Origin: Paracoccaceae bacterium
GTDB taxonomy: Bacteria > Pseudomonadota > Alphaproteobacteria > Rhodobacterales > Rhodobacteraceae
NCBI GenBank assembly: GCA_024742455.1
Contig: JANSYL010000005.1
Location: 1-64,000, forward strand
Direction: 5' to 3'
DNA length: 64,000 bases
Shown: in pieces, positions 1 through 64,000 of the stretch
How the letters are laid out: each line of letters begins with the position of its first letter
Position numbering within the stretch: position 1 is the stretch's first letter
The notes under the pieces: model-generated
The model's input: only the letters and a program-made list of their open reading frames with translations
Told to the model about the DNA's origin: nothing
The model's database searches: none
Translations under genes and position numbers: made by a program

Positions 1-62
1 CCGGCCGCATACTCCTGCAGGATCCCGACAATCTGTTCTTCGGTGAAACGTGATTTACGCAT
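1..62 (-). CDS. IS3-family transposase OrfA, N-terminal fragment
   Basis: The ATG at 62 opens a frame beginning MRKSRFTEEQIVGILQEYAA and leaving the window at base 1. This is the helix-turn-helix start (KSRFTEEQI) typical of OrfA of IS3-group transposases, which binds the terminal repeats and is normally joined to the DDE integrase OrfB by programmed frameshifting. An AGGAG ribosome-binding site lies about 8 bases upstream. Only about 20 residues are visible, so the subgroup and the intactness of the transposase are unknown. Confidence 0.75.
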   Translation of the reverse strand, partial: MRKSRFTEEQIVGILQEYAA

Positions 63-141
63 CGTCTGTTCTCCTCGTTGCTTCGAACGTTACGAGAACA
101 AACTCTCCTTTTGAATGGCTCGGACTTTTGGGGGCAGGTCA
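1..141 (-). mobile_element. IS3-family insertion sequence, one terminal end (partial)
   Basis: Read on the bottom strand, a TGACCTGCCCCC-type terminus begins at 141. It is followed by about 60 bases of leader, an AGGAG ribosome-binding site (about 71-76) and the first codons of an IS3-type orfA. TG...CA ends and an orfA starting within 100 bases of the end are usual for the IS3 family. The element lies inside a phage terminase gene. Only this end is visible, so its length, the other terminal repeat and any target duplication cannot be read. Confidence 0.75.
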
Positions 142-1217
142 AGGGCATCGAACTTCATCCTCCGGCGGACCACGTCGAGGACCACCCAACGTTCATCGTC
201 CCAGCCAAGAGTCATACCGACGGAGTAGTCCCAATTGGGCCCGTCCTTGATGGCCGTGTCCCAGGATTGCACCCTGCGCAACCTGCGATGATCACGCGCT
301 CTGCCGGGCAGACGTGTGACCTTGGTGAAGTCGAGCATCGCGCTGCCCGCCGACGCGGGATCCTGCTGATACTGCGTGGTGAAGGCGGCCTCGCCAATAT
401 CGGCCCGGATGCTGTCGAGGACCTTGCGCGGTTCTCGGGACGGCGCCAGCACGGAGCCGCGCGCCCGTGTCCAAGCGAAGCCGCCATAGATATCGTAGCT
501 CTCTTCGGTCTCCGCAATGGCCGGGAAGTTCAAATGCTCAAACCGATCACGTTCTTGCAGGTGGGCGATCAGATCGTCCTGGTGCAGGCGCTGCTGCAGC
601 ACGATGATGCTACCAGTCGACTTGTTGTTGAGACGAGACACCAGCGTCTCATCGAAGAAGCGCCGGGCTTCCTCGCGCTTCGCCTCTGAGCCCGCATCGC
701 TGGCCTTCATGATGTCGTCGATGATGAGGAGATCTGCACCCATGCCGGTCACCGACCCACCCACGGTTACAGCGCGTCGGCCGTCGCCCTGCGCCGTGAC
801 GAACTCAGTTGCGGTTTTGCGCGACGGAGAGATTGCGGCTTGCGGGAAGGTGCTTCGGTAATAGCCGCTTTCGACCAGGCGCCGGAAGAGACGCGCCTGA
901 TCCTTGGCCAGTGCATCCGCATAGCTCGCGACCATGATCTTCAGCCTTGGATCACGCCCGAGAAGCCACGCACAGAGAACGACAGAGGCAGCGATGGATT
1001 TCAGATGCCGCGGGGGCATTGTCACCATCAGCCGACCCCCATCTTGCAAAGCGGCACGTTGTAGGGCGAAGGACAGGGCTTCGAGGTAATCATCGCCCGA
1101 GAGCGTCTGGCCGGGGACGATCACCCTGAAGGACTGCCGCAAAAAGACATGCAGGTTGTTTCGGCGGGCGGCCTGCGCCGCCATCGCCACGAGGTGCGGA
1201 TCAAGACGCGTTGTCAT
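90..1217 (-). pseudogene. Phage terminase large subunit, 3'-truncated by IS insertion
   Basis: The product resembles the ATPase-nuclease that packages phage DNA. A Walker-A-like PPRHLKS, a Walker B IIDD about 100 residues later, and SWDTA at the start of the RNase-H-like nuclease domain are visible. The frame stops early. Its last 15 or so codons are IS3 DNA (the switch follows FDALD, near base 141), so most of the nuclease domain is missing. GTG 1247, ATG 1235 and ATG 1217 are possible starts; 1217 overlaps the upstream gene least, and a GGAGG abuts 1235 too closely. The gene follows the DUF5681 gene, a common prophage order in this family. It is very probably non-functional unless the IS excises. 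Confidence 0.8.
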
Positions 1218-1641
1218 CGCAACCCGCTTCGCCATCCTCCGCGTCACCTAAAAGACTGGGATCGAGATCGTTTTGCCGGAACAGTTCCCTCAGGGCTTCC
1301 AAGTCTGCCATGTGATCAGGCTCGGTCCCATCCGACGGGGTAGCCTGCGCGCTGGACGTCGAGCCGATCGCCATGAGCTTGAGGACCTGATCGGTCGCCC
1401 GCGCATTGCCCTTGAGCGCATCGTCAATGATCCGTCGACCGAGAGCCTCGAACCGACTAAGCTCGATGACCTGCCCTCCATCCTTGACGCGTATCTTCTG
1501 GCGCATAAGGCGATCGATCGTCTCTGCCGCGGATGGCTTGCTCTTCGGGCGGCCTTTCGGGTTACCCGATTGTCCGGGCCTAAACTGGCCGGATTTTGGA
1601 GGCTTCTTGTAACCCACCTCGTAGTCATCATGATCAGACAT
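1201..1641 (-). CDS. DUF5681 domain protein, terminase-associated
   Basis: A 146-residue protein whose N-terminus (GYKKPPKSGQFRPGQSGNPK) is the basic, glycine/proline-rich signature of DUF5681. That family is regularly encoded just upstream of large terminases in alphaproteobacterial prophages and may act as a small-terminase-like factor; this role is inferred from position only. The rest is helical and charged with an acidic tail. It overlaps the methyltransferase upstream by 8 bases and the terminase downstream, so the three genes form one transcription unit. Confidence 0.75.
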   Translation of the reverse strand: MSDHDDYEVGYKKPPKSGQFRPGQSGNPKGRPKSKPSAAETIDRLMRQKIRVKDGGQVIELSRFEALGRRIIDDALKGNARATDQVLKLMAIGSTSSAQATPSDGTEPDHMADLEALRELFRQNDLDPSLLGDAEDGEAGCDDNAS

Positions 1642-3034
1642 CGGCCAATCCTCCGCCTTCAGAGGACATCACCTCTGCGGCGCGCTCGGACCATTCCACA
1701 CCGGTCATGGCCTCGACTGCTTGCTCGCCGGTAAGCGCCTGCCACCGTCGGATGGTCACATCGACATACGCTGGGTCGATCTCGATCAGGCGTGCTGCCC
1801 GGCCACATCGTTCTGCGGCCAGGAGCGTCGATCCCGATCCGCCAAACGGATCGAGGACGATCGCCCCCCGATCGGTCACATCGCGGATCGCATCCTCCAG
1901 CATGGCCACCGGTTTGACTGTCGGATGGTCGGCAAGATCGGCCTCGCGCTGCGAACCGAAGCTGTTGACGCCAGCATAGCTCCAGACGTTGGTTCTGTTG
2001 CGTCCGAACTTCCCAAGTTGGACATGGTTGATGTGGGGTGCCCCGCGGCATTTGTAGATTGCGCAGAGTTCATGTTGCGATCGATAAAGACTTCCCATGC
2101 CGCCATTGTTTTTGACCCAGACGCACAGGTTGAGCTGCTCGAGATCGTTGGCCTCGGCTGCCTCACCGAGTTCCCGCAGATGCCGCCAGTCCATGAAAGT
2201 CATCACTACCGCACCGGGTGCGCAGACCGATACCGCCTGGCTAAACGCATCCGACAGAAAGGTCGCAAACTCGCTCGCGGTCATTTCCCCTGACGCCATG
2301 GCAAACTCACGATGCGTCTTGGATCCGCGGACATGCCCAGAGATCGGCACGTTGTAGGGCGGGTCGGTCAGAAGAAGCTGCGCCATGTCCGTTCCGAGAA
2401 CCGCTTCATAGGCGTTCGGCGCAAGGGCGGAGCCGCAATAGATGCGATGCGCGCCGAGCTGCCAAAGATCACCCGGCCTTGCCACCACGGGGCCCTCCGA
2501 GGGCGCAACCAGGTGCTCCGTCTCATCGGCCGCTTCGTTGGACAGCAGGATGTCGAGTTCCGGCGTCTCGAAGCCCAAAGCGTGCATGTCAAAGGACGAC
2601 AGCTCAGTTGCTCCGATCTCAATGAGCTCTTCCAACTCGATGCGAAGAAGATCCTCGTCCCAGGCGCTGTTTTCGGCAATCTTGTTGTCGGCCAATCGAT
2701 ACGCCTTGATCTCAGCCTCGCTCAAATGCCCAACCCGGATCACTGGCACAAGCGCAAGTCCAAGCTCCCGCGCGGCCTGCAGGCGTCCGTGACCCGCCAC
2801 GACAACGTTCGAGGCATCAACCAGCACTGGGTTCATGAAGCCAAAGCTCTCGATCGAGCTCTTGAGCTGGCTGATCTGCGGGGCCGGATGCATGCGGGCG
2901 TTGCGCTGATAGGCATGTAGCGCGTCTGGTCGAACCAACTCGATTTCGTGGCGAAGGCTCGCGTCCTGCGAATGGGGGCGCACGCGTCGACGCCGACGCG
3001 GCTGGGGTTTCGGTTGCGATGTTTGATACAACAT
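1634..3034 (-). CDS. ParB-domain / DNA adenine or cytosine-N4 methyltransferase fusion
   Basis: A 466-residue protein. Residues about 30-130 form a ParB/sulfiredoxin-like domain (NPVLVD, VAGHGRLQAA, ADNKIAENSAWDE). After a linker comes an amino-methyltransferase with catalytic DPPY at 224-227 and an AdoMet-binding FGGSGS near 398-402. That order (motif IV before motif I) is the beta class of N6-adenine/N4-cytosine enzymes. Such ParB-MTase fusions are typical of temperate phages and are thought to protect or mark phage DNA. It is first in the operon with DUF5681 and terminase, and no restriction gene is beside it. The target sequence cannot be predicted. Confidence 0.88.
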   Translation of the reverse strand: MLYQTSQPKPQPRRRRRVRPHSQDASLRHEIELVRPDALHAYQRNARMHPAPQISQLKSSIESFGFMNPVLVDASNVVVAGHGRLQAARELGLALVPVIRVGHLSEAEIKAYRLADNKIAENSAWDEDLLRIELEELIEIGATELSSFDMHALGFETPELDILLSNEAADETEHLVAPSEGPVVARPGDLWQLGAHRIYCGSALAPNAYEAVLGTDMAQLLLTDPPYNVPISGHVRGSKTHREFAMASGEMTASEFATFLSDAFSQAVSVCAPGAVVMTFMDWRHLRELGEAAEANDLEQLNLCVWVKNNGGMGSLYRSQHELCAIYKCRGAPHINHVQLGKFGRNRTNVWSYAGVNSFGSQREADLADHPTVKPVAMLEDAIRDVTDRGAIVLDPFGGSGSTLLAAERCGRAARLIEIDPAYVDVTIRRWQALTGEQAVEAMTGVEWSERAAEVMSSEGGGLADV

Positions 3035-3065
3035 ATTGAGCTCCGTGAAATAGGAGCCCCCAATT

Positions 3066-3209
3066 ATGGGCAGAAAACATGATCAAGCAATAGATGTGCT
3101 AAAAATCAGTCGCTCGTGGATTCGCGCGCTAGAATGGCGTCACGAACACTCAGAATTCCACAATGAATACAGATACATAATCAAATTGGAGTGCTTTTCG
3201 GGTGTCTGA
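3066..3209 (+). CDS. Possible small protein, 47 aa
   Basis: An ATG at 3066 follows AGGAG (about 3052-3056) at normal spacing and opens a 47-codon frame diverging from the methyltransferase. The product begins MGRKHDQAIDVLKISRSWIR, basic and probably helical, with no motif I recognise. The DNA is clearly more AT-rich than its neighbours, as in phage accessory DNA. A small regulator is conceivable from the divergent position, but the frame could be chance. Confidence 0.3.
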   Translation: MGRKHDQAIDVLKISRSWIRALEWRHEHSEFHNEYRYIIKLECFSGV

Positions 3210-3602
3210 ACTTATGCCGGACTGATGCAGTCTCCGCACCCGGGTGCGCAAACCTCCTAAACTTGTGGTCCAAACCAGTGTCTTTCGCGTTTCCCTGTTA
3301 TTCCCTGTTCCGGGGCTAGGGAATTTGAATGTAAGTTATTGAATTCGGGGGATATACTTGCGCCACACTTTGCTGTTTTCGGCATCTCGGCCGAATATCC
3401 CTGTTCTTTCCCTGAAAAACAGCCCCAAACCAGAGACGAGTTCGAACACGTCTGCCGGCACCGCCACAAATAATCCAGATCAGCGACCCGGATCATCGGC
3501 TGCACCCCGTGTAGGCCCGGAACGCCTCGCCTTCCTTTCGCCCCGGCGGGCGCTTGCGCAGCGGGGCCGACATCCGTATTGCCCCCCCGTCCGACCGCCC
3601 CG
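3210..3602. repeat. Prophage-edge intergenic region with TTCCCTG repeats
   Basis: No convincing gene lies in these roughly 390 bases. The segment holds repeated TTCCCTGTT units: two in direct tandem at 3291-3299 and 3301-3309, then related copies at about 3398-3406 and 3408-3415. Base composition shifts from AT-rich phage-like DNA to the GC-rich chromosome at about 3480-3550. An open bottom-strand frame here encodes GKEQGY/PEQGIT-type repeats but has no plausible ribosome-binding site. The boundary of the prophage remnant is probably here; no duplicated attachment core can be shown. Confidence 0.4.
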
Positions 3603-4628
3603 TCAGGGCTGTTCCATCGCGTTGTCCCATTCGGTGAGGAAGGCGCGGCGGTTCAGGGGGTCGAGATAGACCATCAGCGCGGGGCCCAGGCGGATCGGTC
3701 CGAAGCCCGAGGCGGGCATGTCGCCGCCTTCGCGCAGGGGGGGCAGGGGCCAGTCCTGCGGCGCGTCGCGCAGGCCCAGCGTGATCAGCATGTCGATGAA
3801 GGCGCCGGCCGCTTCCGGGGCGTCGGCGGCGGCGGGGACAAGGGCGGTGCGCAGCATGACATTGGCGAAATCCTGCATCCGCAGGATCTGCACGCGCCCG
3901 CCGGAATCCCGCGCCAGCCGGTCGGCCGCATAGCTGCCGAGCACGTTATAGGCCAGCGCCAGCCGCCCCTCGGTCACGTCGTCGATCATCTGCCCCGAGC
4001 AGCAGTAAAGCTGCGGGTCGAGCCGGCCCATCACCTCGCTCAGGCGCCAGTAGGCGTCGGTGGAGCGCGCCTCCTGCGTGGCGAAGAGGTAGCCGAGCCC
4101 GCTTTCGCGCACGTCATAGGTGCCGACGGCGCCGCGGAACCGGTCGGGATGGTCGCGCAGGATCGCCGTCAGTTCCTGCCGCGTGGCCGGCAGGGTAAGG
4201 CCCGCGAAGCGTTCGGTCGAGATCACCACCACCGCCGGTTCGGTGGTGAAGGCAAAGATCAGGTCGCGCCAGCGCGCCCAGTCGGGCAGGGCCTCGGTCG
4301 CCGAGGACCGGTAGGCGCGCGCCAGCCCGTCATTGGCAAGCTGGAACTGCAGGTCCATCGCCGAGGACAGCGCCAGATCGAACCGCGCCCCGGCCCGGAT
4401 CGCCCGGTGCAGATCGGCCGAGGAGACCACGGTATAGTCGATCGACAGTGCCGGGCGCGCGGATTGAAAGGCCAGCAGATAGGGTTCGAACACGTCGAGA
4501 TCGGCTGTCGAGACGATCCGCAGCACCGCGTCGCCGGTGCCCGGGTAATGGCGGTGATCCTCGACCTCGAAGGCCGCCGCGATGCCTGCCCAGAGGATCA
4601 GGACAGCGGAAAGACAAGCGTGGCGCAT
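3603..4628 (-). CDS. Periplasmic substrate-binding protein linked to TctDE-type sensor
   Basis: A 341-residue exported protein with a cleavable signal (MRHACLSAVLILWAGIAAAF) and the fold pattern of iron/putrescine-type ABC binding proteins: an early VSTADLDVFEPYLLAFQ segment, then alternating strands and helices. It starts 31 bases inside the end of the histidine-kinase gene, so it is translationally coupled to the two-component system. No ABC permease or ATPase is next to it. I infer a sensory accessory that loads ligand to the kinase rather than a transport component; the ligand is unknown. A CC pair (LYCCSG) is unusual for the family. Confidence 0.75.
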   Translation of the reverse strand: MRHACLSAVLILWAGIAAAFEVEDHRHYPGTGDAVLRIVSTADLDVFEPYLLAFQSARPALSIDYTVVSSADLHRAIRAGARFDLALSSAMDLQFQLANDGLARAYRSSATEALPDWARWRDLIFAFTTEPAVVVISTERFAGLTLPATRQELTAILRDHPDRFRGAVGTYDVRESGLGYLFATQEARSTDAYWRLSEVMGRLDPQLYCCSGQMIDDVTEGRLALAYNVLGSYAADRLARDSGGRVQILRMQDFANVMLRTALVPAAADAPEAAGAFIDMLITLGLRDAPQDWPLPPLREGGDMPASGFGPIRLGPALMVYLDPLNRRAFLTEWDNAMEQP

Positions 4629-5974
4629 GTGCCCTTTCCCCCCTCGGCATGCCCCAGTTCCAGCCGCCCGCCATGGGCGCTGAGGACATCGGCGGCGATG
4701 GTCAGACCCAGGCCCGAGCCCACGATCCCCTCGGTGTTGCTGCCGCGCCGGAAGCGTTCGGTCAAGTGATCGGGCGGGTCCTCGCCGAGGCCGGGACCCT
4801 CGTCGCTGACGGCGATCCGTGCCTCGCCCTGGTCGGTGCGGACCTCGAGGGTGACGGTCGTGTCCTCGGGCGAATACTTGATCGCGTTGTCGAGCACGTT
4901 GCGCAGCGCATTGTCGAGAAGCACCGGATCGCCGGCGACCCGGGCCGGTTCGGTCCGCAGCACGAGCCGGATGTCCTTCATCGCCGCCGTCGGCTCCAGC
5001 GCGGCGGCGCTTTGCGCGGCCAGGTCGGTCAGGTCCACCGCTTCACGGGTCAGGTCGTCGGCACGCCAGGCGACGGTCGCATGATCGAGCAGCTGCCCGG
5101 CGGAGCGCGAGCTTTCGTCGACGGCGCGGATGATCCGGCGCAGGCGCTGTTTTTCCTCGGGCTCGGCCACCGAGCGCAGCGCGATCTCGGCCTGGGTGCG
5201 CACGGTGGCCAGCGGTGTGCGGACCCGGTGGGCGGCCTCGGCGATGAAATCCTCGGACCGGCGGATCGACTGGCCCAGCCGGTCCATCAGCCGGTTGAGC
5301 GCGGTCAGAAGCGGCGCCAGTTCGGCGGGCGCGTCGCGGCGCAGCGGGCGCATGTCGGACGGGCCGCGGCGCGCCACGGCCGCGGCGATCTCGTTCAGGG
5401 GGCGCAGCGATGCGCGCACCGCCACCGCCGACAGCCCGACCGCCACGAGGAAGAAGGCCACCGACAGACGCGCGGCAAGCTGCGACAGTTCGGCCGAGAT
5501 CACGCCCACGCCGCTTCGGGTCTGGGCGACGGTCACGGTGACGGTCACGGGTTGCCCGCCCGCCAGCACCCGCCGCGAGACCGAGGCAAGCCGGATTTCC
5601 TCGCCCGCGAAGGCGCCGGTGTCGAACAGGACCGCGCCCGGCGCGGGCGCGTCGTCGGGCGGCGGCGCGGGCAGGTCGGCATAGCCCGTCAGCAGCGCCT
5701 CACCCGCGCTGACGCGGTAGAAGACGCGATCCTCGCCGATGGCGCCCAGCATGGAAAAGGCCGAATAGGGCAGTTCCAGCCGCACCTCGCCCTGTTCGCT
5801 TCGGAGGGTTTCGGCGATCGTGGTGGCGGAGGCGGCGAGCACATTGTCCTGGGTGCGTTCGGCGGCCTGCCGGGCAAGGCCCGTGACCATGCCCCAGCTC
5901 AGCACCGACAACAGCGCCGCGACACCGGCCAGAAGCAGCGTCAGCCGCCGCCCGATCGAGGGCGGGCCGATCAT
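4598..5974 (-). CDS. tctE: Sensor histidine kinase, TctE-like
   Basis: A 458-residue inner-membrane kinase. A transmembrane helix (about 9-30) leads to a roughly 135-residue periplasmic domain of the two-component sensor N-terminal type, and a second helix spans about 168-188. HAMP-like and dimerisation regions follow, with the phospho-accepting H249 in FIAEAAHRVRTPL, then N box (NVLDNAIKYSP) and G boxes (DEGPGLG, GSGLGLTIA). It overlaps the response-regulator gene by ATGA. With tctCBA diverging next door, the likely role is sensing a tricarboxylate and controlling its uptake. The exact ligand is not readable. Confidence 0.85.
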   Translation of the reverse strand: MIGPPSIGRRLTLLLAGVAALLSVLSWGMVTGLARQAAERTQDNVLAASATTIAETLRSEQGEVRLELPYSAFSMLGAIGEDRVFYRVSAGEALLTGYADLPAPPPDDAPAPGAVLFDTGAFAGEEIRLASVSRRVLAGGQPVTVTVTVAQTRSGVGVISAELSQLAARLSVAFFLVAVGLSAVAVRASLRPLNEIAAAVARRGPSDMRPLRRDAPAELAPLLTALNRLMDRLGQSIRRSEDFIAEAAHRVRTPLATVRTQAEIALRSVAEPEEKQRLRRIIRAVDESSRSAGQLLDHATVAWRADDLTREAVDLTDLAAQSAAALEPTAAMKDIRLVLRTEPARVAGDPVLLDNALRNVLDNAIKYSPEDTTVTLEVRTDQGEARIAVSDEGPGLGEDPPDHLTERFRRGSNTEGIVGSGLGLTIAADVLSAHGGRLELGHAEGGKGTCATLVFPLS

Positions 5975-6639
5975 GTCGCGCCCGTCTCCATCCGGTAGCC
6001 GAGGCCGCGCACCGTTTCGATGCGCACGCCCATCCCCTCGATCCGCCGCCGCAGGCGGCCGACATAGACCTCGATGGCGTTTTCGGTGATCCCGGCATCC
6101 TGCACGAACAGCCGGTCCATGATCTGGGCCTTCGACAGGATCTGGCCGGGATGGCGGGCGAAGACCTCGAGCAGGCGGATTTCGCGGTTGCGCAGTTCGA
6201 CGGCGGTGCCGCCATGGCTGAGCGTGCCGGCCAGCGGGTCGAACAGCGCCGCGCCGAGCGCGATCTGGTTGCGCGCCGACCCGCCGCGCCGTCGCAGGAC
6301 CGCGCGGCAGCGCGCCTCGAGCTCGGAGAAGTCGAAGGGCTTGGTGATGTAATCATCCGCCCCCTGGTCGAGCGCACCGACGCGGTCCGAGACCTGGCTG
6401 CGCGCCGTCAGCACGATCACCGGTGTTTCGAGATGGGCACGGCTTTTTTCGAGAAAGGCCCGGCCATCGCCATCGGGCAGCATCACGTCGAGCAGGATAA
6501 GGTCGTAGCTTGCCACCGCGAGCCATTCCTGCGCCTCGGCGAGGCTTGCGGCATGATCGACGGCATGACCGTCGAGCGCCAGACGGTTGACGACCGCATC
6601 GGCCAGTTCGCGATTGTCTTCCACCAGCAGATAGCGCAC
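5971..6639 (-). CDS. tctD: Response regulator, OmpR/PhoB family, TctD-like
   Basis: A 222-residue regulator with a receiver domain holding the acidic pair E7/D8, phospho-acceptor D51 (LILLDVMLPDGDG), conserved threonine and KPF lysine, followed by a winged-helix domain (about 125-220, ending VRGLGYRME). It is first in a three-gene operon with the kinase and the binding protein and is divergent from tctC. The 9-bp tandem repeat in the shared intergenic region is a plausible binding site. Activation of tctCBA by the phosphorylated protein is the expected role, from the known TctDE systems. Confidence 0.87.
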   Translation of the reverse strand: MRYLLVEDNRELADAVVNRLALDGHAVDHAASLAEAQEWLAVASYDLILLDVMLPDGDGRAFLEKSRAHLETPVIVLTARSQVSDRVGALDQGADDYITKPFDFSELEARCRAVLRRRGGSARNQIALGAALFDPLAGTLSHGGTAVELRNREIRLLEVFARHPGQILSKAQIMDRLFVQDAGITENAIEVYVGRLRRRIEGMGVRIETVRGLGYRMETGAT

Positions 6640-6683
6640 TGCCTGCCTCCCCCTCCCGCCCGTGCCCGGGCCGGGCCCCTCCC

Positions 6684-6703
6684 CCGTGTCAGGACCGTGT
6701 CAG
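6684..6703. promoter_or_regulatory. Tandem direct repeat, candidate TctD operator
   Basis: CCGTGTCAG occurs at 6684-6692 and again at 6695-6703, separated by GA, giving an 11-bp period. Tandem repeats one helical turn apart are what OmpR-family dimers bind. The site lies between the divergent tctD and tctC starts, about 45 and 65 bases from them. It is the only strong repeat in the region. Assignment to TctD is inference. Confidence 0.5.
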
Positions 6704-6767
6704 CTTTGCATGATTAAAGCCGAGCATGGGCGGCGGAGGACCGCCTGTCAAATGGGAGGAATACCAC

Positions 6768-7748
6768 ATGACATTCAGCATGACCCGCCGGGTCGTGGTG
6801 GCTGCGGCTGCGGCTACGCTTGCGTTTTCCGGCATGGCCAAGGCCGATGAGCAGATGCTCGACAGCCTGCATTTCATCATCCCGGGTGGCGCGGGCGGCG
6901 GCTGGGACGGCACCGCGCGCGGCACCGGCGAGGCGCTGACCAATTCGGGGCTTGTCGGTTCGGCCAGCTACGAAAACATGTCGGGCGGCGGCGGCGGTGT
7001 CGCGATCGCCTACATGATCGAGAACGCCGAAAGCCTGGAAGACACGCTGATGGTCAATTCGACCCCCATCGTGATCCGGTCGCTGACCGGCGTGTTCCCG
7101 CAAAGCTTCCGCGACCTGACGCTGGTGGCCGGCACGATCGGCGACTACGCGGCGCTTGTGGTGCCCGCCGACAGCGCGATCGAGGATATGGACGGTCTGC
7201 TGGCCGCCTATGCCGAACAGGGTGCCGATTTCGCCGTTGGCGGCGGGTCGGTTCCGGGCGGCATGGACCACCTGGTCGCCGCGATGGTGATGCAGGCCGC
7301 GGGTGAGGACCCGACCGAGGTGAACTATATCCCCTATGACGCGGGCGGCGAGGCGATGGCAGGTCTGCTTTCGGGCGAGATCGACGCGCTGTCGACCGGC
7401 TTTTCCGAAGCCATCGCGCTGGCCGACCAGGGCGAGGTGCGCATCCTCGGCGTGACCGCGCCCGACCGTGTGCCCGCCTATGACAGTGCGCCGACCTTCA
7501 TGGAGCAGGGCATCGAGACCACCTTCGTGAACTGGCGCGGCTTCTTCGCCGCACCCGGCACGTCGGATGAACGGGTGGCCGAATACATCGCCGCTTTCGA
7601 AGCGTTGTACGAGACCGAGGCCTGGGAAGAGGTCCGGTCGCGCAATGGCTGGGTCAACATCTGGAACCCGGGCGATGATTTCCGCAGCTTCCTGGAAGCC
7701 CAGGAACAGGAAATCGGCGATCTGATGCGGACCCTGGGGTTCCTCTGA
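6768..7748 (+). CDS. tctC: Tripartite tricarboxylate transporter, periplasmic binding protein TctC
   Basis: A 326-residue protein with an export signal (VVVAAAAATLAFSGMAKA) and the TctC/Bug fold: IIPGGAGGGWDGTARG near the mature N-terminus forms the ligand pocket, with VPGGMDHL and a C-terminal WNPGDDF region. It binds a carboxylate such as citrate in the periplasm and delivers it to TctAB. The start at 6768 follows GGGAGGA; an upstream in-frame ATG at 6726 has no ribosome-binding site and would hide the signal peptide. It is first gene of tctCBA and is probably induced through the divergent two-component system. Confidence 0.9.
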   Translation: MTFSMTRRVVVAAAAATLAFSGMAKADEQMLDSLHFIIPGGAGGGWDGTARGTGEALTNSGLVGSASYENMSGGGGGVAIAYMIENAESLEDTLMVNSTPIVIRSLTGVFPQSFRDLTLVAGTIGDYAALVVPADSAIEDMDGLLAAYAEQGADFAVGGGSVPGGMDHLVAAMVMQAAGEDPTEVNYIPYDAGGEAMAGLLSGEIDALSTGFSEAIALADQGEVRILGVTAPDRVPAYDSAPTFMEQGIETTFVNWRGFFAAPGTSDERVAEYIAAFEALYETEAWEEVRSRNGWVNIWNPGDDFRSFLEAQEQEIGDLMRTLGFL

Positions 7749-7838
7749 GGGCGTTCGCCTGATCCGATAGGACCGGTGTCGCCCCGTGACGGGGCGGCAC
7801 CCGCAGATACACCGGCATTCCAAGGGGAGGGGAAGGCC

Positions 7839-8333
7839 ATGGCGCTCGACCGCTGGATCGCGCTCGTCTTCATCACGTTCTGTTGCGCTTACGGCTATCT
7901 GGCCTTCTTCACGATGGACCAGCTTTTGCCGCCGTTCATGCAGCGCAACCCCGTCTGGCCCTCGACCTTTCCCAAGGTGCTGTCCATCCTGGGGGTGATT
8001 GTGGGACTGATCGTGCTGTTGGGGCTGGAAAAGCCCGACAAGGACCCGCAGCCTTCGGCCACCGACATCAACATCAGCCGCCTGCATGAATACAAGCTGG
8101 GCCAGGCCCTGATGCTTCTGGCCCTGATGGTGGTCTATGCGCTGATGCTGCGCCCGGCGGGGTTCCTGATCGCGACCACGGTCTTTCTGGTGGCCGGGTC
8201 CGCCGTTCTGGGCGAACGAAAATGGCATGTGATGATCCCGGTCGCGATGCTGGCGACAGGCTTTGTCTGGTATCTGGTGCAACAGGTGCTGGGCATCTTC
8301 CTGCGTCCCTTGCCGTTCTTCATGGGGGTCTGA
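7839..8333 (+). CDS. tctB: Tripartite tricarboxylate transporter, small membrane subunit TctB
   Basis: A 164-residue protein with four hydrophobic segments, the size and topology of TctB, the small integral subunit that partners TctA in sodium-coupled uptake. The start at 7839 follows GGGGAGGGGAAGG. Its stop at 8331-8333 is three bases before the ATG of tctA, so the two are coupled. TctB sequences diverge quickly, and the call rests mainly on position between tctC and tctA plus topology. Confidence 0.88.
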   Translation: MALDRWIALVFITFCCAYGYLAFFTMDQLLPPFMQRNPVWPSTFPKVLSILGVIVGLIVLLGLEKPDKDPQPSATDINISRLHEYKLGQALMLLALMVVYALMLRPAGFLIATTVFLVAGSAVLGERKWHVMIPVAMLATGFVWYLVQQVLGIFLRPLPFFMGV

Positions 8334-8336
8334 GAC

Positions 8337-9863
8337 ATGCTCGAAGGTATCATGATCGGCCTGCAGGCGGCCTTTTCGATCCAGAACCTGCTCATGGTCA
8401 TCGCGGGCTGCCTGATCGGCACCTTCATCGGCATGTTGCCGGGGCTGGGCCCGATGTCGATCATCGCCATCATGATCCCGGTGGCGATCACGCTGGGCGA
8501 CCCGGCGGCGGCGCTGATCCTGCTGGCGGGCGTCTATTACGGGGCGATCTTCGGGGGGTCGACATCGTCGATCCTGCTGAACGCGCCGGGGGTCGCGGGG
8601 ACCGTGGCGACCAGTTTCGACGGCTACCCGATGGCCCGCAAGGGGCAGGCGGGCAAGGCCCTGACCATCGCCGCCGTGGCCAGTTTCGCGGGCGGAACGA
8701 TCGGCGCGGTCCTGTTGATGATCTTCGCGCCCGCGCTGTCATCGGTGGCACTTCTGTTCCATTCGGCGGAATATTTCGCGCTGATGGTCGTGGGCCTGTC
8801 GGCCATCGCCGCCTTTGCGGGCACCGGTCAGGTGGCCAAGGCGCTGATGATGACGATCCTAGGCCTGATCCTTGCCACGGTGGGCGAGGGGGCCTTGTTC
8901 AACATGCCGCGCTTCACGCTGGGGATGATGGACCTGCAATCGGGCATTTCCTTCATCACGCTGGCCATGGCGATGTTCGCCCTGCCCGAAGCGATGTTTC
9001 TTGTCCTCAACCCCGCGCGCGGCGGCAACGGGACCGAAGGGGGCGGAACGGGCAAGATCACGGGCCTGAGGTTTTCGCGCGAGGAGGGCAAGGCGATGCT
9101 TCCCGTGATCGGGCGGCAATCGGTGCAGGGGTTCTTCATCGGGGTGCTGCCGGGGGCGGGCGCGACCATCGCGTCCTTCCTGGGCTATGCGGTCGAACGC
9201 AACCTGGCCCCCGCCAAGGAGCAGAAGGAGTTCGGCAAGGGATCGGTCAAGGGGCTGGCCGCGCCCGAGACGGCCAACAACGCCGCCTGCACCGGGTCTT
9301 TCGTGCCGCTTCTGACGCTGGGCATACCGGGGTCAGGGACCACGGCGATCCTGCTGGGGGCGCTGATCGCGCTGAACGTGACGCCGGGCCCGCGCCTGAT
9401 GACCGATACGCCCGAGATTTTCTGGGCGGTCATCATCTCGATGTTCATCGGCAATCTCGTGCTGCTGGTCCTGAACCTGCCGCTGATCCCCTATATCGCC
9501 AAGATCCTGTCGATCCCGCGCAATTACCTGATCCCCTTCATCCTCTTCTTCACGCTGGTGGGGGCCTATATCGGGCAGAACAACGCGACCGAGCTTCTGA
9601 TCCTCGTCGGGCTGGGCGTGGTGGCCACGATCCTGCGCTTTGCCGATTACCCGCTGGCCCCGCTTTTGATCGGGTTCATCCTGGGCACCATGCTCGAAGA
9701 CAATTTCGCGCGCTCCATGCAGCTTTACCGGGGGCTCGATTTCATCATCGAGCGGCCGATGACGCTGGCGCTGCTGGTGCTGGCGCTGCTGCTTGTGCTT
9801 CTGCCCAGCTATCGGGCGCGGCGCGCGCGGCGGCGGGCGATGGGGGTCGCGGATGGCGACTGA
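8337..9863 (+). CDS. tctA: Tripartite tricarboxylate transporter, large permease TctA
   Basis: A 508-residue polytopic protein with the TctA hallmarks: an early GTFIGMLPGLGPMSII segment, YYGAIFGGSTSSILLN, and FVPLLTLGIPGSGTTA in the second half, the last two being mirrored halves of the transport core. About 11-12 hydrophobic helices are visible. It moves the ligand delivered by TctC across the inner membrane, driven by an ion gradient. The 3' end overlaps the CoA transferase gene by 11 bases, so transport and metabolism are in one operon. Confidence 0.93.
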   Translation: MLEGIMIGLQAAFSIQNLLMVIAGCLIGTFIGMLPGLGPMSIIAIMIPVAITLGDPAAALILLAGVYYGAIFGGSTSSILLNAPGVAGTVATSFDGYPMARKGQAGKALTIAAVASFAGGTIGAVLLMIFAPALSSVALLFHSAEYFALMVVGLSAIAAFAGTGQVAKALMMTILGLILATVGEGALFNMPRFTLGMMDLQSGISFITLAMAMFALPEAMFLVLNPARGGNGTEGGGTGKITGLRFSREEGKAMLPVIGRQSVQGFFIGVLPGAGATIASFLGYAVERNLAPAKEQKEFGKGSVKGLAAPETANNAACTGSFVPLLTLGIPGSGTTAILLGALIALNVTPGPRLMTDTPEIFWAVIISMFIGNLVLLVLNLPLIPYIAKILSIPRNYLIPFILFFTLVGAYIGQNNATELLILVGLGVVATILRFADYPLAPLLIGFILGTMLEDNFARSMQLYRGLDFIIERPMTLALLVLALLLVLLPSYRARRARRRAMGVADGD

Positions 9864-11064
9864 ACCGGGGTCGCCCGCGCCCCTTGCGGGGGTGCGGGTG
9901 CTCGACCTGACGAATGTGCTGGCCGGACCCTTCGCCTGCCACCAGCTGGCGCATCTGGGCGCCGAGGTCATCAAGGTCGAGGCGGTGGGGCGCGGCGACC
10001 TGGCGCGCAACCTGGGCGCCGATGCAGAGCTGTCGGCGCGCGGCATGGGCATCAGCTTTCTGGCACAGAACGCCGGGAAGAAATCGTTGACGCTGAACCT
10101 AAAGGACGCGCGCGGCAAGGAGGCGCTGAAGCGGCTGGTGGCCCGCGCCGATGTTCTGGTGGAAAATTTTCGCCCCGGCGTGATGGACCGGCTGGGCCTT
10201 GGCTATGCCGCGCTCAGGGCCGAGAACGCGGGTTTGATCTATTGCGCGATCTCTGGGTTCGGGCAGGACGGGCCCTGGGCCGACCGGCCCGCCTATGACC
10301 AGATCGTGCAGGGCGCCTCGGGCGTGATGTCGATCACCGGCGACGCCGACAGCGCGCCCTTGCGCGTGGGATACCCGCTGGCCGACACGGTGGGGGGGCT
10401 GACCGCCGCCATGATGATCGCGGCCGCGCTGAACGCCCCGCGCCGCGGCGCGTTCATCGATGTGTCGATGATGGAGGCGGTTCTGGCGACGATGGGATGG
10501 GTCGTGTCGAATTACCTGGTGGGCGGGGTGGAGCCGCGCCCGAACGGCAACGAAAACCCCACATCGGCCCCCTCGGGGACCTTCCGATGCGCCGACGGCC
10601 TGATCAACATCGCCGCCAACAAGGACGAACAATGGCTGGCGCTTGCCCGCCACCTGGGCCGCGCGGACCTGATCGACCGGCCCGATTACGCCACGCGCGA
10701 GGACCGCAAGACCAACCGGCTGCGCCTGCGCGCCGAGCTTGAGACGGTTCTGGTCACGCGGCCCGCGCGCGACTGGGCGCGCGAGCTGAACGGGCTGGGC
10801 GTGCCGGCGGGGGCCGTCCTGTCCGTGCCCGAGACCCTTGCCCATCCGCAGGTGGCCGGGCGCGATTTTCTTGCCCGGTTTGATGACGCCCCCGGCGTGG
10901 GCCGCGCCATCGACCTGGTGCGGATCGGCGCGATGATCGATGGCAGCCGCCCCTCGGTCACCAGCCCGCCGCCGGTGCTGGGCGCCGATACGGCGGCGAT
11001 CCTCGGCGATCTGGGCTACGGTGCGGACGAGATCGAGACCCTGCGCGCGGAGGGCGTGATTTGA
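9853..11064 (+). CDS. Family III CoA transferase (CaiB/BaiF)
   Basis: A 403-residue enzyme with family III features: PLAGVRVLDLTNVLAGP at the N-terminus, HLGAEVIKVE, and the catalytic aspartate expected at about D149 (AYDQIVQGASG). Such enzymes move CoA between carboxylates. The start at 9853 overlaps the end of tctA. The next gene is a citrate-synthase-like lyase, so this protein probably makes the CoA thioester of the imported tricarboxylate (citryl-, citramalyl- or methylcitryl-CoA). That substrate is inferred only from context. Confidence 0.85.
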   Translation: MATEPGSPAPLAGVRVLDLTNVLAGPFACHQLAHLGAEVIKVEAVGRGDLARNLGADAELSARGMGISFLAQNAGKKSLTLNLKDARGKEALKRLVARADVLVENFRPGVMDRLGLGYAALRAENAGLIYCAISGFGQDGPWADRPAYDQIVQGASGVMSITGDADSAPLRVGYPLADTVGGLTAAMMIAAALNAPRRGAFIDVSMMEAVLATMGWVVSNYLVGGVEPRPNGNENPTSAPSGTFRCADGLINIAANKDEQWLALARHLGRADLIDRPDYATREDRKTNRLRLRAELETVLVTRPARDWARELNGLGVPAGAVLSVPETLAHPQVAGRDFLARFDDAPGVGRAIDLVRIGAMIDGSRPSVTSPPPVLGADTAAILGDLGYGADEIETLRAEGVI

Positions 11065-11840
11065 CCGACCGCAATGATGTTTCGGATTGGTGGCACACCG
11101 CGATCATCGACATGGAACCGGGGCGCATCGCGTTGCGGGGGCGTCCGGTGCAAGAGCTGATCGGCGGCATCGGCTTCGCCCCGATGATCTGGCTGATGGT
11201 GACCGGCGAGGAGATTACCGGCGCCCGCGCGGACCTATTCGAGGCGGCGCTGGTGGCGGCGGTGGATCACGGGCCGCAGGCGCCCTCGATCGCGGCGGCT
11301 CGGATGGCCGCGACCTGCGGCATCGGCCTGCAATCGGCGATGGCGACAGGGCTCAACATGCTGGGCGACGTGCATGGCGGGGCGGGCGAACAGGCGGTGG
11401 AGATGTATCGCGCCGTCGAAGGGGCCGGGCCTGCCGGGCTTGGCGCGGCGCTTGATGCCTGGCGGAAGGCGCGGGGACCCTACCTGCCGGGCTTCGGTCA
11501 CCGGTTCCACAAACCCGTCGATCCGCGCGCGCCGCGGCTTTTGGCACTTGTCGATCAGGCGGCCGAGGCGGGCGCGGTGCCCGGTGCCTATGCCGCGATC
11601 GGGCGGGCGATCGAGGCACATCTGGCCGCCGAACGCGGCAAGCCCGTGCCGATGAATATCGACGGCGCCACGGCGGTGATCTATGCCGAGCTTGGCTGTC
11701 CGCCGCCGCTGGCGCGGGGGTTTTTCGGCCTGTCCCGTTCGGTGGGCATCCTGGCCCATGCCTGGGAACAGACCTGCCAGGGCGGACGCAACAAGGGGCC
11801 GACACCGCCCGCTTACAGATGGACCTATGACGGCGACTGA
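11061..11840 (+). CDS. Citrate-synthase-family lyase, probably citryl-CoA lyase
   Basis: A 259-residue protein keeping the catalytic half of citrate synthase: a histidine motif DVHGGAGEQA, GFGHRFHKPVDPRAPRL with the second histidine, and GLSRSVGILAHAWEQ near the end. It is much shorter than true citrate synthase (about 430 residues) and resembles short homologues annotated as citryl-CoA lyase. The likely start is TTG at 11061 overlapping the CoA transferase stop. With that transferase it could split an imported tricarboxylate to acetyl-CoA and an oxoacid without ATP-citrate lyase. The direction and substrate are inferred. Confidence 0.72.
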   Translation: MTDRNDVSDWWHTAIIDMEPGRIALRGRPVQELIGGIGFAPMIWLMVTGEEITGARADLFEAALVAAVDHGPQAPSIAAARMAATCGIGLQSAMATGLNMLGDVHGGAGEQAVEMYRAVEGAGPAGLGAALDAWRKARGPYLPGFGHRFHKPVDPRAPRLLALVDQAAEAGAVPGAYAAIGRAIEAHLAAERGKPVPMNIDGATAVIYAELGCPPPLARGFFGLSRSVGILAHAWEQTCQGGRNKGPTPPAYRWTYDGD

Positions 11841-12861
11841 CACCCTGCTGCGCGAGGTCCTGCCGACGCTTCTTATCGGCGCGGCGGGTGCTACGATCTT
11901 CTGGCTGGTCGGGTTCCCGGCGGCGGTGCTGACCGGGCCCGCGGCCGCCGTGTCGCTTGCCACGCTTCTGGGGCTGCGCACGGCGATCCCGCCGCTATTG
12001 CGTGACGCGGTTTTCCTCGTGCTCGGCCTGCAGATCGGCAGCACGGTCACCCCCGAGGTGATCGAGACGGCGCTTGCCTGGCCGGTGTCGCTGCTGATGC
12101 TGACGGCAACGCTGATCGTCGTGCTGCAAAGCGCGCGCGCGGTGCTCAGGCGGGGGTTCGGCTATGACCGGATGACCGCGCTTCTGGCGGCGACGCCGGG
12201 GCATCTGAGCTATGTGCTGGGCCTGTCCACGGATCTTGCCGCCGACGTGCCGCGCGTTGCACTGGTGCAGTCGGTGCGGGTTCTGATGCTGACGCTGCTC
12301 GTTCCGGTGCTGATCGCGCTCTGGGGGGTCGAGGGCACGGCACAGCTGGCCGACCGGGGCGAAAGCTCGGCCCTGTCGCTGGCGGTGCTGTTTCCGCTGG
12401 CGCTGGGCCTCGGGCTGATCTTCAGGCGCCTGTCGATCCCGGCGCCGCTGCTGCTTGGGGCGATGGCAGTCTCGGCGATCGGGCATGGCAGCGACCTGAC
12501 GCCGGGGGCGATGCCCGCATGGATGACGGTGGTGGCCTTCGTCTGCATGGGCGCGTTGATCGGCACGCGGTTCCGGGGGCTGGACCGGCGGGGGCTGGGG
12601 GCCGCGTTCCTTGCCGGTGTCGTCACGACGCTGATCGCCTGCGCGGTGGCGGCGGCGGGTGCGTGGCTTGCCGGGGGGCTGGTCGGCCTGCCGCCCGCCG
12701 CGCTGTTGCTGGCCTTTGCGCCGGGCGGCGTCGAGGTCATGGCCGCCATCGCCATCGAGACGGGTCTGGAACCCGCCTTTGTCGCGGCCCATCACGTGTT
12801 CCGCCTTGTCGTGCTGACGGTGCTGGTGCCGATCCTGATCGCTCGGGTGCGGGATGGCTGA
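11827..12861 (+). CDS. AbrB-family membrane protein (duplicated 4-5 TM unit)
   Basis: A 344-residue very hydrophobic protein with two homologous halves, each ending in a GG-rich helix pair. This is the AbrB/putative ammonia-monooxygenase-regulator family often found with TctABC genes. The start at 11827 overlaps the lyase gene by 14 bases, so it belongs to the tct operon. A transport role (for example export of a product) is plausible but unproven. No terminator is obvious after it. Confidence 0.75.
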   Translation: MTATDTLLREVLPTLLIGAAGATIFWLVGFPAAVLTGPAAAVSLATLLGLRTAIPPLLRDAVFLVLGLQIGSTVTPEVIETALAWPVSLLMLTATLIVVLQSARAVLRRGFGYDRMTALLAATPGHLSYVLGLSTDLAADVPRVALVQSVRVLMLTLLVPVLIALWGVEGTAQLADRGESSALSLAVLFPLALGLGLIFRRLSIPAPLLLGAMAVSAIGHGSDLTPGAMPAWMTVVAFVCMGALIGTRFRGLDRRGLGAAFLAGVVTTLIACAVAAAGAWLAGGLVGLPPAALLLAFAPGGVEVMAAIAIETGLEPAFVAAHHVFRLVVLTVLVPILIARVRDG

Positions 12862-12987
12862 AGGGCGCCTGACGGCGGTTGGGGCAAGCACGGCCCGGGC
12901 CCGTCAACAAAGCGCCCAACGGATAGGCAGGGCGCTGGAAATCCCCGTTACCCGGTCGGCGCCGTTCTTGTCCGTTCCGCCACATCG

Positions 12988-13015
12988 TTGACTGACCGGG
13001 CGCCTCTGCTAGCGT
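12988..13015 (+). promoter_or_regulatory. Candidate sigma-70-type promoter for the pyrimidine operon
   Basis: In the roughly 300-base gap between the tct operon and the next gene, TTGACT (12988-12993) is followed after 16 bases by TAGCGT (13010-13015), a weak alphaproteobacterial -35/-10 pair. It would place transcription start about 135 bases before the M20 hydrolase gene. The rest of the gap shows no gene or strong repeat. The match is by eye only. Confidence 0.3.
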
Positions 13016-13159
13016 GGACGCGACGATCTGGCAAGACCGATGCCCGGTGGCTGCGGAACGCGTTGCGCTGGGCGCAGGCACCCGGGCCGGTTCGGCAGAG
13101 GGACGAAGGCGCGGTCTGCTGGCGTCGATGACCGTGCGCGAGACAGGAAGGACAGGACC

Positions 13160-14410
13160 ATGCCCGCCCCCGGCGAAAACATGAAGATCAATGGTGAGCG
13201 GTTGTGGGATAGCCTGATGGAAATGGCCCGGATCGGCCCCGGCATCGCGGGCGGCAACAACCGCCAGACCCTGACCGATGAAGACGCCGAGGGCCGCGCG
13301 CTGTTCCAGAAATGGTGCGAGGCGGCGGGGATGACGATGGGCGTCGACACGATGGGCAACATGTTCGCCCGCCGCGAAGGCACCGATCCCGATGCGCTGC
13401 CGGTCTATGTCGGGTCGCACCTGGATACGCAGCCCACGGGCGGGAAGTATGACGGCGTTCTGGGGGTGCTCGGGGGCCTGGAGATCATCCGGTCGCTCAA
13501 TGACCTCGGCATCAGGACGAAACACCCCATCGTGGTCACCAACTGGACCAACGAGGAAGGCACACGTTTTGCCCCCGCGATGCTGGCCTCGGGCGTTTTC
13601 GCGGGCAAGCATACGCAGGACTGGGCCTATGACCGGGTGGATGCCGCGGGCAAACGGTTCGGTGATGAGCTGAAGCGCATCGGCTGGGTCGGCGACGAAC
13701 CCGTGGGCCAGCGCAAGATGAAGGCGTTCTTCGAACTGCATATCGAGCAGGGCCCGATCCTCGAGGCCGAGGGAAAGGATATCGGCGTCGTCACCCACGG
13801 GCAGGGCCTGCGCTGGATCGAATGCACGGTGACGGGCAAGGAAAGCCATACCGGGTCCACGCCGATGCATATGCGCAAGAACGCGGGCCGGGGCCTGGCC
13901 CTGATCACCGAGCTGGTCCACGAGATCGCGATGAAGAACCAGCCCAACGCCGTGGGGGCCATCGGGCACATCGACGTCTACCCCAATTCCCGCAACATCA
14001 TCCCGGGCAAGGTCGTCTTCACCGTCGATATGCGGACGCATCTTCTGGACAAGCTGAACGGCATGGTCGACGAGTTCATGGCGCGTGCGCCGAAGCTTTG
14101 CGCCGAGATCGGGACGGAGTTTTCGGCCGAGATCGTGGGCCAGTTCGACCCGCCCGCCTTTGACGAGGCCTGCGTCGGTGCCGTGCGCGACGCGGCGGAG
14201 CGTCTCGGCTATTCCCACATGGATATCGTGTCCGGTGCCGGGCACGACGCCTGCTGGATCAACGACCTCTACCCGACCGCGATGATCATGACGCCCTGTG
14301 TCGACGGACTCAGCCATAACGAGGCGGAAGAGATCAGCCCCGAATGGGCCACGGCGGGCGCGAACGTGTTGTTCCACGCGGTGGTGGAGACGGCGGAGAT
14401 TGTGGCGTGA
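13160..14410 (+). CDS. Zn-dependent M20 amidohydrolase (beta-ureidopropionase / N-carbamoyl amino acid hydrolase)
   Basis: A 416-residue cytoplasmic enzyme of peptidase family M20. The metal-site motifs GSHLDTQPTGGKYDG, NWTNEEGTRF and ELHIEQGPILE, the dimerisation-domain KESHTGSTPM and a late GAGHDACWI are all present. These are the marks of N-carbamoyl-beta-alanine and N-carbamoyl-L-amino acid amidohydrolases. With the dihydropyrimidinase downstream it should do the last step of reductive pyrimidine (or hydantoin) breakdown, releasing beta-alanine or an amino acid, CO2 and ammonia. The start at 13160 follows AGGAAGGAC; the longer frame has no export signal. Confidence 0.88.
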   Translation: MPAPGENMKINGERLWDSLMEMARIGPGIAGGNNRQTLTDEDAEGRALFQKWCEAAGMTMGVDTMGNMFARREGTDPDALPVYVGSHLDTQPTGGKYDGVLGVLGGLEIIRSLNDLGIRTKHPIVVTNWTNEEGTRFAPAMLASGVFAGKHTQDWAYDRVDAAGKRFGDELKRIGWVGDEPVGQRKMKAFFELHIEQGPILEAEGKDIGVVTHGQGLRWIECTVTGKESHTGSTPMHMRKNAGRGLALITELVHEIAMKNQPNAVGAIGHIDVYPNSRNIIPGKVVFTVDMRTHLLDKLNGMVDEFMARAPKLCAEIGTEFSAEIVGQFDPPAFDEACVGAVRDAAERLGYSHMDIVSGAGHDACWINDLYPTAMIMTPCVDGLSHNEAEEISPEWATAGANVLFHAVVETAEIVA

Positions 14411-14453
14411 GGGGTGTTGCACTACATTTTCCGCAAGGGAAACGGAGTCACCC

Positions 14454-14675
14454 ATGGCTGACAACGTCACGAACGAGTTGCTTTTGGAGCATCTCAAGAA
14501 GATCCAGGTCACCCAGGCCCAGCACACGCGGTTTCATCAGGAAACCCGTGAACGGCTCAGCACGCTCGAACTGCAATATGCGTCCATCTCGCGGCGGGTG
14601 GACCGCATCGATGATCAGGTCGAGAGGATCAATCGGCGGCTCGACATCTCCGACGCCCCTGTTGCCGGCGAATAA
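14454..14675 (+). CDS. Small coiled-coil protein, unknown function
   Basis: A 73-residue protein (starting MADNVTNELLLEHLKKIQ) made mostly of charged heptads (RLSTLELQY, RVDRIDDQVERINRRL), predicted to be a coiled coil. It sits between the M20 hydrolase and dihydropyrimidinase genes and is probably co-transcribed. Short proteins of this kind with no enzymatic motif are widespread in the family. No role in the pathway can be derived from sequence. Confidence 0.7.
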   Translation: MADNVTNELLLEHLKKIQVTQAQHTRFHQETRERLSTLELQYASISRRVDRIDDQVERINRRLDISDAPVAGE

Positions 14676-14753
14676 GACGTTCCAACCTATTGAAATTGTT
14701 CGATCATGTAACCGCCACGCCCCCGCGCGCTGGCGCCCAGTGGAGGTATGCGC

Positions 14754-16208
14754 ATGAGCAAAGTCATCAAGGGCGGCACCGTCGTCACCGCCGATCTGTC
14801 CTACAAGGCCGATGTCCTGGTCGAAAACGGCATGATCACCGAGATCGGGCCGGACCTGAAGGGCGATGAGGTTCTGGATGCCACCGGCTGCTACGTGATG
14901 CCCGGCGGGATCGACCCGCATGTGCATCTGGAGATGCCCTTCATGGGCACTTATTCCTCGGACGATTTCGAAAGCGGCACCCGCGCGGCACTTGCGGGCG
15001 GGACCACGATGGTGGTCGATTTCTGCCTGCCCAACCAGGGCGAAAGCCTGTTCGACGCGCTGAAGCGGTGGGACAACAAATCGACCCGCGCGAATTGCGA
15101 TTACTCCTTCCACATGGCGGTGACCTGGTGGGGTGAGCAGGTCTTCAACGATATGGAAGGCGTGGTGCGCGACCGGGGGATCAACACGTTCAAGCATTTC
15201 CTCGCCTACAAGGGCGCGTTGATGGTGAACGACGATGAACTGTTCGCCTCCTTCAACCGCCTGTCGGAACTGGGGGCGACGGCGCTGGTTCATGCCGAGA
15301 ACGGCGACGTGGTGGCGGAACTGACCGCGAAACTGCTGGCCGAGGGGAACACGGGGCCCGAGGGGCATGCCTATTCGCGTCCATCCCAGGTTGAAGGTGA
15401 GGCCACCAACCGCGCCATCATGATCGCCGACATGGCCGGTGTGCCGCTTTATGTCGTCCATGTCTCCTGCGAGGAGGCGCATGAGGCGATCCGTCGTGCG
15501 AAAGCCGAAGGAAAGCGGGTGTGGGGTGAGCCGCTGATCCAGCACCTGACACTGGATGAAAGCGAATATTTCCACGACGACTGGGACCATGCCGCCCGCC
15601 GCGTCATGTCGCCCCCCTTCCGCAACAAGAAGCACCAGGACAGCCTGTGGAACGGGCTGATGTCAGGCTCGCTCAGCGTGGTGGCGACGGATCATTGCGC
15701 CTTCACCACCGAACAGAAACGGACGGGCGTGGGCGATTTCTCGAAGATCCCCAATGGCACGGGCGGGCTGGAGGACCGGATGCCGATGCTCTGGACCCAT
15801 GGGGTGGCGACCGGGCGGCTGACGCCCAATGAATTCGTGGCCGTCACTTCAACCAACATCGCCAAGATATTGAATTGTTATCCGAAAAAAGGTGCGGTGC
15901 TGGTCGGGGCGGATGCCGATCTGGTGGTGTGGGACCCGGACAAGACCAAGACCATCACCGCCGGAACGCAGCAATCGGCGATCGATTACAATGTCTTCGA
16001 GGGCAAGGAGGTGAAGGGCCTGCCGCGCTTTACCCTGACGCGGGGGCAGGTCGCGATCCATGATGGCGAGGTGCGGACGCAGGAAGGGCACGGGAAATTC
16101 GTTGCGCGGGAACCCAATGCGACGGTGAACCGGGCGCTTTCCACCTGGAAGGAACTGACCGCGCCGCAGCCCGTGCAGCGCAGCGGCATTCCCGTGACCG
16201 GGGTCTGA
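14754..16208 (+). CDS. hydA: Dihydropyrimidinase / D-hydantoinase
   Basis: A 484-residue cyclic amidohydrolase. Metal ligands are visible as DPHVHLEM (HxH), the carboxylated lysine in FLAYKGALM, ALVHAENGD, YVVHVSCEEA and VVATDHCAF. It opens 5,6-dihydrouracil or dihydrothymine (or hydantoins) to the N-carbamoyl acid used by the upstream M20 enzyme. The start at 14754 is chosen because the GGAGG at 14742-14746 is too close to the ATG at 14748. The next gene, an ABC ATPase, follows after 7 bases. No dihydropyrimidine dehydrogenase is in this window, so that first step must be elsewhere or the substrate arrives reduced. Confidence 0.92.
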   Translation: MSKVIKGGTVVTADLSYKADVLVENGMITEIGPDLKGDEVLDATGCYVMPGGIDPHVHLEMPFMGTYSSDDFESGTRAALAGGTTMVVDFCLPNQGESLFDALKRWDNKSTRANCDYSFHMAVTWWGEQVFNDMEGVVRDRGINTFKHFLAYKGALMVNDDELFASFNRLSELGATALVHAENGDVVAELTAKLLAEGNTGPEGHAYSRPSQVEGEATNRAIMIADMAGVPLYVVHVSCEEAHEAIRRAKAEGKRVWGEPLIQHLTLDESEYFHDDWDHAARRVMSPPFRNKKHQDSLWNGLMSGSLSVVATDHCAFTTEQKRTGVGDFSKIPNGTGGLEDRMPMLWTHGVATGRLTPNEFVAVTSTNIAKILNCYPKKGAVLVGADADLVVWDPDKTKTITAGTQQSAIDYNVFEGKEVKGLPRFTLTRGQVAIHDGEVRTQEGHGKFVAREPNATVNRALSTWKELTAPQPVQRSGIPVTGV

Positions 16209-16215
16209 GGCGCGG

Positions 16216-17055
16216 ATGCTGAACCAGGAACAGATCGACGGGTTCGCCGACCCCGGTGAGCCTGCGCCGGCGCAGGCCGCGCCGGTCATCGCGGCGCGGA
16301 ACGTGTCGCTGACGTTCCAGACCGATGACGGCCCGGTTCATGCCCTGAAGGACGTGAACCTGACCATCGGCAAGGGCGAGTTCGTCAGTTTCATCGGCCC
16401 CTCGGGCTGCGGGAAGACGACGCTGTTGCGCGCCATCGCGGCGCTGGAGCATCCGACGGGTGGCACGCTGACGGTCAACGGCCTGACCCCGGACGAGGCG
16501 CGGCGGCAGCTGGCCTATGGCTACGTGTTCCAGGCTGCGGGTCTGTATCCGTGGCGCACCATCGAGAAGAACATCAAATTACCCCTTGAAATCATGGGCT
16601 TCGACCGTGCGGAGCGCGACCGGCGGGCCGAGGCGGTGCTGAAGCTGGTGGAGCTTGACGGGTTCGGGGGGAAATATCCCTGGCAGTTGTCGGGGGGGAT
16701 GCAGCAACGCGCCTCGATCGCGCGGGCGCTGGCCTTCGATGCCGATATCCTTCTGATGGACGAACCCTTCGGCGCGCTCGACGAAATCGTGCGCGACCAC
16801 CTCAACGAACAGCTTCTGGCGCTGTGGGCGCGGACGGAAAAGACGATCTGTTTCGTCACGCATTCGATCCCGGAAGCGGTGTATCTGTCGACGAAGATCG
16901 TGGTGATGAGCCCGCGTCCGGGCCGGATCACGGATGTGATCGACAGCCATCTGCCCGCCGAGCGCCCACTGGATATCCGCGACACGCCGGAGTTTCTGGA
17001 GATCGCGCACCGGGTCCGCGAGGGGCTGCGGGCAGGGCATGCCTATGAGGATTGA
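16216..17055 (+). CDS. ABC transporter ATPase, NitT/TauT type
   Basis: A 279-residue ATPase with Walker A GPSGCGKTTLL, Q-loop, signature LSGGMQQRASIARAL, Walker B ILLMDEPFGALDE and switch histidine (FVTHSIPEAV). This is the SsuB/TauB/NrtD group that drives import of small organic anions or pyrimidine-like ligands. It has an N-terminal extension of about 20 residues. It is coupled to hydA and serves the two permeases and binding protein that follow. Confidence 0.92.
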   Translation: MLNQEQIDGFADPGEPAPAQAAPVIAARNVSLTFQTDDGPVHALKDVNLTIGKGEFVSFIGPSGCGKTTLLRAIAALEHPTGGTLTVNGLTPDEARRQLAYGYVFQAAGLYPWRTIEKNIKLPLEIMGFDRAERDRRAEAVLKLVELDGFGGKYPWQLSGGMQQRASIARALAFDADILLMDEPFGALDEIVRDHLNEQLLALWARTEKTICFVTHSIPEAVYLSTKIVVMSPRPGRITDVIDSHLPAERPLDIRDTPEFLEIAHRVREGLRAGHAYED

Positions 17056-17210
17056 GCGCGCGGTCATGGCTGTCACACCCCGTGCACATCGCGTGCACAG
17101 CCCGTGCATACGTCTGGCCGATTGCGACGTCGCCACAGGTCGCAATCCGGCGCGCGTGCAGACGCGGTCGCCGGTAAGACCCGTTCCGGCAAGCGACAGG
17201 GACCGGGGCG

Positions 17211-17543
17211 ATGAGTGGGGCATTCTTTGCGTGGCTGGGCGCCGCGATGGTCATCTTCCTGAGCGCCAGCACGGCGCTGCGCGCCTATGTGGCGGGGCCC
17301 AGGCCCGTGCTGCTGATCGGGGCGCTGGTTCTCTACACGCTGGGCAACCTCATCATGGTGCGGCTGATGCGCGAGACCGGCATGGCGGTCGCGATCTCGA
17401 TTTCCGCGGTGCTGCAGCTTGTCCTGGCCGCGGGCGTGGGGATCGCGCTGTTCGGGGAACGCCCGGGCCTTTTGCAATCGGCCGGTCTGATCCTTGGTGT
17501 GGTTGCGGTTGCGTTGATCGTATGGCCGACACGCCCCGGCTGA
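17211..17543 (+). CDS. Small four-helix membrane protein, SMR/EamA-like
   Basis: A 110-residue protein with four hydrophobic helices and the last-helix pattern FGERPGLLQSAGLILGVVAVALI, resembling half-sized drug/metabolite transporters (SMR/EamA). The conserved glutamate of multidrug SMR proteins is not evident in helix 1, so drug efflux is doubtful. It sits inside the ABC importer operon, between ATPase and permease genes, with its stop 8 bases before the permease start. A channel for a pathway product or a by-product is possible. Confidence 0.72.
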   Translation: MSGAFFAWLGAAMVIFLSASTALRAYVAGPRPVLLIGALVLYTLGNLIMVRLMRETGMAVAISISAVLQLVLAAGVGIALFGERPGLLQSAGLILGVVAVALIVWPTRPG

Positions 17544-17553
17544 GGGCGGCGGC

Positions 17554-18552
17554 ATGACGGAGGCCGCTGCCCCCGTGATGTATGGCCCGAAATCGGCGGC
17601 CCGGTGGGTCGGGCGGGTGTCGGGCGCGGTGCTGCCGATCCTGACCGTGGTCGCGGCGATCATCGCGGTCTGGTACGGGGCGGCGGTGGGGATGAACCGG
17701 GCCTGGACGCTGGACCAGATGGAGCGGCGCGGGCTGGAGATGTCGGCGATCCAGATCATGGCCGATGCGATGAACCAGGACCGTCCCGTGCTGCCGACCC
17801 CGCACCAGGTGTTCGGCGAGCTGTGGAACACCACCATGGGCGAGCCCCTGATGCGCGAACGGCGTGGCGAATTGCAGGGCAACCCCCGCAACCTGATCTT
17901 TCACGCCTATCACACGCTGGCGCCCACGCTGATGGGGTTCGCCATCGGGGCTGCGCTGGGGGTGCTTCTGGCGGTTGGCATCGTTCATAACCGGGCGATG
18001 GACATGAGCGTGATGCCGTGGGCCATCGCCAGCCAGACCATCCCGATCCTGGCCATCGCGCCGATCATCGTGGTGGTGGTGTCGAACCTGCCGGTGCTGA
18101 ACGCCGCCGTCGACAACGGGGTGATCAGCGAGGAGATGAAACTGCTGATCCCCAAGGCGCTGATTTCGAGCTACCTGAGCTTTTTCCCGGTCGTCGTGGG
18201 CATGGTCGCCGGTCTGCGCAGCCCGCGCGCCATGGACCTGGACCTGATGCGGACATGGTCGGCCAGCCGGGGCCAGACATTCTGGAAGCTGCGGCTGCCC
18301 GCTTCGGTGCCGTTCCTGTTCACATCGCTGAAGGTGTCGATCGCGGCGGCGCTGGTGGGCACGATCGTGGCCGAACTGCCAACGGGGGCGCGGTTCGGGC
18401 TGGGCGCGCGGCTTTTGACCGGGAGCTATTACGGCCAGACAATCCAGATCTGGTCGGCGCTGTTCATGGCGGCGATCTGCGCGGCGGCGCTGGTCGTGAT
18501 CCTGGGCGCGGTCGAGAAAGCCGTGCTGCGCCGCATGGGGGCGCGGCCATGA
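17554..18552 (+). CDS. ABC transporter permease 1
   Basis: A 332-residue inner-membrane permease with a conserved EAA-type loop (MRTWSASRGQTFWKLRLPASVPF) near the C-terminal third and about six to seven hydrophobic segments. It belongs to the SsuC/TauC/ThiX class. A long cytoplasmic or periplasmic insertion (about 45-110) lies after the first helix. It is paired with a second, different permease downstream, so the channel is probably a heterodimer. Confidence 0.9.
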   Translation: MTEAAAPVMYGPKSAARWVGRVSGAVLPILTVVAAIIAVWYGAAVGMNRAWTLDQMERRGLEMSAIQIMADAMNQDRPVLPTPHQVFGELWNTTMGEPLMRERRGELQGNPRNLIFHAYHTLAPTLMGFAIGAALGVLLAVGIVHNRAMDMSVMPWAIASQTIPILAIAPIIVVVVSNLPVLNAAVDNGVISEEMKLLIPKALISSYLSFFPVVVGMVAGLRSPRAMDLDLMRTWSASRGQTFWKLRLPASVPFLFTSLKVSIAAALVGTIVAELPTGARFGLGARLLTGSYYGQTIQIWSALFMAAICAAALVVILGAVEKAVLRRMGARP

Positions 18553-18647
18553 GCGGGGGCGTTTTCCTGCAGAAAAACGGCTGGGAAATCTGCAGATCTC
18601 CCGCGCGAAAATCCGCAGATTTTCGGTTGTTCGGTGGCGCGGCATGA
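18549..18647 (+). CDS. Possible 32-aa ORF between permeases
   Basis: An ATG at 18549 overlaps the permease stop (ATGA) and opens 32 codons to 18647, overlapping the next permease start (18644) too. The product (starts MSGGVFLQKNGWEICRS) is mostly encoded by a palindromic sequence and shows no domain. It may merely link translation of the two permeases. I consider a functional peptide unlikely. Confidence 0.2.
   Translation: MSGGVFLQKNGWEICRSPARKSADFRLFGGAA
18606..18625. repeat. Perfect stem-loop in inter-permease spacer
   Basis: CGAAAATC (18606-18613), loop CGCA, GATTTTCG (18618-18625) form an 8-bp perfect hairpin inside a 92-base spacer that also has a CTGCAG-rich palindrome (about 18567-18595). 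There is no T-tract, so it is not a simple terminator. It resembles a dispersed extragenic palindromic element, but whether other copies exist cannot be checked here. It could tune the ratio of the two permease mRNAs. Confidence 0.5.
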
Positions 18648-19561
18648 GCGCGCTGCGCCTGCCGCAATGGGCCTTGCCCGCGCTGGGGGCCGTGCTGGTG
18701 GCGATGGCCGCGCTGTCGGACTGGCGGCTGGCCGCGATCCTTGCCGCGTGGTTCGGTGCGTGGGGTGTGAATGCGCTGATGGCGGGCACGGGCCGGTCGG
18801 GGGCGGTGCCATTTGTCGTGCCGTTCATTTTCGGCGCGACCCTGTTGGGTCTGTGGGAAATGGTCGTCCGGCTCTATGAGATCAGCCCGATCATCCTGCC
18901 TGCGCCCAGTGCGATCTGGGCCGAGATGCGGGCTTCGACCGGTATCCTCTGGGCGGATTTCCAGCAGACGATCCTGAAGGGCGCGCTGTCGGGCTATGCC
19001 ATCGGCTGCGGCGCGGCCTTCCTGATGGCGCTGGCGGTGGACCGGTCGGGGTTTTTGCAGCGGGGGCTGTTGCCGGTGGGCAATTTCATTGCCGCCCTGC
19101 CCATCGTGGGCACTGCGCCGATCTTCGTGATGTGGTTCGGGTTCGGCTGGCAGTCGAAGGCGGCGGTGGTCGTGGCGATGGTGTTTTTCCCGATGCTGGT
19201 GAATTGCGTGCAGGGGCTGAAAGCCTCAGACGCGATGCAGCGCGACCTGATGCGCACCTATTCCGCCAGCTACACACAGACGCTTTTGAAACTGCGCCTG
19301 CCTACCGCGCTGCCCTTCATCTTCAACGGGTTGAAGATCTGCACAACTCTTGCGCTGATCGGGGCGATCGTGGCTGAATTTTTCGGCTCGCCCACCGTTG
19401 GCATGGGGTTCCGCATCAAAATCGAAATGGGGCGGCTGGCGATGGATATGGTATGGGCCGAGATCGCCGTCGCCGCACTTGCCGGGTCCGGGTTCTACGG
19501 GCTGGTGGTGCTGATCGAACGGCGCCTGACGTTTTGGCACCCGTCGCAAAGGCGCGGGTGA
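18644..19561 (+). CDS. ABC transporter permease 2
   Basis: A 305-residue permease with the EAA-loop signature MRTYSASYTQTLLKLRLPTALPF and about seven helices, of the same NitT/TauT class as the upstream one but clearly divergent (an extra N-terminal helix pair instead of the insertion). GTAPIFVMWFGFG is the usual conserved segment. With the ATPase and periplasmic protein it forms the importer serving the pyrimidine/hydantoin enzymes. Confidence 0.9.
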   Translation: MSALRLPQWALPALGAVLVAMAALSDWRLAAILAAWFGAWGVNALMAGTGRSGAVPFVVPFIFGATLLGLWEMVVRLYEISPIILPAPSAIWAEMRASTGILWADFQQTILKGALSGYAIGCGAAFLMALAVDRSGFLQRGLLPVGNFIAALPIVGTAPIFVMWFGFGWQSKAAVVVAMVFFPMLVNCVQGLKASDAMQRDLMRTYSASYTQTLLKLRLPTALPFIFNGLKICTTLALIGAIVAEFFGSPTVGMGFRIKIEMGRLAMDMVWAEIAVAALAGSGFYGLVVLIERRLTFWHPSQRRG

Positions 19562-19603
19562 GGGGATGGGCAAGGAACTGGTCTTCAACAAGGAGAGTCT
19601 GAC

Positions 19604-20590
19604 ATGAAACATCTTTTGACCGGGGCGATGGCCCTTGGCCTGGCGGCCGGTGCCGCGCAGGCGCAGGACGAGGTCACGCTGCAGTTGCAATGGGTGACCC
19701 AGGCGCAGTTCGCTGGCTACTACGTGGCGCTGGAGAACGGGTATTACGACGAGGAAGGTCTCGACGTCACGATCCAGCCCGGCGGCCCGGATATCGCACC
19801 GCCGCAGGTTCTGGCCGGCGGCGGCGCCGACGTGATGCTGAACTGGATGCCCTCGGCGCTGGCCGCGCGCGAGGCGGGTTTGGGCGTGGTCAACATCGCC
19901 CAGCCCTTCGTTCGGTCGGGCCTGATGCTGACCTGCTGGGCCGACACGGGCATCACCGAACCGGCCGATCTGGCCGGCAAGACGGTGGCGCACTGGTTCT
20001 TCGGCAATGAATACCCGTTCCTGAGCTGGATGAGCCAGCTGGGCATCCCGGTCGACGGATCGGATGCGGGCGTGACCCTGCTGCAGGCGGGCTTCAACGT
20101 CGACCCGCTGCTGCAGCGGCAGGCCGATTGCATCTCGACCATGACCTATAACGAATACTGGCAGGTCATCGATGCGGGCGTGACGCCCGAGGAACTGGTG
20201 ACGTTCCGCTATTCCGATTACGGGGTGGACACGCTGGAAGACGGGATCTGGACGCTTGAGGAAAACCTCGAGGATCCGGCCTTTCTCGACAAGATGGTGC
20301 GGTTCGTCCGGGCCTCGATGCGCGGCTGGGCCTGGGCGGCCGAGAACCCGGATGCGGCGGCGATGATCGTGCTGGATTACGATGAAACCGGCGCCCAGAC
20401 CGAGGAACACCAGCTGCGGATGATGGGTGAGATCGCGCTGCTGGTCCAAGGCGGTGACGGGTCGCTGGACCTTGAATCCTACGAACGCACGGTGGCCACG
20501 CTGCTGGCGGGCGGGTCCGACCCGGTGATCACCGCCGAGCCCGAGGGCGCCTGGACCAGCGTGATCACCGACGCGGCCCTGGCCAACTGA
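19604..20590 (+). CDS. ABC transporter substrate-binding protein, NMT1/THI5-like
   Basis: A 328-residue exported protein (signal MKHLLTGAMALGLAAGAAQA) of the NMT1/ThiY family. VTLQLQWVTQAQFAGYYVALENGYY is the start typical of pyrimidine-precursor binding proteins, so a pyrimidine or related ring compound is a reasonable ligand. It ends the pyrimidine operon and is followed by a strong terminator. The ribosome-binding site AAGGAG lies 8 bases upstream. Confidence 0.9.
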   Translation: MKHLLTGAMALGLAAGAAQAQDEVTLQLQWVTQAQFAGYYVALENGYYDEEGLDVTIQPGGPDIAPPQVLAGGGADVMLNWMPSALAAREAGLGVVNIAQPFVRSGLMLTCWADTGITEPADLAGKTVAHWFFGNEYPFLSWMSQLGIPVDGSDAGVTLLQAGFNVDPLLQRQADCISTMTYNEYWQVIDAGVTPEELVTFRYSDYGVDTLEDGIWTLEENLEDPAFLDKMVRFVRASMRGWAWAAENPDAAAMIVLDYDETGAQTEEHQLRMMGEIALLVQGGDGSLDLESYERTVATLLAGGSDPVITAEPEGAWTSVITDAALAN

Positions 20591-20628
20591 CCGGTTCGCC
20601 CGGCACGGGCGGACAGTACCACCCACGG

Positions 20629-20664
20629 CGCGGCCCCGGCGATCCGGGGCCGCGTTTGCCTTTT
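20629..20664 (+). terminator. Rho-independent terminator after pyrimidine operon
   Basis: CGCGGCCCCGG (20629-20639) pairs with CCGGGGCCGCG (20644-20654) over a 4-base loop, giving an 11-bp GC stem followed by TTTGCCTTTT. It lies 39 bases after the binding-protein stop and closes the operon. Confidence 0.8.
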
Positions 20665-20742
20665 GGCCGGTCCGATGCCAGATACAGGACCGGGACCACG
20701 GAACGGTGGCCGCGCTGCGGCCCGCGTGAAAGGGCGTTGGCG

Positions 20743-21495
20743 ATGAGCAGGAACAGGGGCGGATCTGTCGCCGGGGCGGTATTGGCACGCCTTGGCCTGG
20801 TGGTATTGCTGCTGACCGCCGCTGAGCGGGGCGAGGCGCGCGAGCTGCAGCTGATCCTCGACCGGCTTCCCGGTTCCGTCGAGCTTTACATGACCCTGCC
20901 CGCCGACCGGGCCGATGACATTTTCGGCCTGCCGCAGGAGGCGCTGACCGGTGCGACGGGCGTGGTCGATTATGATGATCTGCGGCTGGGCACGGCCCCC
21001 CTGGGCGACCGCCTGCTGGCCGAAACCGGGACCACGCTGGCCGGGCGCGACCCGGGATTCGAGGCGATGTCACTGATGGTGCATCCGGTCACCGACCCGC
21101 TGCCGATGACGACCCCCTTCGAGGGGCTGTTGTCGATCCTGGTCTGCACGGCACCGGATCCGGAGGTGCCGCCGGGGCTGGAGGAGCTGCGGATGTATGC
21201 GGGCTATGTCGCCTATGTCGAGACCGCCGAGGCGCCGTTCACCTTCACCCTGCCGCGCAGCGCCAGTGGCCCGGTCGACGTGGCCTTGCGCGAATTCCGG
21301 GCCGGGACCTTCATGACCGAGACCGAGGTGACGCTGGCGCCCGGCGGCTCGCTGACCGTGTTTCCCGGCACACCGTCCGCGCCTGCACCCGTGGTGCCGG
21401 TTCTGCTGCTGATGTCCGGGCTGTGCGGTCTGGCGGCGCTGGGCCTGGGCCTGGTTCCTGCGGTCAGGCGCAGATGGCAGGCGCCGGGCGCCTGA
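20743..21495 (+). CDS. Secreted or membrane-anchored protein, unknown
   Basis: A 250-residue protein with an N-terminal hydrophobic signal (about 9-27), a largely beta-type periplasmic part of about 175 residues, and a C-terminal helix (VVPVLLLMSGLCGLAALGLGL) followed by arginines, so it is anchored by its tail. No motif is recognised. It is transcribed in the direction of the pseudoazurin gene, but the 190-base gap suggests a separate unit. The start at 20743 is chosen because the longer frame reads through the preceding terminator region. Confidence 0.6.
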   Translation: MSRNRGGSVAGAVLARLGLVVLLLTAAERGEARELQLILDRLPGSVELYMTLPADRADDIFGLPQEALTGATGVVDYDDLRLGTAPLGDRLLAETGTTLAGRDPGFEAMSLMVHPVTDPLPMTTPFEGLLSILVCTAPDPEVPPGLEELRMYAGYVAYVETAEAPFTFTLPRSASGPVDVALREFRAGTFMTETEVTLAPGGSLTVFPGTPSAPAPVVPVLLLMSGLCGLAALGLGLVPAVRRRWQAPGA

Positions 21496-21688
21496 TTTTC
21501 GCCGAAGGTGGCGACGGGTTATTGCATAACATGCTGCAAAACCGGATAGATTGCCGCAGCAAAGGGGGGTGGACCCCGTCTTGCGCAACATTAGGTCACG
21601 CCCCGCGTGTGCTTGCACAAACTTCCGGCGGTGGTTAGTCCGTCATCCGCCAGAAGCCGACATACCTGATCGACCTGAGGAGGTTCGA

Positions 21689-22186
21689 ATGACGAAACTG
21701 ATTACCCGCCGCACCACCCTGGCCCTGACCGGCGCCGCCGCGACGGCCACCCTGTGGACCCCGGCGATCCTGCGCGCCCAGGAGGCTACGCAGCACGAAG
21801 TGCAGATGCTGAACTCGCATCCCGAAACCAACACCCCGATGGTGTTCCTGCCCCGCGTCCTGATGGTGCAGCCGGGCGACAGCGTCCTGTTCACCGCCAT
21901 CGATCGTGGCCACAACTCGGTCTCCTATGACGAGATGATCCCGGAAGGCGCCGAGGGCTGGAACGGTGGCATCAACGAGGAAGTCGAAGTGACCTTCGAG
22001 ATGCCCGGCTATTATGGCTACCATTGTGTGCCGCATACCTCGGTCGGCATGGTCGGCCTGGTGATCGTGCAGGGTGAAGGCATGGACGCCAACCTCGAAG
22101 CCGCCCAAGGCGTCCGCCACCGCGGCCGCGCCCGCGCCGCGTGGGACGAGATCTGGGAAGAAGCAGAGGCGATGGTTTCGGCCTGA
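21689..22186 (+). CDS. Pseudoazurin (type-1 blue copper protein)
   Basis: A 165-residue periplasmic cupredoxin. A twin-arginine signal (TRRTTLALTG) precedes a mature domain with type-1 copper ligands H75 (RGHNSVSY) and C113, H116, M121 (YHCVPHTSVGM). Pseudoazurin passes electrons to copper nitrite reductase, nitrous oxide reductase or cytochrome peroxidase, so the organism may respire nitrogen oxides, though none of those enzymes is in the window. The start at 21689 follows GAGGAGG. The gene is monocistronic, with a terminator directly downstream. No convincing FNR/NNR box (TTG-N8-CAA) was found in the 190-base upstream region. Confidence 0.9.
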   Translation: MTKLITRRTTLALTGAAATATLWTPAILRAQEATQHEVQMLNSHPETNTPMVFLPRVLMVQPGDSVLFTAIDRGHNSVSYDEMIPEGAEGWNGGINEEVEVTFEMPGYYGYHCVPHTSVGMVGLVIVQGEGMDANLEAAQGVRHRGRARAAWDEIWEEAEAMVSA

Positions 22187-22210
22187 TCGCCCGCCGCCTT
22201 CCGAAACGAC

Positions 22211-22240
22211 AAACCGGCGCCTTCGGGCGCCGGTTTTTTT
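22211..22240 (+). terminator. Rho-independent terminator after pseudoazurin
   Basis: CCGGCGCC (22214-22221), tetraloop TTCG, GGCGCCGG (22226-22233) and a run of seven Ts. The flanking A/T bases extend the stem, so it could also work for transcripts coming from the right. Confidence 0.92.
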
Positions 22241-22353
22241 GTGACCGGGGCGCGGGTAGGACCGCGCGGGGGTGTTCCTGACGGAAGCGCCGAAGCGACG
22301 GAAAACCGGTGGGCGTGGAGATGGTTCGCAACGGCCACTGGCCGTGGCGGGGG

Positions 22354-23835
22354 TCAGCGTCCACCGAGGCGTGCGATCGTGCTGTCCAGCCCGGGCGCCC
22401 CGAGCTCCTGGGCCCTGATGTAGAACAGAAGCGCCAGGTTGGGTGAGGGCCCGGTGACGGCGGAATGATTACGCCGGAAGCTTTCCGGATCCGCCATCCG
22501 CGCGATCACGAGCGCCGCGCGCTGCCTGACCTCGATCGCGGCATCCGGATCTTCGACGAGACGGTTCAGTGCCGGGATGACACCCGAAAGCCTCGGCGGG
22601 CCGCCGCCTTCCGCGATCAGGGATTCCACCGCCAGCAATTCCTCGGCGCCTTCGCCCTCGACGGCGGCAGCCGTAGGTCCGGCAGGGTCCGGCGCGGGCA
22701 CCGACGCGATGCCGGCAGTCGGAGCCGCCGCCGTGACCGGCGCTGGACCCGGTGAAGGGTTCGGCGCAGGCGTGGGCGTGACGGGCGCCGCGGATGCGTT
22801 CGAGGCGGTGCTCGGGCCGGTGATTTCGTCGGCTGGTTCAGGGTCGTTCCCGCCCCCACCCAAGACTAGGGCCGCCCCGATACCGACGACCACCAGCGCC
22901 GCCGCCGCCCCGGTCAGCAGTGTGCGCGATATCCCGCCCCCTGATGCGACGGGGGCCGAACCTTGGCCGGTCTGGCCGGTAGCACCAGCTTTCAAGGCCC
23001 GGGGGTCGTTGATCGCCTTCTCGAAGAGGTCGACAAGGTCCGCCGGCCTGTCGTCGGGATCGGCACGCAGAAGCGCCTCGACTGCCCGTTTGAACCCCTC
23101 GGACCCGGCACCGTCGACGGTGATGTCGGTCTTGCGCTTGTCGACTGCCGCCATCCCCTCGCCCTGGCCCGGGATCGGGAGGCCCGCCACCTTGAGCAGC
23201 ACCAGTCCCAGCGCATAGGCGTCGGTTCGCGGGGTGATCCGATTTCCGAACAGGCCGAACTGTTCGGGCGCGGCATAGCTCATCTTGCCGGCGAAGCTGT
23301 GTCCGATGATCGACTGGTCTGTGTTGACCGTATCCGAGGCGAGACCGAAATCGATGAGCTTGGCCTGTTCGATCTGCCCGTGGGGCAGCAGGATGTTGTC
23401 GGGGGCCACGTCGCGATGCACGATGCCGAGTGCATGGATCGCCGCGAGACCGCCGGCCAGGCGCCGGCCCAGTTTCAAAACGTCTTCGGGTGCAAGCCGG
23501 GCCTTGCTTTGGATGTAGTGCGACAGCGGCTTGCCGTCGATGAGTTCCATGATCAAATACAGGCGCCCGGCGCGGTCCTGCAGCGTTGTTTCGTAGCGTA
23601 TCACGGCGTCATGGCGCACATCGCGCAGCAGGGTGCTTTCGCGCTTGAACAGTTGGACGCCGCGGTCGTCATGGGCAAAATTCGGGTGCATGACCTTTAT
23701 CGCCACGTCGTGCTGCGTCGCCAGATTGACGCCCTTGTAGGTCGCCCCCATGCCACCGCGACCAAGCAGTTCGTCGATCCGGTACGTGTCCTGGACGACG
23801 TGGCCCGGTTCGAATTCGAGCGCATCTTGGTTCAT
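22354..23835 (-). CDS. Ser/Thr protein kinase with TM and periplasmic tail (STPK1)
   Basis: A 493-residue Hanks-type kinase: glycine loop GRGGMG (25-30), ATP lysine K47, catalytic loop HRDVAPDN (140-147), DFG (162-164) and APE-like SYAAPEQ. The lysine two after the catalytic aspartate in canonical HRDLKPEN is alanine here. A Pro/Ala linker and a helix (about 300-320) lead to a roughly 170-residue outer part ending in a helical repeat-like segment. AGGAGG precedes the ATG. It is the last gene of the leftward signalling operon. Its targets are unknown; the neighbouring FHA proteins are obvious candidates. Confidence 0.88.
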   Translation of the reverse strand: MNQDALEFEPGHVVQDTYRIDELLGRGGMGATYKGVNLATQHDVAIKVMHPNFAHDDRGVQLFKRESTLLRDVRHDAVIRYETTLQDRAGRLYLIMELIDGKPLSHYIQSKARLAPEDVLKLGRRLAGGLAAIHALGIVHRDVAPDNILLPHGQIEQAKLIDFGLASDTVNTDQSIIGHSFAGKMSYAAPEQFGLFGNRITPRTDAYALGLVLLKVAGLPIPGQGEGMAAVDKRKTDITVDGAGSEGFKRAVEALLRADPDDRPADLVDLFEKAINDPRALKAGATGQTGQGSAPVASGGGISRTLLTGAAAALVVVGIGAALVLGGGGNDPEPADEITGPSTASNASAAPVTPTPAPNPSPGPAPVTAAAPTAGIASVPAPDPAGPTAAAVEGEGAEELLAVESLIAEGGGPPRLSGVIPALNRLVEDPDAAIEVRQRAALVIARMADPESFRRNHSAVTGPSPNLALLFYIRAQELGAPGLDSTIARLGGR

Positions 23836-23869
23836 TGTGATCCTCCTGCCCCTTGTGCTGTGACCCGCC

Positions 23870-24136
23870 TCAACGGCCGGTTCGTTTCAGCGAGAGCGCG
23901 GTATGCTTGGTGAAGGTGCGGATATCCATGATCTGGAAACATATGCCGGCGAAGACGAAGGACATCGTGATCCCGAACACAATGAACAGAAAGCCACCGA
24001 AAATGACGGACAGATCGGCGTTGAATTCAGTGGCGAAGCGGATGAATACCGCCCCTCCGTAGACCGACAGCACGATCAGAAAGCCGGTGGCGATCCAGAT
24101 CAGCAGCTCGAGCGATTTGTTCAGCGTGTCGCGCAT
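23870..24136 (-). CDS. Small two-helix membrane protein
   Basis: An 88-residue protein with two strong hydrophobic segments (about 10-35 and 41-68) and a basic tail (KHTALSLKRTGR). It sits between the protease-FHA and STPK1 genes with short spacers, so it is co-transcribed. No family is recognised. A scaffold or membrane partner for the kinases is possible. The start at 24136 is used because the longer frame runs antisense to the FHA end. Confidence 0.55.
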   Translation of the reverse strand: MRDTLNKSLELLIWIATGFLIVLSVYGGAVFIRFATEFNADLSVIFGGFLFIVFGITMSFVFAGICFQIMDIRTFTKHTALSLKRTGR

Positions 24137-24158
24137 GGGTGTTTCCTTGGCCTTCGGG

Positions 24159-25445
24159 TCAGTCGGGGCGGCTGAGCGAGAGCTGCGCGGTGCCCAGTCT
24201 GACGACCGACTTGGTGTTGATCTGGCGCGGTTGGTGCGCGGCCAGTTGGGTGCCATCGACCGTGGTGCCGTTCGATGATCCGAGATCCGTGATCGTGAGC
24301 TGCCGATTGGTGATTTTCAACTCGGCATGGTGCCGGCTGACACCGTGGGTTTCGCCCTGGGGCAGAACCACATCCGCCTCGGGATGGCGGCCGAGCGTTA
24401 CCCCGCGGGCGAGGTCCTCGGCGCTGAACGAGGTGGCCCCGCGCAGCCCGGCCTCGGGGGCGGCCAGTTTCAGGACCGGTTTGCCCCCGCCTTTCGACGG
24501 CGACCGGCCGCGCGACGATACCTTCCGCATGCCGGCCTGGCGGCTGACCCGCATCGCGCCGCCCGCCGGGGCCATCTGCGACCGCGCCAGCACGCCGCCG
24601 GCGACCAGCAGCGCCGTGGCCAGCGTCGCGAGAAGGGCGATGGTGGCCGGCTGGCTGAGGGAGCCGATGGTGAAGCCAGGGTTGCAGGTCGTCGCGCGCA
24701 GAAGCTCGGCCTGTGTCGGGGCAAGGAACTCGGCGATGGCGTTGGGTGACGAGGAGATGAAGATGTTGTTGATGTCTTCGCCGCTGGGGTCACCGAAGAT
24801 ATAGGCCGTGTTGACGCCGACCACGTGCCCGCACCGATCGAGAAGCGGACCGCCCGAGTTTCCCCGGTTGATGAGCGTGGTGTGTTCTACCAGCTCGATG
24901 ATGCCGGAATTGCTGCCGAACGATCCGTCATAGACCTTGCTGATCGTTCCGACGGTGACGGTGGTGGTAAAGGCGTTGACGCCGCTCGTATCGGCGGCCG
25001 CGATGGCCGAAGCGCCCGGGAAACCCAGTGCGAAGACGGTTTCGCCCCGGCGCAGTTCACGGTCGGCCACGCGCAGGATGCCCGGCCGGTGGGTGCCGGT
25101 TCCGGTATAGGTAATTTCGAGCAGGGCGAGGTCGTAGCCACGCGATTCCCGCAGGATACGTGCCGCGTAGCGCTCCACCCCGTTGCCGTTGCGAAACCCG
25201 ATCTCGAGGTCCAGCGCCCCGCGAACCACGTGTTCGTTCGTCAGGAAATAGTATCGGCCATTGCCCGGCGCCTCGCCGATGACGAAGCCGCTGCCGGAGC
25301 CGAGCGAGATCGCACTGGCGGTCAGAACCCGACCGACGGCGCGGTCAGCCCGTTCCGCCACGTCCGCCACGTCCTGTGCGGCAACCGATGCGGCCGTGAT
25401 CGGGGACAGCGCCAGCGCGAGCGCCGCGATGATGATCCTTACCAT
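24159..25445 (-). CDS. Periplasmic trypsin-like protease fused to cytoplasmic FHA domain
   Basis: A 428-residue protein: signal or anchor helix (1-24); chymotrypsin/HtrA-like protease with triad H72 (TNEHVV), D105 (YDLALLEI) and S197 (GNSGGPLL); a transmembrane helix at about 270-290; a basic Ser/Gly linker; then an FHA domain (about 350-425) with LGRHPEADVVL, GVSRHHAEL and SSNGT. The FHA phospho-threonine site keeps the expected Arg, Ser, His and Asn. The protease must face the periplasm and the FHA the cytoplasm, so cleavage outside could be linked to phospho-signalling inside. It overlaps the STPK2 gene. Confidence 0.85.
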   Translation of the reverse strand: MVRIIIAALALALSPITAASVAAQDVADVAERADRAVGRVLTASAISLGSGSGFVIGEAPGNGRYYFLTNEHVVRGALDLEIGFRNGNGVERYAARILRESRGYDLALLEITYTGTGTHRPGILRVADRELRRGETVFALGFPGASAIAAADTSGVNAFTTTVTVGTISKVYDGSFGSNSGIIELVEHTTLINRGNSGGPLLDRCGHVVGVNTAYIFGDPSGEDINNIFISSSPNAIAEFLAPTQAELLRATTCNPGFTIGSLSQPATIALLATLATALLVAGGVLARSQMAPAGGAMRVSRQAGMRKVSSRGRSPSKGGGKPVLKLAAPEAGLRGATSFSAEDLARGVTLGRHPEADVVLPQGETHGVSRHHAELKITNRQLTITDLGSSNGTTVDGTQLAAHQPRQINTKSVVRLGTAQLSLSRPD

Positions 25446-26581
25446 GGAAGCACACCCCTTCCTGCGAGATAGGCATAGGCCGCGATAACGGTGGCGCCCG
25501 CGACCGCGATGATGACAAGCTTGCCACGCCGCCACAATTCAGCCGTCCAGTCGGCGATGATGCCGGTGACCTGGCCGGGCGCCACGATCGGCGTTGCGCT
25601 GCCCGTCTGGGCCCCCGCCTTTCGCACCCGTAACCGTTCACCCATCCGGCGCAGAAACAGCCGCGCGCTGCGCGGACGGTCCTGTGGGTGCAAGGCGCAG
25701 CCTGCATCGATCAGGTCGAGAAGTTCATCGGAATAGTCATGGTCGAAGCCGCTGCGTGCGAGGTTGTCGCGGATCGGCACGTAGGGATCTTCGCCGGTGC
25801 TGCGCAGCGTGGCGAAGCGTTCATCTGCGGGTCGGGGCAGCCCCTGGCTCATCATCTCGTAGAGCACGACAGACAGCGAGAACAGGTCCGACCAGGGCCC
25901 CACGTCCATGCGCGAGGAATAGTGGGTCACGTCCGAGTTGAATTGCTCCAGCGCCGCGTAGGACCGCGTCAGAAGTGGTGGCAGTTCGACATGGCGGTCG
26001 AGCGGGCGGGCGGCGCCGAAATCGATAAGAACGGGTTCCCCGGTGGCGCGACGGATCATGATGTTCGCAGGCTTGATGTCGCGGTGGGTCAGGCGGGCCT
26101 CGGAATGCAAGATGTGCAGCGCCGATACGATATCGACAGCGAGGTCGCGGATCGTGCGTTCGGGGATGAAGGGACGATGGCGCAGGGTGCGTTCGACCAC
26201 GGTCTTCAATTCCTCGCCATCGACGAATTCCATCACGCAGCAGACCGTGTTGCGGCGCCGGAGCGCGGCAAGCACCTGCACCAGGCCACGCTGCTTCGGC
26301 AGGCTGCGCAGGGTTTCGGTTTCCTCGAGGAACACGCGCTTGCCGATGTCGAAAAGCTCGGCGTTGCGACCGCCCGGCAGGGGTTGGACGGTCCCGTTGG
26401 CAGTGCGGTGCGCATTGGCGCGCGGCAGATATTCCTTGATGGCGACGTCGCTGCCGCTGACGGTGTTGCGTGCCCGGTAGGTGATACCGAATGCACCCCG
26501 CCCGATCATCTTCTGGATCTGGTATCGACCCTCTCCCACCCGGGTGCCGGGTTTCAGTGCCGCCGCCTGCCGTGCTGCCAT
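25439..26581 (-). CDS. Ser/Thr protein kinase with C-terminal TM anchor (STPK2)
   Basis: A 380-residue kinase with GRGAFG (27-32), ATP lysine K49, intact catalytic loop HRDIKPAN (166-173) and DFG (187-189), then a basic linker and a single C-terminal helix (about 355-376), so the catalytic domain is cytoplasmic with almost no outer part. It has all catalytic residues and is probably the active writer in the operon, in contrast to STPK1. It lies between the phosphatase and the protease-FHA genes, overlapping the latter. Confidence 0.9.
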   Translation of the reverse strand: MAARQAAALKPGTRVGEGRYQIQKMIGRGAFGITYRARNTVSGSDVAIKEYLPRANAHRTANGTVQPLPGGRNAELFDIGKRVFLEETETLRSLPKQRGLVQVLAALRRRNTVCCVMEFVDGEELKTVVERTLRHRPFIPERTIRDLAVDIVSALHILHSEARLTHRDIKPANIMIRRATGEPVLIDFGAARPLDRHVELPPLLTRSYAALEQFNSDVTHYSSRMDVGPWSDLFSLSVVLYEMMSQGLPRPADERFATLRSTGEDPYVPIRDNLARSGFDHDYSDELLDLIDAGCALHPQDRPRSARLFLRRMGERLRVRKAGAQTGSATPIVAPGQVTGIIADWTAELWRRGKLVIIAVAGATVIAAYAYLAGRGVLPW

Positions 26582-26591
26582 CGCCGCCCCC

Positions 26592-27812
26592 TCAGCCGTC
26601 GGTCTCGGTCACGGAAGGGATTTCGGCCCCGTCATCCGGCGCCTCGGGTGCGGGTGCGTCGGGGCCGCCGGGGGTGCCCTGCGGCGTATCTTCGGGAAGC
26701 CCGCCATCGGGACCGCCATCGGGCAAGGCATCTGAGTCAGGGGCGCGCGGGGCTCCGTCGATCGTGCCGTTGCTTCCGGTATCCGGCGTGACCCGCGGCG
26801 TGGTCTCGGGGCCGGGCGGAGGCGCGATCACCCCTTCTCCCGGTTGCGCGGGGGCGCTTTCTGCCTCGGCGGGAGCGTCATCGGCGCCGGGAAGAGCGGG
26901 ATCGCCCGGACGCAGCAGTGCAAAATATACAACCAAAAGCGCGATGGCGATGCTGGCGAAAACCACGAGCAGCACGAAGGAAACGCTGCTACGGGTCAGC
27001 CGCTGGGCGGACTGGCCGCTGCTCCAAAGCGGCGGGCCCGCGACGCTGGTCTCGCCCACCGTGCGGTGCCGGTAAATGATGACCGACGTGTTGTCCTGCC
27101 GGGGGCGCTGACGGCTTTCGACCGCCTGAAGTGTCATCGCGGTCAGCGTGCGGACATCGGTGCGGTTCTCGTCGGCCAGCAGGCGCGCGAGGTCGTCTTC
27201 GCCGAGCGTGTCGATGCCGTCGGTGGCCAGGATGACGAGGTCGCGCTTTTCAAGGTCGATCGAGCCGTCGTCGACCAGAGGCACGGTTCCCCCGACAAGC
27301 GCGGATCTGAGGGCATTGCGTCGCGGGTTCTTGTCCGCGTCGGCCTTGGCCATGCGACCTTCGGCGACCAGCTCCATCAACTCGCCATAGACAGAGTGAT
27401 CGGCGTTCAGTCGGCGCAGGGCGCCATCGCGGAAAAGGTAGAGGACGCTGTCGCCGACGCTGATCCAGTACAGACGGTTCTGCCGCTTCAGCGCGCCGAT
27501 CATCGTGCAGCCCATGCCCGACAGGGTGTCGTCTTCGGCCACGCGGGCGGCGATGGCGGCGTTGGCAGCCTGCAGCGAGTCGCGCAGCCGCTGCAGCGGG
27601 CGTGTGGCCTGCGAGACCTGCGTGAAGTGATGCCGGAATGTCTTGACCGCCAGTTCCGCCGCGACTTCGCCGCCCACATGGCCCCCCATCCCGTCCGCAA
27701 TCAGCAACAGTATGCTGGTGTCGGGATCGTCCTTTCTGTCATAGACGATCTCGAACCGGTCCTGCTGGTTGTCGCGCTGGCCGATGCTTTGCCGGCCGCT
27801 GACCTCGGCCAT
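26592..27812 (-). CDS. PP2C-family Ser/Thr phosphatase with TM and proline-rich tail
   Basis: A 406-residue protein. The metal-dependent phosphatase motifs are RDNQQDR (about 13-19), LLLIADGMGGHVGGE (36-49), ATDGID and QDNTSVIIY (D240-N241). A transmembrane helix (277-300) follows, then about 105 residues rich in Pro, Asp and Gly that would lie outside. It should reverse the action of the two kinases on shared targets. It begins 3 bases after the FHA gene ends and precedes STPK2, so kinase and phosphatase are made together. Confidence 0.9.
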   Translation of the reverse strand: MAEVSGRQSIGQRDNQQDRFEIVYDRKDDPDTSILLLIADGMGGHVGGEVAAELAVKTFRHHFTQVSQATRPLQRLRDSLQAANAAIAARVAEDDTLSGMGCTMIGALKRQNRLYWISVGDSVLYLFRDGALRRLNADHSVYGELMELVAEGRMAKADADKNPRRNALRSALVGGTVPLVDDGSIDLEKRDLVILATDGIDTLGEDDLARLLADENRTDVRTLTAMTLQAVESRQRPRQDNTSVIIYRHRTVGETSVAGPPLWSSGQSAQRLTRSSVSFVLLVVFASIAIALLVVYFALLRPGDPALPGADDAPAEAESAPAQPGEGVIAPPPGPETTPRVTPDTGSNGTIDGAPRAPDSDALPDGGPDGGLPEDTPQGTPGGPDAPAPEAPDDGAEIPSVTETDG

Positions 27813-27814
27813 GG

Positions 27815-28465
27815 TCAGGACGATCCGGTATCGGCCAGATCGCTCCAGTCGAAGCTGTCGCCGCAGAATGCAACAAAGCGGACATGCGTCGCCTTGCTCA
27901 AATGGATGGTTGCGTGACTGGGCAATTCCTGTGCCTGCAGCACGATCGTCGATTTGTCGGCCCCGCCCGTGGTGATGCGGGTCGGCGTCTGGCTGGACCC
28001 CGGAGCGATCAGGAAGCTGCGCGCCTCGTCATCGTAGATGATGCGCACGTGGTCCATGGAGGAAATCACCTTGTCGCCGAAGGGCAGGGCCACGCGTTCG
28101 TCGGGCGACCGGCCGATGCGGTTGATGCCTGCGCCGAGCGGGACCGAATGGCCGATACCCTTGCCCTTGATCACGACGAGCCAGCCCACCACCGGGTCGG
28201 CGGCGACGCCATCGTCCGGAGTGCCGAGCACGCCGATCCCGTCGATGATGGTGCCTTCGTCATCCATGGCGTCGGCCCCGTCATCGATGATCTGTGTCGC
28301 CTCGGCGCCGGCGTCCCCACCACGGACGACATCGCCATCCAGCCGCGAGGTGAACCCGCCGGTCAGACCGGCCGTTTCTTCGAATGCGTCATCGCCGTCG
28401 TCGTCGAAGATCCAGGAGGAATCCTCGACCCCGTCGCCGAGATCGGTGCGTTTCTTTCCGGACAT
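27815..28465 (-). CDS. Soluble FHA-type protein with acidic N-terminus
   Basis: A 216-residue cytoplasmic protein: an acidic, Gly/Asp-rich N-terminal half with scattered threonines (possible phosphorylation tail), then an FHA-like domain with RIGRSPDERV (116-125) and SMDHVRIIYDD. The usual SxxH is changed to MDHV, so the phosphopeptide pocket may be altered. By analogy with GarA/Fha-type proteins it could be a kinase-switched adaptor. It starts after the VWA-FHA gene in the same operon. Confidence 0.72.
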   Translation of the reverse strand: MSGKKRTDLGDGVEDSSWIFDDDGDDAFEETAGLTGGFTSRLDGDVVRGGDAGAEATQIIDDGADAMDDEGTIIDGIGVLGTPDDGVAADPVVGWLVVIKGKGIGHSVPLGAGINRIGRSPDERVALPFGDKVISSMDHVRIIYDDEARSFLIAPGSSQTPTRITTGGADKSTIVLQAQELPSHATIHLSKATHVRFVAFCGDSFDWSDLADTGSS

Positions 28466-28514
28466 GGTCTGGCCCTCCGTTTGGCTGGTCGCCGGTCCCC
28501 GCGTCTGAGCGGTG

Positions 28515-30086
28515 TCAGCGAATGATCAGTTTGGTTTCGCGGCTGCCGAAAGTGATCAGGTCGCCGTTCTTGAGCGGTTCGGGTTTGTCGATCACCTTAC
28601 CGTTCAGCCGCACCTTGTTGGTGCTGTTGAGATCGGTGAGGATGATCTGGTCATTGGCGCGGCGTTCGATCTCGGCGTGGAACCGCGAAACGGTCTGATC
28701 TTCCGGTCCTTCGAACAGGACGTCGTTTTCCGGGCTTCGACCGATCCGGGACTTCCGGCCAATAAGTGCAAGCCGCTGGCCGGTGTCCTGGCGCACGAGA
28801 AAGGCCCAGGGTTTTGGCGGCGGCGCGGCGGCGGGCGGGACCGTGGTTTCGTCGTCCTCGACAGCGTCGCCATCATCGAACGCGCCCTCTGCGGCAACGA
28901 CGTCTTCTTCCTCGGCGCCGCGACTGCTGCGGGTCAGCACCACGATCAGGAGTGCCAGAAGCACGGCCAGCACGGCCAGTGCCCCGTACATGATCTCGGC
29001 CGGGAAGCCCCAGGGAAATCCGAGGAACCCTTCCCTGGCATCCACCGGTGCATCGGTCGGGGCTGTTTCGGGCGCCATGTCGATGGTGGGCTGGAAGGCG
29101 ACACGGTATTCGACGTCGTCGAAGGCACCCGAGCGCCCCGCCACCGGTTCACCCAGCGTGACAACGATTTCGGCGGGCGAGGGGGTGCCGACCGGCGCGA
29201 TGAGCCCGGATTGCGAGATCGAGCCCGCGACCTCGCGGCCGAACTGCGCGACCTCGGCTGCCGCGGCCTCAGGGGTGTTGAGGAACACGGCAGCATGGCT
29301 GCCGAGCGATTGCGCCGCCAGCTGCGCCATGTAGTCGATGGCATTTGAAACCGCGGTGGCCCCGGGGGCACGCCAGATCACTGCCATGGTCGAAATCGCG
29401 ACGCCTTCATCGACGGCGGCCTCGGCGATTTCTGCCGCGGACCGGTCGGTCGCCTCATCCTCGCCATCGCTGATGACGATGACATTGCGCAGCAACACGT
29501 CGTCGCGGCGTCCGAGCAGATCGACAACATCCGCAACGTTCGATCCAATGATGGTATTCAGCCCGTCGGGCGCGTCGAGGTTCGCAACGGCGTTGCGGAC
29601 CCGAGCCCGGTCGCCGGTGAAGCCAACGATCTCGGTCAGGGTCGTGTCGAAGGTGTAGACCGCCACCTGTTCACCGTCGGGCAGACTGTTGATCAGGCTG
29701 AGGATGAAGGGACGTTCCTCGTCCCACCGGTTGGCCCGGCCATTGCCCGCCCCGCGGGTGTAGTCGATAAGGATGGCGGTGGCAGAGGTGTTCAGCGCTT
29801 CGGGAAACTGCGGGTCGCTGCCGCGCAGAAACACGAAACGGGCCTCCGGGTCCTCGGCATTGTCGAAGGTGATGCCGCCGTATTGCTGGCGCGGCGGGAC
29901 CCGGACGATGCAGTGGTTGACCGGCACCGGAGGGGCAGGCGCACAGTCGACAACAGCCAGGCCCGTATCGGGCAGGCGGGTCGGCAAGGTGCCGTCCGGC
30001 AGGATTTCCTGCGCCTGCGCCAGAGCCGCTCCGGCCATTCCAAGGCCCATGATCGCGGCCAGCACTCCTTGTCGCAATACGCCCAT
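28515..30086 (-). CDS. Periplasmic VWA domain fused through TM to cytoplasmic FHA domain
   Basis: A 523-residue protein: signal peptide (1-24, ALAQAQ), a VWA domain (about 80-300) with a metal-site-like LIDYTRG (D108, T110, but Gly at the third position), VISDGEDEATDRS and a second periplasmic stretch, a transmembrane helix (about 366-385), an acidic linker and an FHA domain (about 425-523: RIGRSPENDVLF, VSRFHAEI, STNK). It mirrors the protease-FHA layout. VWA domains bind protein or cell-wall partners. It is first in the leftward operon. The start at 30086 exposes the signal; the longer frame has no support. Confidence 0.83.
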   Translation of the reverse strand: MGVLRQGVLAAIMGLGMAGAALAQAQEILPDGTLPTRLPDTGLAVVDCAPAPPVPVNHCIVRVPPRQQYGGITFDNAEDPEARFVFLRGSDPQFPEALNTSATAILIDYTRGAGNGRANRWDEERPFILSLINSLPDGEQVAVYTFDTTLTEIVGFTGDRARVRNAVANLDAPDGLNTIIGSNVADVVDLLGRRDDVLLRNVIVISDGEDEATDRSAAEIAEAAVDEGVAISTMAVIWRAPGATAVSNAIDYMAQLAAQSLGSHAAVFLNTPEAAAAEVAQFGREVAGSISQSGLIAPVGTPSPAEIVVTLGEPVAGRSGAFDDVEYRVAFQPTIDMAPETAPTDAPVDAREGFLGFPWGFPAEIMYGALAVLAVLLALLIVVLTRSSRGAEEEDVVAAEGAFDDGDAVEDDETTVPPAAAPPPKPWAFLVRQDTGQRLALIGRKSRIGRSPENDVLFEGPEDQTVSRFHAEIERRANDQIILTDLNSTNKVRLNGKVIDKPEPLKNGDLITFGSRETKLIIR

Positions 30087-30535
30087 ATCCGCCCCTTTCC
30101 CGCTGTGCCTAGATCGCCAAGGTCTGAAATTCATGCCGCGTGCAATGTGCCGCGCGAGCAGGGCGGAGCCCCAGCCCCCGCCGCCCGGCTGCGACCGATA
30201 CCGGGTAGCCCCGGAAACCGACGATGTCGAGATTACCATATGCGCAACGCCGTGCCGGATCGGCAAGGCTCAACCGGCACGTGCCGGGCGCCACGTGAGA
30301 CTGACCCATGATTGAATGGCCCCCGTTTACGCTACCGGCCACGAACATAAAGATCATCGGCAGTCCGACAACCTGATTCGTTGACGCGTTGCGGTGACCG
30401 CGATTACGCTGGAGATCTGTGGCGTGCAGCCGGTCGCCGCGACGCGGTCCGCAGAGCTACGGACCCCAACGTGGGGCCGCATTGACGCCGATCGAGAGCA
30501 AGGTTGCGTGGGTGCAAGGGTAGCGGGGTCTGAGC
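30087..30535. promoter_or_regulatory. Divergent intergenic region of the signalling island
   Basis: About 450 bases between the leftward VWA-FHA operon and the rightward membrane-protein operon. No gene is supported: frames on both strands lack ribosome-binding sites. A possible rightward promoter is TTGACG (30381-30386) and TACGCT (30405-30410) with an 18-base spacer. The region must hold promoters for both operons, which makes shared control likely. No clear operator repeat is seen. Confidence 0.4.
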
Positions 30536-31144
30536 GTGGTGCGACTGAAACGCGAACGCAAGTATTCGGGGGTGGACGACGACCCCTACAGCCTGCGCAA
30601 CCTCGTGGGCCTCGCCGCAGATGCAACCTCGCTCTACAAGAATATCTCAGACATCTTCGGAGGCGTCGTGCTGGCAGCAGGGCCGACGGCGGCCATGCTG
30701 GGTATCGTGTCGGAAAGTTTCGGCTCAGGGTTCACTGCGCTGATCACGCCCGAAACGATGAGCCTGCCCATTCGGCTGGCGATCTTCCTGCTGATCGCCG
30801 CTGCCCTGGGCATCGGCCTGGCTTTCGCCACCAACAAGCTGATCCTGCGCCCGACGGAATTCCGCGTGCTTGCCTGCTACGTGCTGGGTCTGTTCTGGGC
30901 CGGGCTCATGGTGGGTTCGGCCGATTGGCTGTCCCAGCCCGACGATCGCAATACCGTGTTCCCCGAGCTGACGCTGTTCACGCTGATCGGGCTGGCGATC
31001 GCTGCCAAGGGCATGGGGTTCATGTTCCGGGCGCGAGCGGAGCAGGCGGGCGGGGCACGCATGGTGCTGGTGCGCAGCGGCGTGATTCTTGCCTTTGCGA
31101 CCGGCGTCATCGTCGTGTTCGCGCTGGCGAGCCTGGAGGGCTGA
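30536..31144 (+). CDS. Four-helix membrane protein of the signalling island
   Basis: A 202-residue protein with a short basic cytoplasmic start and about four to five hydrophobic helices (about 38-60, 75-97, 105-125, 135-155, 178-200). No known family is recognised. The start is a GTG at 30536 (GTG GTG CGA CTG), without a strong ribosome-binding site. The stop is 3 bases before the next gene, an RDD-like FHA protein, so it is co-transcribed. Confidence 0.65.
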   Translation: MVRLKRERKYSGVDDDPYSLRNLVGLAADATSLYKNISDIFGGVVLAAGPTAAMLGIVSESFGSGFTALITPETMSLPIRLAIFLLIAAALGIGLAFATNKLILRPTEFRVLACYVLGLFWAGLMVGSADWLSQPDDRNTVFPELTLFTLIGLAIAAKGMGFMFRARAEQAGGARMVLVRSGVILAFATGVIVVFALASLEG

Positions 31145-31147
31145 GCG

Positions 31148-31906
31148 ATGCCCCGCGGGCCATTGCAGAGCCGGGCGAGTGCGAAAGTCCTGATCGCGGC
31201 GGCGGTCATCGACCTGTTCTTCGTGGTCCTGTTGACGCAGGCGCTGGCGCCCGCGGTGCAGCGTGAACTGCGCCTCGAGCATCCCGAGCTTGTCGATATC
31301 GGCAGTTTCCTGGCGCTGTTGCTGGTCTACTGGATCGTCACCGAACTGATCCTGGGCGGGGTCAGTATCGGACGCGCGGTGCTGGACCTGCACCTGCGAG
31401 ACGCGTCCGGAGCGCCGATGCGCGGCGCACGCAAGTTCAGGCGCGGGATGGCCAAGATCGCCACCGGCGGGTTGACGGGGCTGAATCCGAACGCGCCGGC
31501 GCGCTATGACCGAAGCTGCGAGGCATGCTGGTATTCATCGCTGGCCGGTCCTCCGCCCAAACCGCCAGCGAAATGGCGTCTGCGGGTTATGACCGGGGCC
31601 CATAAGGGCTTGACGGTGACACTTGGCGACGTGGCACGGTTTTGCGCCAAGCGCAGGCTCAATATCGGCCGTGACCCCGGTTGGGCGGATATCGTCCTGC
31701 CCGATGATCGAACTGTGTCTTCCCGGCATTGCATCATCGGTCTCAAGGACGGTGTCGTGCTGGTCAAGGATCACGGTCTTGACGGAACCGGATCAGCGTC
31801 GGGGGTATGGATCGACGGGCAGCGCGTGACGCCGGGCCGGGCCGCACCGCTGACCGGTGCGCGAGAGCTGCGGCTGGGTTCCGTGCGCATCGGTATCGAC
31901 GGCTAG
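31148..31906 (+). CDS. RDD-like membrane protein fused to FHA domain
   Basis: A 252-residue protein: two N-terminal transmembrane helices (about 11-33 and 52-75) with RDD-like features (GVSIGRAVLDLHLRD), a short Cys/Pro linker, then an FHA domain (about 145-250) with LNIGRDPGWADIVL, VSSRHCII and a glycine-rich late loop. It is the fourth FHA protein of the island and the only one anchored through an RDD-like unit. It completes the set of membrane-tethered phosphopeptide readers. Confidence 0.75.
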   Translation: MPRGPLQSRASAKVLIAAAVIDLFFVVLLTQALAPAVQRELRLEHPELVDIGSFLALLLVYWIVTELILGGVSIGRAVLDLHLRDASGAPMRGARKFRRGMAKIATGGLTGLNPNAPARYDRSCEACWYSSLAGPPPKPPAKWRLRVMTGAHKGLTVTLGDVARFCAKRRLNIGRDPGWADIVLPDDRTVSSRHCIIGLKDGVVLVKDHGLDGTGSASGVWIDGQRVTPGRAAPLTGARELRLGSVRIGIDG

Positions 31907-32044
31907 CCAGGCCCGCCAGGGTATCGGGCCGCGTCACATCCGGGCAAATTTCGAATCGTCGGAGCAGACATTTTTTTCTTACCCCGGTGTCGAACCGTGC
32001 TACGTTGCACGGGTAGAGTTGCTAATGACTTCCTGGAGGGAACG

Positions 32045-33304
32045 GTGTTTTTCAAAACTGCAACGTCACTCGGGCTGGTCGCTGCATTGGCCTTGACCCC
32101 CGCGAAACCGGCCGAGGCGGATGCCGGCGAATTGATCGGCGGGCTGATTATCGGCGGCATCATCGCAAGCGCGATTGCATCCGGCAACCAGCGCAGTTCC
32201 GGCGGACAAACGACGCGCGCCGCGCGCCCCAGCATTCCCGCGACCGAACAGGGCCGTCAGACCCAGACCGCGCTGAATTATTTCGGGTTCAACGCCGGTA
32301 CTGTCGATGGCCAGGTCGGACCCGGCACCCGGGCCGCGATCGAACGCTACCAGCTTGCAATGGGTTTCCCGGTGAACGGGCGCGAGTTCACGCCCGATCA
32401 GTACGATTTCCTGTCCAGCGCCTATACCTGGGCAACGGCGGGTGGAGCCAACCAGACCGGCCTTGCCAACACCTCGTTGCTCTACGCATACCGCGACAGC
32501 GTGCTGAACACCGCCCCGGTGGTTGCAGGCGGCCCGCGCGCGCCCGCGACCATGGTGGCGATGCCGCAGAACGGGTCCGACAGCGCCGCGCCCACTGTGC
32601 CGAACTTCTTTGCAAACGCAGCGGCCACCCCGGCGGTGTCGCTGGCCAGCACCTGCAACAGCGTGATGCTGCAAAGCTCGACCAACGGCGTCATGACGCT
32701 TGCGAATGTGACGACGGATCCGGAACTCGTGCTGTCCGAGCAGTTCTGCATCGCGCGGACCTATGCCATCAGCGATGGTGAACGGATGATGCGATCGATC
32801 ACCGGCTTCACCCCAGACCAGATCGCCGCCCAGTGCCAGGCGTTCATGGGCCTGCTGGCCGACCCGATCGACCAGGTTTCGATCGTGGGCCAGGACGAGG
32901 TCCTGACGCAGGTTCGCAGCTTTGCCAATGACAGCGGGTCGCAGCCGGCCGAGCTGGCCGCGAATGCACGGGTCTGCCTGTCGGTGGGCTATGCCCGTGA
33001 CGACATGCGCATGGCGGTGGGATCTTCGCTGGTGCTGACTGCGCTTGGCGAACCCGCCTATGGCGAACTGGTCGGCCACCACCTGCGCGAGGGCTTTGGC
33101 ACGACCACCCGGCCCGATCTCGCACTGGACTGGTACGACGCGAGTATGTCTGCGCTGGAAACCGGCGCGCGCCCGGCCTTCATGCCGGGACAGCCCGAAC
33201 GTACCCTTCTGGTGCGCACGGCCGTGAACGAATTGGGTGGCCCGGCGCCTGAAATGGTGCCTGTTCCCGCAGCGTTGCCGTCCTTCTCGGTGCAGCAACA
33301 GTAA
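32045..33304 (+). CDS. Exported protein with glycine zipper and peptidoglycan-binding domain
   Basis: A 419-residue exported protein (GTG start at 32045 after TGGAGGG; signal about 1-26). The mature start is a glycine zipper (GGLIIGGIIASAIASG, about 32-47), which can insert in membranes or self-associate. A peptidoglycan-binding-1 type domain follows (about 70-125: ALNYFGFNAGTVDGQVGPGTRAAI). The remaining 290 residues are helical and unrecognised. It could link the cell wall to the envelope sensors encoded beside it. A terminator closes the operon. Confidence 0.78.
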   Translation: MFFKTATSLGLVAALALTPAKPAEADAGELIGGLIIGGIIASAIASGNQRSSGGQTTRAARPSIPATEQGRQTQTALNYFGFNAGTVDGQVGPGTRAAIERYQLAMGFPVNGREFTPDQYDFLSSAYTWATAGGANQTGLANTSLLYAYRDSVLNTAPVVAGGPRAPATMVAMPQNGSDSAAPTVPNFFANAAATPAVSLASTCNSVMLQSSTNGVMTLANVTTDPELVLSEQFCIARTYAISDGERMMRSITGFTPDQIAAQCQAFMGLLADPIDQVSIVGQDEVLTQVRSFANDSGSQPAELAANARVCLSVGYARDDMRMAVGSSLVLTALGEPAYGELVGHHLREGFGTTTRPDLALDWYDASMSALETGARPAFMPGQPERTLLVRTAVNELGGPAPEMVPVPAALPSFSVQQQ

Positions 33305-33330
33305 CCGCGCAAGGGCCAAACAGGATCGAG

Positions 33331-33359
33331 CGGGCGTCCCGATGGGGGCGCCCGTTTTT
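33331..33359 (+). terminator. Rho-independent terminator after signalling island
   Basis: CGGGCG-T-CCC (33331-33340) pairs with GGG...CGCCCG (33344-33354) with a small bulge, followed by TTTTT. It lies 27 bases after the stop of the peptidoglycan-binding protein and marks the right edge of the island. Confidence 0.8.
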
Positions 33360-33458
33360 CGTGGCGCTGCAGCCATCAACGGCCCGGCTGCCTTGCGACG
33401 GCGACCGCGGGCGACCGTCCACGCGGGCCCGCAGAAAATTCAGCAGATAACGGAAAAT

Positions 33459-33533
33459 TGGAGCGGGTGATGAGATTCGAACTCACGACCCTTACCTTGG
33501 CAAGGTAATGCTCTACCCCTGAGCTACACCCGC
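33459..33533 (-). tRNA. tRNA-Gly (anticodon GCC)
   Basis: The bottom strand folds as a complete cloverleaf: acceptor GCGGGTG/CACCCGC, D arm GCTC...GAGC, anticodon stem TTACC/GGTAA with loop TTGCCAA (anticodon GCC), T arm GTGAG-TTCGAAT-CTCAT, discriminator T and encoded CCA (33459-33461). It decodes GGC and GGU, matching the high-GC codon use. No integration or duplicated 3' end is seen next to it. Confidence 0.96.
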
Positions 33534-33607
33534 TCGCTGTGCTTGGCGTGTTTAGTCATCGCGCCGGGGGGCTGCAAGGGAAAAAATGCACGCTCCCGCA
33601 GGACCGG

Positions 33608-34306
33608 TCAGCTGGCCTCGATCACAAGGTTGTCGAGCGCGTAGGATTCATCGCCGCGGTTCTGGTTGGTGTCGGAATAGACCGACAGGGTCAGCTGATC
33701 ATCGGGGTTGTCGACGGTCAGGGTCACGGTGGTGATGGACTCGGTCCAGCCGGGGCGCGTGTTGCCGCCAAGCTCCTGGCGGCGGGCGACCTCGGTCAGG
33801 GTGACGCCGATGTTTTCACCGCTCAGGTCGGTGAAGGTGATCTGGCCGAAATCGCCGCGCCCGAGCAGGACCGGGCTGCCGTTGATCGAGATCGTGGCCG
33901 GTTCGCGGTCGATGCTGTCCATGCCGATCAGGTCGAAGGTCAGCGTGGCGGTGTCGGCACCGTCCGGCACGTCGACCGTCAGGCTGGCGGTTTCCTTCGG
34001 CCCGATCTGCAGCACGTCACCAAGCGCGCCGCCGACATTGACGGGCCAGCCGCCGACCCAACCGGCCGCGGCCCCTTGCGCGAAATCGAAGGCGGCCAGC
34101 ACCATGGGGGCGAAGGGTGCGAAGGCGGCGCTGGCATGGACATCGGTATCGGCGAGGAAGGCGTCGATATCGCCCGAGACATCATTGGCCCCGCGCGAGA
34201 TAACCGACATCGACGCCAGCCCGAGGCCGAGCGTCGCCGTGGCCATGATCACCCAATCGGTGGTCACCGCCCCCTGTTCGGATCGCAAAAAGGCCATCGG
34301 TCGCAT
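33608..34306 (-). CDS. Flp-pilin-like N-terminus fused to beta-rich domain, paralogue 1
   Basis: A 232-residue protein. The N-terminus (EQGAVTTDWVIMATATLGLG) resembles Flp/Tad prepilins: a Gly cleavage site, Asp at +5, then a hydrophobic helix. After a spacer comes a beta-rich domain of about 150 residues with FDLIGMDSID, ISINGSPV and a final ESYALDNLVIE, a jelly-roll pattern. It is the most divergent copy of four tandem genes. GGGAGAGGA precedes the ATG. A minor pilin or surface adhesin is possible; no Tad assembly genes are in the window. Confidence 0.65.
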   Translation of the reverse strand: MRPMAFLRSEQGAVTTDWVIMATATLGLGLASMSVISRGANDVSGDIDAFLADTDVHASAAFAPFAPMVLAAFDFAQGAAAGWVGGWPVNVGGALGDVLQIGPKETASLTVDVPDGADTATLTFDLIGMDSIDREPATISINGSPVLLGRGDFGQITFTDLSGENIGVTLTEVARRQELGGNTRPGWTESITTVTLTVDNPDDQLTLSVYSDTNQNRGDESYALDNLVIEAS

Positions 34307-34408
34307 CGGTCCTCTCCCGCTGCTGGGACATGACGGGGAGGTCTAGAGGGCAAATGCGGCAGCGCCGCGCCCGCGAGGTGAAAAGAATTTGCCGAGAATT
34401 GAGGCGAT

Positions 34409-35107
34409 CTAGGCCGCGGCGACGACCACGTTGTCGATCGCGAAAAAGCCTTGCGCCATGGCGGTGTCGCTGCCCGACCGGACGGAAAGCGTCAGCGTGT
34501 CGCCCGGATCGGCGATGGCGACAGCGACCGACAGGACGGCATCGGGGGCCAGCCCCGCGCCCAGGTCACGCCCGCCTGCGGCCAGCATCGCGGTGACGGG
34601 GGCGCCGGGCGGGGCCTCGAACACGGCAGTTCCCGCCTCGACCCGGGCGATGCCGATGGCGACGCCATTGACCCAGATCTCGGAGGCAGCGCCCGAAAGG
34701 GCATCGGCACCGACAAGGTCAAATCGGATCTCGGCGGTCCGGGCGCCTTCGGGCAGGGACAGGGTGGTTTCGACCGTGCCGCCCGGATCGATCACCAGGA
34801 TATCGCCGAAACCGGCCACGGTGGTGATCGTGCCGTCGCCGCCCCAGCCGTCGAGCCCGGCCGAAAAGCCGGTATCGGCCAGAACCCATGCGCTGGCGCC
34901 GGTGTCGTGGAAATTGTCGATCAGAGGGCGGCCCGCAAGGGACGAGGCGACATCGGCCGACAGGTCGTCGAATCCGCCCGAGACCACGCTGACCGTGGCA
35001 AGGCTCAGACCGATGCACGCCGCAGAAATCACCATCCAGTCGACGGAGACGACCCCAGTTTCGTCAGCGGCGAATGCGGTCAGTTTGGCAGCAACCGACA
35101 TCCTCAT
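34409..35107 (-). CDS. Flp-pilin-like N-terminus fused to beta-rich domain, paralogue 2
   Basis: A 232-residue paralogue: N-terminal DETGVVSVDWMVISAACIGL (Gly, then Asp at +5), a 30-residue linker, then the same beta domain pattern (FDLVGADALS, IWVNGVAI, FFAIDNVVV). It begins at ATG 35107 or 35101. It is separated from paralogues 1 and 3 by roughly 90-100 bases each, so the genes may have separate translation but one transcript. Confidence 0.65.
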   Translation of the reverse strand: MRMSVAAKLTAFAADETGVVSVDWMVISAACIGLSLATVSVVSGGFDDLSADVASSLAGRPLIDNFHDTGASAWVLADTGFSAGLDGWGGDGTITTVAGFGDILVIDPGGTVETTLSLPEGARTAEIRFDLVGADALSGAASEIWVNGVAIGIARVEAGTAVFEAPPGAPVTAMLAAGGRDLGAGLAPDAVLSVAVAIADPGDTLTLSVRSGSDTAMAQGFFAIDNVVVAAA

Positions 35108-35194
35108 GTGGTGCGATTACGGTCCAATTGGGGCGAATCTGTGGCAGGCGGCGCGGAAACCCGCGCGCGTCCTGCCCTTCGCAGGAATACGCCC

Positions 35195-35929
35195 CTAGAA
35201 CCCGGTCGCGCCGGTGGTGGCGCTTTCGAAATTGTCGATGCCCCAGAATTCGTCGTTGATGTTCTGGTTCGAATTAGACTGCAGCGCGAACTGGATGTCG
35301 GAGGTCGGCTGATCCACCGTCACGGTCACCGTTGCCGCGCTGTCGGTCCAGTTCGAGCTTCCGCCCAGATGGGCGTTCTGCACCGTCACCGTGGCCTCGA
35401 CCGTGGTGCCATCGACCTGCGGGATGTCGAAGGTCATGGTCTGGTGGTTGTCCGTGGCGATGGCGACGGGCACGCCGTTCAGCATGATCGTGGCGGTATC
35501 GGTGCCCCATTGGGCGGAATTGTCGAGGCTGTCGCCCGCGATCAGGTCGAACTGCATGATCGCCTGTTCGGTGCCCTCGGCGACCTGCATCAGGTAGCCG
35601 GTCGCCTGGTTCGGCCCCAGCACCAGCAATTCGCCGATCTGGCCGCCCATATCCATGACCTGCCCGCCGATCCAGCCGGCCATGTCGCCACCGGTGAAAT
35701 TGAAACTGTCCACGGGGATCAGCCCGTTGTCGAACAGGTTCCAGTCATTGCTGGACAGGTGGTTGCTGATATCGGTCGACAGGTTCTCGAGCCCGCCGGA
35801 CACGACCCCCATCGAGGCAAGGCCGAGACCCGCCACGGCGGCGGTCATCACGGTCCAGTCGACGGTGATCGCGCCGCGTTCGTCGGCAACGAAACGGGCG
35901 ATGACGCAGGGCAGCAGATTGGACGGCAT
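35195..35929 (-). CDS. Flp-pilin-like N-terminus fused to beta-rich domain, paralogue 3
   Basis: A 244-residue protein closely related to paralogue 4. The N-terminus is DERGAITVDWTVMTAAVAGLG; the beta domain has FDLIAGDSLD, IMLNGVPV, NAHLGGSSNW and a final DEFWGIDNFESATTGATGF. The start at 35929 is fixed by GGAGG 9 bases upstream, and the same leader (GGAGGATTCGGCC) precedes paralogue 4. The Gly-Met-rich stretch (GGQVMDMGGQIGEL) is distinctive. Confidence 0.68.
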   Translation of the reverse strand: MPSNLLPCVIARFVADERGAITVDWTVMTAAVAGLGLASMGVVSGGLENLSTDISNHLSSNDWNLFDNGLIPVDSFNFTGGDMAGWIGGQVMDMGGQIGELLVLGPNQATGYLMQVAEGTEQAIMQFDLIAGDSLDNSAQWGTDTATIMLNGVPVAIATDNHQTMTFDIPQVDGTTVEATVTVQNAHLGGSSNWTDSAATVTVTVDQPTSDIQFALQSNSNQNINDEFWGIDNFESATTGATGF

Positions 35930-36064
35930 GGCCGAATCCTCCAGGTTCATGGTGGAAGGATCGCCGTCAAGAATGGTCAGACTGTGGCGAATTCTTGTAA
36001 AATCAGCGCCTTTTCGGACGGGGCGCCAGCGCGCGGGCCGCTGGCCCGCCGGGTGGCTGTGCCC

Positions 36065-36802
36065 CTAGAATCCGGTCGCACCGCTGGTTGCGGTTTCGAA
36101 ATTGTCGATGCCCCAGAATTCGTCATTGATGCCCTGGTTCGCATTCGACTGCAGTTCGAAATGCAGGTCATGCGTGGGGTCATCGACGATGATGGTGACG
36201 CTGGCCGATCCGTCCTGCCAGTTGGCGCTGCCGCCCAGATGGGCATTTGCCACCATCACCGTGGCCTCGACCGTGGTGCCGTCGACCTGCGGGATCTGGA
36301 AGTTGAGATGCTGATTGCCGTCGGTGGCGATGGCGACCGTCACCCCGTTCAGGGTAAGGGTGGCGGTGTCATAGCCTGTCGCCCCGGGATTGTAGTCGAG
36401 GCTGTCGCCCGCGATCAGGTCGAACTGCATGACCGCCTGTTCGGTGCCTTCGGCCACCTCCATCAGAAATCCGGTGACCTCACCGGCGCCGACCACCAGC
36501 AATTCGCCGATCTCGCCGCCCATATCCATCACCTGGCCGCCGAACCACCCGGTCATGTCGCCGCCGGTGAAATCGAGGCTGACGCCGGGGATCATCCCGT
36601 TGTCGAACAAGTTCCAGTCATTGGTCGACAGATGATTGCCGATATCGGTGGACAGGTTCTGGACCCCGCCCGACACGACCCCCATCGAGGCAAGTCCGAG
36701 CCCCGCCAGCGACGCGGTCAGTACCGTCCAGTCAACGGTGATTGCGCCGCGTTCGTCGGCAACAAAACGGGCAATGAAATGCGCAGGCGTCGTCGTCGGC
36801 AT
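36065..36802 (-). CDS. Flp-pilin-like N-terminus fused to beta-rich domain, paralogue 4
   Basis: A 245-residue protein nearly colinear with paralogue 3 (DERGAITVDWTVLTASLAGLG, FDLIAGDSLD, LTLNGVTV, DEFWGIDNFETATSGATGF). The two most likely arose by recent tandem duplication including the ribosome-binding leader. It is the first of the four after pyruvate carboxylase on the bottom strand; no clear promoter or terminator is seen in the 86-base gap. The likely fate is export and anchoring by the N-terminal helix. Confidence 0.68.
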   Translation of the reverse strand: MPTTTPAHFIARFVADERGAITVDWTVLTASLAGLGLASMGVVSGGVQNLSTDIGNHLSTNDWNLFDNGMIPGVSLDFTGGDMTGWFGGQVMDMGGEIGELLVVGAGEVTGFLMEVAEGTEQAVMQFDLIAGDSLDYNPGATGYDTATLTLNGVTVAIATDGNQHLNFQIPQVDGTTVEATVMVANAHLGGSANWQDGSASVTIIVDDPTHDLHFELQSNANQGINDEFWGIDNFETATSGATGF

Positions 36803-36888
36803 GGCCGAATCCTCCGGATCGTTGGTCGGGAAGATCACGGGCAAGAATGGTCGGACTGTGGCGAAATCGGGAAAAAACCGCGCCCGTC

Positions 36889-39800
36889 TCAGTCGAACTC
36901 GATCAGCAGGTCCTTGGCATCGATCTGGGCGCCGGGGGTGACGTGGACGGCCTTGACCACGGCGTCGCGTTCGGCGTGCAGGCCGGTTTCCATCTTCATC
37001 GCCTCGATGGTCAGCAGCAGGTCGCCCTGCGCCACCGACTGCCCCGCGCTGACGCCCACACTGGCCACGACCCCGGGCATCGGCGCGCCCAGATGGCTGG
37101 CATTGCCGGTGTCGGCCTTGGGCCGTTTGGCCGCCGTGCCCATCAGTTTGCGATTGGGGACCCGGATGGTGCGGGGCTGGCCGTTGAGTTCAAAGAACAC
37201 CCGCGCCTCGCCTTCGGCATTGGTTTCGCCCACCGCCTGCAGCTGGATCACGAGGGTGACGCCCGGGTCGATCTCGGCCTCGATTTCCTCACCGGGTTCC
37301 ATGCCGTAGAAAAAGGTTTTCGTGGGCAGGGTGCGCACCGGGCCGTAATCGGCGTGGCGGGTCGCGTAATCGGTGAAGACCTTGGGATACATCAGGTAGC
37401 CCATCAGGTCCTCGTCATCGATCTCCTGGTCCAGATCGGCGGCCACCTTCCTGCGCGTCTCCTCCAGATCGACAGGGGCGGCGTGCAGGCCGGGGCGGTC
37501 GAGGATCGGCTGTTCGTCCTTCAGAACCTTTTTCAGGATACCGGGCGGGAAGCCGCCGGGGGGCTGGCCCAGGTTGCCGCGCATCATGTCGATGACGCTA
37601 TCGGGGAAGGCCACGTCCTTTGACGGGTTTTCCACGTCCGCGCGGGTCAGGCCCTGGCTGACCATCAGAAGGGCCATGTCACCCACCACCTTGGAAGACG
37701 GTGTCACCTTCACGATATCGCCGAACATCTGGTTCACGTCGGCATACATCTGCGCCACCTCGTGCCAGCGATCCTCGAGCCCCATGGACCGGGCCTGCGC
37801 CTTGAGGTTGGTGAACTGCCCGCCGGGCATTTCATGCAGATAGACCTCGGAGGCGGGGGCCTGCATGCCGGACTCAAAAGCGGCGTAATGGGCGCGCACG
37901 GCCTCCCAGTAGTCGCTGATCTCGCGGATCGCGCCGATATCGAGGCCGGTGTCGCGGTCGGTGAAGCGCAGGCTTTCCACCACGGTGCCGAGCGTCGCCT
38001 GGCTGGTATTGCCGGACAGCGCGTCCATCGCGCAGTCGACGGCATCCACGCTCGCCGCACTGGCCGCAAGGATCGTGCCCGAGGCGACGCCCGCCGTGTC
38101 ATGGGTGTGGAAATGAATGGGCAGGTCGACCGCGTCCTTGAGGGCGGGGATCAGCACCTCGGCTGCGGCCGGTTTTAGCAGGCCCGCCATGTCCTTGAGC
38201 CCCAGGATATGCGCGCCCGCCGCCTCGAGTTCCTTGGCCATGGCGACGTAGTATTTGACGTCGTATTTCGCGCGATCGGGGTCGAGGATGTTGCCGGTGT
38301 AGCAGACCGTGCCTTCCAGCACCTTGCCGCTTTCCAGCACCGCGTCCATCGCCACGCGCATGTTTTCGACCCAGTTGAGGCTGTCGAAGACGCGGAAGAT
38401 GTCGACGCCGCTGGCCGCGGCCTGCGCCACGAAACCCTGCACCACGTTGTCGGGGTAATTGGTGTAGCCGACGCCATTGGCCCCGCGCAGCAGCATCTGC
38501 GTCATGATATTGGGCATGGCCGCGCGGATGTCGCGCAGGCGCTGCCAGGGACATTCCTGCAGGAAGCGGTAGGCCACGTCGAAGGTCGCGCCGCCCCAGC
38601 ATTCCACGCTGAAAAGCTGCGGCAGGTTGGCGGCATAGGCGGGCGCGACCTTGATCATGTCGATCGACCGCATCCGCGTGGCCAGCAGGGACTGGTGCCC
38701 GTCGCGCATGGTGGTGTCGGTGATCAGAAGGTTTTTCTGCGCCTTCATCCAGTCGGCGACCGCCTTGGGCCCCATTTCATCCAGCAGGTTGCGCGACCCG
38801 GGCGTGACGGCACCGCGCAGGGCGGGCGGTTTGGGGTCCTTCAGGTCGGGGGCGGGGCGGGGGCGCCCCTCGGTCTCGGGATGGCCGTTGACGGTGATGT
38901 CGGCGATATAGGTCAGGATGCGCGTCGCGCGGTCGCGGCGCGGTTTGAAATCGAACAGCTCCGCCGTCTCGTCGATGAACTTGGTCGTGTACTGGTAATT
39001 CAGGAAGGTCGGGTGTTTCAGCAGGTTGATGACGAAGTCGATATTCGTGCTGACACCCCGGATGCGGAATTCGCGCAGGGCTCTATCCATCCGCGCGATC
39101 GCGGCTTCGGGCGTGGGGGCCCAGGCGGTGACCTTTTCCAGCAGGCTGTCGTAATAGCGCGTGATCACCGCGCCCGAATAGGCGGTGCCCCCGTCCAGGC
39201 GGATGCCCATGCCGGTGGCCCCCCGATAGGCGGTGATGCGGCCGTAATCGGGGATGAAATTGTTGGTCGGGTCCTCGGTGGTGACGCGGCACTGGATCGC
39301 GTGACCGTCAAGCTTGACATCATACTGGCTGGCCACGCCCGTGGCCGCCGCCAGCAGCTTGCCCTCGGCGATCAGGATCTGCGCGCGGACGATGTCGATG
39401 CCCGTTACCTCCTCGGTGACGGTGTGTTCGACCTGCACGCGGGGGTTCACCTCGATGAAGTAGAACTTGCCCGTCTCCATATCCATCAGGAATTCGACGG
39501 TGCCCGCGCATTCGTAATTCACATGCTCGCAGATCTTCTTGCCGAGCAGGCAGATTTCCTCGCGCTGGGTTTCCGACAGATAGGGGGCGGGGGCGCGTTC
39601 GACGACCTTCTGGTTGCGGCGCTGGACGGAACAGTCGCGTTCGTAAAGGTGGTAGATGCTGCCATGCTGGTCGCCGAGGATCTGCACCTCGACATGGCGC
39701 GCGCGCAGGATCATCTTTTCCAGATACCCCTCGCCATTGCCGAAGGCGGCCTCGGCCTCGCGGCGGCCCTCCAGCACCTTTTCCTCGAGCTCGTCGGGCC

Positions 39801-40326
39801 CGAAGATCGGGCGCATCCCGCGCCCGCCGCCGCCCCAGGATGCCTTGAGCATGAGCGGATAGCCGATCTCGTCGGCCTGCTTGCGGATCGCGTCCATGTC
39901 CTCGCCCAGCACATCCGTCGCGGGGATCACCGGCACCCCGGCCTCGATCGCCACGCGCCGGGCGCTGGCCTTGTCGCCCAGCGCGCGCATCGTCTCGGCC
40001 CTGGGGCCGATGAAGGTGATGCCGTTTTTCGCGCAGGCATCGACGAAATCGGGGTTTTCGGACAGCAGGCCATAGCCCGGATGGATCGCATCCGCGCCGC
40101 TTTCACGGGCCACGCGGATGATTTCCTCGATCGACAGATAGGCCGCGACGGGGCCCAGGCCTTCGCCGATCTTGTAGGCCTCATCGGCCTTGAACCGGTG
40201 CAGGCTGAGCTTGTCTTCCTCGGCATAGACGGCGACCGTGCGCTTGCCCAGTTCATTGGCCGCCCGCATGACGCGAATGGCGATCTCGCCCCGGTTGGCG
40301 ATCAGGATTTTCTGGAAGTCGGCCAT
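36889..40326 (-). CDS. pyc: Pyruvate carboxylase
   Basis: A 1145-residue biotin enzyme that makes oxaloacetate from pyruvate, bicarbonate and ATP to refill the TCA cycle. Biotin carboxylase comes first (KILIANRGEIAIRV; ATP-grasp SWGGGGRGMR; EVNPRVQVEHTVTEE), then the HMGL-like carboxyltransferase (DTTMRDGHQSLLATRMRS, LKDMAGLLKP, HFHTHDTAG) and a C-terminal biotinyl domain (EAMKME, biotin lysine about 1111). Domain order and length are complete. The start at 40326 (MADFQKIL) matches the family; the longer frame is a leader. Confidence 0.97.
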   Translation of the reverse strand: MADFQKILIANRGEIAIRVMRAANELGKRTVAVYAEEDKLSLHRFKADEAYKIGEGLGPVAAYLSIEEIIRVARESGADAIHPGYGLLSENPDFVDACAKNGITFIGPRAETMRALGDKASARRVAIEAGVPVIPATDVLGEDMDAIRKQADEIGYPLMLKASWGGGGRGMRPIFGPDELEEKVLEGRREAEAAFGNGEGYLEKMILRARHVEVQILGDQHGSIYHLYERDCSVQRRNQKVVERAPAPYLSETQREEICLLGKKICEHVNYECAGTVEFLMDMETGKFYFIEVNPRVQVEHTVTEEVTGIDIVRAQILIAEGKLLAAATGVASQYDVKLDGHAIQCRVTTEDPTNNFIPDYGRITAYRGATGMGIRLDGGTAYSGAVITRYYDSLLEKVTAWAPTPEAAIARMDRALREFRIRGVSTNIDFVINLLKHPTFLNYQYTTKFIDETAELFDFKPRRDRATRILTYIADITVNGHPETEGRPRPAPDLKDPKPPALRGAVTPGSRNLLDEMGPKAVADWMKAQKNLLITDTTMRDGHQSLLATRMRSIDMIKVAPAYAANLPQLFSVECWGGATFDVAYRFLQECPWQRLRDIRAAMPNIMTQMLLRGANGVGYTNYPDNVVQGFVAQAAASGVDIFRVFDSLNWVENMRVAMDAVLESGKVLEGTVCYTGNILDPDRAKYDVKYYVAMAKELEAAGAHILGLKDMAGLLKPAAAEVLIPALKDAVDLPIHFHTHDTAGVASGTILAASAASVDAVDCAMDALSGNTSQATLGTVVESLRFTDRDTGLDIGAIREISDYWEAVRAHYAAFESGMQAPASEVYLHEMPGGQFTNLKAQARSMGLEDRWHEVAQMYADVNQMFGDIVKVTPSSKVVGDMALLMVSQGLTRADVENPSKDVAFPDSVIDMMRGNLGQPPGGFPPGILKKVLKDEQPILDRPGLHAAPVDLEETRRKVAADLDQEIDDEDLMGYLMYPKVFTDYATRHADYGPVRTLPTKTFFYGMEPGEEIEAEIDPGVTLVIQLQAVGETNAEGEARVFFELNGQPRTIRVPNRKLMGTAAKRPKADTGNASHLGAPMPGVVASVGVSAGQSVAQGDLLLTIEAMKMETGLHAERDAVVKAVHVTPGAQIDAKDLLIEFD

Positions 40327-40422
40327 GTACACGCGCCCCTTTGTGCAGGTGCAGCGATTGTTATGCGGCGGCCCGGCGGCCTGCAACCGCAAGCTGTGTC
40401 GCGGCAGGGTGTGACAAGGGGC

Positions 40423-40438
40423 GTTAACCTTTGTTAAC
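40423..40438. promoter_or_regulatory. Paired GTTAAC palindromes upstream of pyc
   Basis: GTTAAC at 40423-40428 and 40433-40438, one turn apart, lie in the divergent gap about 100 bases upstream of pyc and 45 bases before the small rightward gene. The layout suggests a dimer-binding operator or a promoter element. The protein that would bind is unknown. Confidence 0.3.
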
Positions 40439-40481
40439 AAAACCTCTCGATTTCACCACGCCGCGGCCCCATCTTCGGGGC

Positions 40482-40880
40482 ATGGGTGAGGTGTTTTATT
40501 CCGTGGCGCTTTGCGTGGCGATGTTCGGCGGGGCGCCGGAGGTGTCGTCGCGGATCGACCTGACCGAGGACAGCGCCCGGGTGCGCGCCGATTGCGTGAC
40601 CGACACCCATTATATCGAGATCGGGTTCGACAACACCGCCTCGGCGCGCGACAGCGTCCACCAGGCGCTGTTCGGGGCCGATCTGCGCGGGTTGCAGCCG
40701 ATGGTCGTGATCCTTGACCGCGACGGGATCGAGGACACCCATCAATACGAGGTCGAACGGGTGGCGCATCTGACCGGCACCGACATGCGGGTGGTGCCGG
40801 TGAACCTGGCGATGCGGCTGGCGATGACGCGGCATTTCCGCGACAGGCGGGCGCAGGTTCTGGCGGTGACGATGAACTGA
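40482..40880 (+). CDS. Hypothetical protein, 132 aa
   Basis: A 132-residue protein with a weakly hydrophobic start (MGEVFYSVALCVAMFGGAPE), possibly exported, and a compact body (TDTHYIEIGFDN, PMVVILDRDGIEDTHQYEV, VVPVNLAMRLAM). The body suggests a nuclease- or DUF-like alpha/beta fold, but I cannot name a family. It diverges from pyc and is followed by the convergent lactate-dehydrogenase-like gene. Codon use is normal for the window. Confidence 0.6.
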   Translation: MGEVFYSVALCVAMFGGAPEVSSRIDLTEDSARVRADCVTDTHYIEIGFDNTASARDSVHQALFGADLRGLQPMVVILDRDGIEDTHQYEVERVAHLTGTDMRVVPVNLAMRLAMTRHFRDRRAQVLAVTMN

Positions 40881-40888
40881 CGCCGCGC

Positions 40889-40925
40889 AGGCGATCAGGC
40901 GATCAGGCGATCAGGCGATCAGGCG
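40889..40925. repeat. Octamer tandem repeat AGGCGATC x4
   Basis: Four perfect head-to-tail copies of AGGCGATC (40889-40920) plus a partial fifth. The rightmost copy and the partial fifth code for the last residues and stop of the hydroxyacid dehydrogenase on the bottom strand, and the others lie beyond the stop. Short perfect repeats of this kind can change copy number by slippage, which here would shift the last codons of that gene or lengthen the gap. Confidence 0.85.
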
Positions 40926-42050
40926 GCCCGGCAGCTCGGCCAGGGTCCGTGCCCCGATCTGGGCCATGTTCGAGGCCATGTCCTTGATCAGCACATCATG
41001 CCAATGGGCCGGGCCAGCGGCCCCGAGCGCGCCGAGCGCGTAATGCCAGGGCCGTCCCATCATCACGAAATCCGCCCCCAGGGCCAGCGCGCGCAGGATA
41101 TCGAGGCCCCCTTCGATCCCGCTGTCCATGATCAGGGGCAGGTCTGTCGCGGCCTTGATGTCGGGCAGGACCGTGATGGAGGCAGGTGCCCCGTCGAATT
41201 GCCGCCCGGCATGGTTGGACACCCAGATCGCGTCGACCCCTTCAGCCTCGGCGCGGGTCGCGACCTCGGGTTCCAGCACACCTTTCAGGATCAGCGGACC
41301 GTCCCAGGCGGCGCGCAGGGTGGCCACGTAGTCCCAGTCGGGCGCCGCGCGCAGCAGATACCCCACATGCGCGGTCGAGGGCAGGGGGCCGGTGGCCTTC
41401 TGATCGGCATAGCTGTCCATCAGCCGCATGCGCGGCATGCCGGTGCGCAGCGTCCCCAGGCCCCAGACCGGGCAGATCGCCACCTGCGCCAACAGGCGCG
41501 GGGTCAGGCGCGGGGGCTGGACCAGCCCGCCCCGCGTCTGGCGTTCGCGGCGCGACGGGGCGGGGACATCGACGGTCAGCACAAGGGTATGAAAGCCTGC
41601 GCCTTTCGCGCGCGCCAGCATGTCGTCGCGGATGCCCGGATCACGGGGCGGATACATCTGGAACCAGCCCTGATCGCCCTGCGCCCCGCCCAGATCCTCG
41701 GGCGTGCGGGTGGCCACGGTGCTGAGTCCATAGGGGATCCCCGCGCGCGCCGCATGGGTGGCAAGGTGCCGTTCGGCCTCGGGCCAGATCAGGCCCGACA
41801 TGCCAAGGGGCGCGATGCCGAACGGGGCGGGATAATCGCAGCCGAGGAAAGTGGTGGAGAGGTCCGGCCTGATCTCGCCCTTCAATGCGGCGGGGCGCAG
41901 CAGCACCGCATCCAGCGCCGTGCGGTTGCGGGTCAGCACCGATTCCGTGCCCGTGGCACTGTCGAGATATTCCCAAACGAAATGCGGGATGCGCCGCCGG
42001 GCGCGGGATTTCAGGTCTCTGAGACCGGGGTATCGGCTGTGCAGATCCAT
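40911..42050 (-). CDS. lldD: FMN-dependent alpha-hydroxy-acid dehydrogenase (L-lactate dehydrogenase type)
   Basis: A 379-residue TIM-barrel flavoprotein. FGIAPLGMSGLIWPEAE, TVDVPAPSRRERQTR, the active-site SNHAGRQFDGAPAS (catalytic His and Arg) and a late GADFVMMGRPW are the family marks. It oxidises L-lactate, glycolate or a related 2-hydroxyacid, passing electrons to the quinone pool or oxygen. The exact substrate cannot be told from sequence. The start at 42050 (MDLHSRYPGL) matches homologues; an upstream in-frame ATG at 42086 is less likely. A GCGAGGGG hairpin (42122-42144) lies in its leader. Confidence 0.85.
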   Translation of the reverse strand: MDLHSRYPGLRDLKSRARRRIPHFVWEYLDSATGTESVLTRNRTALDAVLLRPAALKGEIRPDLSTTFLGCDYPAPFGIAPLGMSGLIWPEAERHLATHAARAGIPYGLSTVATRTPEDLGGAQGDQGWFQMYPPRDPGIRDDMLARAKGAGFHTLVLTVDVPAPSRRERQTRGGLVQPPRLTPRLLAQVAICPVWGLGTLRTGMPRMRLMDSYADQKATGPLPSTAHVGYLLRAAPDWDYVATLRAAWDGPLILKGVLEPEVATRAEAEGVDAIWVSNHAGRQFDGAPASITVLPDIKAATDLPLIMDSGIEGGLDILRALALGADFVMMGRPWHYALGALGAAGPAHWHDVLIKDMASNMAQIGARTLAELPGRLIA

Positions 42051-42220
42051 CGCGACAAACAACACCGCGGGCCGGGCAGTGTCCATGCCCTCTTTGCTTC
42101 GGAAATACCCTTCCGGGGAGCGCGAGGGGTGGAAAACCCCTCGCTCCCGCCCTCCGCCACGAACGGAACATTTTGCGAACAAAGCTTTAACGCCTGCAGA
42201 TTCTGCTATATCGTGCGGTC

Positions 42221-44665
42221 ATGAGCAGTTTCGACGACAACTCCGCCTTCGAGGCCGCGGCGTCGCTGTCGTCGCGCGCGATGGCAGCACGGCCTGCGCC
42301 CTATATGGATGGCCTGAACCCCGCGCAGCGCGAGGCGGTGGAAACGCTGGACGGCCCCGTCCTGATGCTGGCGGGGGCGGGCACGGGAAAAACCCGCGCG
42401 CTGACCGCGCGCATCGCGCATCTGCTGGCCACGAACACCGCGCGGCCCAATGAAATCCTGGCCGTGACCTTCACCAACAAGGCCGCGCGCGAGATGAAAA
42501 ATCGCGTGGGTCACCTGATGGGCGGCGCGGTGGAGGGGATGCCGTGGCTGGGCACGTTCCACGCGATCTGCGTGAAACTGCTGCGCCGTCATGCCGAACT
42601 GGCCGGGCTTAAATCGAATTTCACGATCCTGGATACCGATGACCAGATCCGGCTGATGAAACAGCTGATCAACGCCGCCGAGATCGACGAGAAACGATGG
42701 CCCGCGCGGATGCTGGCGGGCCTGATCGATGGCTGGAAGAACAAGGCCCTGACGCCCGACAAGGTGCCCGCCGCCGATGCAGGCGCGTTCAACAGGCGCG
42801 GGGTGGAGCTTTACGCGCAATACCAGGAGCGGCTGAAGACGCTGAACGCGGTCGATTTCGGCGATCTGCTGATGCATGTCATCGCGATCTTTCAGGCCAA
42901 TGACGACCTGCTGACCCAGTATCAGCGCTGGTTCCGCTATATCCTGGTGGACGAATACCAGGACACGAACGTGGCGCAGTACCTGTGGCTGCGCCTGCTG
43001 GCGGGCGGGCATTCCAACATCTGCGTGGTGGGCGATGATGACCAGTCGATCTATGGCTGGCGCGGGGCCGAGGTGGGCAACATCCTGCGGTTCGAGAAGG
43101 ATTTTCCGGGCGCCAGAGTGATCCGGCTGGAACAGAATTACCGGTCGACCGGACATATCCTGGCCGCCGCGTCGGGCGTGATCGCGGGCAACAAGGGGCG
43201 GCTGGGCAAGACGCTGTGGACCGAGGGCGAGGACGGCGAAAAGGTCCGCCTGATCGGCCATTGGGATGGCGAGGAGGAGGCGCGCTGGATCGGCGAGGAG
43301 ATCGAGGCGATGGGCCAGGGCACGCGGGGCATGGACCCCATCAGCCCCGACAGGATCGCCATCCTCGTCCGCGCCTCGCACCAGATGCGCGCCTTCGAGG
43401 ACCGGTTCCTGACCATCGGCCTGCCTTACCGCGTGATCGGCGGGCCGCGGTTTTACGAGCGGATGGAGATCCGCGATGCCATGGCCTATTTCCGCGTCGT
43501 GGTCAGCCCCGATGACGACCTGGCCTTTGAACGCATCGTCAACACGCCGAAACGGGGCCTGGGTGACAGGGCGCAGCAGACGATCCAGAAAATGGCCCGG
43601 TCGAACGGGGTGAGCCTTCTGGAGGGGGCGCGGCTGTGCTGTGCCGCGAAGACCATCGGGGGCAAGGGCGGCAAGGAGCTGCAGGGCCTGATCGACGGGC
43701 TGGACCGGTGGCGGTCGGCGATGACCGGGGGCGTGCGGCCCTTCGGCCCTGCCGATGACCTGATCGAGATCGACCGCCCCGCCGGGCAGATGTCGCATAT
43801 CGAGCTGGCCGAGATGATCCTCGATGAATCCGGCTATACCGAAATGTGGCAAAAAGACAAAACGCCCGAGGCGCCGGGGCGGCTGGAGAACCTCAAGGAA
43901 CTGGTCAAAGCCCTTGAATCCTTTGAGAACCTTCAGGGGTTCCTGGAACATGTCAGCCTGATCATGGACAATGAGGCCGATGATCAGGAGCCAAAAGTGA
44001 CATTGATGACGCTCCATGCCGCCAAGGGGCTGGAGTTTCCCGCGATCTTCCTGCCGGGATGGGAGGACGGGTTGTTCCCGTCGCAACGGGCGATGGACGA
44101 GGAAGGGATGAAGGGTCTGGAAGAGGAGCGCCGCCTTGCCTATGTCGGCATCACCCGGGCCGAGGAAGTCTGCACCATATCATTCGCGGGCAACCGCCGT
44201 GTTTATGGCCAGTGGCAAAGCCAGATGCCGTCGCGCTTCATCGACGAGCTGCCCGAGGACCATGTGGAGGTTCTGACGCCGCCCGGCCTTTACGGCCATC
44301 AGGGGGGCGTGGGCGGCATGTCGGCCAGTGCCTCGCCCGTTGCGGGGATGATGCGCGGCAGCGACCTGCATGACGCGGCGGCCAGCGCCGATGTCTACAA
44401 TTCGCCGGGCTGGAAACGGTTGCAGGCCAATCAGGGCCGCCACGCGATGCGTCAGCCATCGGAGGCGAAAAACATCACCATAGATGCCGAGGCGGTCAGC
44501 GCCTTCACGCTGGGCGACCGGGTGTTTCACCAGAAATTCGGCTATGGCGCGGTGGTGTCGGTGGAGGGCGACAAGCTGGGCGTCGAATTCGACAAGGCGG
44601 GCACCAAGCATATCGTCGCCCGTTTCCTGGTGGCCGCCGGGTCGGCGGGGGATGTGCCGTTCTGA
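42221..44665 (+). CDS. uvrD: UvrD/PcrA-type superfamily 1 DNA helicase
   Basis: An 814-residue helicase with all SF1A motifs in order: Q motif GLNPAQREAV, Walker A GAGTGKT (52-58), FTNKAAREM, DEYQDTN, GDDDQSIYGWRGA, EQNYRS, TLMTLHAAKGLEFP and YVGITRAEE. It unwinds DNA in excision and mismatch repair and clears blocked replication. The C-terminal piece (GDRVFHQKFGYGAVVSVEGDK) is the Tudor-like domain that contacts RNA polymerase. It starts at 42221 and is divergent from the dehydrogenase gene. Confidence 0.95.
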   Translation: MSSFDDNSAFEAAASLSSRAMAARPAPYMDGLNPAQREAVETLDGPVLMLAGAGTGKTRALTARIAHLLATNTARPNEILAVTFTNKAAREMKNRVGHLMGGAVEGMPWLGTFHAICVKLLRRHAELAGLKSNFTILDTDDQIRLMKQLINAAEIDEKRWPARMLAGLIDGWKNKALTPDKVPAADAGAFNRRGVELYAQYQERLKTLNAVDFGDLLMHVIAIFQANDDLLTQYQRWFRYILVDEYQDTNVAQYLWLRLLAGGHSNICVVGDDDQSIYGWRGAEVGNILRFEKDFPGARVIRLEQNYRSTGHILAAASGVIAGNKGRLGKTLWTEGEDGEKVRLIGHWDGEEEARWIGEEIEAMGQGTRGMDPISPDRIAILVRASHQMRAFEDRFLTIGLPYRVIGGPRFYERMEIRDAMAYFRVVVSPDDDLAFERIVNTPKRGLGDRAQQTIQKMARSNGVSLLEGARLCCAAKTIGGKGGKELQGLIDGLDRWRSAMTGGVRPFGPADDLIEIDRPAGQMSHIELAEMILDESGYTEMWQKDKTPEAPGRLENLKELVKALESFENLQGFLEHVSLIMDNEADDQEPKVTLMTLHAAKGLEFPAIFLPGWEDGLFPSQRAMDEEGMKGLEEERRLAYVGITRAEEVCTISFAGNRRVYGQWQSQMPSRFIDELPEDHVEVLTPPGLYGHQGGVGGMSASASPVAGMMRGSDLHDAAASADVYNSPGWKRLQANQGRHAMRQPSEAKNITIDAEAVSAFTLGDRVFHQKFGYGAVVSVEGDKLGVEFDKAGTKHIVARFLVAAGSAGDVPF

Positions 44666-44787
44666 GCGGAGGCGGCAATCGGTTTGGGACTCAAAGCCCG
44701 TGATCTGATACCCTGATGGCTTGTGAGCTCGGCATCCGGCGCGCGATCATCGGCACCGGGCGTCACCGCCCGGGGGAGGAGGCCGGG

Positions 44788-45120
44788 ATGAAGACCCTGA
44801 TCCTGGAACCTGACCCGATGCGGGCGCGGACATGGACCGCGCTTTACGGTGGCGCGATGGATGTCGTGCACCTGGCGCGCACCGCGGCCCAGGCCCGGCT
44901 GATGCTGATCGGGGGCAGGTATGACCGGCTGTGCCTGAGGATGGGCGGGCAGGCCGGGGGCAGCCATGCCCTGCTGTCGGTGGCGCGCGCGATGAACCCC
45001 GATTGCGAGATCGTCGACCTGGCATCGCAGCGGCGGCGCAAGGTGACGGGGCCGATACGCGGCACCGACCGCGCCGGCGCAACCGCCGCCGAACAGGATC
45101 ACCCCGTCAACATCGGATAA
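44788..45120 (+). CDS. Hypothetical protein, possible degenerate receiver domain
   Basis: A 110-residue protein (MKTLILEPDPMRARTWTALYGG) whose start, alternating strands and helices, and SVARAMNPDCEIVDL segment recall a CheY-like receiver, but the phospho-acceptor aspartate region reads RYDRLCLRMGG and is not clearly functional. GGAGGAGG precedes the ATG. The 3' end overlaps the convergent LysE gene by 22 bases. The receiver idea is weak. Confidence 0.5.
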   Translation: MKTLILEPDPMRARTWTALYGGAMDVVHLARTAAQARLMLIGGRYDRLCLRMGGQAGGSHALLSVARAMNPDCEIVDLASQRRRKVTGPIRGTDRAGATAAEQDHPVNIG

Positions 45121-45707
45121 AGCGAGGCGACCAGCAGAACCGCCATGGTGATGTTGAAGGCGCGCAGACGGCCCGGCGCCTCGAGCCATTGGCGCAGCTG
45201 CACCCCGCCCCAGGCCCAGACGGTGACCGAGGGCAGGTTGGTCAGCGAAAACACCAGCGCCACGGCGATGGCCCCGGCCCAGGCGACGCCCATCACCCCG
45301 CCCTCGGGCGCGAAATTCGCCTGTGCGTAGATCGCCATATACCAGGCTTTCGGATTGACCCACTGGAAGGCGGCGGCCTGCAGGAAGGTGAAGGGCTGCG
45401 CATCGGTGGGCGCGTCGCCGGGCGGGGCGGCATTTGCGATTTTCCATGCGAGGTAAAGCAGATAGGCCGCCGAGGCGGCCATCAGCGCCGTCCTGAGCCA
45501 GGGCAGCACCTCGAACAGCTGAATGAGCCCGAGCCCGACGGCGGCCACCATCACCGCGTGCCCGATGGAGATGCCCAGCATGTGCGGCACCGTCCGGCGC
45601 AGGCCGAAATTCGCGCCCGAGGCCAGCAGCATCAGGTTGTTCGGCCCCGGCGTGATCGAGGAGGCGAAGGCGAACAGGACAAGGGCGGTGATCAGATCGG
45701 GTGTCAT
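45099..45707 (-). CDS. LysE-family amino acid exporter
   Basis: A 202-residue, six-helix membrane protein with the family start (ALVLFAFASSITPGPNNLML) and a proline in WVNPKAWYMA. LysE/RhtB proteins export amino acids or derivatives. A divergent Lrp-type regulator 72 bases away is the usual partner of such exporters, so control by amino-acid-bound Lrp is likely. The substrate is not predictable. Confidence 0.9.
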   Translation of the reverse strand: MTPDLITALVLFAFASSITPGPNNLMLLASGANFGLRRTVPHMLGISIGHAVMVAAVGLGLIQLFEVLPWLRTALMAASAAYLLYLAWKIANAAPPGDAPTDAQPFTFLQAAAFQWVNPKAWYMAIYAQANFAPEGGVMGVAWAGAIAVALVFSLTNLPSVTVWAWGGVQLRQWLEAPGRLRAFNITMAVLLVASLYPMLTG

Positions 45708-45732
45708 AGGCGAGACTTGCCCCAGGACCCGC

Positions 45733-45745
45733 GCAATGAAATTGC
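45733..45745. promoter_or_regulatory. Inverted repeat GCAAT-N3-ATTGC, candidate Lrp operator
   Basis: GCAAT (45733-45737), GAA, ATTGC (45741-45745) form a perfect palindrome in the 72-base gap between the divergent LysE and Lrp genes. Lrp/AsnC regulators often bind such palindromes next to their own promoter. The site fits control of both genes but is inferred from position. Confidence 0.4.
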
Positions 45746-45779
45746 AAAGACTCGCGTGTTCGGGCTAATCCTGCAACAA

Positions 45780-46232
45780 ATGACGGATATCGACGATAAA
45801 GACGACCAGATATTGCGCGCTCTGGCGCAGGAGGGGCGGATCAGCAACCTGGACCTGGCAGAACGCGTGTCGCTGAGCCCGTCGGCCACGCTGCGCCGGG
45901 TGCAGGCGCTGGAGGCTGTGGGCGTGATCCGGGGCTACCGGGCGGTGCTGGACCCTGCGAAACTGGGCGTGGGGTTCACTGCCTATATCGCGGTGGGCCT
46001 GTCGGTGCATACCAAGGCAGCGCAGACCGCGTTCGAACAGGCGATGCGTGCCGCGCCGCAGGTGCGCGAATGCCACAACATCACCGGCGCGGTGGAATAC
46101 CTGCTGCGGGTCGAGGCGGCGGACCTGCCCGCCTATAAACGGTTTCATACCGACACGCTGGGCAACCTGCCGCAGGTGGCGACGATCACGACCTACGTGG
46201 TGATGGGATCGCCGAAGGATATGCGCGGGTGA
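45780..46232 (+). CDS. Lrp/AsnC-family transcriptional regulator
   Basis: A 150-residue regulator with an N-terminal helix-turn-helix (DDQILRALAQEGRISNLDLAERVSLSPSATLRRV written in part) and a C-terminal RAM domain (GFTAYIAVGL, HNITGAVEYLLRVEA) that binds amino acids and builds octamers. The start at 45780 fits the family length. It is divergent from the LysE gene and probably regulates it. Its stop directly abuts the CcsR terminator region on the other strand. Confidence 0.92.
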   Translation: MTDIDDKDDQILRALAQEGRISNLDLAERVSLSPSATLRRVQALEAVGVIRGYRAVLDPAKLGVGFTAYIAVGLSVHTKAAQTAFEQAMRAAPQVRECHNITGAVEYLLRVEAADLPAYKRFHTDTLGNLPQVATITTYVVMGSPKDMRG

Positions 46233-46277
46233 AAAAGAAAAAGGCGGTGGCACCAAGGGAGGAGGGGTGCCACCGCC
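46231..46277 (-). terminator. Terminator hairpin with CCTCCTCCC loop
   Basis: On the bottom strand, GGCGGTGGCACC (46277-46266) pairs perfectly with GGTGCCACCGCC (46254-46243), a 12-bp stem whose 11-base loop is CCTCCTCCCTT. TTTTTCTTTTTC follows (46242-46231). It ends the ccaF1-ccsR transcript. The loop carries the same motif as the upstream hairpins, so the terminator itself belongs to the last small RNA. Confidence 0.9.
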
Positions 46278-46460
46278 AGAAAATCAGCGCTCCAAAGGGA
46301 GGATGAGAAGCGCCGATCCGGGTCCGGGCGGCGGGTGAGGGACCCGGGCCCGGAAGAAGGTTGGCGGCAGCCCCCAAGGGAGGAGGCGAGGACTGCCGCC
46401 GGTCGACACGGCCCCCAAAGGGAGGAGGGAGGGGCCGATACCGATGGTCCCGAAGGACCG
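46240..46460 (-). ncRNA. ccsR: CcsR-type small RNA array (four CCTCCTCCC hairpins)
   Basis: Directly downstream of the DUF1127 gene, the bottom strand holds four hairpins with loop motif CCTCCC(TT): stems CGGCCCC/GGGGCCG (46437-46409), GGCGGCAG/CTGCCGCC (46400-46363), GCGCT/AGCGC (46313-46287) and the 12-bp terminator stem (46277-46243). Two motif-free stems (46446-46459; 46318-46347, 8 bp) separate or precede them. In Rhodobacter sphaeroides the CcsR1-4 RNAs with this loop motif are cut from the transcript of a DUF1127 gene under RpoH control and act in oxidative stress. Exact ends are not visible. Confidence 0.8.
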
Positions 46461-46512
46461 TATTCATCGTGACGGGCCGCCCGGTCCGGGCGCCGAGTCA
46501 AATCCGGTGCAG

Positions 46513-46734
46513 CTAATGCACCTTGCCATAGGCTGCCTGAAGCGCCGCTGCGCGGATGCCGCTGCGGTGCAGGCCCAGGTCGGCCAGGTCACGGGCACTG
46601 AGCCCGCGCAATTCCGCCATCGTGCGGCGGTAGATACGCCAGGCGCGGTACGCCTCGCCCAGCCCGCCGAACACTTCGCCCAGGCGAGCCGACAATGTCA
46701 GCGTGCTGCTGGGGTTTTCAGAAACCATCGACAT
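46513..46734 (-). CDS. ccaF1: DUF1127 RNA-binding-type protein, CcaF1 homologue
   Basis: A 73-residue protein whose C-terminal half is the DUF1127 arginine-rich helix pair (RTMAELRGLSARDLADLGLHRSGI). In Rhodobacter, CcaF1 (RSP_6037) binds RNA and affects maturation and turnover of the CcsR small RNAs encoded after it, exactly the layout here. The start at 46734 has GAGG six bases upstream; earlier in-frame TTG lies over that site. Co-transcription with the array is expected. Confidence 0.82.
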   Translation of the reverse strand: MSMVSENPSSTLTLSARLGEVFGGLGEAYRAWRIYRRTMAELRGLSARDLADLGLHRSGIRAAALQAAYGKVH

Positions 46735-46812
46735 CTCGAACCTCAATCTCGCGTGGATGTCGGGCCGGGGCCGTCGATCCGGTGGGGGTTATTCCTCCCC
46801 GTCACGGGATTG

Positions 46813-46840
46813 AAGATAGGGAATTGCTGCGACTGCACAA
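46813..46840 (-). promoter_or_regulatory. Candidate stress (RpoH-type) promoter for ccaF1-ccsR
   Basis: On the bottom strand TTGTGC (46840-46835) and TATCTT (46818-46813) are spaced by 16 bases, about 80 bases upstream of the ccaF1 start. This fits the loose TTG / CTATCT-type pattern reported for Rhodobacter RpoH promoters. The remaining roughly 300 bases between ccaF1 and mrp show no supported gene. Match made by eye. Confidence 0.3.
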
Positions 46841-47045
46841 TGGATTTGGCTTCAATGCTGCCATGCAGCATGCGCATAGCCCGGGGCCGGATACGGTGAT
46901 GTTTTGGGCATTCCCCCGGGCAAGCGGCGCGTTTTGCGACACGCGCCATGTTTCTGTCACAATCGGCGCCGGCACCGGCGGTTTCGCGGGGGGTGAACGC
47001 CCGGGCGAAACCGCCTATGTAGCGCGATGAGCAAAGGAGGATGCG

Positions 47046-48122
47046 ATGCCCGTCACCCGTGAAGCCGTGCTCGAGTCGCTGCGCCGTCTGACGCTGCCGG
47101 ATGGGTCCGACCCGGTCAGCCGTGACCTAGTGCGCGCGCTGATGGTGGACGGGGACCGGGTCAGTTTCATCCTCGAGGCCGAAAGCCCCGAGGCCGCGCG
47201 CGGGCTGGAACCGCTGCGCGTCGCCGCCGAGGAAACGCTGCGCAAGCTGGACGCGGACCTGCAGGTGTCGGTCGCGCTGACGGCGCATGCGCCCGCCGCG
47301 AAACCGGCCCCCGCCGCGCCGAACCTGCGGGTGGGCGGGCATATGAAACCGCAATCAGGTCCGATGAAGCCGTCGGGCGTGGACCGGATCATCGGGATCG
47401 GGTCGGGCAAGGGGGGCGTGGGAAAATCGACGGTCGCCTCGAACCTGGCCGTGGCGCTGGCGCGGCAGGGGCGGCGTGTCGGGCTGCTGGATGCCGATAT
47501 CTACGGGCCGAGCCAGCCGCGCATGATGGGCGTGAACAAGCGTCCGGCCAGCCCCGATGGCAAGACCATCCTGCCGCTGCACAATCACGGCGTCACGCTG
47601 ATGTCGATCGGGTTCATGCTGCCCGAGGAAAAGGCGGTGGTCTGGCGTGGCCCGATGCTGATGGGGGCGTTGCAGCAGATGATGACGCAGGTCGAATGGG
47701 GTGAGCTGGACATCCTGCTGGTCGATCTGCCGCCGGGGACGGGTGATGTGGCGATGACCCTGTGCCAGAAATCCGAGGTGACGGGGGCGATCGTGGTGTC
47801 GACGCCGCAGGATGTTGCGCTGCTGGATGCGCGCAAGGCGCTCAACATGTTCGAGATCCTCAAGACCCCCGTTCTGGGTATGATCGAGAACATGGCCAGT
47901 TATCACTGCCCCAATTGCGGGCATGAGGCGCATATCTTCGGCGAAGGGGGCGTGCGGGCCGAGGCCGAGAAGGCCGGTCTGCCCTTCCTCGGGGCGTTGC
48001 CGATTTCACTGGAAACCCGGATCGCGGGCGATGCAGGCACCCCGATCGCGACGGGCGAGGGGCCGATGGCCGAGGCCTATGCCCATCTCGCGCGCCGCTT
48101 CATCGAGGGCGGCATGGCCTGA
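47046..48122 (+). CDS. mrp: Mrp/ApbC-type Fe-S cluster carrier ATPase
   Basis: A 358-residue P-loop ATPase: an N-terminal DUF59-like domain (ALMVDGDRVSFILEAE), a deviant Walker A GSGKGGVGKST, DADIYGPSQPRMMG, LLVDLPPGTGDV and a CPNCG motif (HCPNCGHEAHIFG) that holds the transferred iron-sulfur cluster. It hands Fe-S clusters to apoproteins. AAAGGAGG lies 5 bases before the start. A CTGACCTGCGCC direct repeat sits over the stop. Confidence 0.93.
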   Translation: MPVTREAVLESLRRLTLPDGSDPVSRDLVRALMVDGDRVSFILEAESPEAARGLEPLRVAAEETLRKLDADLQVSVALTAHAPAAKPAPAAPNLRVGGHMKPQSGPMKPSGVDRIIGIGSGKGGVGKSTVASNLAVALARQGRRVGLLDADIYGPSQPRMMGVNKRPASPDGKTILPLHNHGVTLMSIGFMLPEEKAVVWRGPMLMGALQQMMTQVEWGELDILLVDLPPGTGDVAMTLCQKSEVTGAIVVSTPQDVALLDARKALNMFEILKTPVLGMIENMASYHCPNCGHEAHIFGEGGVRAEAEKAGLPFLGALPISLETRIAGDAGTPIATGEGPMAEAYAHLARRFIEGGMA

Positions 48123-48396
48123 CCTGCGCCTGACCTGCGCCTGACCCTGGTCTGACCGGGACCATCCGGGCGGGGTGATTCGCCTGCCGGAACCGCCGAT
48201 TTCGCCCTTTCGGACGCAAGATCCGGGAAAAATTCCCCATTCCCTGGAATTTTTTCCCATCGGGCCGTTTCTATCAATATCTAGTGTTCGGGCGTCTCAT
48301 GCCCCACCACCACGGCTAAAAATCGGCCGGGTGCGGGCGGCGATCTGCGCCCAATCGCCTTCAAAACAAGGCTCTTTCCCATCTGGTGCCGACATT

Positions 48397-48411
48397 TGGG
48401 GTTGAATGGGA
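48397..48411 (+). promoter_or_regulatory. MraZ-box-like repeat (TGGGG-N5-TGGGA)
   Basis: TGGGG (48397-48401) and TGGGA (48407-48411) are separated by five bases, TTGAA, matching the TGGGN repeats with 5-base spacing bound by MraZ upstream of dcw clusters. A following inverted TCCCA (48417-48421) makes a palindrome with the second box. The boxes overlap a possible -35 (TTGAAT, 48402-48407), which would fit autorepression. Only two direct repeats are present rather than three. Confidence 0.4.
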
Positions 48412-48434
48412 GCAATTCCCATGGCACAACCAAT

Positions 48435-48645
48435 CCATCGGCAGACGAGATCGACAAGCGGGCCGCAAGGCCCGGAAGAAAAACAAGAAACGGCAGGTTC
48501 ATACAGGCATCTCACACGCCGGAACGAAGAGATCCGACGCGCAAGCGAGCAGACATCCCCCCAGGTGGCCTGCGTAGTCGGACACCCAGCAATGGGACGA
48601 GGGCGGCGGATTGAGCAGTGGCAGCTTGCTCAATCCGCCGTTTCC
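48435..48645 (+). ncRNA. upsM: UpsM-like small RNA in the mraZ leader (ends approximate)
   Basis: The 576 bases between mrp and mraZ hold no supported gene. In Rhodobacter sphaeroides a leader of this kind gives the abundant small RNA UpsM by early termination and RNase E cutting ahead of mraZ. Here the leader ends in a perfect 14-bp hairpin, and another hairpin-forming segment (CGGGCCGCAAGGCCCGG, near 48459) lies upstream. The 5' end is set only by analogy (about 200 nt). Similarity in sequence to UpsM was not checked. Confidence 0.5.
48604..48645 (+). terminator. Leader hairpin, probable attenuator before mraZ
   Basis: CGGCGGATTGAGCA (48604-48617) pairs perfectly with TGCTCAATCCGCCG (48627-48640) over a 9-base loop; GTTTCCC follows rather than a long T run. 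It stands 59 bases before the mraZ start and is well placed to stop part of the transcription into the dcw cluster or to stop exonucleases at the 3' end of a small RNA. Confidence 0.65.
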
Positions 48646-48698
48646 CGTTCCGGGGCCGAGAATACGGCCGGATTGAGGCAGAAAAAGGGCACGGGCCC

Positions 48699-49214
48699 GT
48701 GGATCGCAGGTTTCAAGGCGAAAGCCACAACAAGGTGGACGGAAAGGGCCGGGTGTCGATCCCGGTCAAGTTCCGTCGCGTGTTGCAGAATTGCGATGCC
48801 GAATATGCGCCGGGCGGCCAGCCGCGCTTGTACATCGCCTATGGCGATCCCAAGAAAAACTACATCCAATGCCTGTCGGGCGACGCCTTTGATCGCATCG
48901 ACGCAATCATCCAGGCGCAGACCCCGGGGTCCAAGCAGCAGAAATTGCTGATGTTTCTGTATTACCAGAAATGCGAGGCGACGCATCTGGACGAAACCGG
49001 GCGGATGGTGTTGCCGCAGGCCGCACGCGACAAGATCGGACTCGAGGACGAGGCGCTGTTCGAAGGTCACGGCACAGAATTTCACATCCTCAACCCCGCC
49101 CAGGCCCAGAGCGAGGAAGACAGGATGCTGGCGCTGATCGACGAGTTTGCCGGTGGCGACGATTTCTTCGATCCGCTGACGCTTGCCAGCGAACCGGAGC
49201 GACCCGCGCCGTGA
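48699..49214 (+). CDS. mraZ: Transcriptional regulator MraZ
   Basis: A 171-residue protein with two SpoVT/AbrB-like DNA-binding units: the first around [20 protein letters not shown], the second around [19 protein letters not shown]. MraZ forms rings and represses its own dcw operon. GTG at 48699 (RRFQGE next) gives the usual family start; the longer frame reads through the leader hairpin. It ends overlapping rsmH by GTGA. Confidence 0.92.
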
Positions 49215-50215
49215 CCGGGGCCGGCGCATCCGCGGGGTGTTCCCAAGGGTCGCCCCATGTGCCGGTGTTGCTGGACGCCCTGATCGAGGCGGTTTCACCG
49301 GTCACCGGCACCTGGATCGACGGCACCTTTGGTGCGGGCGGCTATACCCGGGCGCTGCTGGCGGCGGGCGCGGGGCGGGTGATTGCCATCGACCGCGACC
49401 CGGCGGTGTTCGACATGGCCGCCGGTTGGGCGGCAGGCTATGGCGACCGTCTGGTGATGGTTCATGCCCCGTTCGCCGAACTCGATACCCATGCGGATGC
49501 GCCGGTTGACGGGGTGGCGCTGGATCTCGGGGTGTCATCGATGCAGATCGACCAGGCCGACCGGGGGTTTTCCTTCCAGAAGGATGGACCGCTCGACATG
49601 CGCATGGGCCAGGCCGGGCCCGGCGCGGCCGATCTTGTCAACACCGCGCCCGAGGCTTTGCTGGCCGATATCCTGCACCATTACGGCGAGGAACGCGCCG
49701 CGCGGCGCATCGCGCGCAAGATCGTGCAGGCGCGCGCCCAGGCGCCGGTCACCACCACCTTGCAACTGGCCGAGATCGTCGCCTCGGTCCTGCCGCGCAA
49801 GAAGCCGGGGCAGGCCCATCCGGCCACCCGCAGTTTCCAGGCGCTGCGCATCGCGGTGAATGACGAATTGCGCCAGCTTCATGCCGGGCTGGAGGCGGCG
49901 GAACGGGTGCTGAAACCCGGCGGCAAGCTGGCCGTGGTGACGTTTCATTCGCTGGAGGACCGGATCGTCAAGCGGTTCATGGCCGACCGGTCGAGCAGCG
50001 GCGGCGGCGGCTCGCGCCATGCGCCCGAGGCGGCCGCGCGCACCCCCGCCTTCATCCTGACCCCGAAAAAGGCGATCGCGCCGAGCGAGGCCGAGATCGC
50101 CGCCAACCCGCGCGCCCGGTCCGCGCGGCTGCGGGTGGCCACCCGCACCGAGGCCCCGCCCGCCCCTGTCGATGCGGCAGGGCTTGGCCTTGACCGGTTG
50201 CCGGAGGCGGTGTGA
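49211..50215 (+). CDS. rsmH: 16S rRNA (cytosine-1402-N4) methyltransferase RsmH
   Basis: A 334-residue AdoMet enzyme (formerly MraW) that methylates C1402 of 16S rRNA at the decoding site. [26 protein letters not shown] (cofactor loop), [24 protein letters not shown] and [13 protein letters not shown] are family marks. GTG at 49211 overlaps the mraZ stop (GTGA). It continues the dcw operon and overlaps ftsL. Confidence 0.95.
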
Positions 50216-50556
50216 TGCGGGCGCTGACCAATATGCTGGCCGCGCTGGCGGTGATCGGACTGGGATACTGGGCCTATTCCCAGACCGTCCGCACCCAGGC
50301 CGCCGTCGACGAGATCGCCGAGACCGAGGCCGCGATCCGCGCCGCGCGGGAACGGCTGGCGGTGCTGAACGCGGAATGGGCCTACCTGAACCGGCCCGAC
50401 CGGTTGCGGGAACTGGCCGATATCAATTTCGAGACGCTGCAGCTGATGCCGATGACGCCCGGCCAGTTCGGCCTTGCGCTGGAGATCCCCTATCCGGTGG
50501 GGCCCGGGGCGGGGGCGGTGCTTGAAAACGCCTCGGGCGCGGATGGTGCGCCATGA
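50215..50556 (+). CDS. ftsL: Cell division protein FtsL
   Basis: A 113-residue bitopic protein: one transmembrane helix (about 5-22) followed by a coiled coil (VDEIAETEAAIRAARERLAVLNAEW) and RPDRLRELA, the usual FtsL pattern. It joins FtsB and FtsQ in the divisome and activates FtsWI. Sequence is poorly conserved, so the call relies on size, topology and position between rsmH and ftsI. ATG 50215 has GGAGG seven bases upstream. Confidence 0.88.
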   Translation: MRALTNMLAALAVIGLGYWAYSQTVRTQAAVDEIAETEAAIRAARERLAVLNAEWAYLNRPDRLRELADINFETLQLMPMTPGQFGLALEIPYPVGPGAGAVLENASGADGAP

Positions 50557-52355
50557 CGCAGCGTGTGCCCCTGCGCCCGTTGACGCGCATCCTGAAGGCC
50601 CGGGCCGAGGGGGCCGACCCCGACCTGATCGAGCGCGAGAACCTGCGCCTGCGCCATGAGGCGGCCCGCGATACGCTGAGGCAACGATCCGAGGGGCGGC
50701 TGTTGCTTTTGGCGCTGTGTTTCCTTTTGGCCTTCGGGGCGGTGGGCACCCAGATGGCGGCGCTTGCCACCGGGGAGGCCGACGAACCCGTCCGCGCCGC
50801 CAGCACCGCCGGCGCCGAGGTCACGATCCTGAACACCCGCGCCGATATCACCGACCGTGCGGGCCGCGTGCTGGCCACGAATTTCGCCACCAATGCGCTC
50901 TACGCCCATCCCCATGAAATCGTCGATGCCCGCGCCGCCGCCGACGGGCTGGCGCGGATCTTTCCCGATCTCGATGCAGACACGCTTTATGCGCGGCTGA
51001 ATTCCGAGGCGCGGTTCCTGTGGCTGCGCCGCTATCTCAGCCCCGAACAGGAACAGATGGTCCATGATCTGGGCGAGCCGGGGCTGCATTTCGGCCCGCG
51101 CGAGATGCGGCTTTACCCCAACGGGCGCGTAGCGGCCCATGTGCTGGGCGGCGCCGGGTTCGGCCAGGAGGCGACCAATGCCGCCGAGGTGATCGGTGTG
51201 GCGGGTATCGAGGCGGCCTTTGACACGGCCCTGCGCGACCCCGACCGCCGTGCGCCGCTGCAGCTGTCGGTCGACCTGACGGTGCAGGATGCCGTTGAGC
51301 AGGTTCTGGAGGGGGGCATGCGCCTGATGAATGCGCGTGCCGCCGGGGCGGTCATCATGGATGCCCATACGGGCGAGGTTTACGCCATGGCGAGCCTGCC
51401 CGATTTCGACCCCAACGCCCGGCCGCGCCCGCCCGTGGACGGGGACCCTGCGCTCAGCCCGCTGTTCAACCGCACGGTACAGGGGGTTTACGAACTGGGC
51501 TCGGTCTTCAAGACCTTCACAATCGCGCAGGCCTTCGAGCTTGGCCTTTACAACCCCGATGACGTGATCGACACCTCGGGGCCGTTGCAGATGTCGGGGT
51601 TCTTGATCCGCGATTTCCGCGATTACGGCCCCCGGCAGAGCGTGGCCGAGGTGTTCGTGCGGTCCTCCAATATCGGCACTGCGCGCATCGCCCAGGCCAT
51701 CGGCGGCGAGCGTCAGCGCGATTTCCTGGACCGGCTTGGCCTGCTGGCCCCCACGCAGGTCGAGGTGATGGAGGCCCCGCTGGGCCGCCCGTTGCTGCCG
51801 GAACGCTGGGGCGAATTGTCGACCATGACGATCTCCTACGGGCACGGGATATCGACCTCGCCCCTGCATCTGGCCGCCGCTTACGCGACCATCGTCAATG
51901 GCGGCACGCGGGTGCAGCCGACGCTGTTGCGCCAGGACAGCGTGACCCCGGGGGAAAGGGTGATTTCCGAGACGACCAGCGCCCGGATGCGCGCCCTGAT
52001 GCGCGACGTGGTGGCCAGCGATATCGGCACGGCCAGTTTCGGCGAGGTGCCGGGCTATGCGGTTGGCGGCAAGACCGGCACAGCCGATCTGCCGCTCACG
52101 GCGGGCGGGGGGTATTACGAGGATCGCAACCTGACGACCTTCGCCGCCGCCTTTCCGATGGACGCGCCCCGGTTCGTCGTCATCGTCAGCCTTCAGGAAC
52201 CCGCCGAAACCTCGGGGCAGGAGCCGCGCCGCACGGCGGGCTGGACGGCGGTTCCGGTGGCGGCCGAGGTCATTCGCCGGGCCGCGCCGCTGCTTGGCGT
52301 CAGACCGTCGATTGCGCCCGGTGTCACCGATCGGCTATCCAGCACGTCGAACTAG
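50553..52355 (+). CDS. ftsI: Peptidoglycan transpeptidase FtsI (PBP3)
   Basis: A 600-residue class B penicillin-binding protein: cytoplasmic start, one membrane helix (about 49-72), pedestal domain, then the transpeptidase with catalytic SVFK (S317, K320), SSN (371-373) and KTGT (507-510). It crosslinks septal peptidoglycan with FtsW. ATG overlaps the ftsL stop (ATGA). All catalytic boxes are intact. Confidence 0.95.
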   Translation: MTQRVPLRPLTRILKARAEGADPDLIERENLRLRHEAARDTLRQRSEGRLLLLALCFLLAFGAVGTQMAALATGEADEPVRAASTAGAEVTILNTRADITDRAGRVLATNFATNALYAHPHEIVDARAAADGLARIFPDLDADTLYARLNSEARFLWLRRYLSPEQEQMVHDLGEPGLHFGPREMRLYPNGRVAAHVLGGAGFGQEATNAAEVIGVAGIEAAFDTALRDPDRRAPLQLSVDLTVQDAVEQVLEGGMRLMNARAAGAVIMDAHTGEVYAMASLPDFDPNARPRPPVDGDPALSPLFNRTVQGVYELGSVFKTFTIAQAFELGLYNPDDVIDTSGPLQMSGFLIRDFRDYGPRQSVAEVFVRSSNIGTARIAQAIGGERQRDFLDRLGLLAPTQVEVMEAPLGRPLLPERWGELSTMTISYGHGISTSPLHLAAAYATIVNGGTRVQPTLLRQDSVTPGERVISETTSARMRALMRDVVASDIGTASFGEVPGYAVGGKTGTADLPLTAGGGYYEDRNLTTFAAAFPMDAPRFVVIVSLQEPAETSGQEPRRTAGWTAVPVAAEVIRRAAPLLGVRPSIAPGVTDRLSSTSN

Positions 52356-52377
52356 GTTGGCCGCAACGGGGGGGCGC

Positions 52378-53859
52378 ATGGCGCCGCAGACGAAAACACT
52401 GTCGCAACTGGGGCTGACCCCGCGGGCCGGGGGCGATGTGGCGATCACCGGGATCACGCTGGACAGCCGCGCGGTGGAACCCGGGATTCTGTTCGCGGCC
52501 CTGCCGGGCACGCGGGTGCATGGGGGGGAATTCATTCAATTCGCCCTGCGCATGCAGGCGGGCGCGATCCTGACCGACCCGGCGGGCGCGGCGCTGGCCG
52601 CCGACGAACTTGCGGGCAGCGGCGCGGCGCTGGTGGTGGTCGAGGATGCGCGCGCCGCCCTCGCCCATGCGGCGGCCCTGTGGTTCGGTGCGCAGCCGGA
52701 AACCGTGGTCGCGGTCACCGGGACGAATGGCAAGACCTCGGTCGCCAGCTTCACCCGCCAGATCTGGGAGGCGCTGGGCGAACCCGCCGTCAATATCGGC
52801 ACCACCGGGGTCGAAGGCAGCTTTGGCGCGCCGGGCATCCACACCACGCCAGACCCGGTGACGCTGCACCGCCTGTTGGCCGAACTGGCCCGGGCCGATA
52901 TCCGTCACGCGGCGATGGAGGCATCGTCGCACGGGCTGGACCAGCGGCGGATGGAGGCGGTGCACCTGGCCGCCGCGGCCTTCACCAACCTGACGCAGGA
53001 TCACCTGGACTATCACGGCACGATGGAGGCCTATTTCGCTGCCAAGCTGCGGCTGTTCACCGAGCTTCTGCCCGAGGACGGGATCGCGGTGGTCAACCTG
53101 GACGACGAATATGGTGGCCGGGTCGTGACCGCCTGTGAAGACCGCGAGATCGAGGTGATCGGCATCGGGCAATATGCGGATGCGGCGCTCAAGATCACCG
53201 GGCGGCGGCTGGATGAGACGGGGCAGGACGTGCTGTTCCGCTGGCAGGACCGGCAATTCCAGACGCGGCTGGACCTGATCGGCGGGTTCCAGGCGATGAA
53301 CGCGCTGACGGCGGCGGCGTTGTGCATCGGATCGGGCGCCGATGCGGGCGATGTCTTTGCCGCGCTGCCGCGCCTGAAGGGCGTGCGCGGGCGGATGCAA
53401 CTGGCCGCGCGGCGCGACAACGGCGCGCCGGTCTATGTCGATTACGCCCATACCCCCGCCTCGCTGGAGATCGCGCTGAAGGCGCTGCGCCCGCATGTGA
53501 TGGGGCGGCTGATCGTGGTCTTTGGGGCGGGCGGCGACAGGGATCGCGGCAAGCGCCCCCTGATGGGGCAGGCCGCGGCCGGGAATGCCGACGTGCTGAT
53601 CGTGACCGATGACAACCCCCGGTCCGAGGACCCCGCCGCGATCCGGGCCGCCGTGATGGAAGGCTGCCCCGAGGCCAGCGAGGTGGGCGATCGGGCCGAG
53701 GCGATCCTGCGCGGGGTCGATGCGTTGGAGCCGGGCGATGCGTTGCTGATCGCGGGCAAGGGGCATGAATCGGGGCAGACCGTGGGCGACGTGGTCTATC
53801 CGTTCGACGATGTCGAACAGGCCTCGGTCGCGGTGGCGGCGCTGGAGGGACGCGTATGA
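52378..53859 (+). CDS. murE: UDP-MurNAc-tripeptide ligase MurE
   Basis: A 493-residue Mur ligase adding the third stem residue. The P-loop TGTNGKT (114-120), the carbamylated-lysine region and DNPRSEDP are visible; DNPR is the motif of meso-diaminopimelate-specific enzymes, so the organism has DAP-type peptidoglycan. The start at 52378 is taken for MAPQTKTL; an upstream in-frame ATG would overlap ftsI. It overlaps murF. Confidence 0.95.
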   Translation: MAPQTKTLSQLGLTPRAGGDVAITGITLDSRAVEPGILFAALPGTRVHGGEFIQFALRMQAGAILTDPAGAALAADELAGSGAALVVVEDARAALAHAAALWFGAQPETVVAVTGTNGKTSVASFTRQIWEALGEPAVNIGTTGVEGSFGAPGIHTTPDPVTLHRLLAELARADIRHAAMEASSHGLDQRRMEAVHLAAAAFTNLTQDHLDYHGTMEAYFAAKLRLFTELLPEDGIAVVNLDDEYGGRVVTACEDREIEVIGIGQYADAALKITGRRLDETGQDVLFRWQDRQFQTRLDLIGGFQAMNALTAAALCIGSGADAGDVFAALPRLKGVRGRMQLAARRDNGAPVYVDYAHTPASLEIALKALRPHVMGRLIVVFGAGGDRDRGKRPLMGQAAAGNADVLIVTDDNPRSEDPAAIRAAVMEGCPEASEVGDRAEAILRGVDALEPGDALLIAGKGHESGQTVGDVVYPFDDVEQASVAVAALEGRV

Positions 53860-55280
53860 CCGCGCTGTGGACATCGGCAGACCTGGTGGCCGCGACAGGC
53901 GGACGGACGCCGGGCGACTGGTCGGTGACCGGCGTGTCGATCGACAGCCGCACGGTGGCCCCGGGCGATCTGTTCGTGGCGCTGACCGATGCACGCGACG
54001 GCCATGATTTCGTGGCCGATGCGCTGGACAAGGGGGCCGCGGCGGCGCTGGTGTCCCGCCTGCCTGACGGGGTGGACCCGGCGCATCTGCTGATCGTCGA
54101 TGACGTTCTGGCCGCCCTGACCCGGATCGCCGCCGCCGCCCGCGCCCGTATGACCGGCAAGGTCATCGCTGTCACCGGGTCGGTGGGCAAGACCACGGTG
54201 AAGGAGATGCTGCGCACCGTCCTGTCGCCACAGGGCCGCACCCATGCCGCCGAGGCGTCCTACAACAACCATTGGGGGGTGCCGCTGACGCTGGCGCGGA
54301 TGCCCGCCGATACCGAGTTCGCGGTGATCGAGATCGGGATGAATGCCCCCGGCGAGATCGCGCCTTTGTCACGGTTGGCCGCGCCCGATTTGGCAATGGT
54401 GACCACCGTCGCCGCCGCGCATCTGGAAGCCTTCGGTGCGCTGGAGGGCATCGCCCATGAAAAGGCCAGCATCTTCGACGGGCTGAAACCGGGGGGCCTG
54501 GCCCTAGCACATGCCGATATCGACACCGCGCCGATCCTGTTCGACAAGGCCCGCGCAATGGGGGCGCGGCTGATCCGATTCGGCGAGGCCGATGGGGTCG
54601 AGGCGCAGCTGACCGATCTGCGGCTGGCGCAGGATGCAACGGTGGTGAAGGCCCGCATCGGGGGCTCGGACCGGTTGTTCAAGATCGGCGCGCCGGGGCG
54701 GCATCTGGCGGTGAACGCCCTGATCGCGATGACCGTCGTGGATGCGCTGGGCCTCGACCTGGCGCAGGCGGGCATGGCGCTGGCCGGGTGGGAGCCGGTG
54801 GGCGGGCGCGGCACCCGTCACCGCATTGCCATCGACCCCGGCAGCGCGGCCGCCATCGACCTGATCGATGATGCATTCAATGCCAACCCGGCCTCGGTCG
54901 CGGCCGCGCTCGACGTGCTTGCCGCGTCCGTCCCCGAGGGGCAGGGGCGGCGCATCGCGGTTCTGGGCGACATGCTGGAACTGGGCCCGGACGCCCCCAC
55001 GCTGCATGCAGCGCTGGCCGATCACCCGGCCATGGACAGCATCGATCTCGTCCACACCGTGGGTCCCCTGATGGAACATCTGCACGCCGCCTTGCCGGGG
55101 CCGAGGCGCGGCCAGCATCGCGAGACCGCGACCGAGATGGTGACCGCCCTGCCACGCAGCCTGAGGCCCGGCGACGTGGTGCTGGTGAAGGGGTCGAAGG
55201 GGATCAAGGTCAGCCTTGTTGTTGACGCCCTGCGGAAACTCGGGCAAGCGGCGCCGGAACACGGTCGAGGGGTCCGATAG
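53856..55280 (+). CDS. murF: UDP-MurNAc-pentapeptide ligase MurF
   Basis: A 474-residue Mur ligase that adds D-Ala-D-Ala. P-loop VTGSVGKTTVKEML, YNNHWGVPLTL, EIGMNAPGEI and a C-terminal LGDMLELG are family marks. ATG overlaps the murE stop, and its own stop is directly followed by the mraY ATG. Confidence 0.95.
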   Translation: MTALWTSADLVAATGGRTPGDWSVTGVSIDSRTVAPGDLFVALTDARDGHDFVADALDKGAAAALVSRLPDGVDPAHLLIVDDVLAALTRIAAAARARMTGKVIAVTGSVGKTTVKEMLRTVLSPQGRTHAAEASYNNHWGVPLTLARMPADTEFAVIEIGMNAPGEIAPLSRLAAPDLAMVTTVAAAHLEAFGALEGIAHEKASIFDGLKPGGLALAHADIDTAPILFDKARAMGARLIRFGEADGVEAQLTDLRLAQDATVVKARIGGSDRLFKIGAPGRHLAVNALIAMTVVDALGLDLAQAGMALAGWEPVGGRGTRHRIAIDPGSAAAIDLIDDAFNANPASVAAALDVLAASVPEGQGRRIAVLGDMLELGPDAPTLHAALADHPAMDSIDLVHTVGPLMEHLHAALPGPRRGQHRETATEMVTALPRSLRPGDVVLVKGSKGIKVSLVVDALRKLGQAAPEHGRGVR

Positions 55281-56366
55281 ATGCTGTATTGGCTGCACAC
55301 GCTTTCGGACGGCGGCGACGTCTTCAACCTGTTTCGATACATCACCTTTCGCGCAGGCGGCGCGTTCTTCACCGCGCTGATCTTCGGCTTTCTGTTCGGC
55401 CGGCCGCTGATCAATGCCCTGCGCCGCAAATACGCCGATGGCCAGCCGATCCGCGAGGACGGCCCGGCCCATCACATCACCACCAAGGCGGGCACGCCGA
55501 CGATGGGCGGCCTTTTGATCCTTGCGGCGCTGTCGCTGTCGACGCTGATGTGGGCGCGGCTCGACAACCCCTATGTCTGGCTGGTTCTGGGCACCACGGT
55601 CGCCTTCGGGATCATCGGGCTGGTCGATGACTGGGCAAAGGTCAGCCGCAAATCCTCGGCCGGGATCTCGGGCAGGCTGCGGCTTGCGGTGGGGTTCGCC
55701 ATTGCCGCCATCGCGTCCGTTGCGGCGGTGCAGATGCACCCCGACGGGCTGGCGATGCACCTGGCGCTGCCCTTCTTCAAGGATGTGCTGGTCAACATGG
55801 GCTGGCTTTTCATCCCCTTCACGATGATCGTGATCGTGGGCTCGGCCAATGCGGTGAACCTGACCGACGGTCTGGACGGGCTGGCGATCATGCCGGTGAT
55901 GATCGCGGCGGGGACGCTGGGGGTGATCGCCTATGCCGTGGGCCGGGTCGATTTCACCGAGTATCTCGATGTTCATTATGTGCCGGGGACCGGCGAATTA
56001 CTGGTGTTCTGCGCCGGGCTGATCGGTGGGGGTCTGGGGTTTCTTTGGTACAACGCCCCGCCGGCCGCCGTCTTCATGGGCGACACGGGCGCGCTGGCGC
56101 TGGGCGGGGCGTTGGGCGCCATCGCCGTGGCCACCAAGCACGAGATCGTTCTGGCCATCGTCGGCGGTGTCTTCGTGGCCGAGGCGGTCAGCGTCATCGT
56201 GCAGGTCGCCTATTTCAAGTTCACCGGCAAGCGGGTGTTCCTGATGGCGCCCATTCACCATCATTTCGAGAAAAAGGGATGGGCCGAGCCGCAGGTGGTG
56301 ATCCGGTTCTGGATCATTTCGCTGATCCTGGCGCTGATCGGGCTGGCCACGCTGAAGGTGCGCTGA
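55281..56366 (+). CDS. mraY: Phospho-MurNAc-pentapeptide transferase MraY
   Basis: A 361-residue, ten-helix membrane enzyme making lipid I from UDP-MurNAc-pentapeptide and undecaprenyl phosphate. The active-site segments [28 protein letters not shown] and [12 protein letters not shown] are present. It starts at the base after the murF stop. Confidence 0.96.
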
Positions 56367-56421
56367 AGCCGCCTGTTCCGGGCGTCGCCCGGGGGCAACG
56401 AGTTTGGAAGGGCAGGCTGCC

Positions 56422-57096
56422 ATGAAACCGGAACGACCTTGCGCGCTTGTCACCGGCGGCAATCGCGGCATCGGGCGGGCCATCGCCGAGGGGCTGATCG
56501 CCCAGGGCCACCGGGTGGTGATCGGGGTGCGCGACCTTGAGGCAGGGCGCGCCGTCGCCGAGGAGATCGGCGCCGATGCGATCCGTCTGGATGTCGCGCG
56601 CTATGATGACGATGCCCTGTCGGCCGCCATTGCGCCGCTGCGCGGGGTGGACGTTCTGGTCAACAATGCCGGGGTTCTGATCGAAAACAGCATCATCGAC
56701 GATGCCTCGGGCTTCAAGGCGTCGATGGACGTGATGTTTCTGGGTCCCTATGCGCTGATCCGGGCGGTGGCGCCGCACATGCGCGCCCAGGGCTGGGGCC
56801 GGATCGTCAATGTCTCGTCGGGCTGGGGCAGTTTCGCGCAGGGCCTGGGCGGGCCGGGTGCCTACGGGATCGCCAAGGCGGCGCTGAACGCGCTGACCCG
56901 GACCCTGCCGCGCGACCTGCCCGAGGGGGTGAAGGTCAACGCGATGGACCCCGGATGGGTGCGCACTCGGATGGGCGGCGAGGCCGCCACCCGCAGCCCC
57001 GAAGAGGGGGCGGAAACCGCGATCTGGCTGGCCACCCTGCCCGATGACGGCCCCACCGGCGGGTTTTTCCGCGACCGCAGCCCCATCGACTGGTAG
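56422..57096 (+). CDS. Short-chain dehydrogenase/reductase inserted in dcw cluster
   Basis: A 224-residue SDR: NAD(P)-binding [14 protein letters not shown], catalytic serine in NVSSGWGSF, and YGIAK (Tyr, Lys), with a late WVRTRMGG. Unknown substrate. Such an enzyme is not a cell-wall gene, and its position between mraY and murD is an accessory insertion of the dcw order. A GAAGGGC upstream supports ATG 56422. A hairpin follows the gene. Confidence 0.88.
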
Positions 57097-57123
57097 ACGC
57101 GCAACCCCTGCGACGAGATTGGT

Positions 57124-57143
57124 CAGAGCCGTCGAAGGCTCTG
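57124..57143 (+). other. Stem-loop between SDR gene and murD
   Basis: CAGAGCC (57124-57130), loop GTCGAA, GGCTCTG (57137-57143) form a 7-bp hairpin in the 100-base gap. There is no T-tract after it, so termination would be weak. It may be a processing site where the inserted SDR gene meets the murD part of the operon. Confidence 0.45.
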
Positions 57144-57196
57144 GCTGCCTCCGCCTTGCCCCGGTATGACAGTCAGGCAGGAAGGGAAGGGTTGCG

Positions 57197-58594
57197 ATGA
57201 TCCCGGTTCAGGGCGTGACAGATCAGCGGATCGCGGTGCTGGGCCTCGGGCGCTCGGGCCTTGCGGCGGCGCGCGCGCTCAGGGCCGGGGGGGGCGGGGT
57301 CATCTGTTGGGATGATGGCGAAGCCGCGCGCAATGCCGCCGGGGCCGAGGGGTTCGACCTGTCGGACCCTGCGCGGCCGGGCGCGCTGGACGGTGTCGAT
57401 CTTCTGATCACCTCGCCCGGGATCCCGCATCTCTACCCCCATCCCCATCCCGCCATTGCCGCCGCCTGGGCCGCCGGGGTGCCCGTCGACAATGATGTGG
57501 GCCTGTTCTTTAGGTCGCTGGCGCTGGCCGACTGGGCAGACCATGACCGCCCGCCACGGGTGGTGGCGATCACCGGGTCGAACGGCAAATCCACCACCTC
57601 GGCGCTTCTGGCGCATGTGCTGGAGCGTGCCGGGATGCCTGTGCAGCTGGCCGGCAATATCGGGCGCGGGGTGCTGGACCTCGACCCGCCCGAGGATGGC
57701 GCGGTGATCGTGCTCGAGCTGAGTTCCTACCAGATCGAGCTGGCCCGTGCGCTGACCCCCGATATCGCCATCTTCACCAATCTCAGCCCCGACCATCTGG
57801 ACCGCCATGGCGGGATGGGTGGGTATTTCGCGGCCAAGCGGCGGCTGTTTTCCGAAGGCGGGCCGGACCGTGCGATCATCGGCGTCGATGAGGACGAGGG
57901 GCGCTACATGGCCAACCAGCTGTCCCAGGGTGCCGCCGATCAAAGGGTGATCCGCGTGGTCACAGGCAAGATCGACACGCCGGGTTGGGGCATCGGCATC
58001 CGCAAGGGATGGATTTCCGAAATGCGGAAATCGCGGCAGGTGGCCGCGCTGGACCTGCGCGATGTCGCGGGCCTGCCCGGCGCCCATAACCACCAGAACG
58101 CCGCCTGCGCCTATGCGGCGGCGCGGGCGCTGGGCCTGTCCCCGAAAGAGATCGAGGCCGCGTTTCACGATTTCACCGGCCTGCCGCACCGCAGCCAGAT
58201 GGTGGCCGAGATCGGCGGCGTGCGCTTCGTCAATGACAGCAAGGCCACCAATGTCGACGCCGCCGCCAAGGCGCTGAGCGCGTTTTCGCGGATCCGCTGG
58301 ATTTGCGGGGGGCTGGAAAAGGAAGGCGGGCTCGAGGCGCTGAGCGGGGCCACCGGCAACGTGGTCAAGGCCTATGTGATCGGGCGCGAGGCCGCAGGGT
58401 TCGCCCTGAAACTGGGCGATCTGCCCCATGCGGTCTGCGGCGACATGGCGACCGCCGTGGCGCAGGCCGCCGCCGAGGCCGAACCGGGCGATATCGTCCT
58501 TCTTGCCCCCGCCGCGGCCAGTTTCGACCAGTATGACAGTTTCGAGGCGCGCGGGCAGGATTTCATGGATCAGGTGGGCAAGCTTTCCCGCTGA
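57197..58594 (+). CDS. murD: UDP-MurNAc-L-alanine:D-glutamate ligase MurD
   Basis: A 465-residue Mur ligase adding D-glutamate. [14 protein letters not shown] forms the UDP site, [14 protein letters not shown] is the P-loop, [10 protein letters not shown] and [15 protein letters not shown] are conserved. An AAGGG lies 6 bases before the start. It is somewhat longer than the E. coli enzyme, with a short insertion around 245-275. Confidence 0.94.
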
Positions 58595-58638
58595 AGGCGT
58601 GCTATCCTGACCGCCACCGAGACAAAAGGGGGGCGGCC

Positions 58639-59019
58639 ATGGCCAGGGTTCTTGGGCTGGGCGGTGTGTTCTTCACCTGTGCCGACAGCGAGGCGACCAA
58701 GGCGTGGTATGCGCGGGTGCTGGGGATGTCGCCGGACGAAGACGGCGGTCTTGCCTTTCTGCACGGCGAAACCGCCGCGGCGTTTCCGCAAGGGGCGCGC
58801 ACGGTCTTTGCGCCTTTTCCCGATGGCCGCTATTTCGCGCCTTCCGAGGCCCCGTTCATGCTGAACCTGATCGTCGATGACCTTGACGCGGTGCTTGCAA
58901 GGGCCCGGGCCGAAGGCGTGGAGGAGGTGCAGCCGCGCGAAGCGCATCCCTATGGGCACTTCGGATGGATCATGGACCCCGATGGCCGCAAGCTCGAGCT
59001 TTGGCAGCCGCCGGGCTGA
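58639..59019 (+). CDS. VOC-family protein (glyoxalase/bleomycin resistance fold)
   Basis: A 126-residue protein with two beta-alpha-beta-beta-beta units (VFFTCADSEATKAWYARVLG and LNLIVDDLDAVLARARAEGV) and a late FGWIMDPDGRKLELW, the VOC pattern with a metal-binding glutamate. Its substrate is unknown. It interrupts the dcw order between murD and ftsW. A GGGGGGC upstream precedes the ATG at 58639. Confidence 0.85.
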   Translation: MARVLGLGGVFFTCADSEATKAWYARVLGMSPDEDGGLAFLHGETAAAFPQGARTVFAPFPDGRYFAPSEAPFMLNLIVDDLDAVLARARAEGVEEVQPREAHPYGHFGWIMDPDGRKLELWQPPG

Positions 59020-59106
59020 CCGGCTCTGGTCCTCGGCGCGTTTTCGCGGTATCATGCCCGCCAGACCCGGAAAACCGGGCGACAAGATTACGGGCAGAAC
59101 CATCTC

Positions 59107-60273
59107 ATGACCGAACTGGCGCATGGCACGGTGATCGTGCAATCGGGCGAGGCCGTCCTGCCGCGATGGTGGCGGTCGGTCGACCGGGTAAGCATCGGCT
59201 GTATCCTGGCGCTGTTCGGGATCGGCATCCTGCTGGGTTTCGCATCCTCGCCGCCCCTCGCCGAACGCACCGGCCTGCCGCCGTTTCACTACGTCATCCG
59301 GCAGGCGTTTTATGGCGGCCTTGCGCTGGTGGTGATGCTGGTCGTGTCGATGCTGTCGCCGCTGACGATCCGGCGCCTGGGCGTGACGGGCTTTTTCATC
59401 ACCGTGGCCGCCGTGGCGTTGCTGCCTGTGTTCGGCACCGATTTCGGACAGGGCGCGGTGCGGTGGTATTCACTGGGGTTCGCCGCGCTGCAGCCGTCGG
59501 AATTTCTCAAACCCGTTTTCGTGGTCTTCTCGGCCTGGATGATCGCGGCCAGTCAGGAACTGGGCGGCCCGCCGGGCAAGACGGTGTCGCTTCTGGTGAC
59601 GGGTATCCTTGTCGGGTTTCTGGCCATGCAGCCCGATTTCGGGCAGGCGGCGCTGCTGATCTTTGCCTGGCTGGTGCTCTATTTCGTGGCAGGGGCGCCG
59701 ATGGCGGCGCTGTTTGCCCTGATGGGCGCGGTTGGGGCGGGCGGTGTATACGCCTATAACAATTCCGAACATTTCGCCCGGCGGATCGACGGGTTTCTGA
59801 CCGCCGAGGTCAGCCCCAACACCCAGCTTGCCTTCGCCGAGGAGGCGATCCGCAATGGCGGGCTGTTCGGGGCGGGCCTGGGCGAGGGGTCGGTGAAATG
59901 GACCCTGCCCGATGCCCATACCGATTTCATCATCGCGGTGGCGGCCGAGGAATACGGTCTGGCGCTGGTGGCCGTCATCATCGCGCTGTTTGCCGCCATC
60001 GCCACGCGCGGCTTTTTCCGCCTGATGCGCGAGCGTGACCCGTTCATCCGGCTGGCCGGCACCGGGCTGCTCAGCCTGTTCGCGCTGCAGGCCTTCATCA
60101 ACCTTGCCGTTGCGGTACGGATGCTGCCCGCCAAGGGCATGACGCTGCCCTTCGTCAGCTATGGCGGGTCCAGCCTGCTGAGCACGGGGATCGCGGTGGG
60201 GATGATCCTGGCCTTCACGCGGACCCGTCCCCAGGGCGATATCCGCGACCACCTGATTGCGCAGGGGCGCTGA
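59107..60273 (+). CDS. ftsW: SEDS glycosyltransferase FtsW
   Basis: A 388-residue, ten-helix SEDS protein that polymerises lipid II at the septum with FtsI. FQQ-type features are seen as [34 protein letters not shown], and late [20 protein letters not shown]. The murG start follows its stop by one base. Confidence 0.94.
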
Positions 60274-60274
60274 C

Positions 60275-61381
60275 ATGGCCTCGGTCGCGGCACCCCATCT
60301 CGTGATCGCCGCCGGGGGCACCGGCGGGCACATGTTCCCTGCGCAGGCCCTGAGCGAGGTGATGATCCGGCGCGGCTGGAAGGTCACGCTCAGCACCGAT
60401 GCGCGCGGCGCGCGCTATGCGCAGGGGTTTTCCCATGCCGTCGAACGGCGGCAGGTCGCCTCGGCCACCTTCGCGCGGGGCGGGCTGGCGGCGAAGCTGA
60501 TCGCGCCCTTCCGCATTCTGGGCGGTGTCGTCGGCGCGACACTGCGGATGATGCGCGAGAAACCGGATGTGGTGGTGGGCTTCGGCGGCTATCCGTCGAT
60601 CCCCGCCGTCGCCGCCGCGATCCTGACGCGCACGCCGGTGATGCTGCATGAACAGAACGGCGTGCTTGGCCGGGTCAACCGGGTCTTTGCGCGCCGCGTC
60701 GATATTATGGCCTGCGGCACCTGGCCCACCGATCTGCCCGAGGGGGTGGAGGGAGTGCATACCGGCAACCCGGTGCGCGCCGCCGTGCTGGAACGCGCCG
60801 CAGCACCCTATATGCCGCCGGGCGACTGGCCGATGAGCCTGCTGGTCTTCGGCGGCAGCCAGGGCGCGCGCATCCTGGCCGATACCGTGCCCGCTGCCAT
60901 CGCCTGCCTGCCCGGGGATCTGCGCGCTCGCCTGCGCGTGGCCCACCAGGCCCGGCCCGAGGATTACGACCGGGTCGCCGCCGCCTATGACCACGCCGGT
61001 ATCCGCGCCGAGGTCGAGCCGTTTTTCGACGACATGCCCCGCCGCCTGAGCGAGGCGCAGCTGGTGATCTGCCGCGCCGGTGCATCCTCGGTCGCCGATG
61101 TGTCGGTCGTGGGGCGGCCCGCGATCTACATCCCGCTGCCCGGTGCCACCAATGATCACCAGACGGCCAATGCCCGCGGCCCCGTCGCCGCCGGTGCGGC
61201 GATCCTGATGCCGCAAAGCCGGCTGAGCCCCGAAACCCTGGCTGAAGCCATCGAAACGGTGCTGACCCAACCCGACGCCGCAGATATGATGGCCGAGGCC
61301 GCGCTGGGCGTCACCCGCCCGGATGCCGCCGACAGCCTCGCCGCGCTGGTCGAGGAACTTGCCAGGAAAGGAGCGTCATGA
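60275..61381 (+). CDS. murG: UDP-GlcNAc:lipid I transferase MurG
   Basis: A 368-residue GT-B enzyme making lipid II on the inner face of the membrane. The N-terminal G loop [38 protein letters not shown] and the UDP-GlcNAc region GGSQGA and [10 protein letters not shown] are visible. ATG 60275 is one base after the ftsW stop and fits the family start; the listed longer frame adds six residues. It overlaps murC. Confidence 0.95.
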
Positions 61382-62814
61382 ACGCCGCCGCCACCAAACT
61401 GCCCACGCAACTTGGTCCGATCCATTTCGTGGGTATCGGCGGCATCGGCATGTCGGGCATCGCCGAGGTGCTTTTGAACCATGGCTACACGGTGCAGGGC
61501 TCGGACCTGAAGGCCTCGAAGATCACCGACCGGCTGGCGGAGCTGGGCGCGCGCATCTTCATCGGGCAGGCGGCTGAAAACCTCGAGGCCGCCGAGGTCG
61601 TGGTGATTTCCTCGGCGATCAAGCCGGGCAATCCCGAGCTTGACGCCGCCCGCATACGCGGCCTGCCTGTGGTGCGCCGGGCCGAGATGCTGGCCGAACT
61701 GATGCGTCTCAGGTCCAACATCGCCGTGGCGGGCACCCATGGCAAGACCACCACAACCACGCTGGTCGCCACGCTGCTGGATCATGGCGGGGTGGACCCG
61801 ACCGTGATCAATGGCGGCATCATCCATGCCTACGGGTCGAACGCGCGGGTGGGGCAGGGCGACTGGATGGTGGTCGAGGCCGACGAATCCGACGGCACCT
61901 TCAACCGCCTGCCCGCCACCATCGCCATCGTCACCAATATCGACCCCGAACATATGGAGCATTGGGGCACGATCGATGCGCTGCGCGACGGGTTCTATGA
62001 TTTCGTATCGAACATCCCATTCTACGGGCTGGCCGTCTGCTGCACCGACCATGCCGAGGTGCAGGCGCTGGTGGGCCGGATCACCGACCGCCGCGTCGTG
62101 ACCTTCGGGTTCAACGCGCAGGCGGATGTGCGGGCGGTGAACCTGACCTACAAGGCGGGTGTCGCCCATTTCGATATCGCGCTGCAGGCCGAAGGGCAGG
62201 TGATCGAGGGCTGCACCCTGCCGATGCCGGGGGATCATAACGTGTCGAACGCCCTGGCCGCCGTCGCGGTCGCGCGGCATCTGGGGATGAAGGCCGCCGA
62301 AATCCGCGAGGCGCTGGCCGGATTCAAGGGCGTCAACCGGCGTTTCACAAAGGTGGGCGAGGTCGGCGGCATCACGATCATCGACGATTACGGCCACCAC
62401 CCGGTGGAAATCGCCGCCGTTCTCAAGGCCGCGCGGCAGGCGATCGGGGCCGAATCCGGGGCGCGCGTGATCGCTGTGCATCAGCCGCATCGCTATTCGC
62501 GGCTGCATTCCCTGTTCGAAGATTTCTGCGCCTGTTTCAACGAGGCCGATGTCGTGGCCATCGGCGAGGTTTATGCCGCGGGCGAAGACCCGATCCCCGG
62601 CGCCAGCCGCGATGACCTGGTGGCTGGCCTGATCCGCCACGGCCACCGTCACGCCCGCGCTATCGTCAGCGAGGATGACCTGGAACGCCTTGTCCGCGAA
62701 CAGGCGCGGCCCGGCGACATGGTGGTCTGCCTCGGGGCGGGCACGATCAGCGCCTGGGCGCATGGGTTGCCGGGGCGCCTGCAGGATCTGGAGACGCAGG
62801 TTGCCGCCTCCTGA
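61378..62814 (+). CDS. murC: UDP-MurNAc-L-alanine ligase MurC
   Basis: A 478-residue Mur ligase starting the stem peptide. [18 protein letters not shown]-loop [22 protein letters not shown] and [16 protein letters not shown] are conserved. ATG overlaps the murG stop. In many relatives murB follows, but here an amino-acid permease comes next. Confidence 0.96.
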
Positions 62815-62824
62815 CGCCGCCACC

Positions 62825-64000
62825 ATGCCCGGGCTGCGCCGGGCGCTCGGTCTGCCGCTGGTTCTGGCCTATGGCGTGGGTGTGATGGTTGGTGCCGGCA
62901 TCTACGTGCTGGTCGGCGCGGTGGCGGCGGAGGCGGGGCACCTGGCCTGGCTGGCCTTCGCCATCGCCGGGATCGTGGCCGCGCCAACGGCGCTGAGCTT
63001 TGCCGAATTGTCCGCCCGCATCCCCGAGGCCGGGGGCGCCGCCGCCTATATCCGCGCAGCCTTCGACAGCCCGGCCCTGTCGGTCGTGGCGGGGGTGGCG
63101 ATCGTGCTGGCGGGCACCGTTTCGGCGGCTGCCGTGCTGCGCGGGGGCGTGGGATATCTGGGCGTGCTGGTGCCCGCACCCGACTGGGCGATGATCCTGA
63201 CCATCGGCGCGGCGCTGAGCGCGCTGGCGGTCTGGGGCGTGGTCGAAAGCCTGAGCTTCGCGGCGGTCCTGACCGTGATCGAAGTGGCGGGGCTGGTGCT
63301 GATCGTGGTCTCGGGCCTGATGGCGGAGCCGGTGGCCGCGGGCGTCGTGCTGGAGGGCGGCGCGCAGGGCGGCGCGCAGGGCGGGGCACAGGGCGCGGTG
63401 GCGCTGGGTGGCCTGCTGGCTGCGGCGGCGCTGGCCTTTTTCGCCTTCATCGGGTTCGAGGATATCGTCAACCTGGCCGAGGAAACCCGGGACCCTGCCC
63501 GCACCATCCCCCGGGCCGTGGTCGGTGCGCTGATCCTTGTCAGCGTGATCTATGCCGCCGTCGCCTATGCCGCCACGCGGGCCGTGACGGCGCAGGATCT
63601 GGCCGCCAGCGAACAGCCGCTGGCGCTGGTCTGGCAGGCCGGTTTCGGGCAGGGCGTCGCCATCCTGACGCTGATCGCGGTCGCCGCCGCGCTGAACGGG
63701 GTTCTGGCGCAGATCGTCATGGCGGCCCGCGTTCTGTTCGGCCTCGCCCGGTCGAGCGCGGTCTTCGCCCCTTTCGCCCATGCCCATCCGCGGTTCGGCA
63801 CCCCGGCGCTGGCGACGCTCTTGGTGGGTGCGGCGATGATCGCCGCCGCCTTCGTGTTGCCGGTCGCCACCCTCGCCGGGGTCGCGGCCCTGGTGCTGCT
63901 GGCGGTCTTCATCGGGGTCAACATGGCCCTTCTGCGCCTGAAACGCCGGCCCGGCCGCGCGCCGTTCCATGTGCCGGTGGCGGTGCCCGTCTTCGGTGTG
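62825..64000 (+). CDS. APC-family amino acid permease (3' end outside window)
   Basis: At least 392 residues of a polytopic transporter. The start (LPLVLAYGVGVMVGAGIYVLVGAV) is the conserved first helix of the APC family, and FFAFIGFEDIVNLAEETRDPARTIPRA written in part gives the FIGFE-N-AEE-P consensus after helix 5. A glycine/glutamine tandem repeat (GGAQ three times, about 63357-63395) lies in a loop. ATG 62825 or TTG 62801 may be the start. The frame is open at base 64000. It is placed where murB is expected. Confidence 0.88.
   Translation, partial: MPGLRRALGLPLVLAYGVGVMVGAGIYVLVGAVAAEAGHLAWLAFAIAGIVAAPTALSFAELSARIPEAGGAAAYIRAAFDSPALSVVAGVAIVLAGTVSAAAVLRGGVGYLGVLVPAPDWAMILTIGAALSALAVWGVVESLSFAAVLTVIEVAGLVLIVVSGLMAEPVAAGVVLEGGAQGGAQGGAQGAVALGGLLAAAALAFFAFIGFEDIVNLAEETRDPARTIPRAVVGALILVSVIYAAVAYAATRAVTAQDLAASEQPLALVWQAGFGQGVAILTLIAVAAALNGVLAQIVMAARVLFGLARSSAVFAPFAHAHPRFGTPALATLLVGAAMIAAAFVLPVATLAGVAALVLLAVFIGVNMALLRLKRRPGRAPFHVPVAVPVFGV

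Follow-up and report, generated by a model that had tools for sequence, protein, structure and literature searches.

A probable relative of the type VI threonine phosphorylation pathway, rewired and free of a type VI machine, in Rhodobacterales

Nine genes at positions 22354 to 31906 of a 64-kb stretch of Paracoccaceae bacterium contig JANSYL010000005.1 (GCA_024742455.1), hereafter the window, probably constitute a type-VI-free, rewired relative of the threonine phosphorylation pathway, a reading to which we assign a probability of roughly 70%. Homologues of TagT, TagS, TagR, and the periplasmic VWA half of PpkA lie inside the corresponding operon of Rhodobacterales relatives, with a TagQ-like lipoprotein gene adjoining, which identifies the cluster as a relative of that pathway and overturns the conclusion of a first-pass annotation that it matched no named system.

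Results

Gene content and layout of the locus

The ten open reading frames that the first-pass annotation had reported within positions 22354 to 33304 are all present where it placed them (Table 1), and Pfam searches bore out its account of their content: two protein kinases, a PP2C, and Trypsin_2-FHA, VWA-FHA, RDD-FHA, and PG_binding_1 proteins. When 25445 and 30086 are taken as the starts of the two genes whose frames extend far upstream, the spacing between the seven genes of the minus strand is -7 to 49 bases, making it likely that they form a single operon. The mem2 and RDD-FHA genes are divergent from these seven, and a promoter scan of the divergent region found none. The annotation had also counted the PG-binding gene as a member of the set, from which we removed it because it adjoins the RDD-FHA gene in none of the eight relatives readable there.

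Table 1. Features of the locus, with positions in the window
Feature	Position	Strand	Basis
K1, Ser/Thr kinase	22354..23835	-	Pkinase E 1.4e-38; one TM helix; periplasmic C-terminus
mem1, 88 residues, two TM helices	23870..24136	-	no Pfam family above cut-off
Protease-FHA: trypsin-like (HtrA-type) periplasmic protease, TM, cytoplasmic FHA	24159..25445	-	Trypsin_2 E 8.9e-22, FHA 5.4e-17
K2, second Ser/Thr kinase	25439..26581	-	Pkinase E 1.7e-33; C-terminal TM
PP2C phosphatase, TM, acidic, proline-rich tail	26592..27812	-	PP2C_2 E 3.8e-15
FHAs, soluble degenerate FHA protein	27815..28465	-	family-level FHA matches; invariant G-R, S, H
VWA-FHA: periplasmic VWA, TM, cytoplasmic FHA	28515..30086	-	FHA 8.4e-18, VWA_2 3.3e-8
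mem2, small membrane protein, about five TM helices	30536..31144	+	hydropathy; matches beside RDD-FHA in relatives
RDD-FHA: RDD-like membrane domain, FHA	31148..31906	+	FHA 6.8e-11; RDD 2.8e-4
Exported PG_binding_1 protein, judged outside the system	31997..33304	+	PG_binding_1 6.1e-10

All nine frames of the system are open, and the kinase, phosphatase, and protease motifs are intact. K1 carries HRDVAPDN and a hydrophobic stretch at residues 301-319, K2 carries HRDIKPAN and a stretch at 355-373, and the PP2C carries DGMGGH and a stretch at 277-295. The protease-FHA protein has hydrophobic stretches at 7-25 and 272-290 (431-residue frame) and a catalytic triad, read from motifs, of H72, D105, and S197 that is invariant in nine of nine family members. 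VWA-FHA has a signal-peptide-like N-terminus and a hydrophobic stretch at 366-384.

Pfam directly supported three of the four FHA proteins counted by the annotation. The RDD match in one of these, RDD-FHA, lies below the Pfam cut-off (21.6 versus 24.1 bits). The window copy of the fourth, FHAs, scored 15.7 bits against the FHA cut-off of 20.7 and was supported instead through its family, in which five of nine members, including that of the window, matched FHA at an E of ≤0.05 (best, 1.6e-7) and G118-R119, S135, and H139 were invariant (9/9). Profile comparison of FHAs with the protease-FHA family gave a probability of 5.8% (E 0.0066), and its AlphaFold model was too poor for use (mean pLDDT of 38.2).

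Conservation across Rhodobacterales

Of 11 other Rhodobacterales loci, eight hold the nine-gene unit with unchanged content and order, so that the search for conserved synteny suggested in the annotation found the genes conserved together; two of the remaining loci hold part of the unit, and one is truncated. The full order in the eight loci (G552, L040, and L042-L047) is VWAFHA-FHAs-PP2C-K2-protFHA-TagT-TagS-TagR-mem1-K1-VWA. RDD-FHA was found in 10 of 12 carriers and lies beside the operon on the same contig in eight of the nine relatives that have it. The best-conserved part is mem1 (54-67% identity in eight relatives), which serves as the marker of the system, and K1 is 42-63% identical over matched stretches across 11 relatives. 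A TagR-like gene adjoins mem1 in all 10 relatives readable on that side, and a coiled-coil lipoprotein gene lies upstream of the operon in all eight full loci. The TagQ-like glycine-zipper gene was found in five of these eight, with a fragment in L040; the L042 and L046 stretches end before its place. The G050 locus keeps the Tag arm and lacks PP2C, FHAs, VWA-FHA, and RDD-FHA, indicating that the unit is modular.

A first scan of the genome contigs with the protease as the query returned no loci, and an alignment search with mem1 returned ten; one of the ten, L041, shares a contig with G552, judging by length and coordinates. One mem1-like protein (G092; 36% identity, none of the other genes nearby) was judged a far paralogue and dropped before carriers were counted. 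VWA-FHA was found at an E of 1e-12 in 0 of 384 other genomes of the class sample, which suggests that carriers are rare. We also considered plasmid-borne spread and set it aside, as neither the protease (E 1e-15) nor mem1 (E 1e-5) matched anything in the plasmid collection. A paper on this Rhodobacterales cluster was not found among the literature matches listed.

Relationship to the type VI threonine phosphorylation pathway

In four genomes (L084-L087), Tag and PpkA homologues lie beside TssM, and one of these loci (L085) reads TssM-TagF-PppA-PpkA-TagT-TagS-TagR-glycine-zipper protein. The C-terminal ~610 residues of PpkA align with the stand-alone VWA protein of the Rhodobacterales relatives at 33-34% identity (E 1e-96 to 1e-101). 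K1 is the probable kinase counterpart of PpkA, judging by where its gene lies and by BLAST scores of 84-89 bits for K1 and 55-63 for K2; a FastTree kinase tree did not resolve this correspondence. The weakest link is TagQ, as the G552 protein matches it in a lipobox-like N-terminus, glycine-zipper family, and place, but tblastn with this protein gave no match in L084-L087.

The system thus described resembles the Pseudomonas aeruginosa H1 type VI pathway (TagQRST-PpkA-PppA-Fha) in combining, at the inner membrane, a kinase and a PP2C with FHA proteins as candidate readers, the window PP2C being the counterpart of PppA, and the Rhodobacterales relatives further share the TagT-TagS-TagR order, the VWA half of PpkA, and a TagQ-like glycine-zipper lipoprotein. 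In contrast to the H1 pathway, PpkA is split into two genes in the relatives, and the Rhodobacterales system adds a second kinase, an FHA-tethered protease, VWA-FHA, and RDD-FHA. The window copy departs further in lacking the Tag genes and the PpkA-type VWA protein: K1 has the TM of the membrane threonine kinase, but its periplasmic VWA half was not found genome-wide.

Sequence searches for this sensor arm did not find TagR (E 0.001) or the PpkA-type VWA protein in the window's genome, a draft that is 98.75% complete, and the same searches recovered both in G050, the query's own genome, and G552. TagQ, TagS, and TagT were not found in the 64-kb window, nor were remnants of missing genes below an E of 0.1 except for ABC ATPase matches, one strong and away from the locus (16.3-16.9 kb, E 9e-17) and one weak (7.2-7.4 kb, E 0.007). 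FastTree trees with moderate support (0.81-0.95) suggest that the absence of the arm would reflect loss rather than a primitive state.

A type VI machine was likewise not detected. None of TssM, TssB, TssC, and TagF matched the window, in agreement with the annotation, or carrier stretches that total 250 kb and partly overlap. Searches for tssB in 12 carrier genomes (completeness is stated for 3) and for tssC in two gave no hits either. The annotation's view of a stand-alone system is therefore not refuted by the test it had set, as the genes are conserved together in carriers without a detected tssB. The comparison of tssB in carriers with that in other genomes of the family (0/12 versus 9/36; Fisher p 0.088) does not lead us to claim that carriers avoid type VI.

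Discussion

We propose that, on the cytoplasmic side of the inner membrane, K1 and K2 would phosphorylate threonine residues, that the PP2C would strip these phosphates off, and that the four FHA proteins would act as phosphothreonine readers, three of them membrane bound, with either a protease or a VWA in the periplasm or an RDD-like domain in the membrane. The input in relatives would be a TagQ-TagR-TagS-TagT and VWA envelope sensor, whose P. aeruginosa counterpart, TagQRST-PpkA, senses outer-membrane damage according to PMC11881912. Because the sensor arm is missing from the window locus, and TagR and the VWA protein from the whole genome, sensing there must use the remaining periplasmic domains or an internal signal; we infer both the kinase-substrate pairing and the signal. 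Output probably runs through the FHA-tethered envelope proteins, above all the protease, which phosphorylation would gather or activate, and is a guess insofar as no conserved output gene was found. More tentatively, phosphothreonine inside the cell might gather the FHA-anchored periplasmic protease with its VWA and RDD partners and so turn on proteolysis outside, giving a free-standing envelope-repair or stress switch freed from both TagQRST and a weapon.

The gaps in the window copy could instead mark a decaying remnant that, with its sensor arm and target gone, is itself being lost. The window locus does lack the Tag, lipoprotein, and VWA genes of relatives, and TagR is retained by every other carrier readable there, but nine open frames, intact catalytic motifs, operon-tight spacing, and the lack of gene traces other than ABC ATPase matches make decay unlikely. 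We also think it improbable that the circuit is unrelated to type VI signalling, as the annotation had held in viewing it as an independent envelope-sensing circuit. The window FHA proteins do fall outside the type VI TagH family (TIGR03354; 30.6 and 29.7 bits versus a cut-off of 120.25, with none of the four reaching it), and protease-FHA, VWA-FHA, and RDD-FHA have no match in the type VI loci L084-L087; the Tag and PpkA-VWA homologues in the relatives' operon argue against such independence. That the circuit governs an injection machine, of type VI or another kind, with genes at some other place in the genome seems more doubtful still: TagR and PpkA homologues do occur within type VI loci of other genomes and the window's genome is a draft, but the type VI searches (tssB in 12 carriers, tssC in two, and TssM, TssB, TssC, and TagF in the window and carrier stretches) gave no match. 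An anti-phage role is very improbable. Both kinases match the PADLOC models PD-T4-6 and MAD6, but these matches reflect the kinase fold; with the NCBIfam MAD6 model the two reached 137 and 106 bits, where 460 is the cut-off. Two of the other eight proteins, the protease (RT-Protease_XI, 3e-13) and the PP2C (1.6e-5), matched a PADLOC model and the remaining six matched none, and no MADS or PD-T4-6 partner genes were found among the ten proteins.

Other known systems resemble the proposed relative of the threonine phosphorylation pathway in part. The TerY-P triad consists of a VWA protein, a PP2C, and a kinase, and its VWA is of the cytoplasmic TerY type. The window likewise encodes all three together, but here a signal-peptide-like stretch precedes the VWA, a TM follows it, and the same protein carries an FHA. 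The protease resembles those of the DegS/HtrA type in being a membrane-tethered periplasmic trypsin-like enzyme and differs in its C-terminal tether to a cytoplasmic FHA; no PDZ domain was matched in it by Pfam at an E of up to 0.05. As PMC3608642 describes, type-VI-free TagQRST/SrfABC neighbourhoods, in which Tag genes likewise occur without a secretion machine, are already published for host-associated Deltaproteobacteria. Loci of this type in our set (L078-L083) contain VWA-TagT-TagS-TagR rows, with a PF10139 gene in three of three tested, but differ from the Rhodobacterales system in that a K1- or K2-like kinase was not found in their 14-20 kb stretches.

Work on the TagQRST-PpkA pathway treats it as the trigger of type VI secretion. 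Its conservation, in a version of its own, in bacteria that yielded no sheath gene suggests a portable damage-sensing module, which appears with type VI genes, with PF10139 (SrfC-like) genes, and, in the present loci, with membrane FHA proteins. The window copy poses the converse question of what role the kinases play without the sensor. Rhodobacter capsulatus DSM 1710 (L044 and L091) holds the full set, which makes the weaponless sensor directly testable.

A probable type VI-free relative of the TagQRST-PpkA pathway

All ten genes of the predicted phospho-signalling island are present and intact. On the minus strand, intergenic gaps are -7 to 49 bases with the starts chosen in this analysis. 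Hydropathy and signal-peptide-like N-termini predict a layout with the protease and VWA domains outside and the kinase, phosphatase and FHA domains inside, and the presumed catalytic triad of the protease is kept in 9 of 9 proteins.

Features in and around the island, with one feature of a relative
Feature	Position	Strand	Description
Island	22354-33304		Ten genes
Seven island genes, in transcription order		minus	VWA-TM-FHA; small FHA protein; PP2C with TM helix; kinase K2; trypsin-like protease-TM-FHA; small membrane protein mem1 (88 residues); kinase K1
Three island genes		plus	Small membrane protein mem2; RDD-like FHA protein (RDD-FHA); exported PG_binding_1 protein
ABC ATPase match	7.2-7.4 kb		E 0.007
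ABC ATPase match	16.3-16.9 kb		E 9e-17; distant from the locus
tRNA-Gly(gcc)	33459-33533		Between the PG-binding gene and the tandem genes
Tandem gene	33608-34306	minus	232-251 residues (range of the three)
Tandem gene	34409-35107	minus
Tandem gene	35195-35950	minus
Neighbouring gene	36065-36844		259 residues; perhaps fourth in the tandem set
Gene after VWA in relative G050	L029:6411-8873		820-residue protein; no Pfam match

Nine of the ten genes are conserved as a unit, which we relate, with a probability of roughly 0.7, to the threonine phosphorylation pathway of type VI secretion and which is free of type VI as far as searched. The first-pass annotation had matched the island to no named system, a view that we revise on account of the Tag genes and PpkA-like VWA protein of related loci. 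We do not class the set as a member of the pathway because TagR, the PpkA VWA part and the type VI machine (by tssB) were sought and not found in this genome, nor were TagQ, TagS and TagT at the locus in the window. A published study already describes Tag genes without type VI in Deltaproteobacteria (PMC3608642), and a title-level literature survey showed no account of the Rhodobacterales cluster among the titles listed.

Conservation in Rhodobacterales

Among 149 family genomes searched with the protease-FHA protein, the one two-domain match beyond the window's own was in G050 (38%, E 7.5e-59). Of the remaining 147 genomes, 146 gave only weak matches (best 5.7e-15), mostly through the protease domain among the matches listed. 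mem1 matched in 4 of 394 genomes, namely the window's, G050, G552 and G092; the G092 protein is a far paralogue around which the cluster is absent. A mem1 scan of genome contigs yielded ten loci, from Cereibacter johrii, Natronohydrobacter sp. (MAG), Litoreibacter roseus, Roseovarius gahaiensis, Pseudodonghicola xiamenensis, Rhodobacter capsulatus DSM 1710, two Ruegeria, an alphaproteobacterial MAG and Rhodobacteraceae bacterium PARR1 (MAG), with all named genera in Rhodobacterales by NCBI taxonomy. The L. roseus locus shares its contig with G552, and the ten loci with the window and G050 give 12 carriers.

The order VWA-FHA, small FHA, PP2C, K2, protease-FHA, ABC, FtsX, FGE, mem1, K1, VWA is complete in 8 of the 11 other carriers (G552, L040 and L042-L047), counting L040, whose last gene runs off the contig, and L042, whose FtsX gene is in two pieces; L045, L046 and L047 are closely related, so the eight loci are not all independent. 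The G050 locus holds K2 through VWA and lacks PP2C, small FHA, VWA-FHA and RDD-FHA, L039 is a short contig beginning within K2, and L048 is a cut contig with K1 and VWA visible. RDD-FHA is present in 10 of the 12 carriers, window included, sharing the operon's contig in eight relatives (G552, G775-G781) and lying on a separate contig in G782; it is absent from G050 and G774. Together with mem2 it directly adjoins the operon in G552 and L090-L093, and in G775 it shares the operon's orientation. None of eight readable relatives has the PG-binding gene next to RDD-FHA, a ninth (L075) ending at that point. Thus, the proposal of a single ten-gene set stands for nine genes and fails for the PG-binding gene. 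The Cereibacter-type loci (L028/L029 of G050, and L039) are approximately a mirror image of the window, with the Tag arm retained; L039, from G774, is cut ahead of the PP2C, small FHA, VWA-FHA and RDD-FHA positions.

Link to type VI signalling

Between protease and mem1, relatives carry genes for an ABC ATPase, an FtsX-like permease and an FGE/SUMF1-type exported protein (homologues of TagT, TagS and TagR), and after K1 a gene for an exported protein whose match to VWA is weak (0.0058, under the cut-off). The FGE protein matched in 15 of 398 phylum genomes at 1e-20, and 12 of these loci were read. In four of four loci (L084-L087), Tag homologues adjoin TssM, with TssB and TssC also in L087; L085 reads TssM-TagF-PP2C-PpkA-TagT-TagS-TagR plus a glycine-zipper protein. 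The C-terminal ~610 residues of PpkA from these type VI loci match the Rhodobacterales VWA protein (33-34% identity, E 1e-96 to 1e-101), which makes the K1-VWA pair resemble a PpkA divided into two genes. Six loci (L078-L083) have a VWA-TagT-TagS-TagR row and no K1/K2-like kinase within the 14-20 kb read; a PF10139 (SrfC-like) gene was present in three of three tested. The "PpkA" of such loci may be without a kinase domain. L088 has the same row plus a glycine-zipper gene, and L089 the FGE match only.

Active-site cysteines mark catalytic FGE-type proteins. In the TagR-like proteins, no cysteine inside the FGE-matched core (residues 102-287, G050 numbering) is invariant; invariant cysteines lie at 45, 402 and 503 and a nearly invariant one at 123, a pattern that fits a role in binding rather than catalysis.

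Upstream of VWA-FHA, G552 encodes two proteins that each have a lipobox-like sequence, first a glycine-zipper protein and then a coiled-coil protein. L090-L093 have related pairs, and L040, L042 and L046 have the coiled-coil gene. TagQ is reported to resemble a 17-kDa Rickettsia antigen (PMC3608642). Against that antigen's family (PF05433, cut-off 24.2), the G552 protein scores 24.7 bits, an L086 protein 24.6 and the L085 glycine-zipper protein 24.1, just under the cut-off. Since tblastn with the G552 protein found no match in L084-L088, we call it TagQ-like by family, lipobox and place only.

Parts missing from the window copy

In tblastn of the window with the TagQ-like, coiled-coil, ABC, FtsX, FGE and VWA proteins, only ABC ATPase matches fell below E 0.1. 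FGE and VWA had no match in the window's whole genome at E 0.001, and the same searches were positive in G050 and G552. Only 22 bases separate the protease stop from the mem1 start, an interval that holds three genes in relatives. The concatenated tree, which is unrooted, joins the window to L040 (support 0.95), and a kinase tree that includes K2 and PpkA places it in a nested position (0.81-0.92). This favours loss of the Tag and VWA genes, though support is moderate and there are long branches.

The stand-alone character proposed at first pass holds as far as searched: none of the 12 carriers gave a tssB match (completeness figures for 3) and neither of 2 tested a tssC match, and TssM, TssB, TssC and TagF had no match in the window or 250 kb of carrier stretches. 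tssB occurs in 9 of 36 other family genomes versus 0 of 12 carriers, a difference that is not significant (p 0.088).

Proposed mechanism

In P. aeruginosa, TagQRST-PpkA reports outer-membrane damage, and Fha is phosphorylated by PpkA and dephosphorylated by PppA (PMC11881912, PMC6657622, PMC3224232). By homology, the Rhodobacterales set would be an inner-membrane phospho-signalling pathway of this kind. Because no secretion machine was found, the likeliest phosphate readers would be the operon's own FHA proteins, three of them membrane proteins, and the output that we prefer is phosphate-dependent gathering of the protease. With the outer sensor gone from the locus, the window copy would need to sense through the periplasmic tail of K1, the VWA domain of the VWA-FHA protein or the protease, or alternatively be driven from inside.

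Genes beside the island

The products of the three tandem genes have similar N-termini, reminiscent of a Flp-pilin-like hydrophobic stretch, and their C-terminal halves are also alike; neither they nor the 259-residue neighbour matched Pfam. The adjacent tRNA-Gly gene is a possible insertion point.
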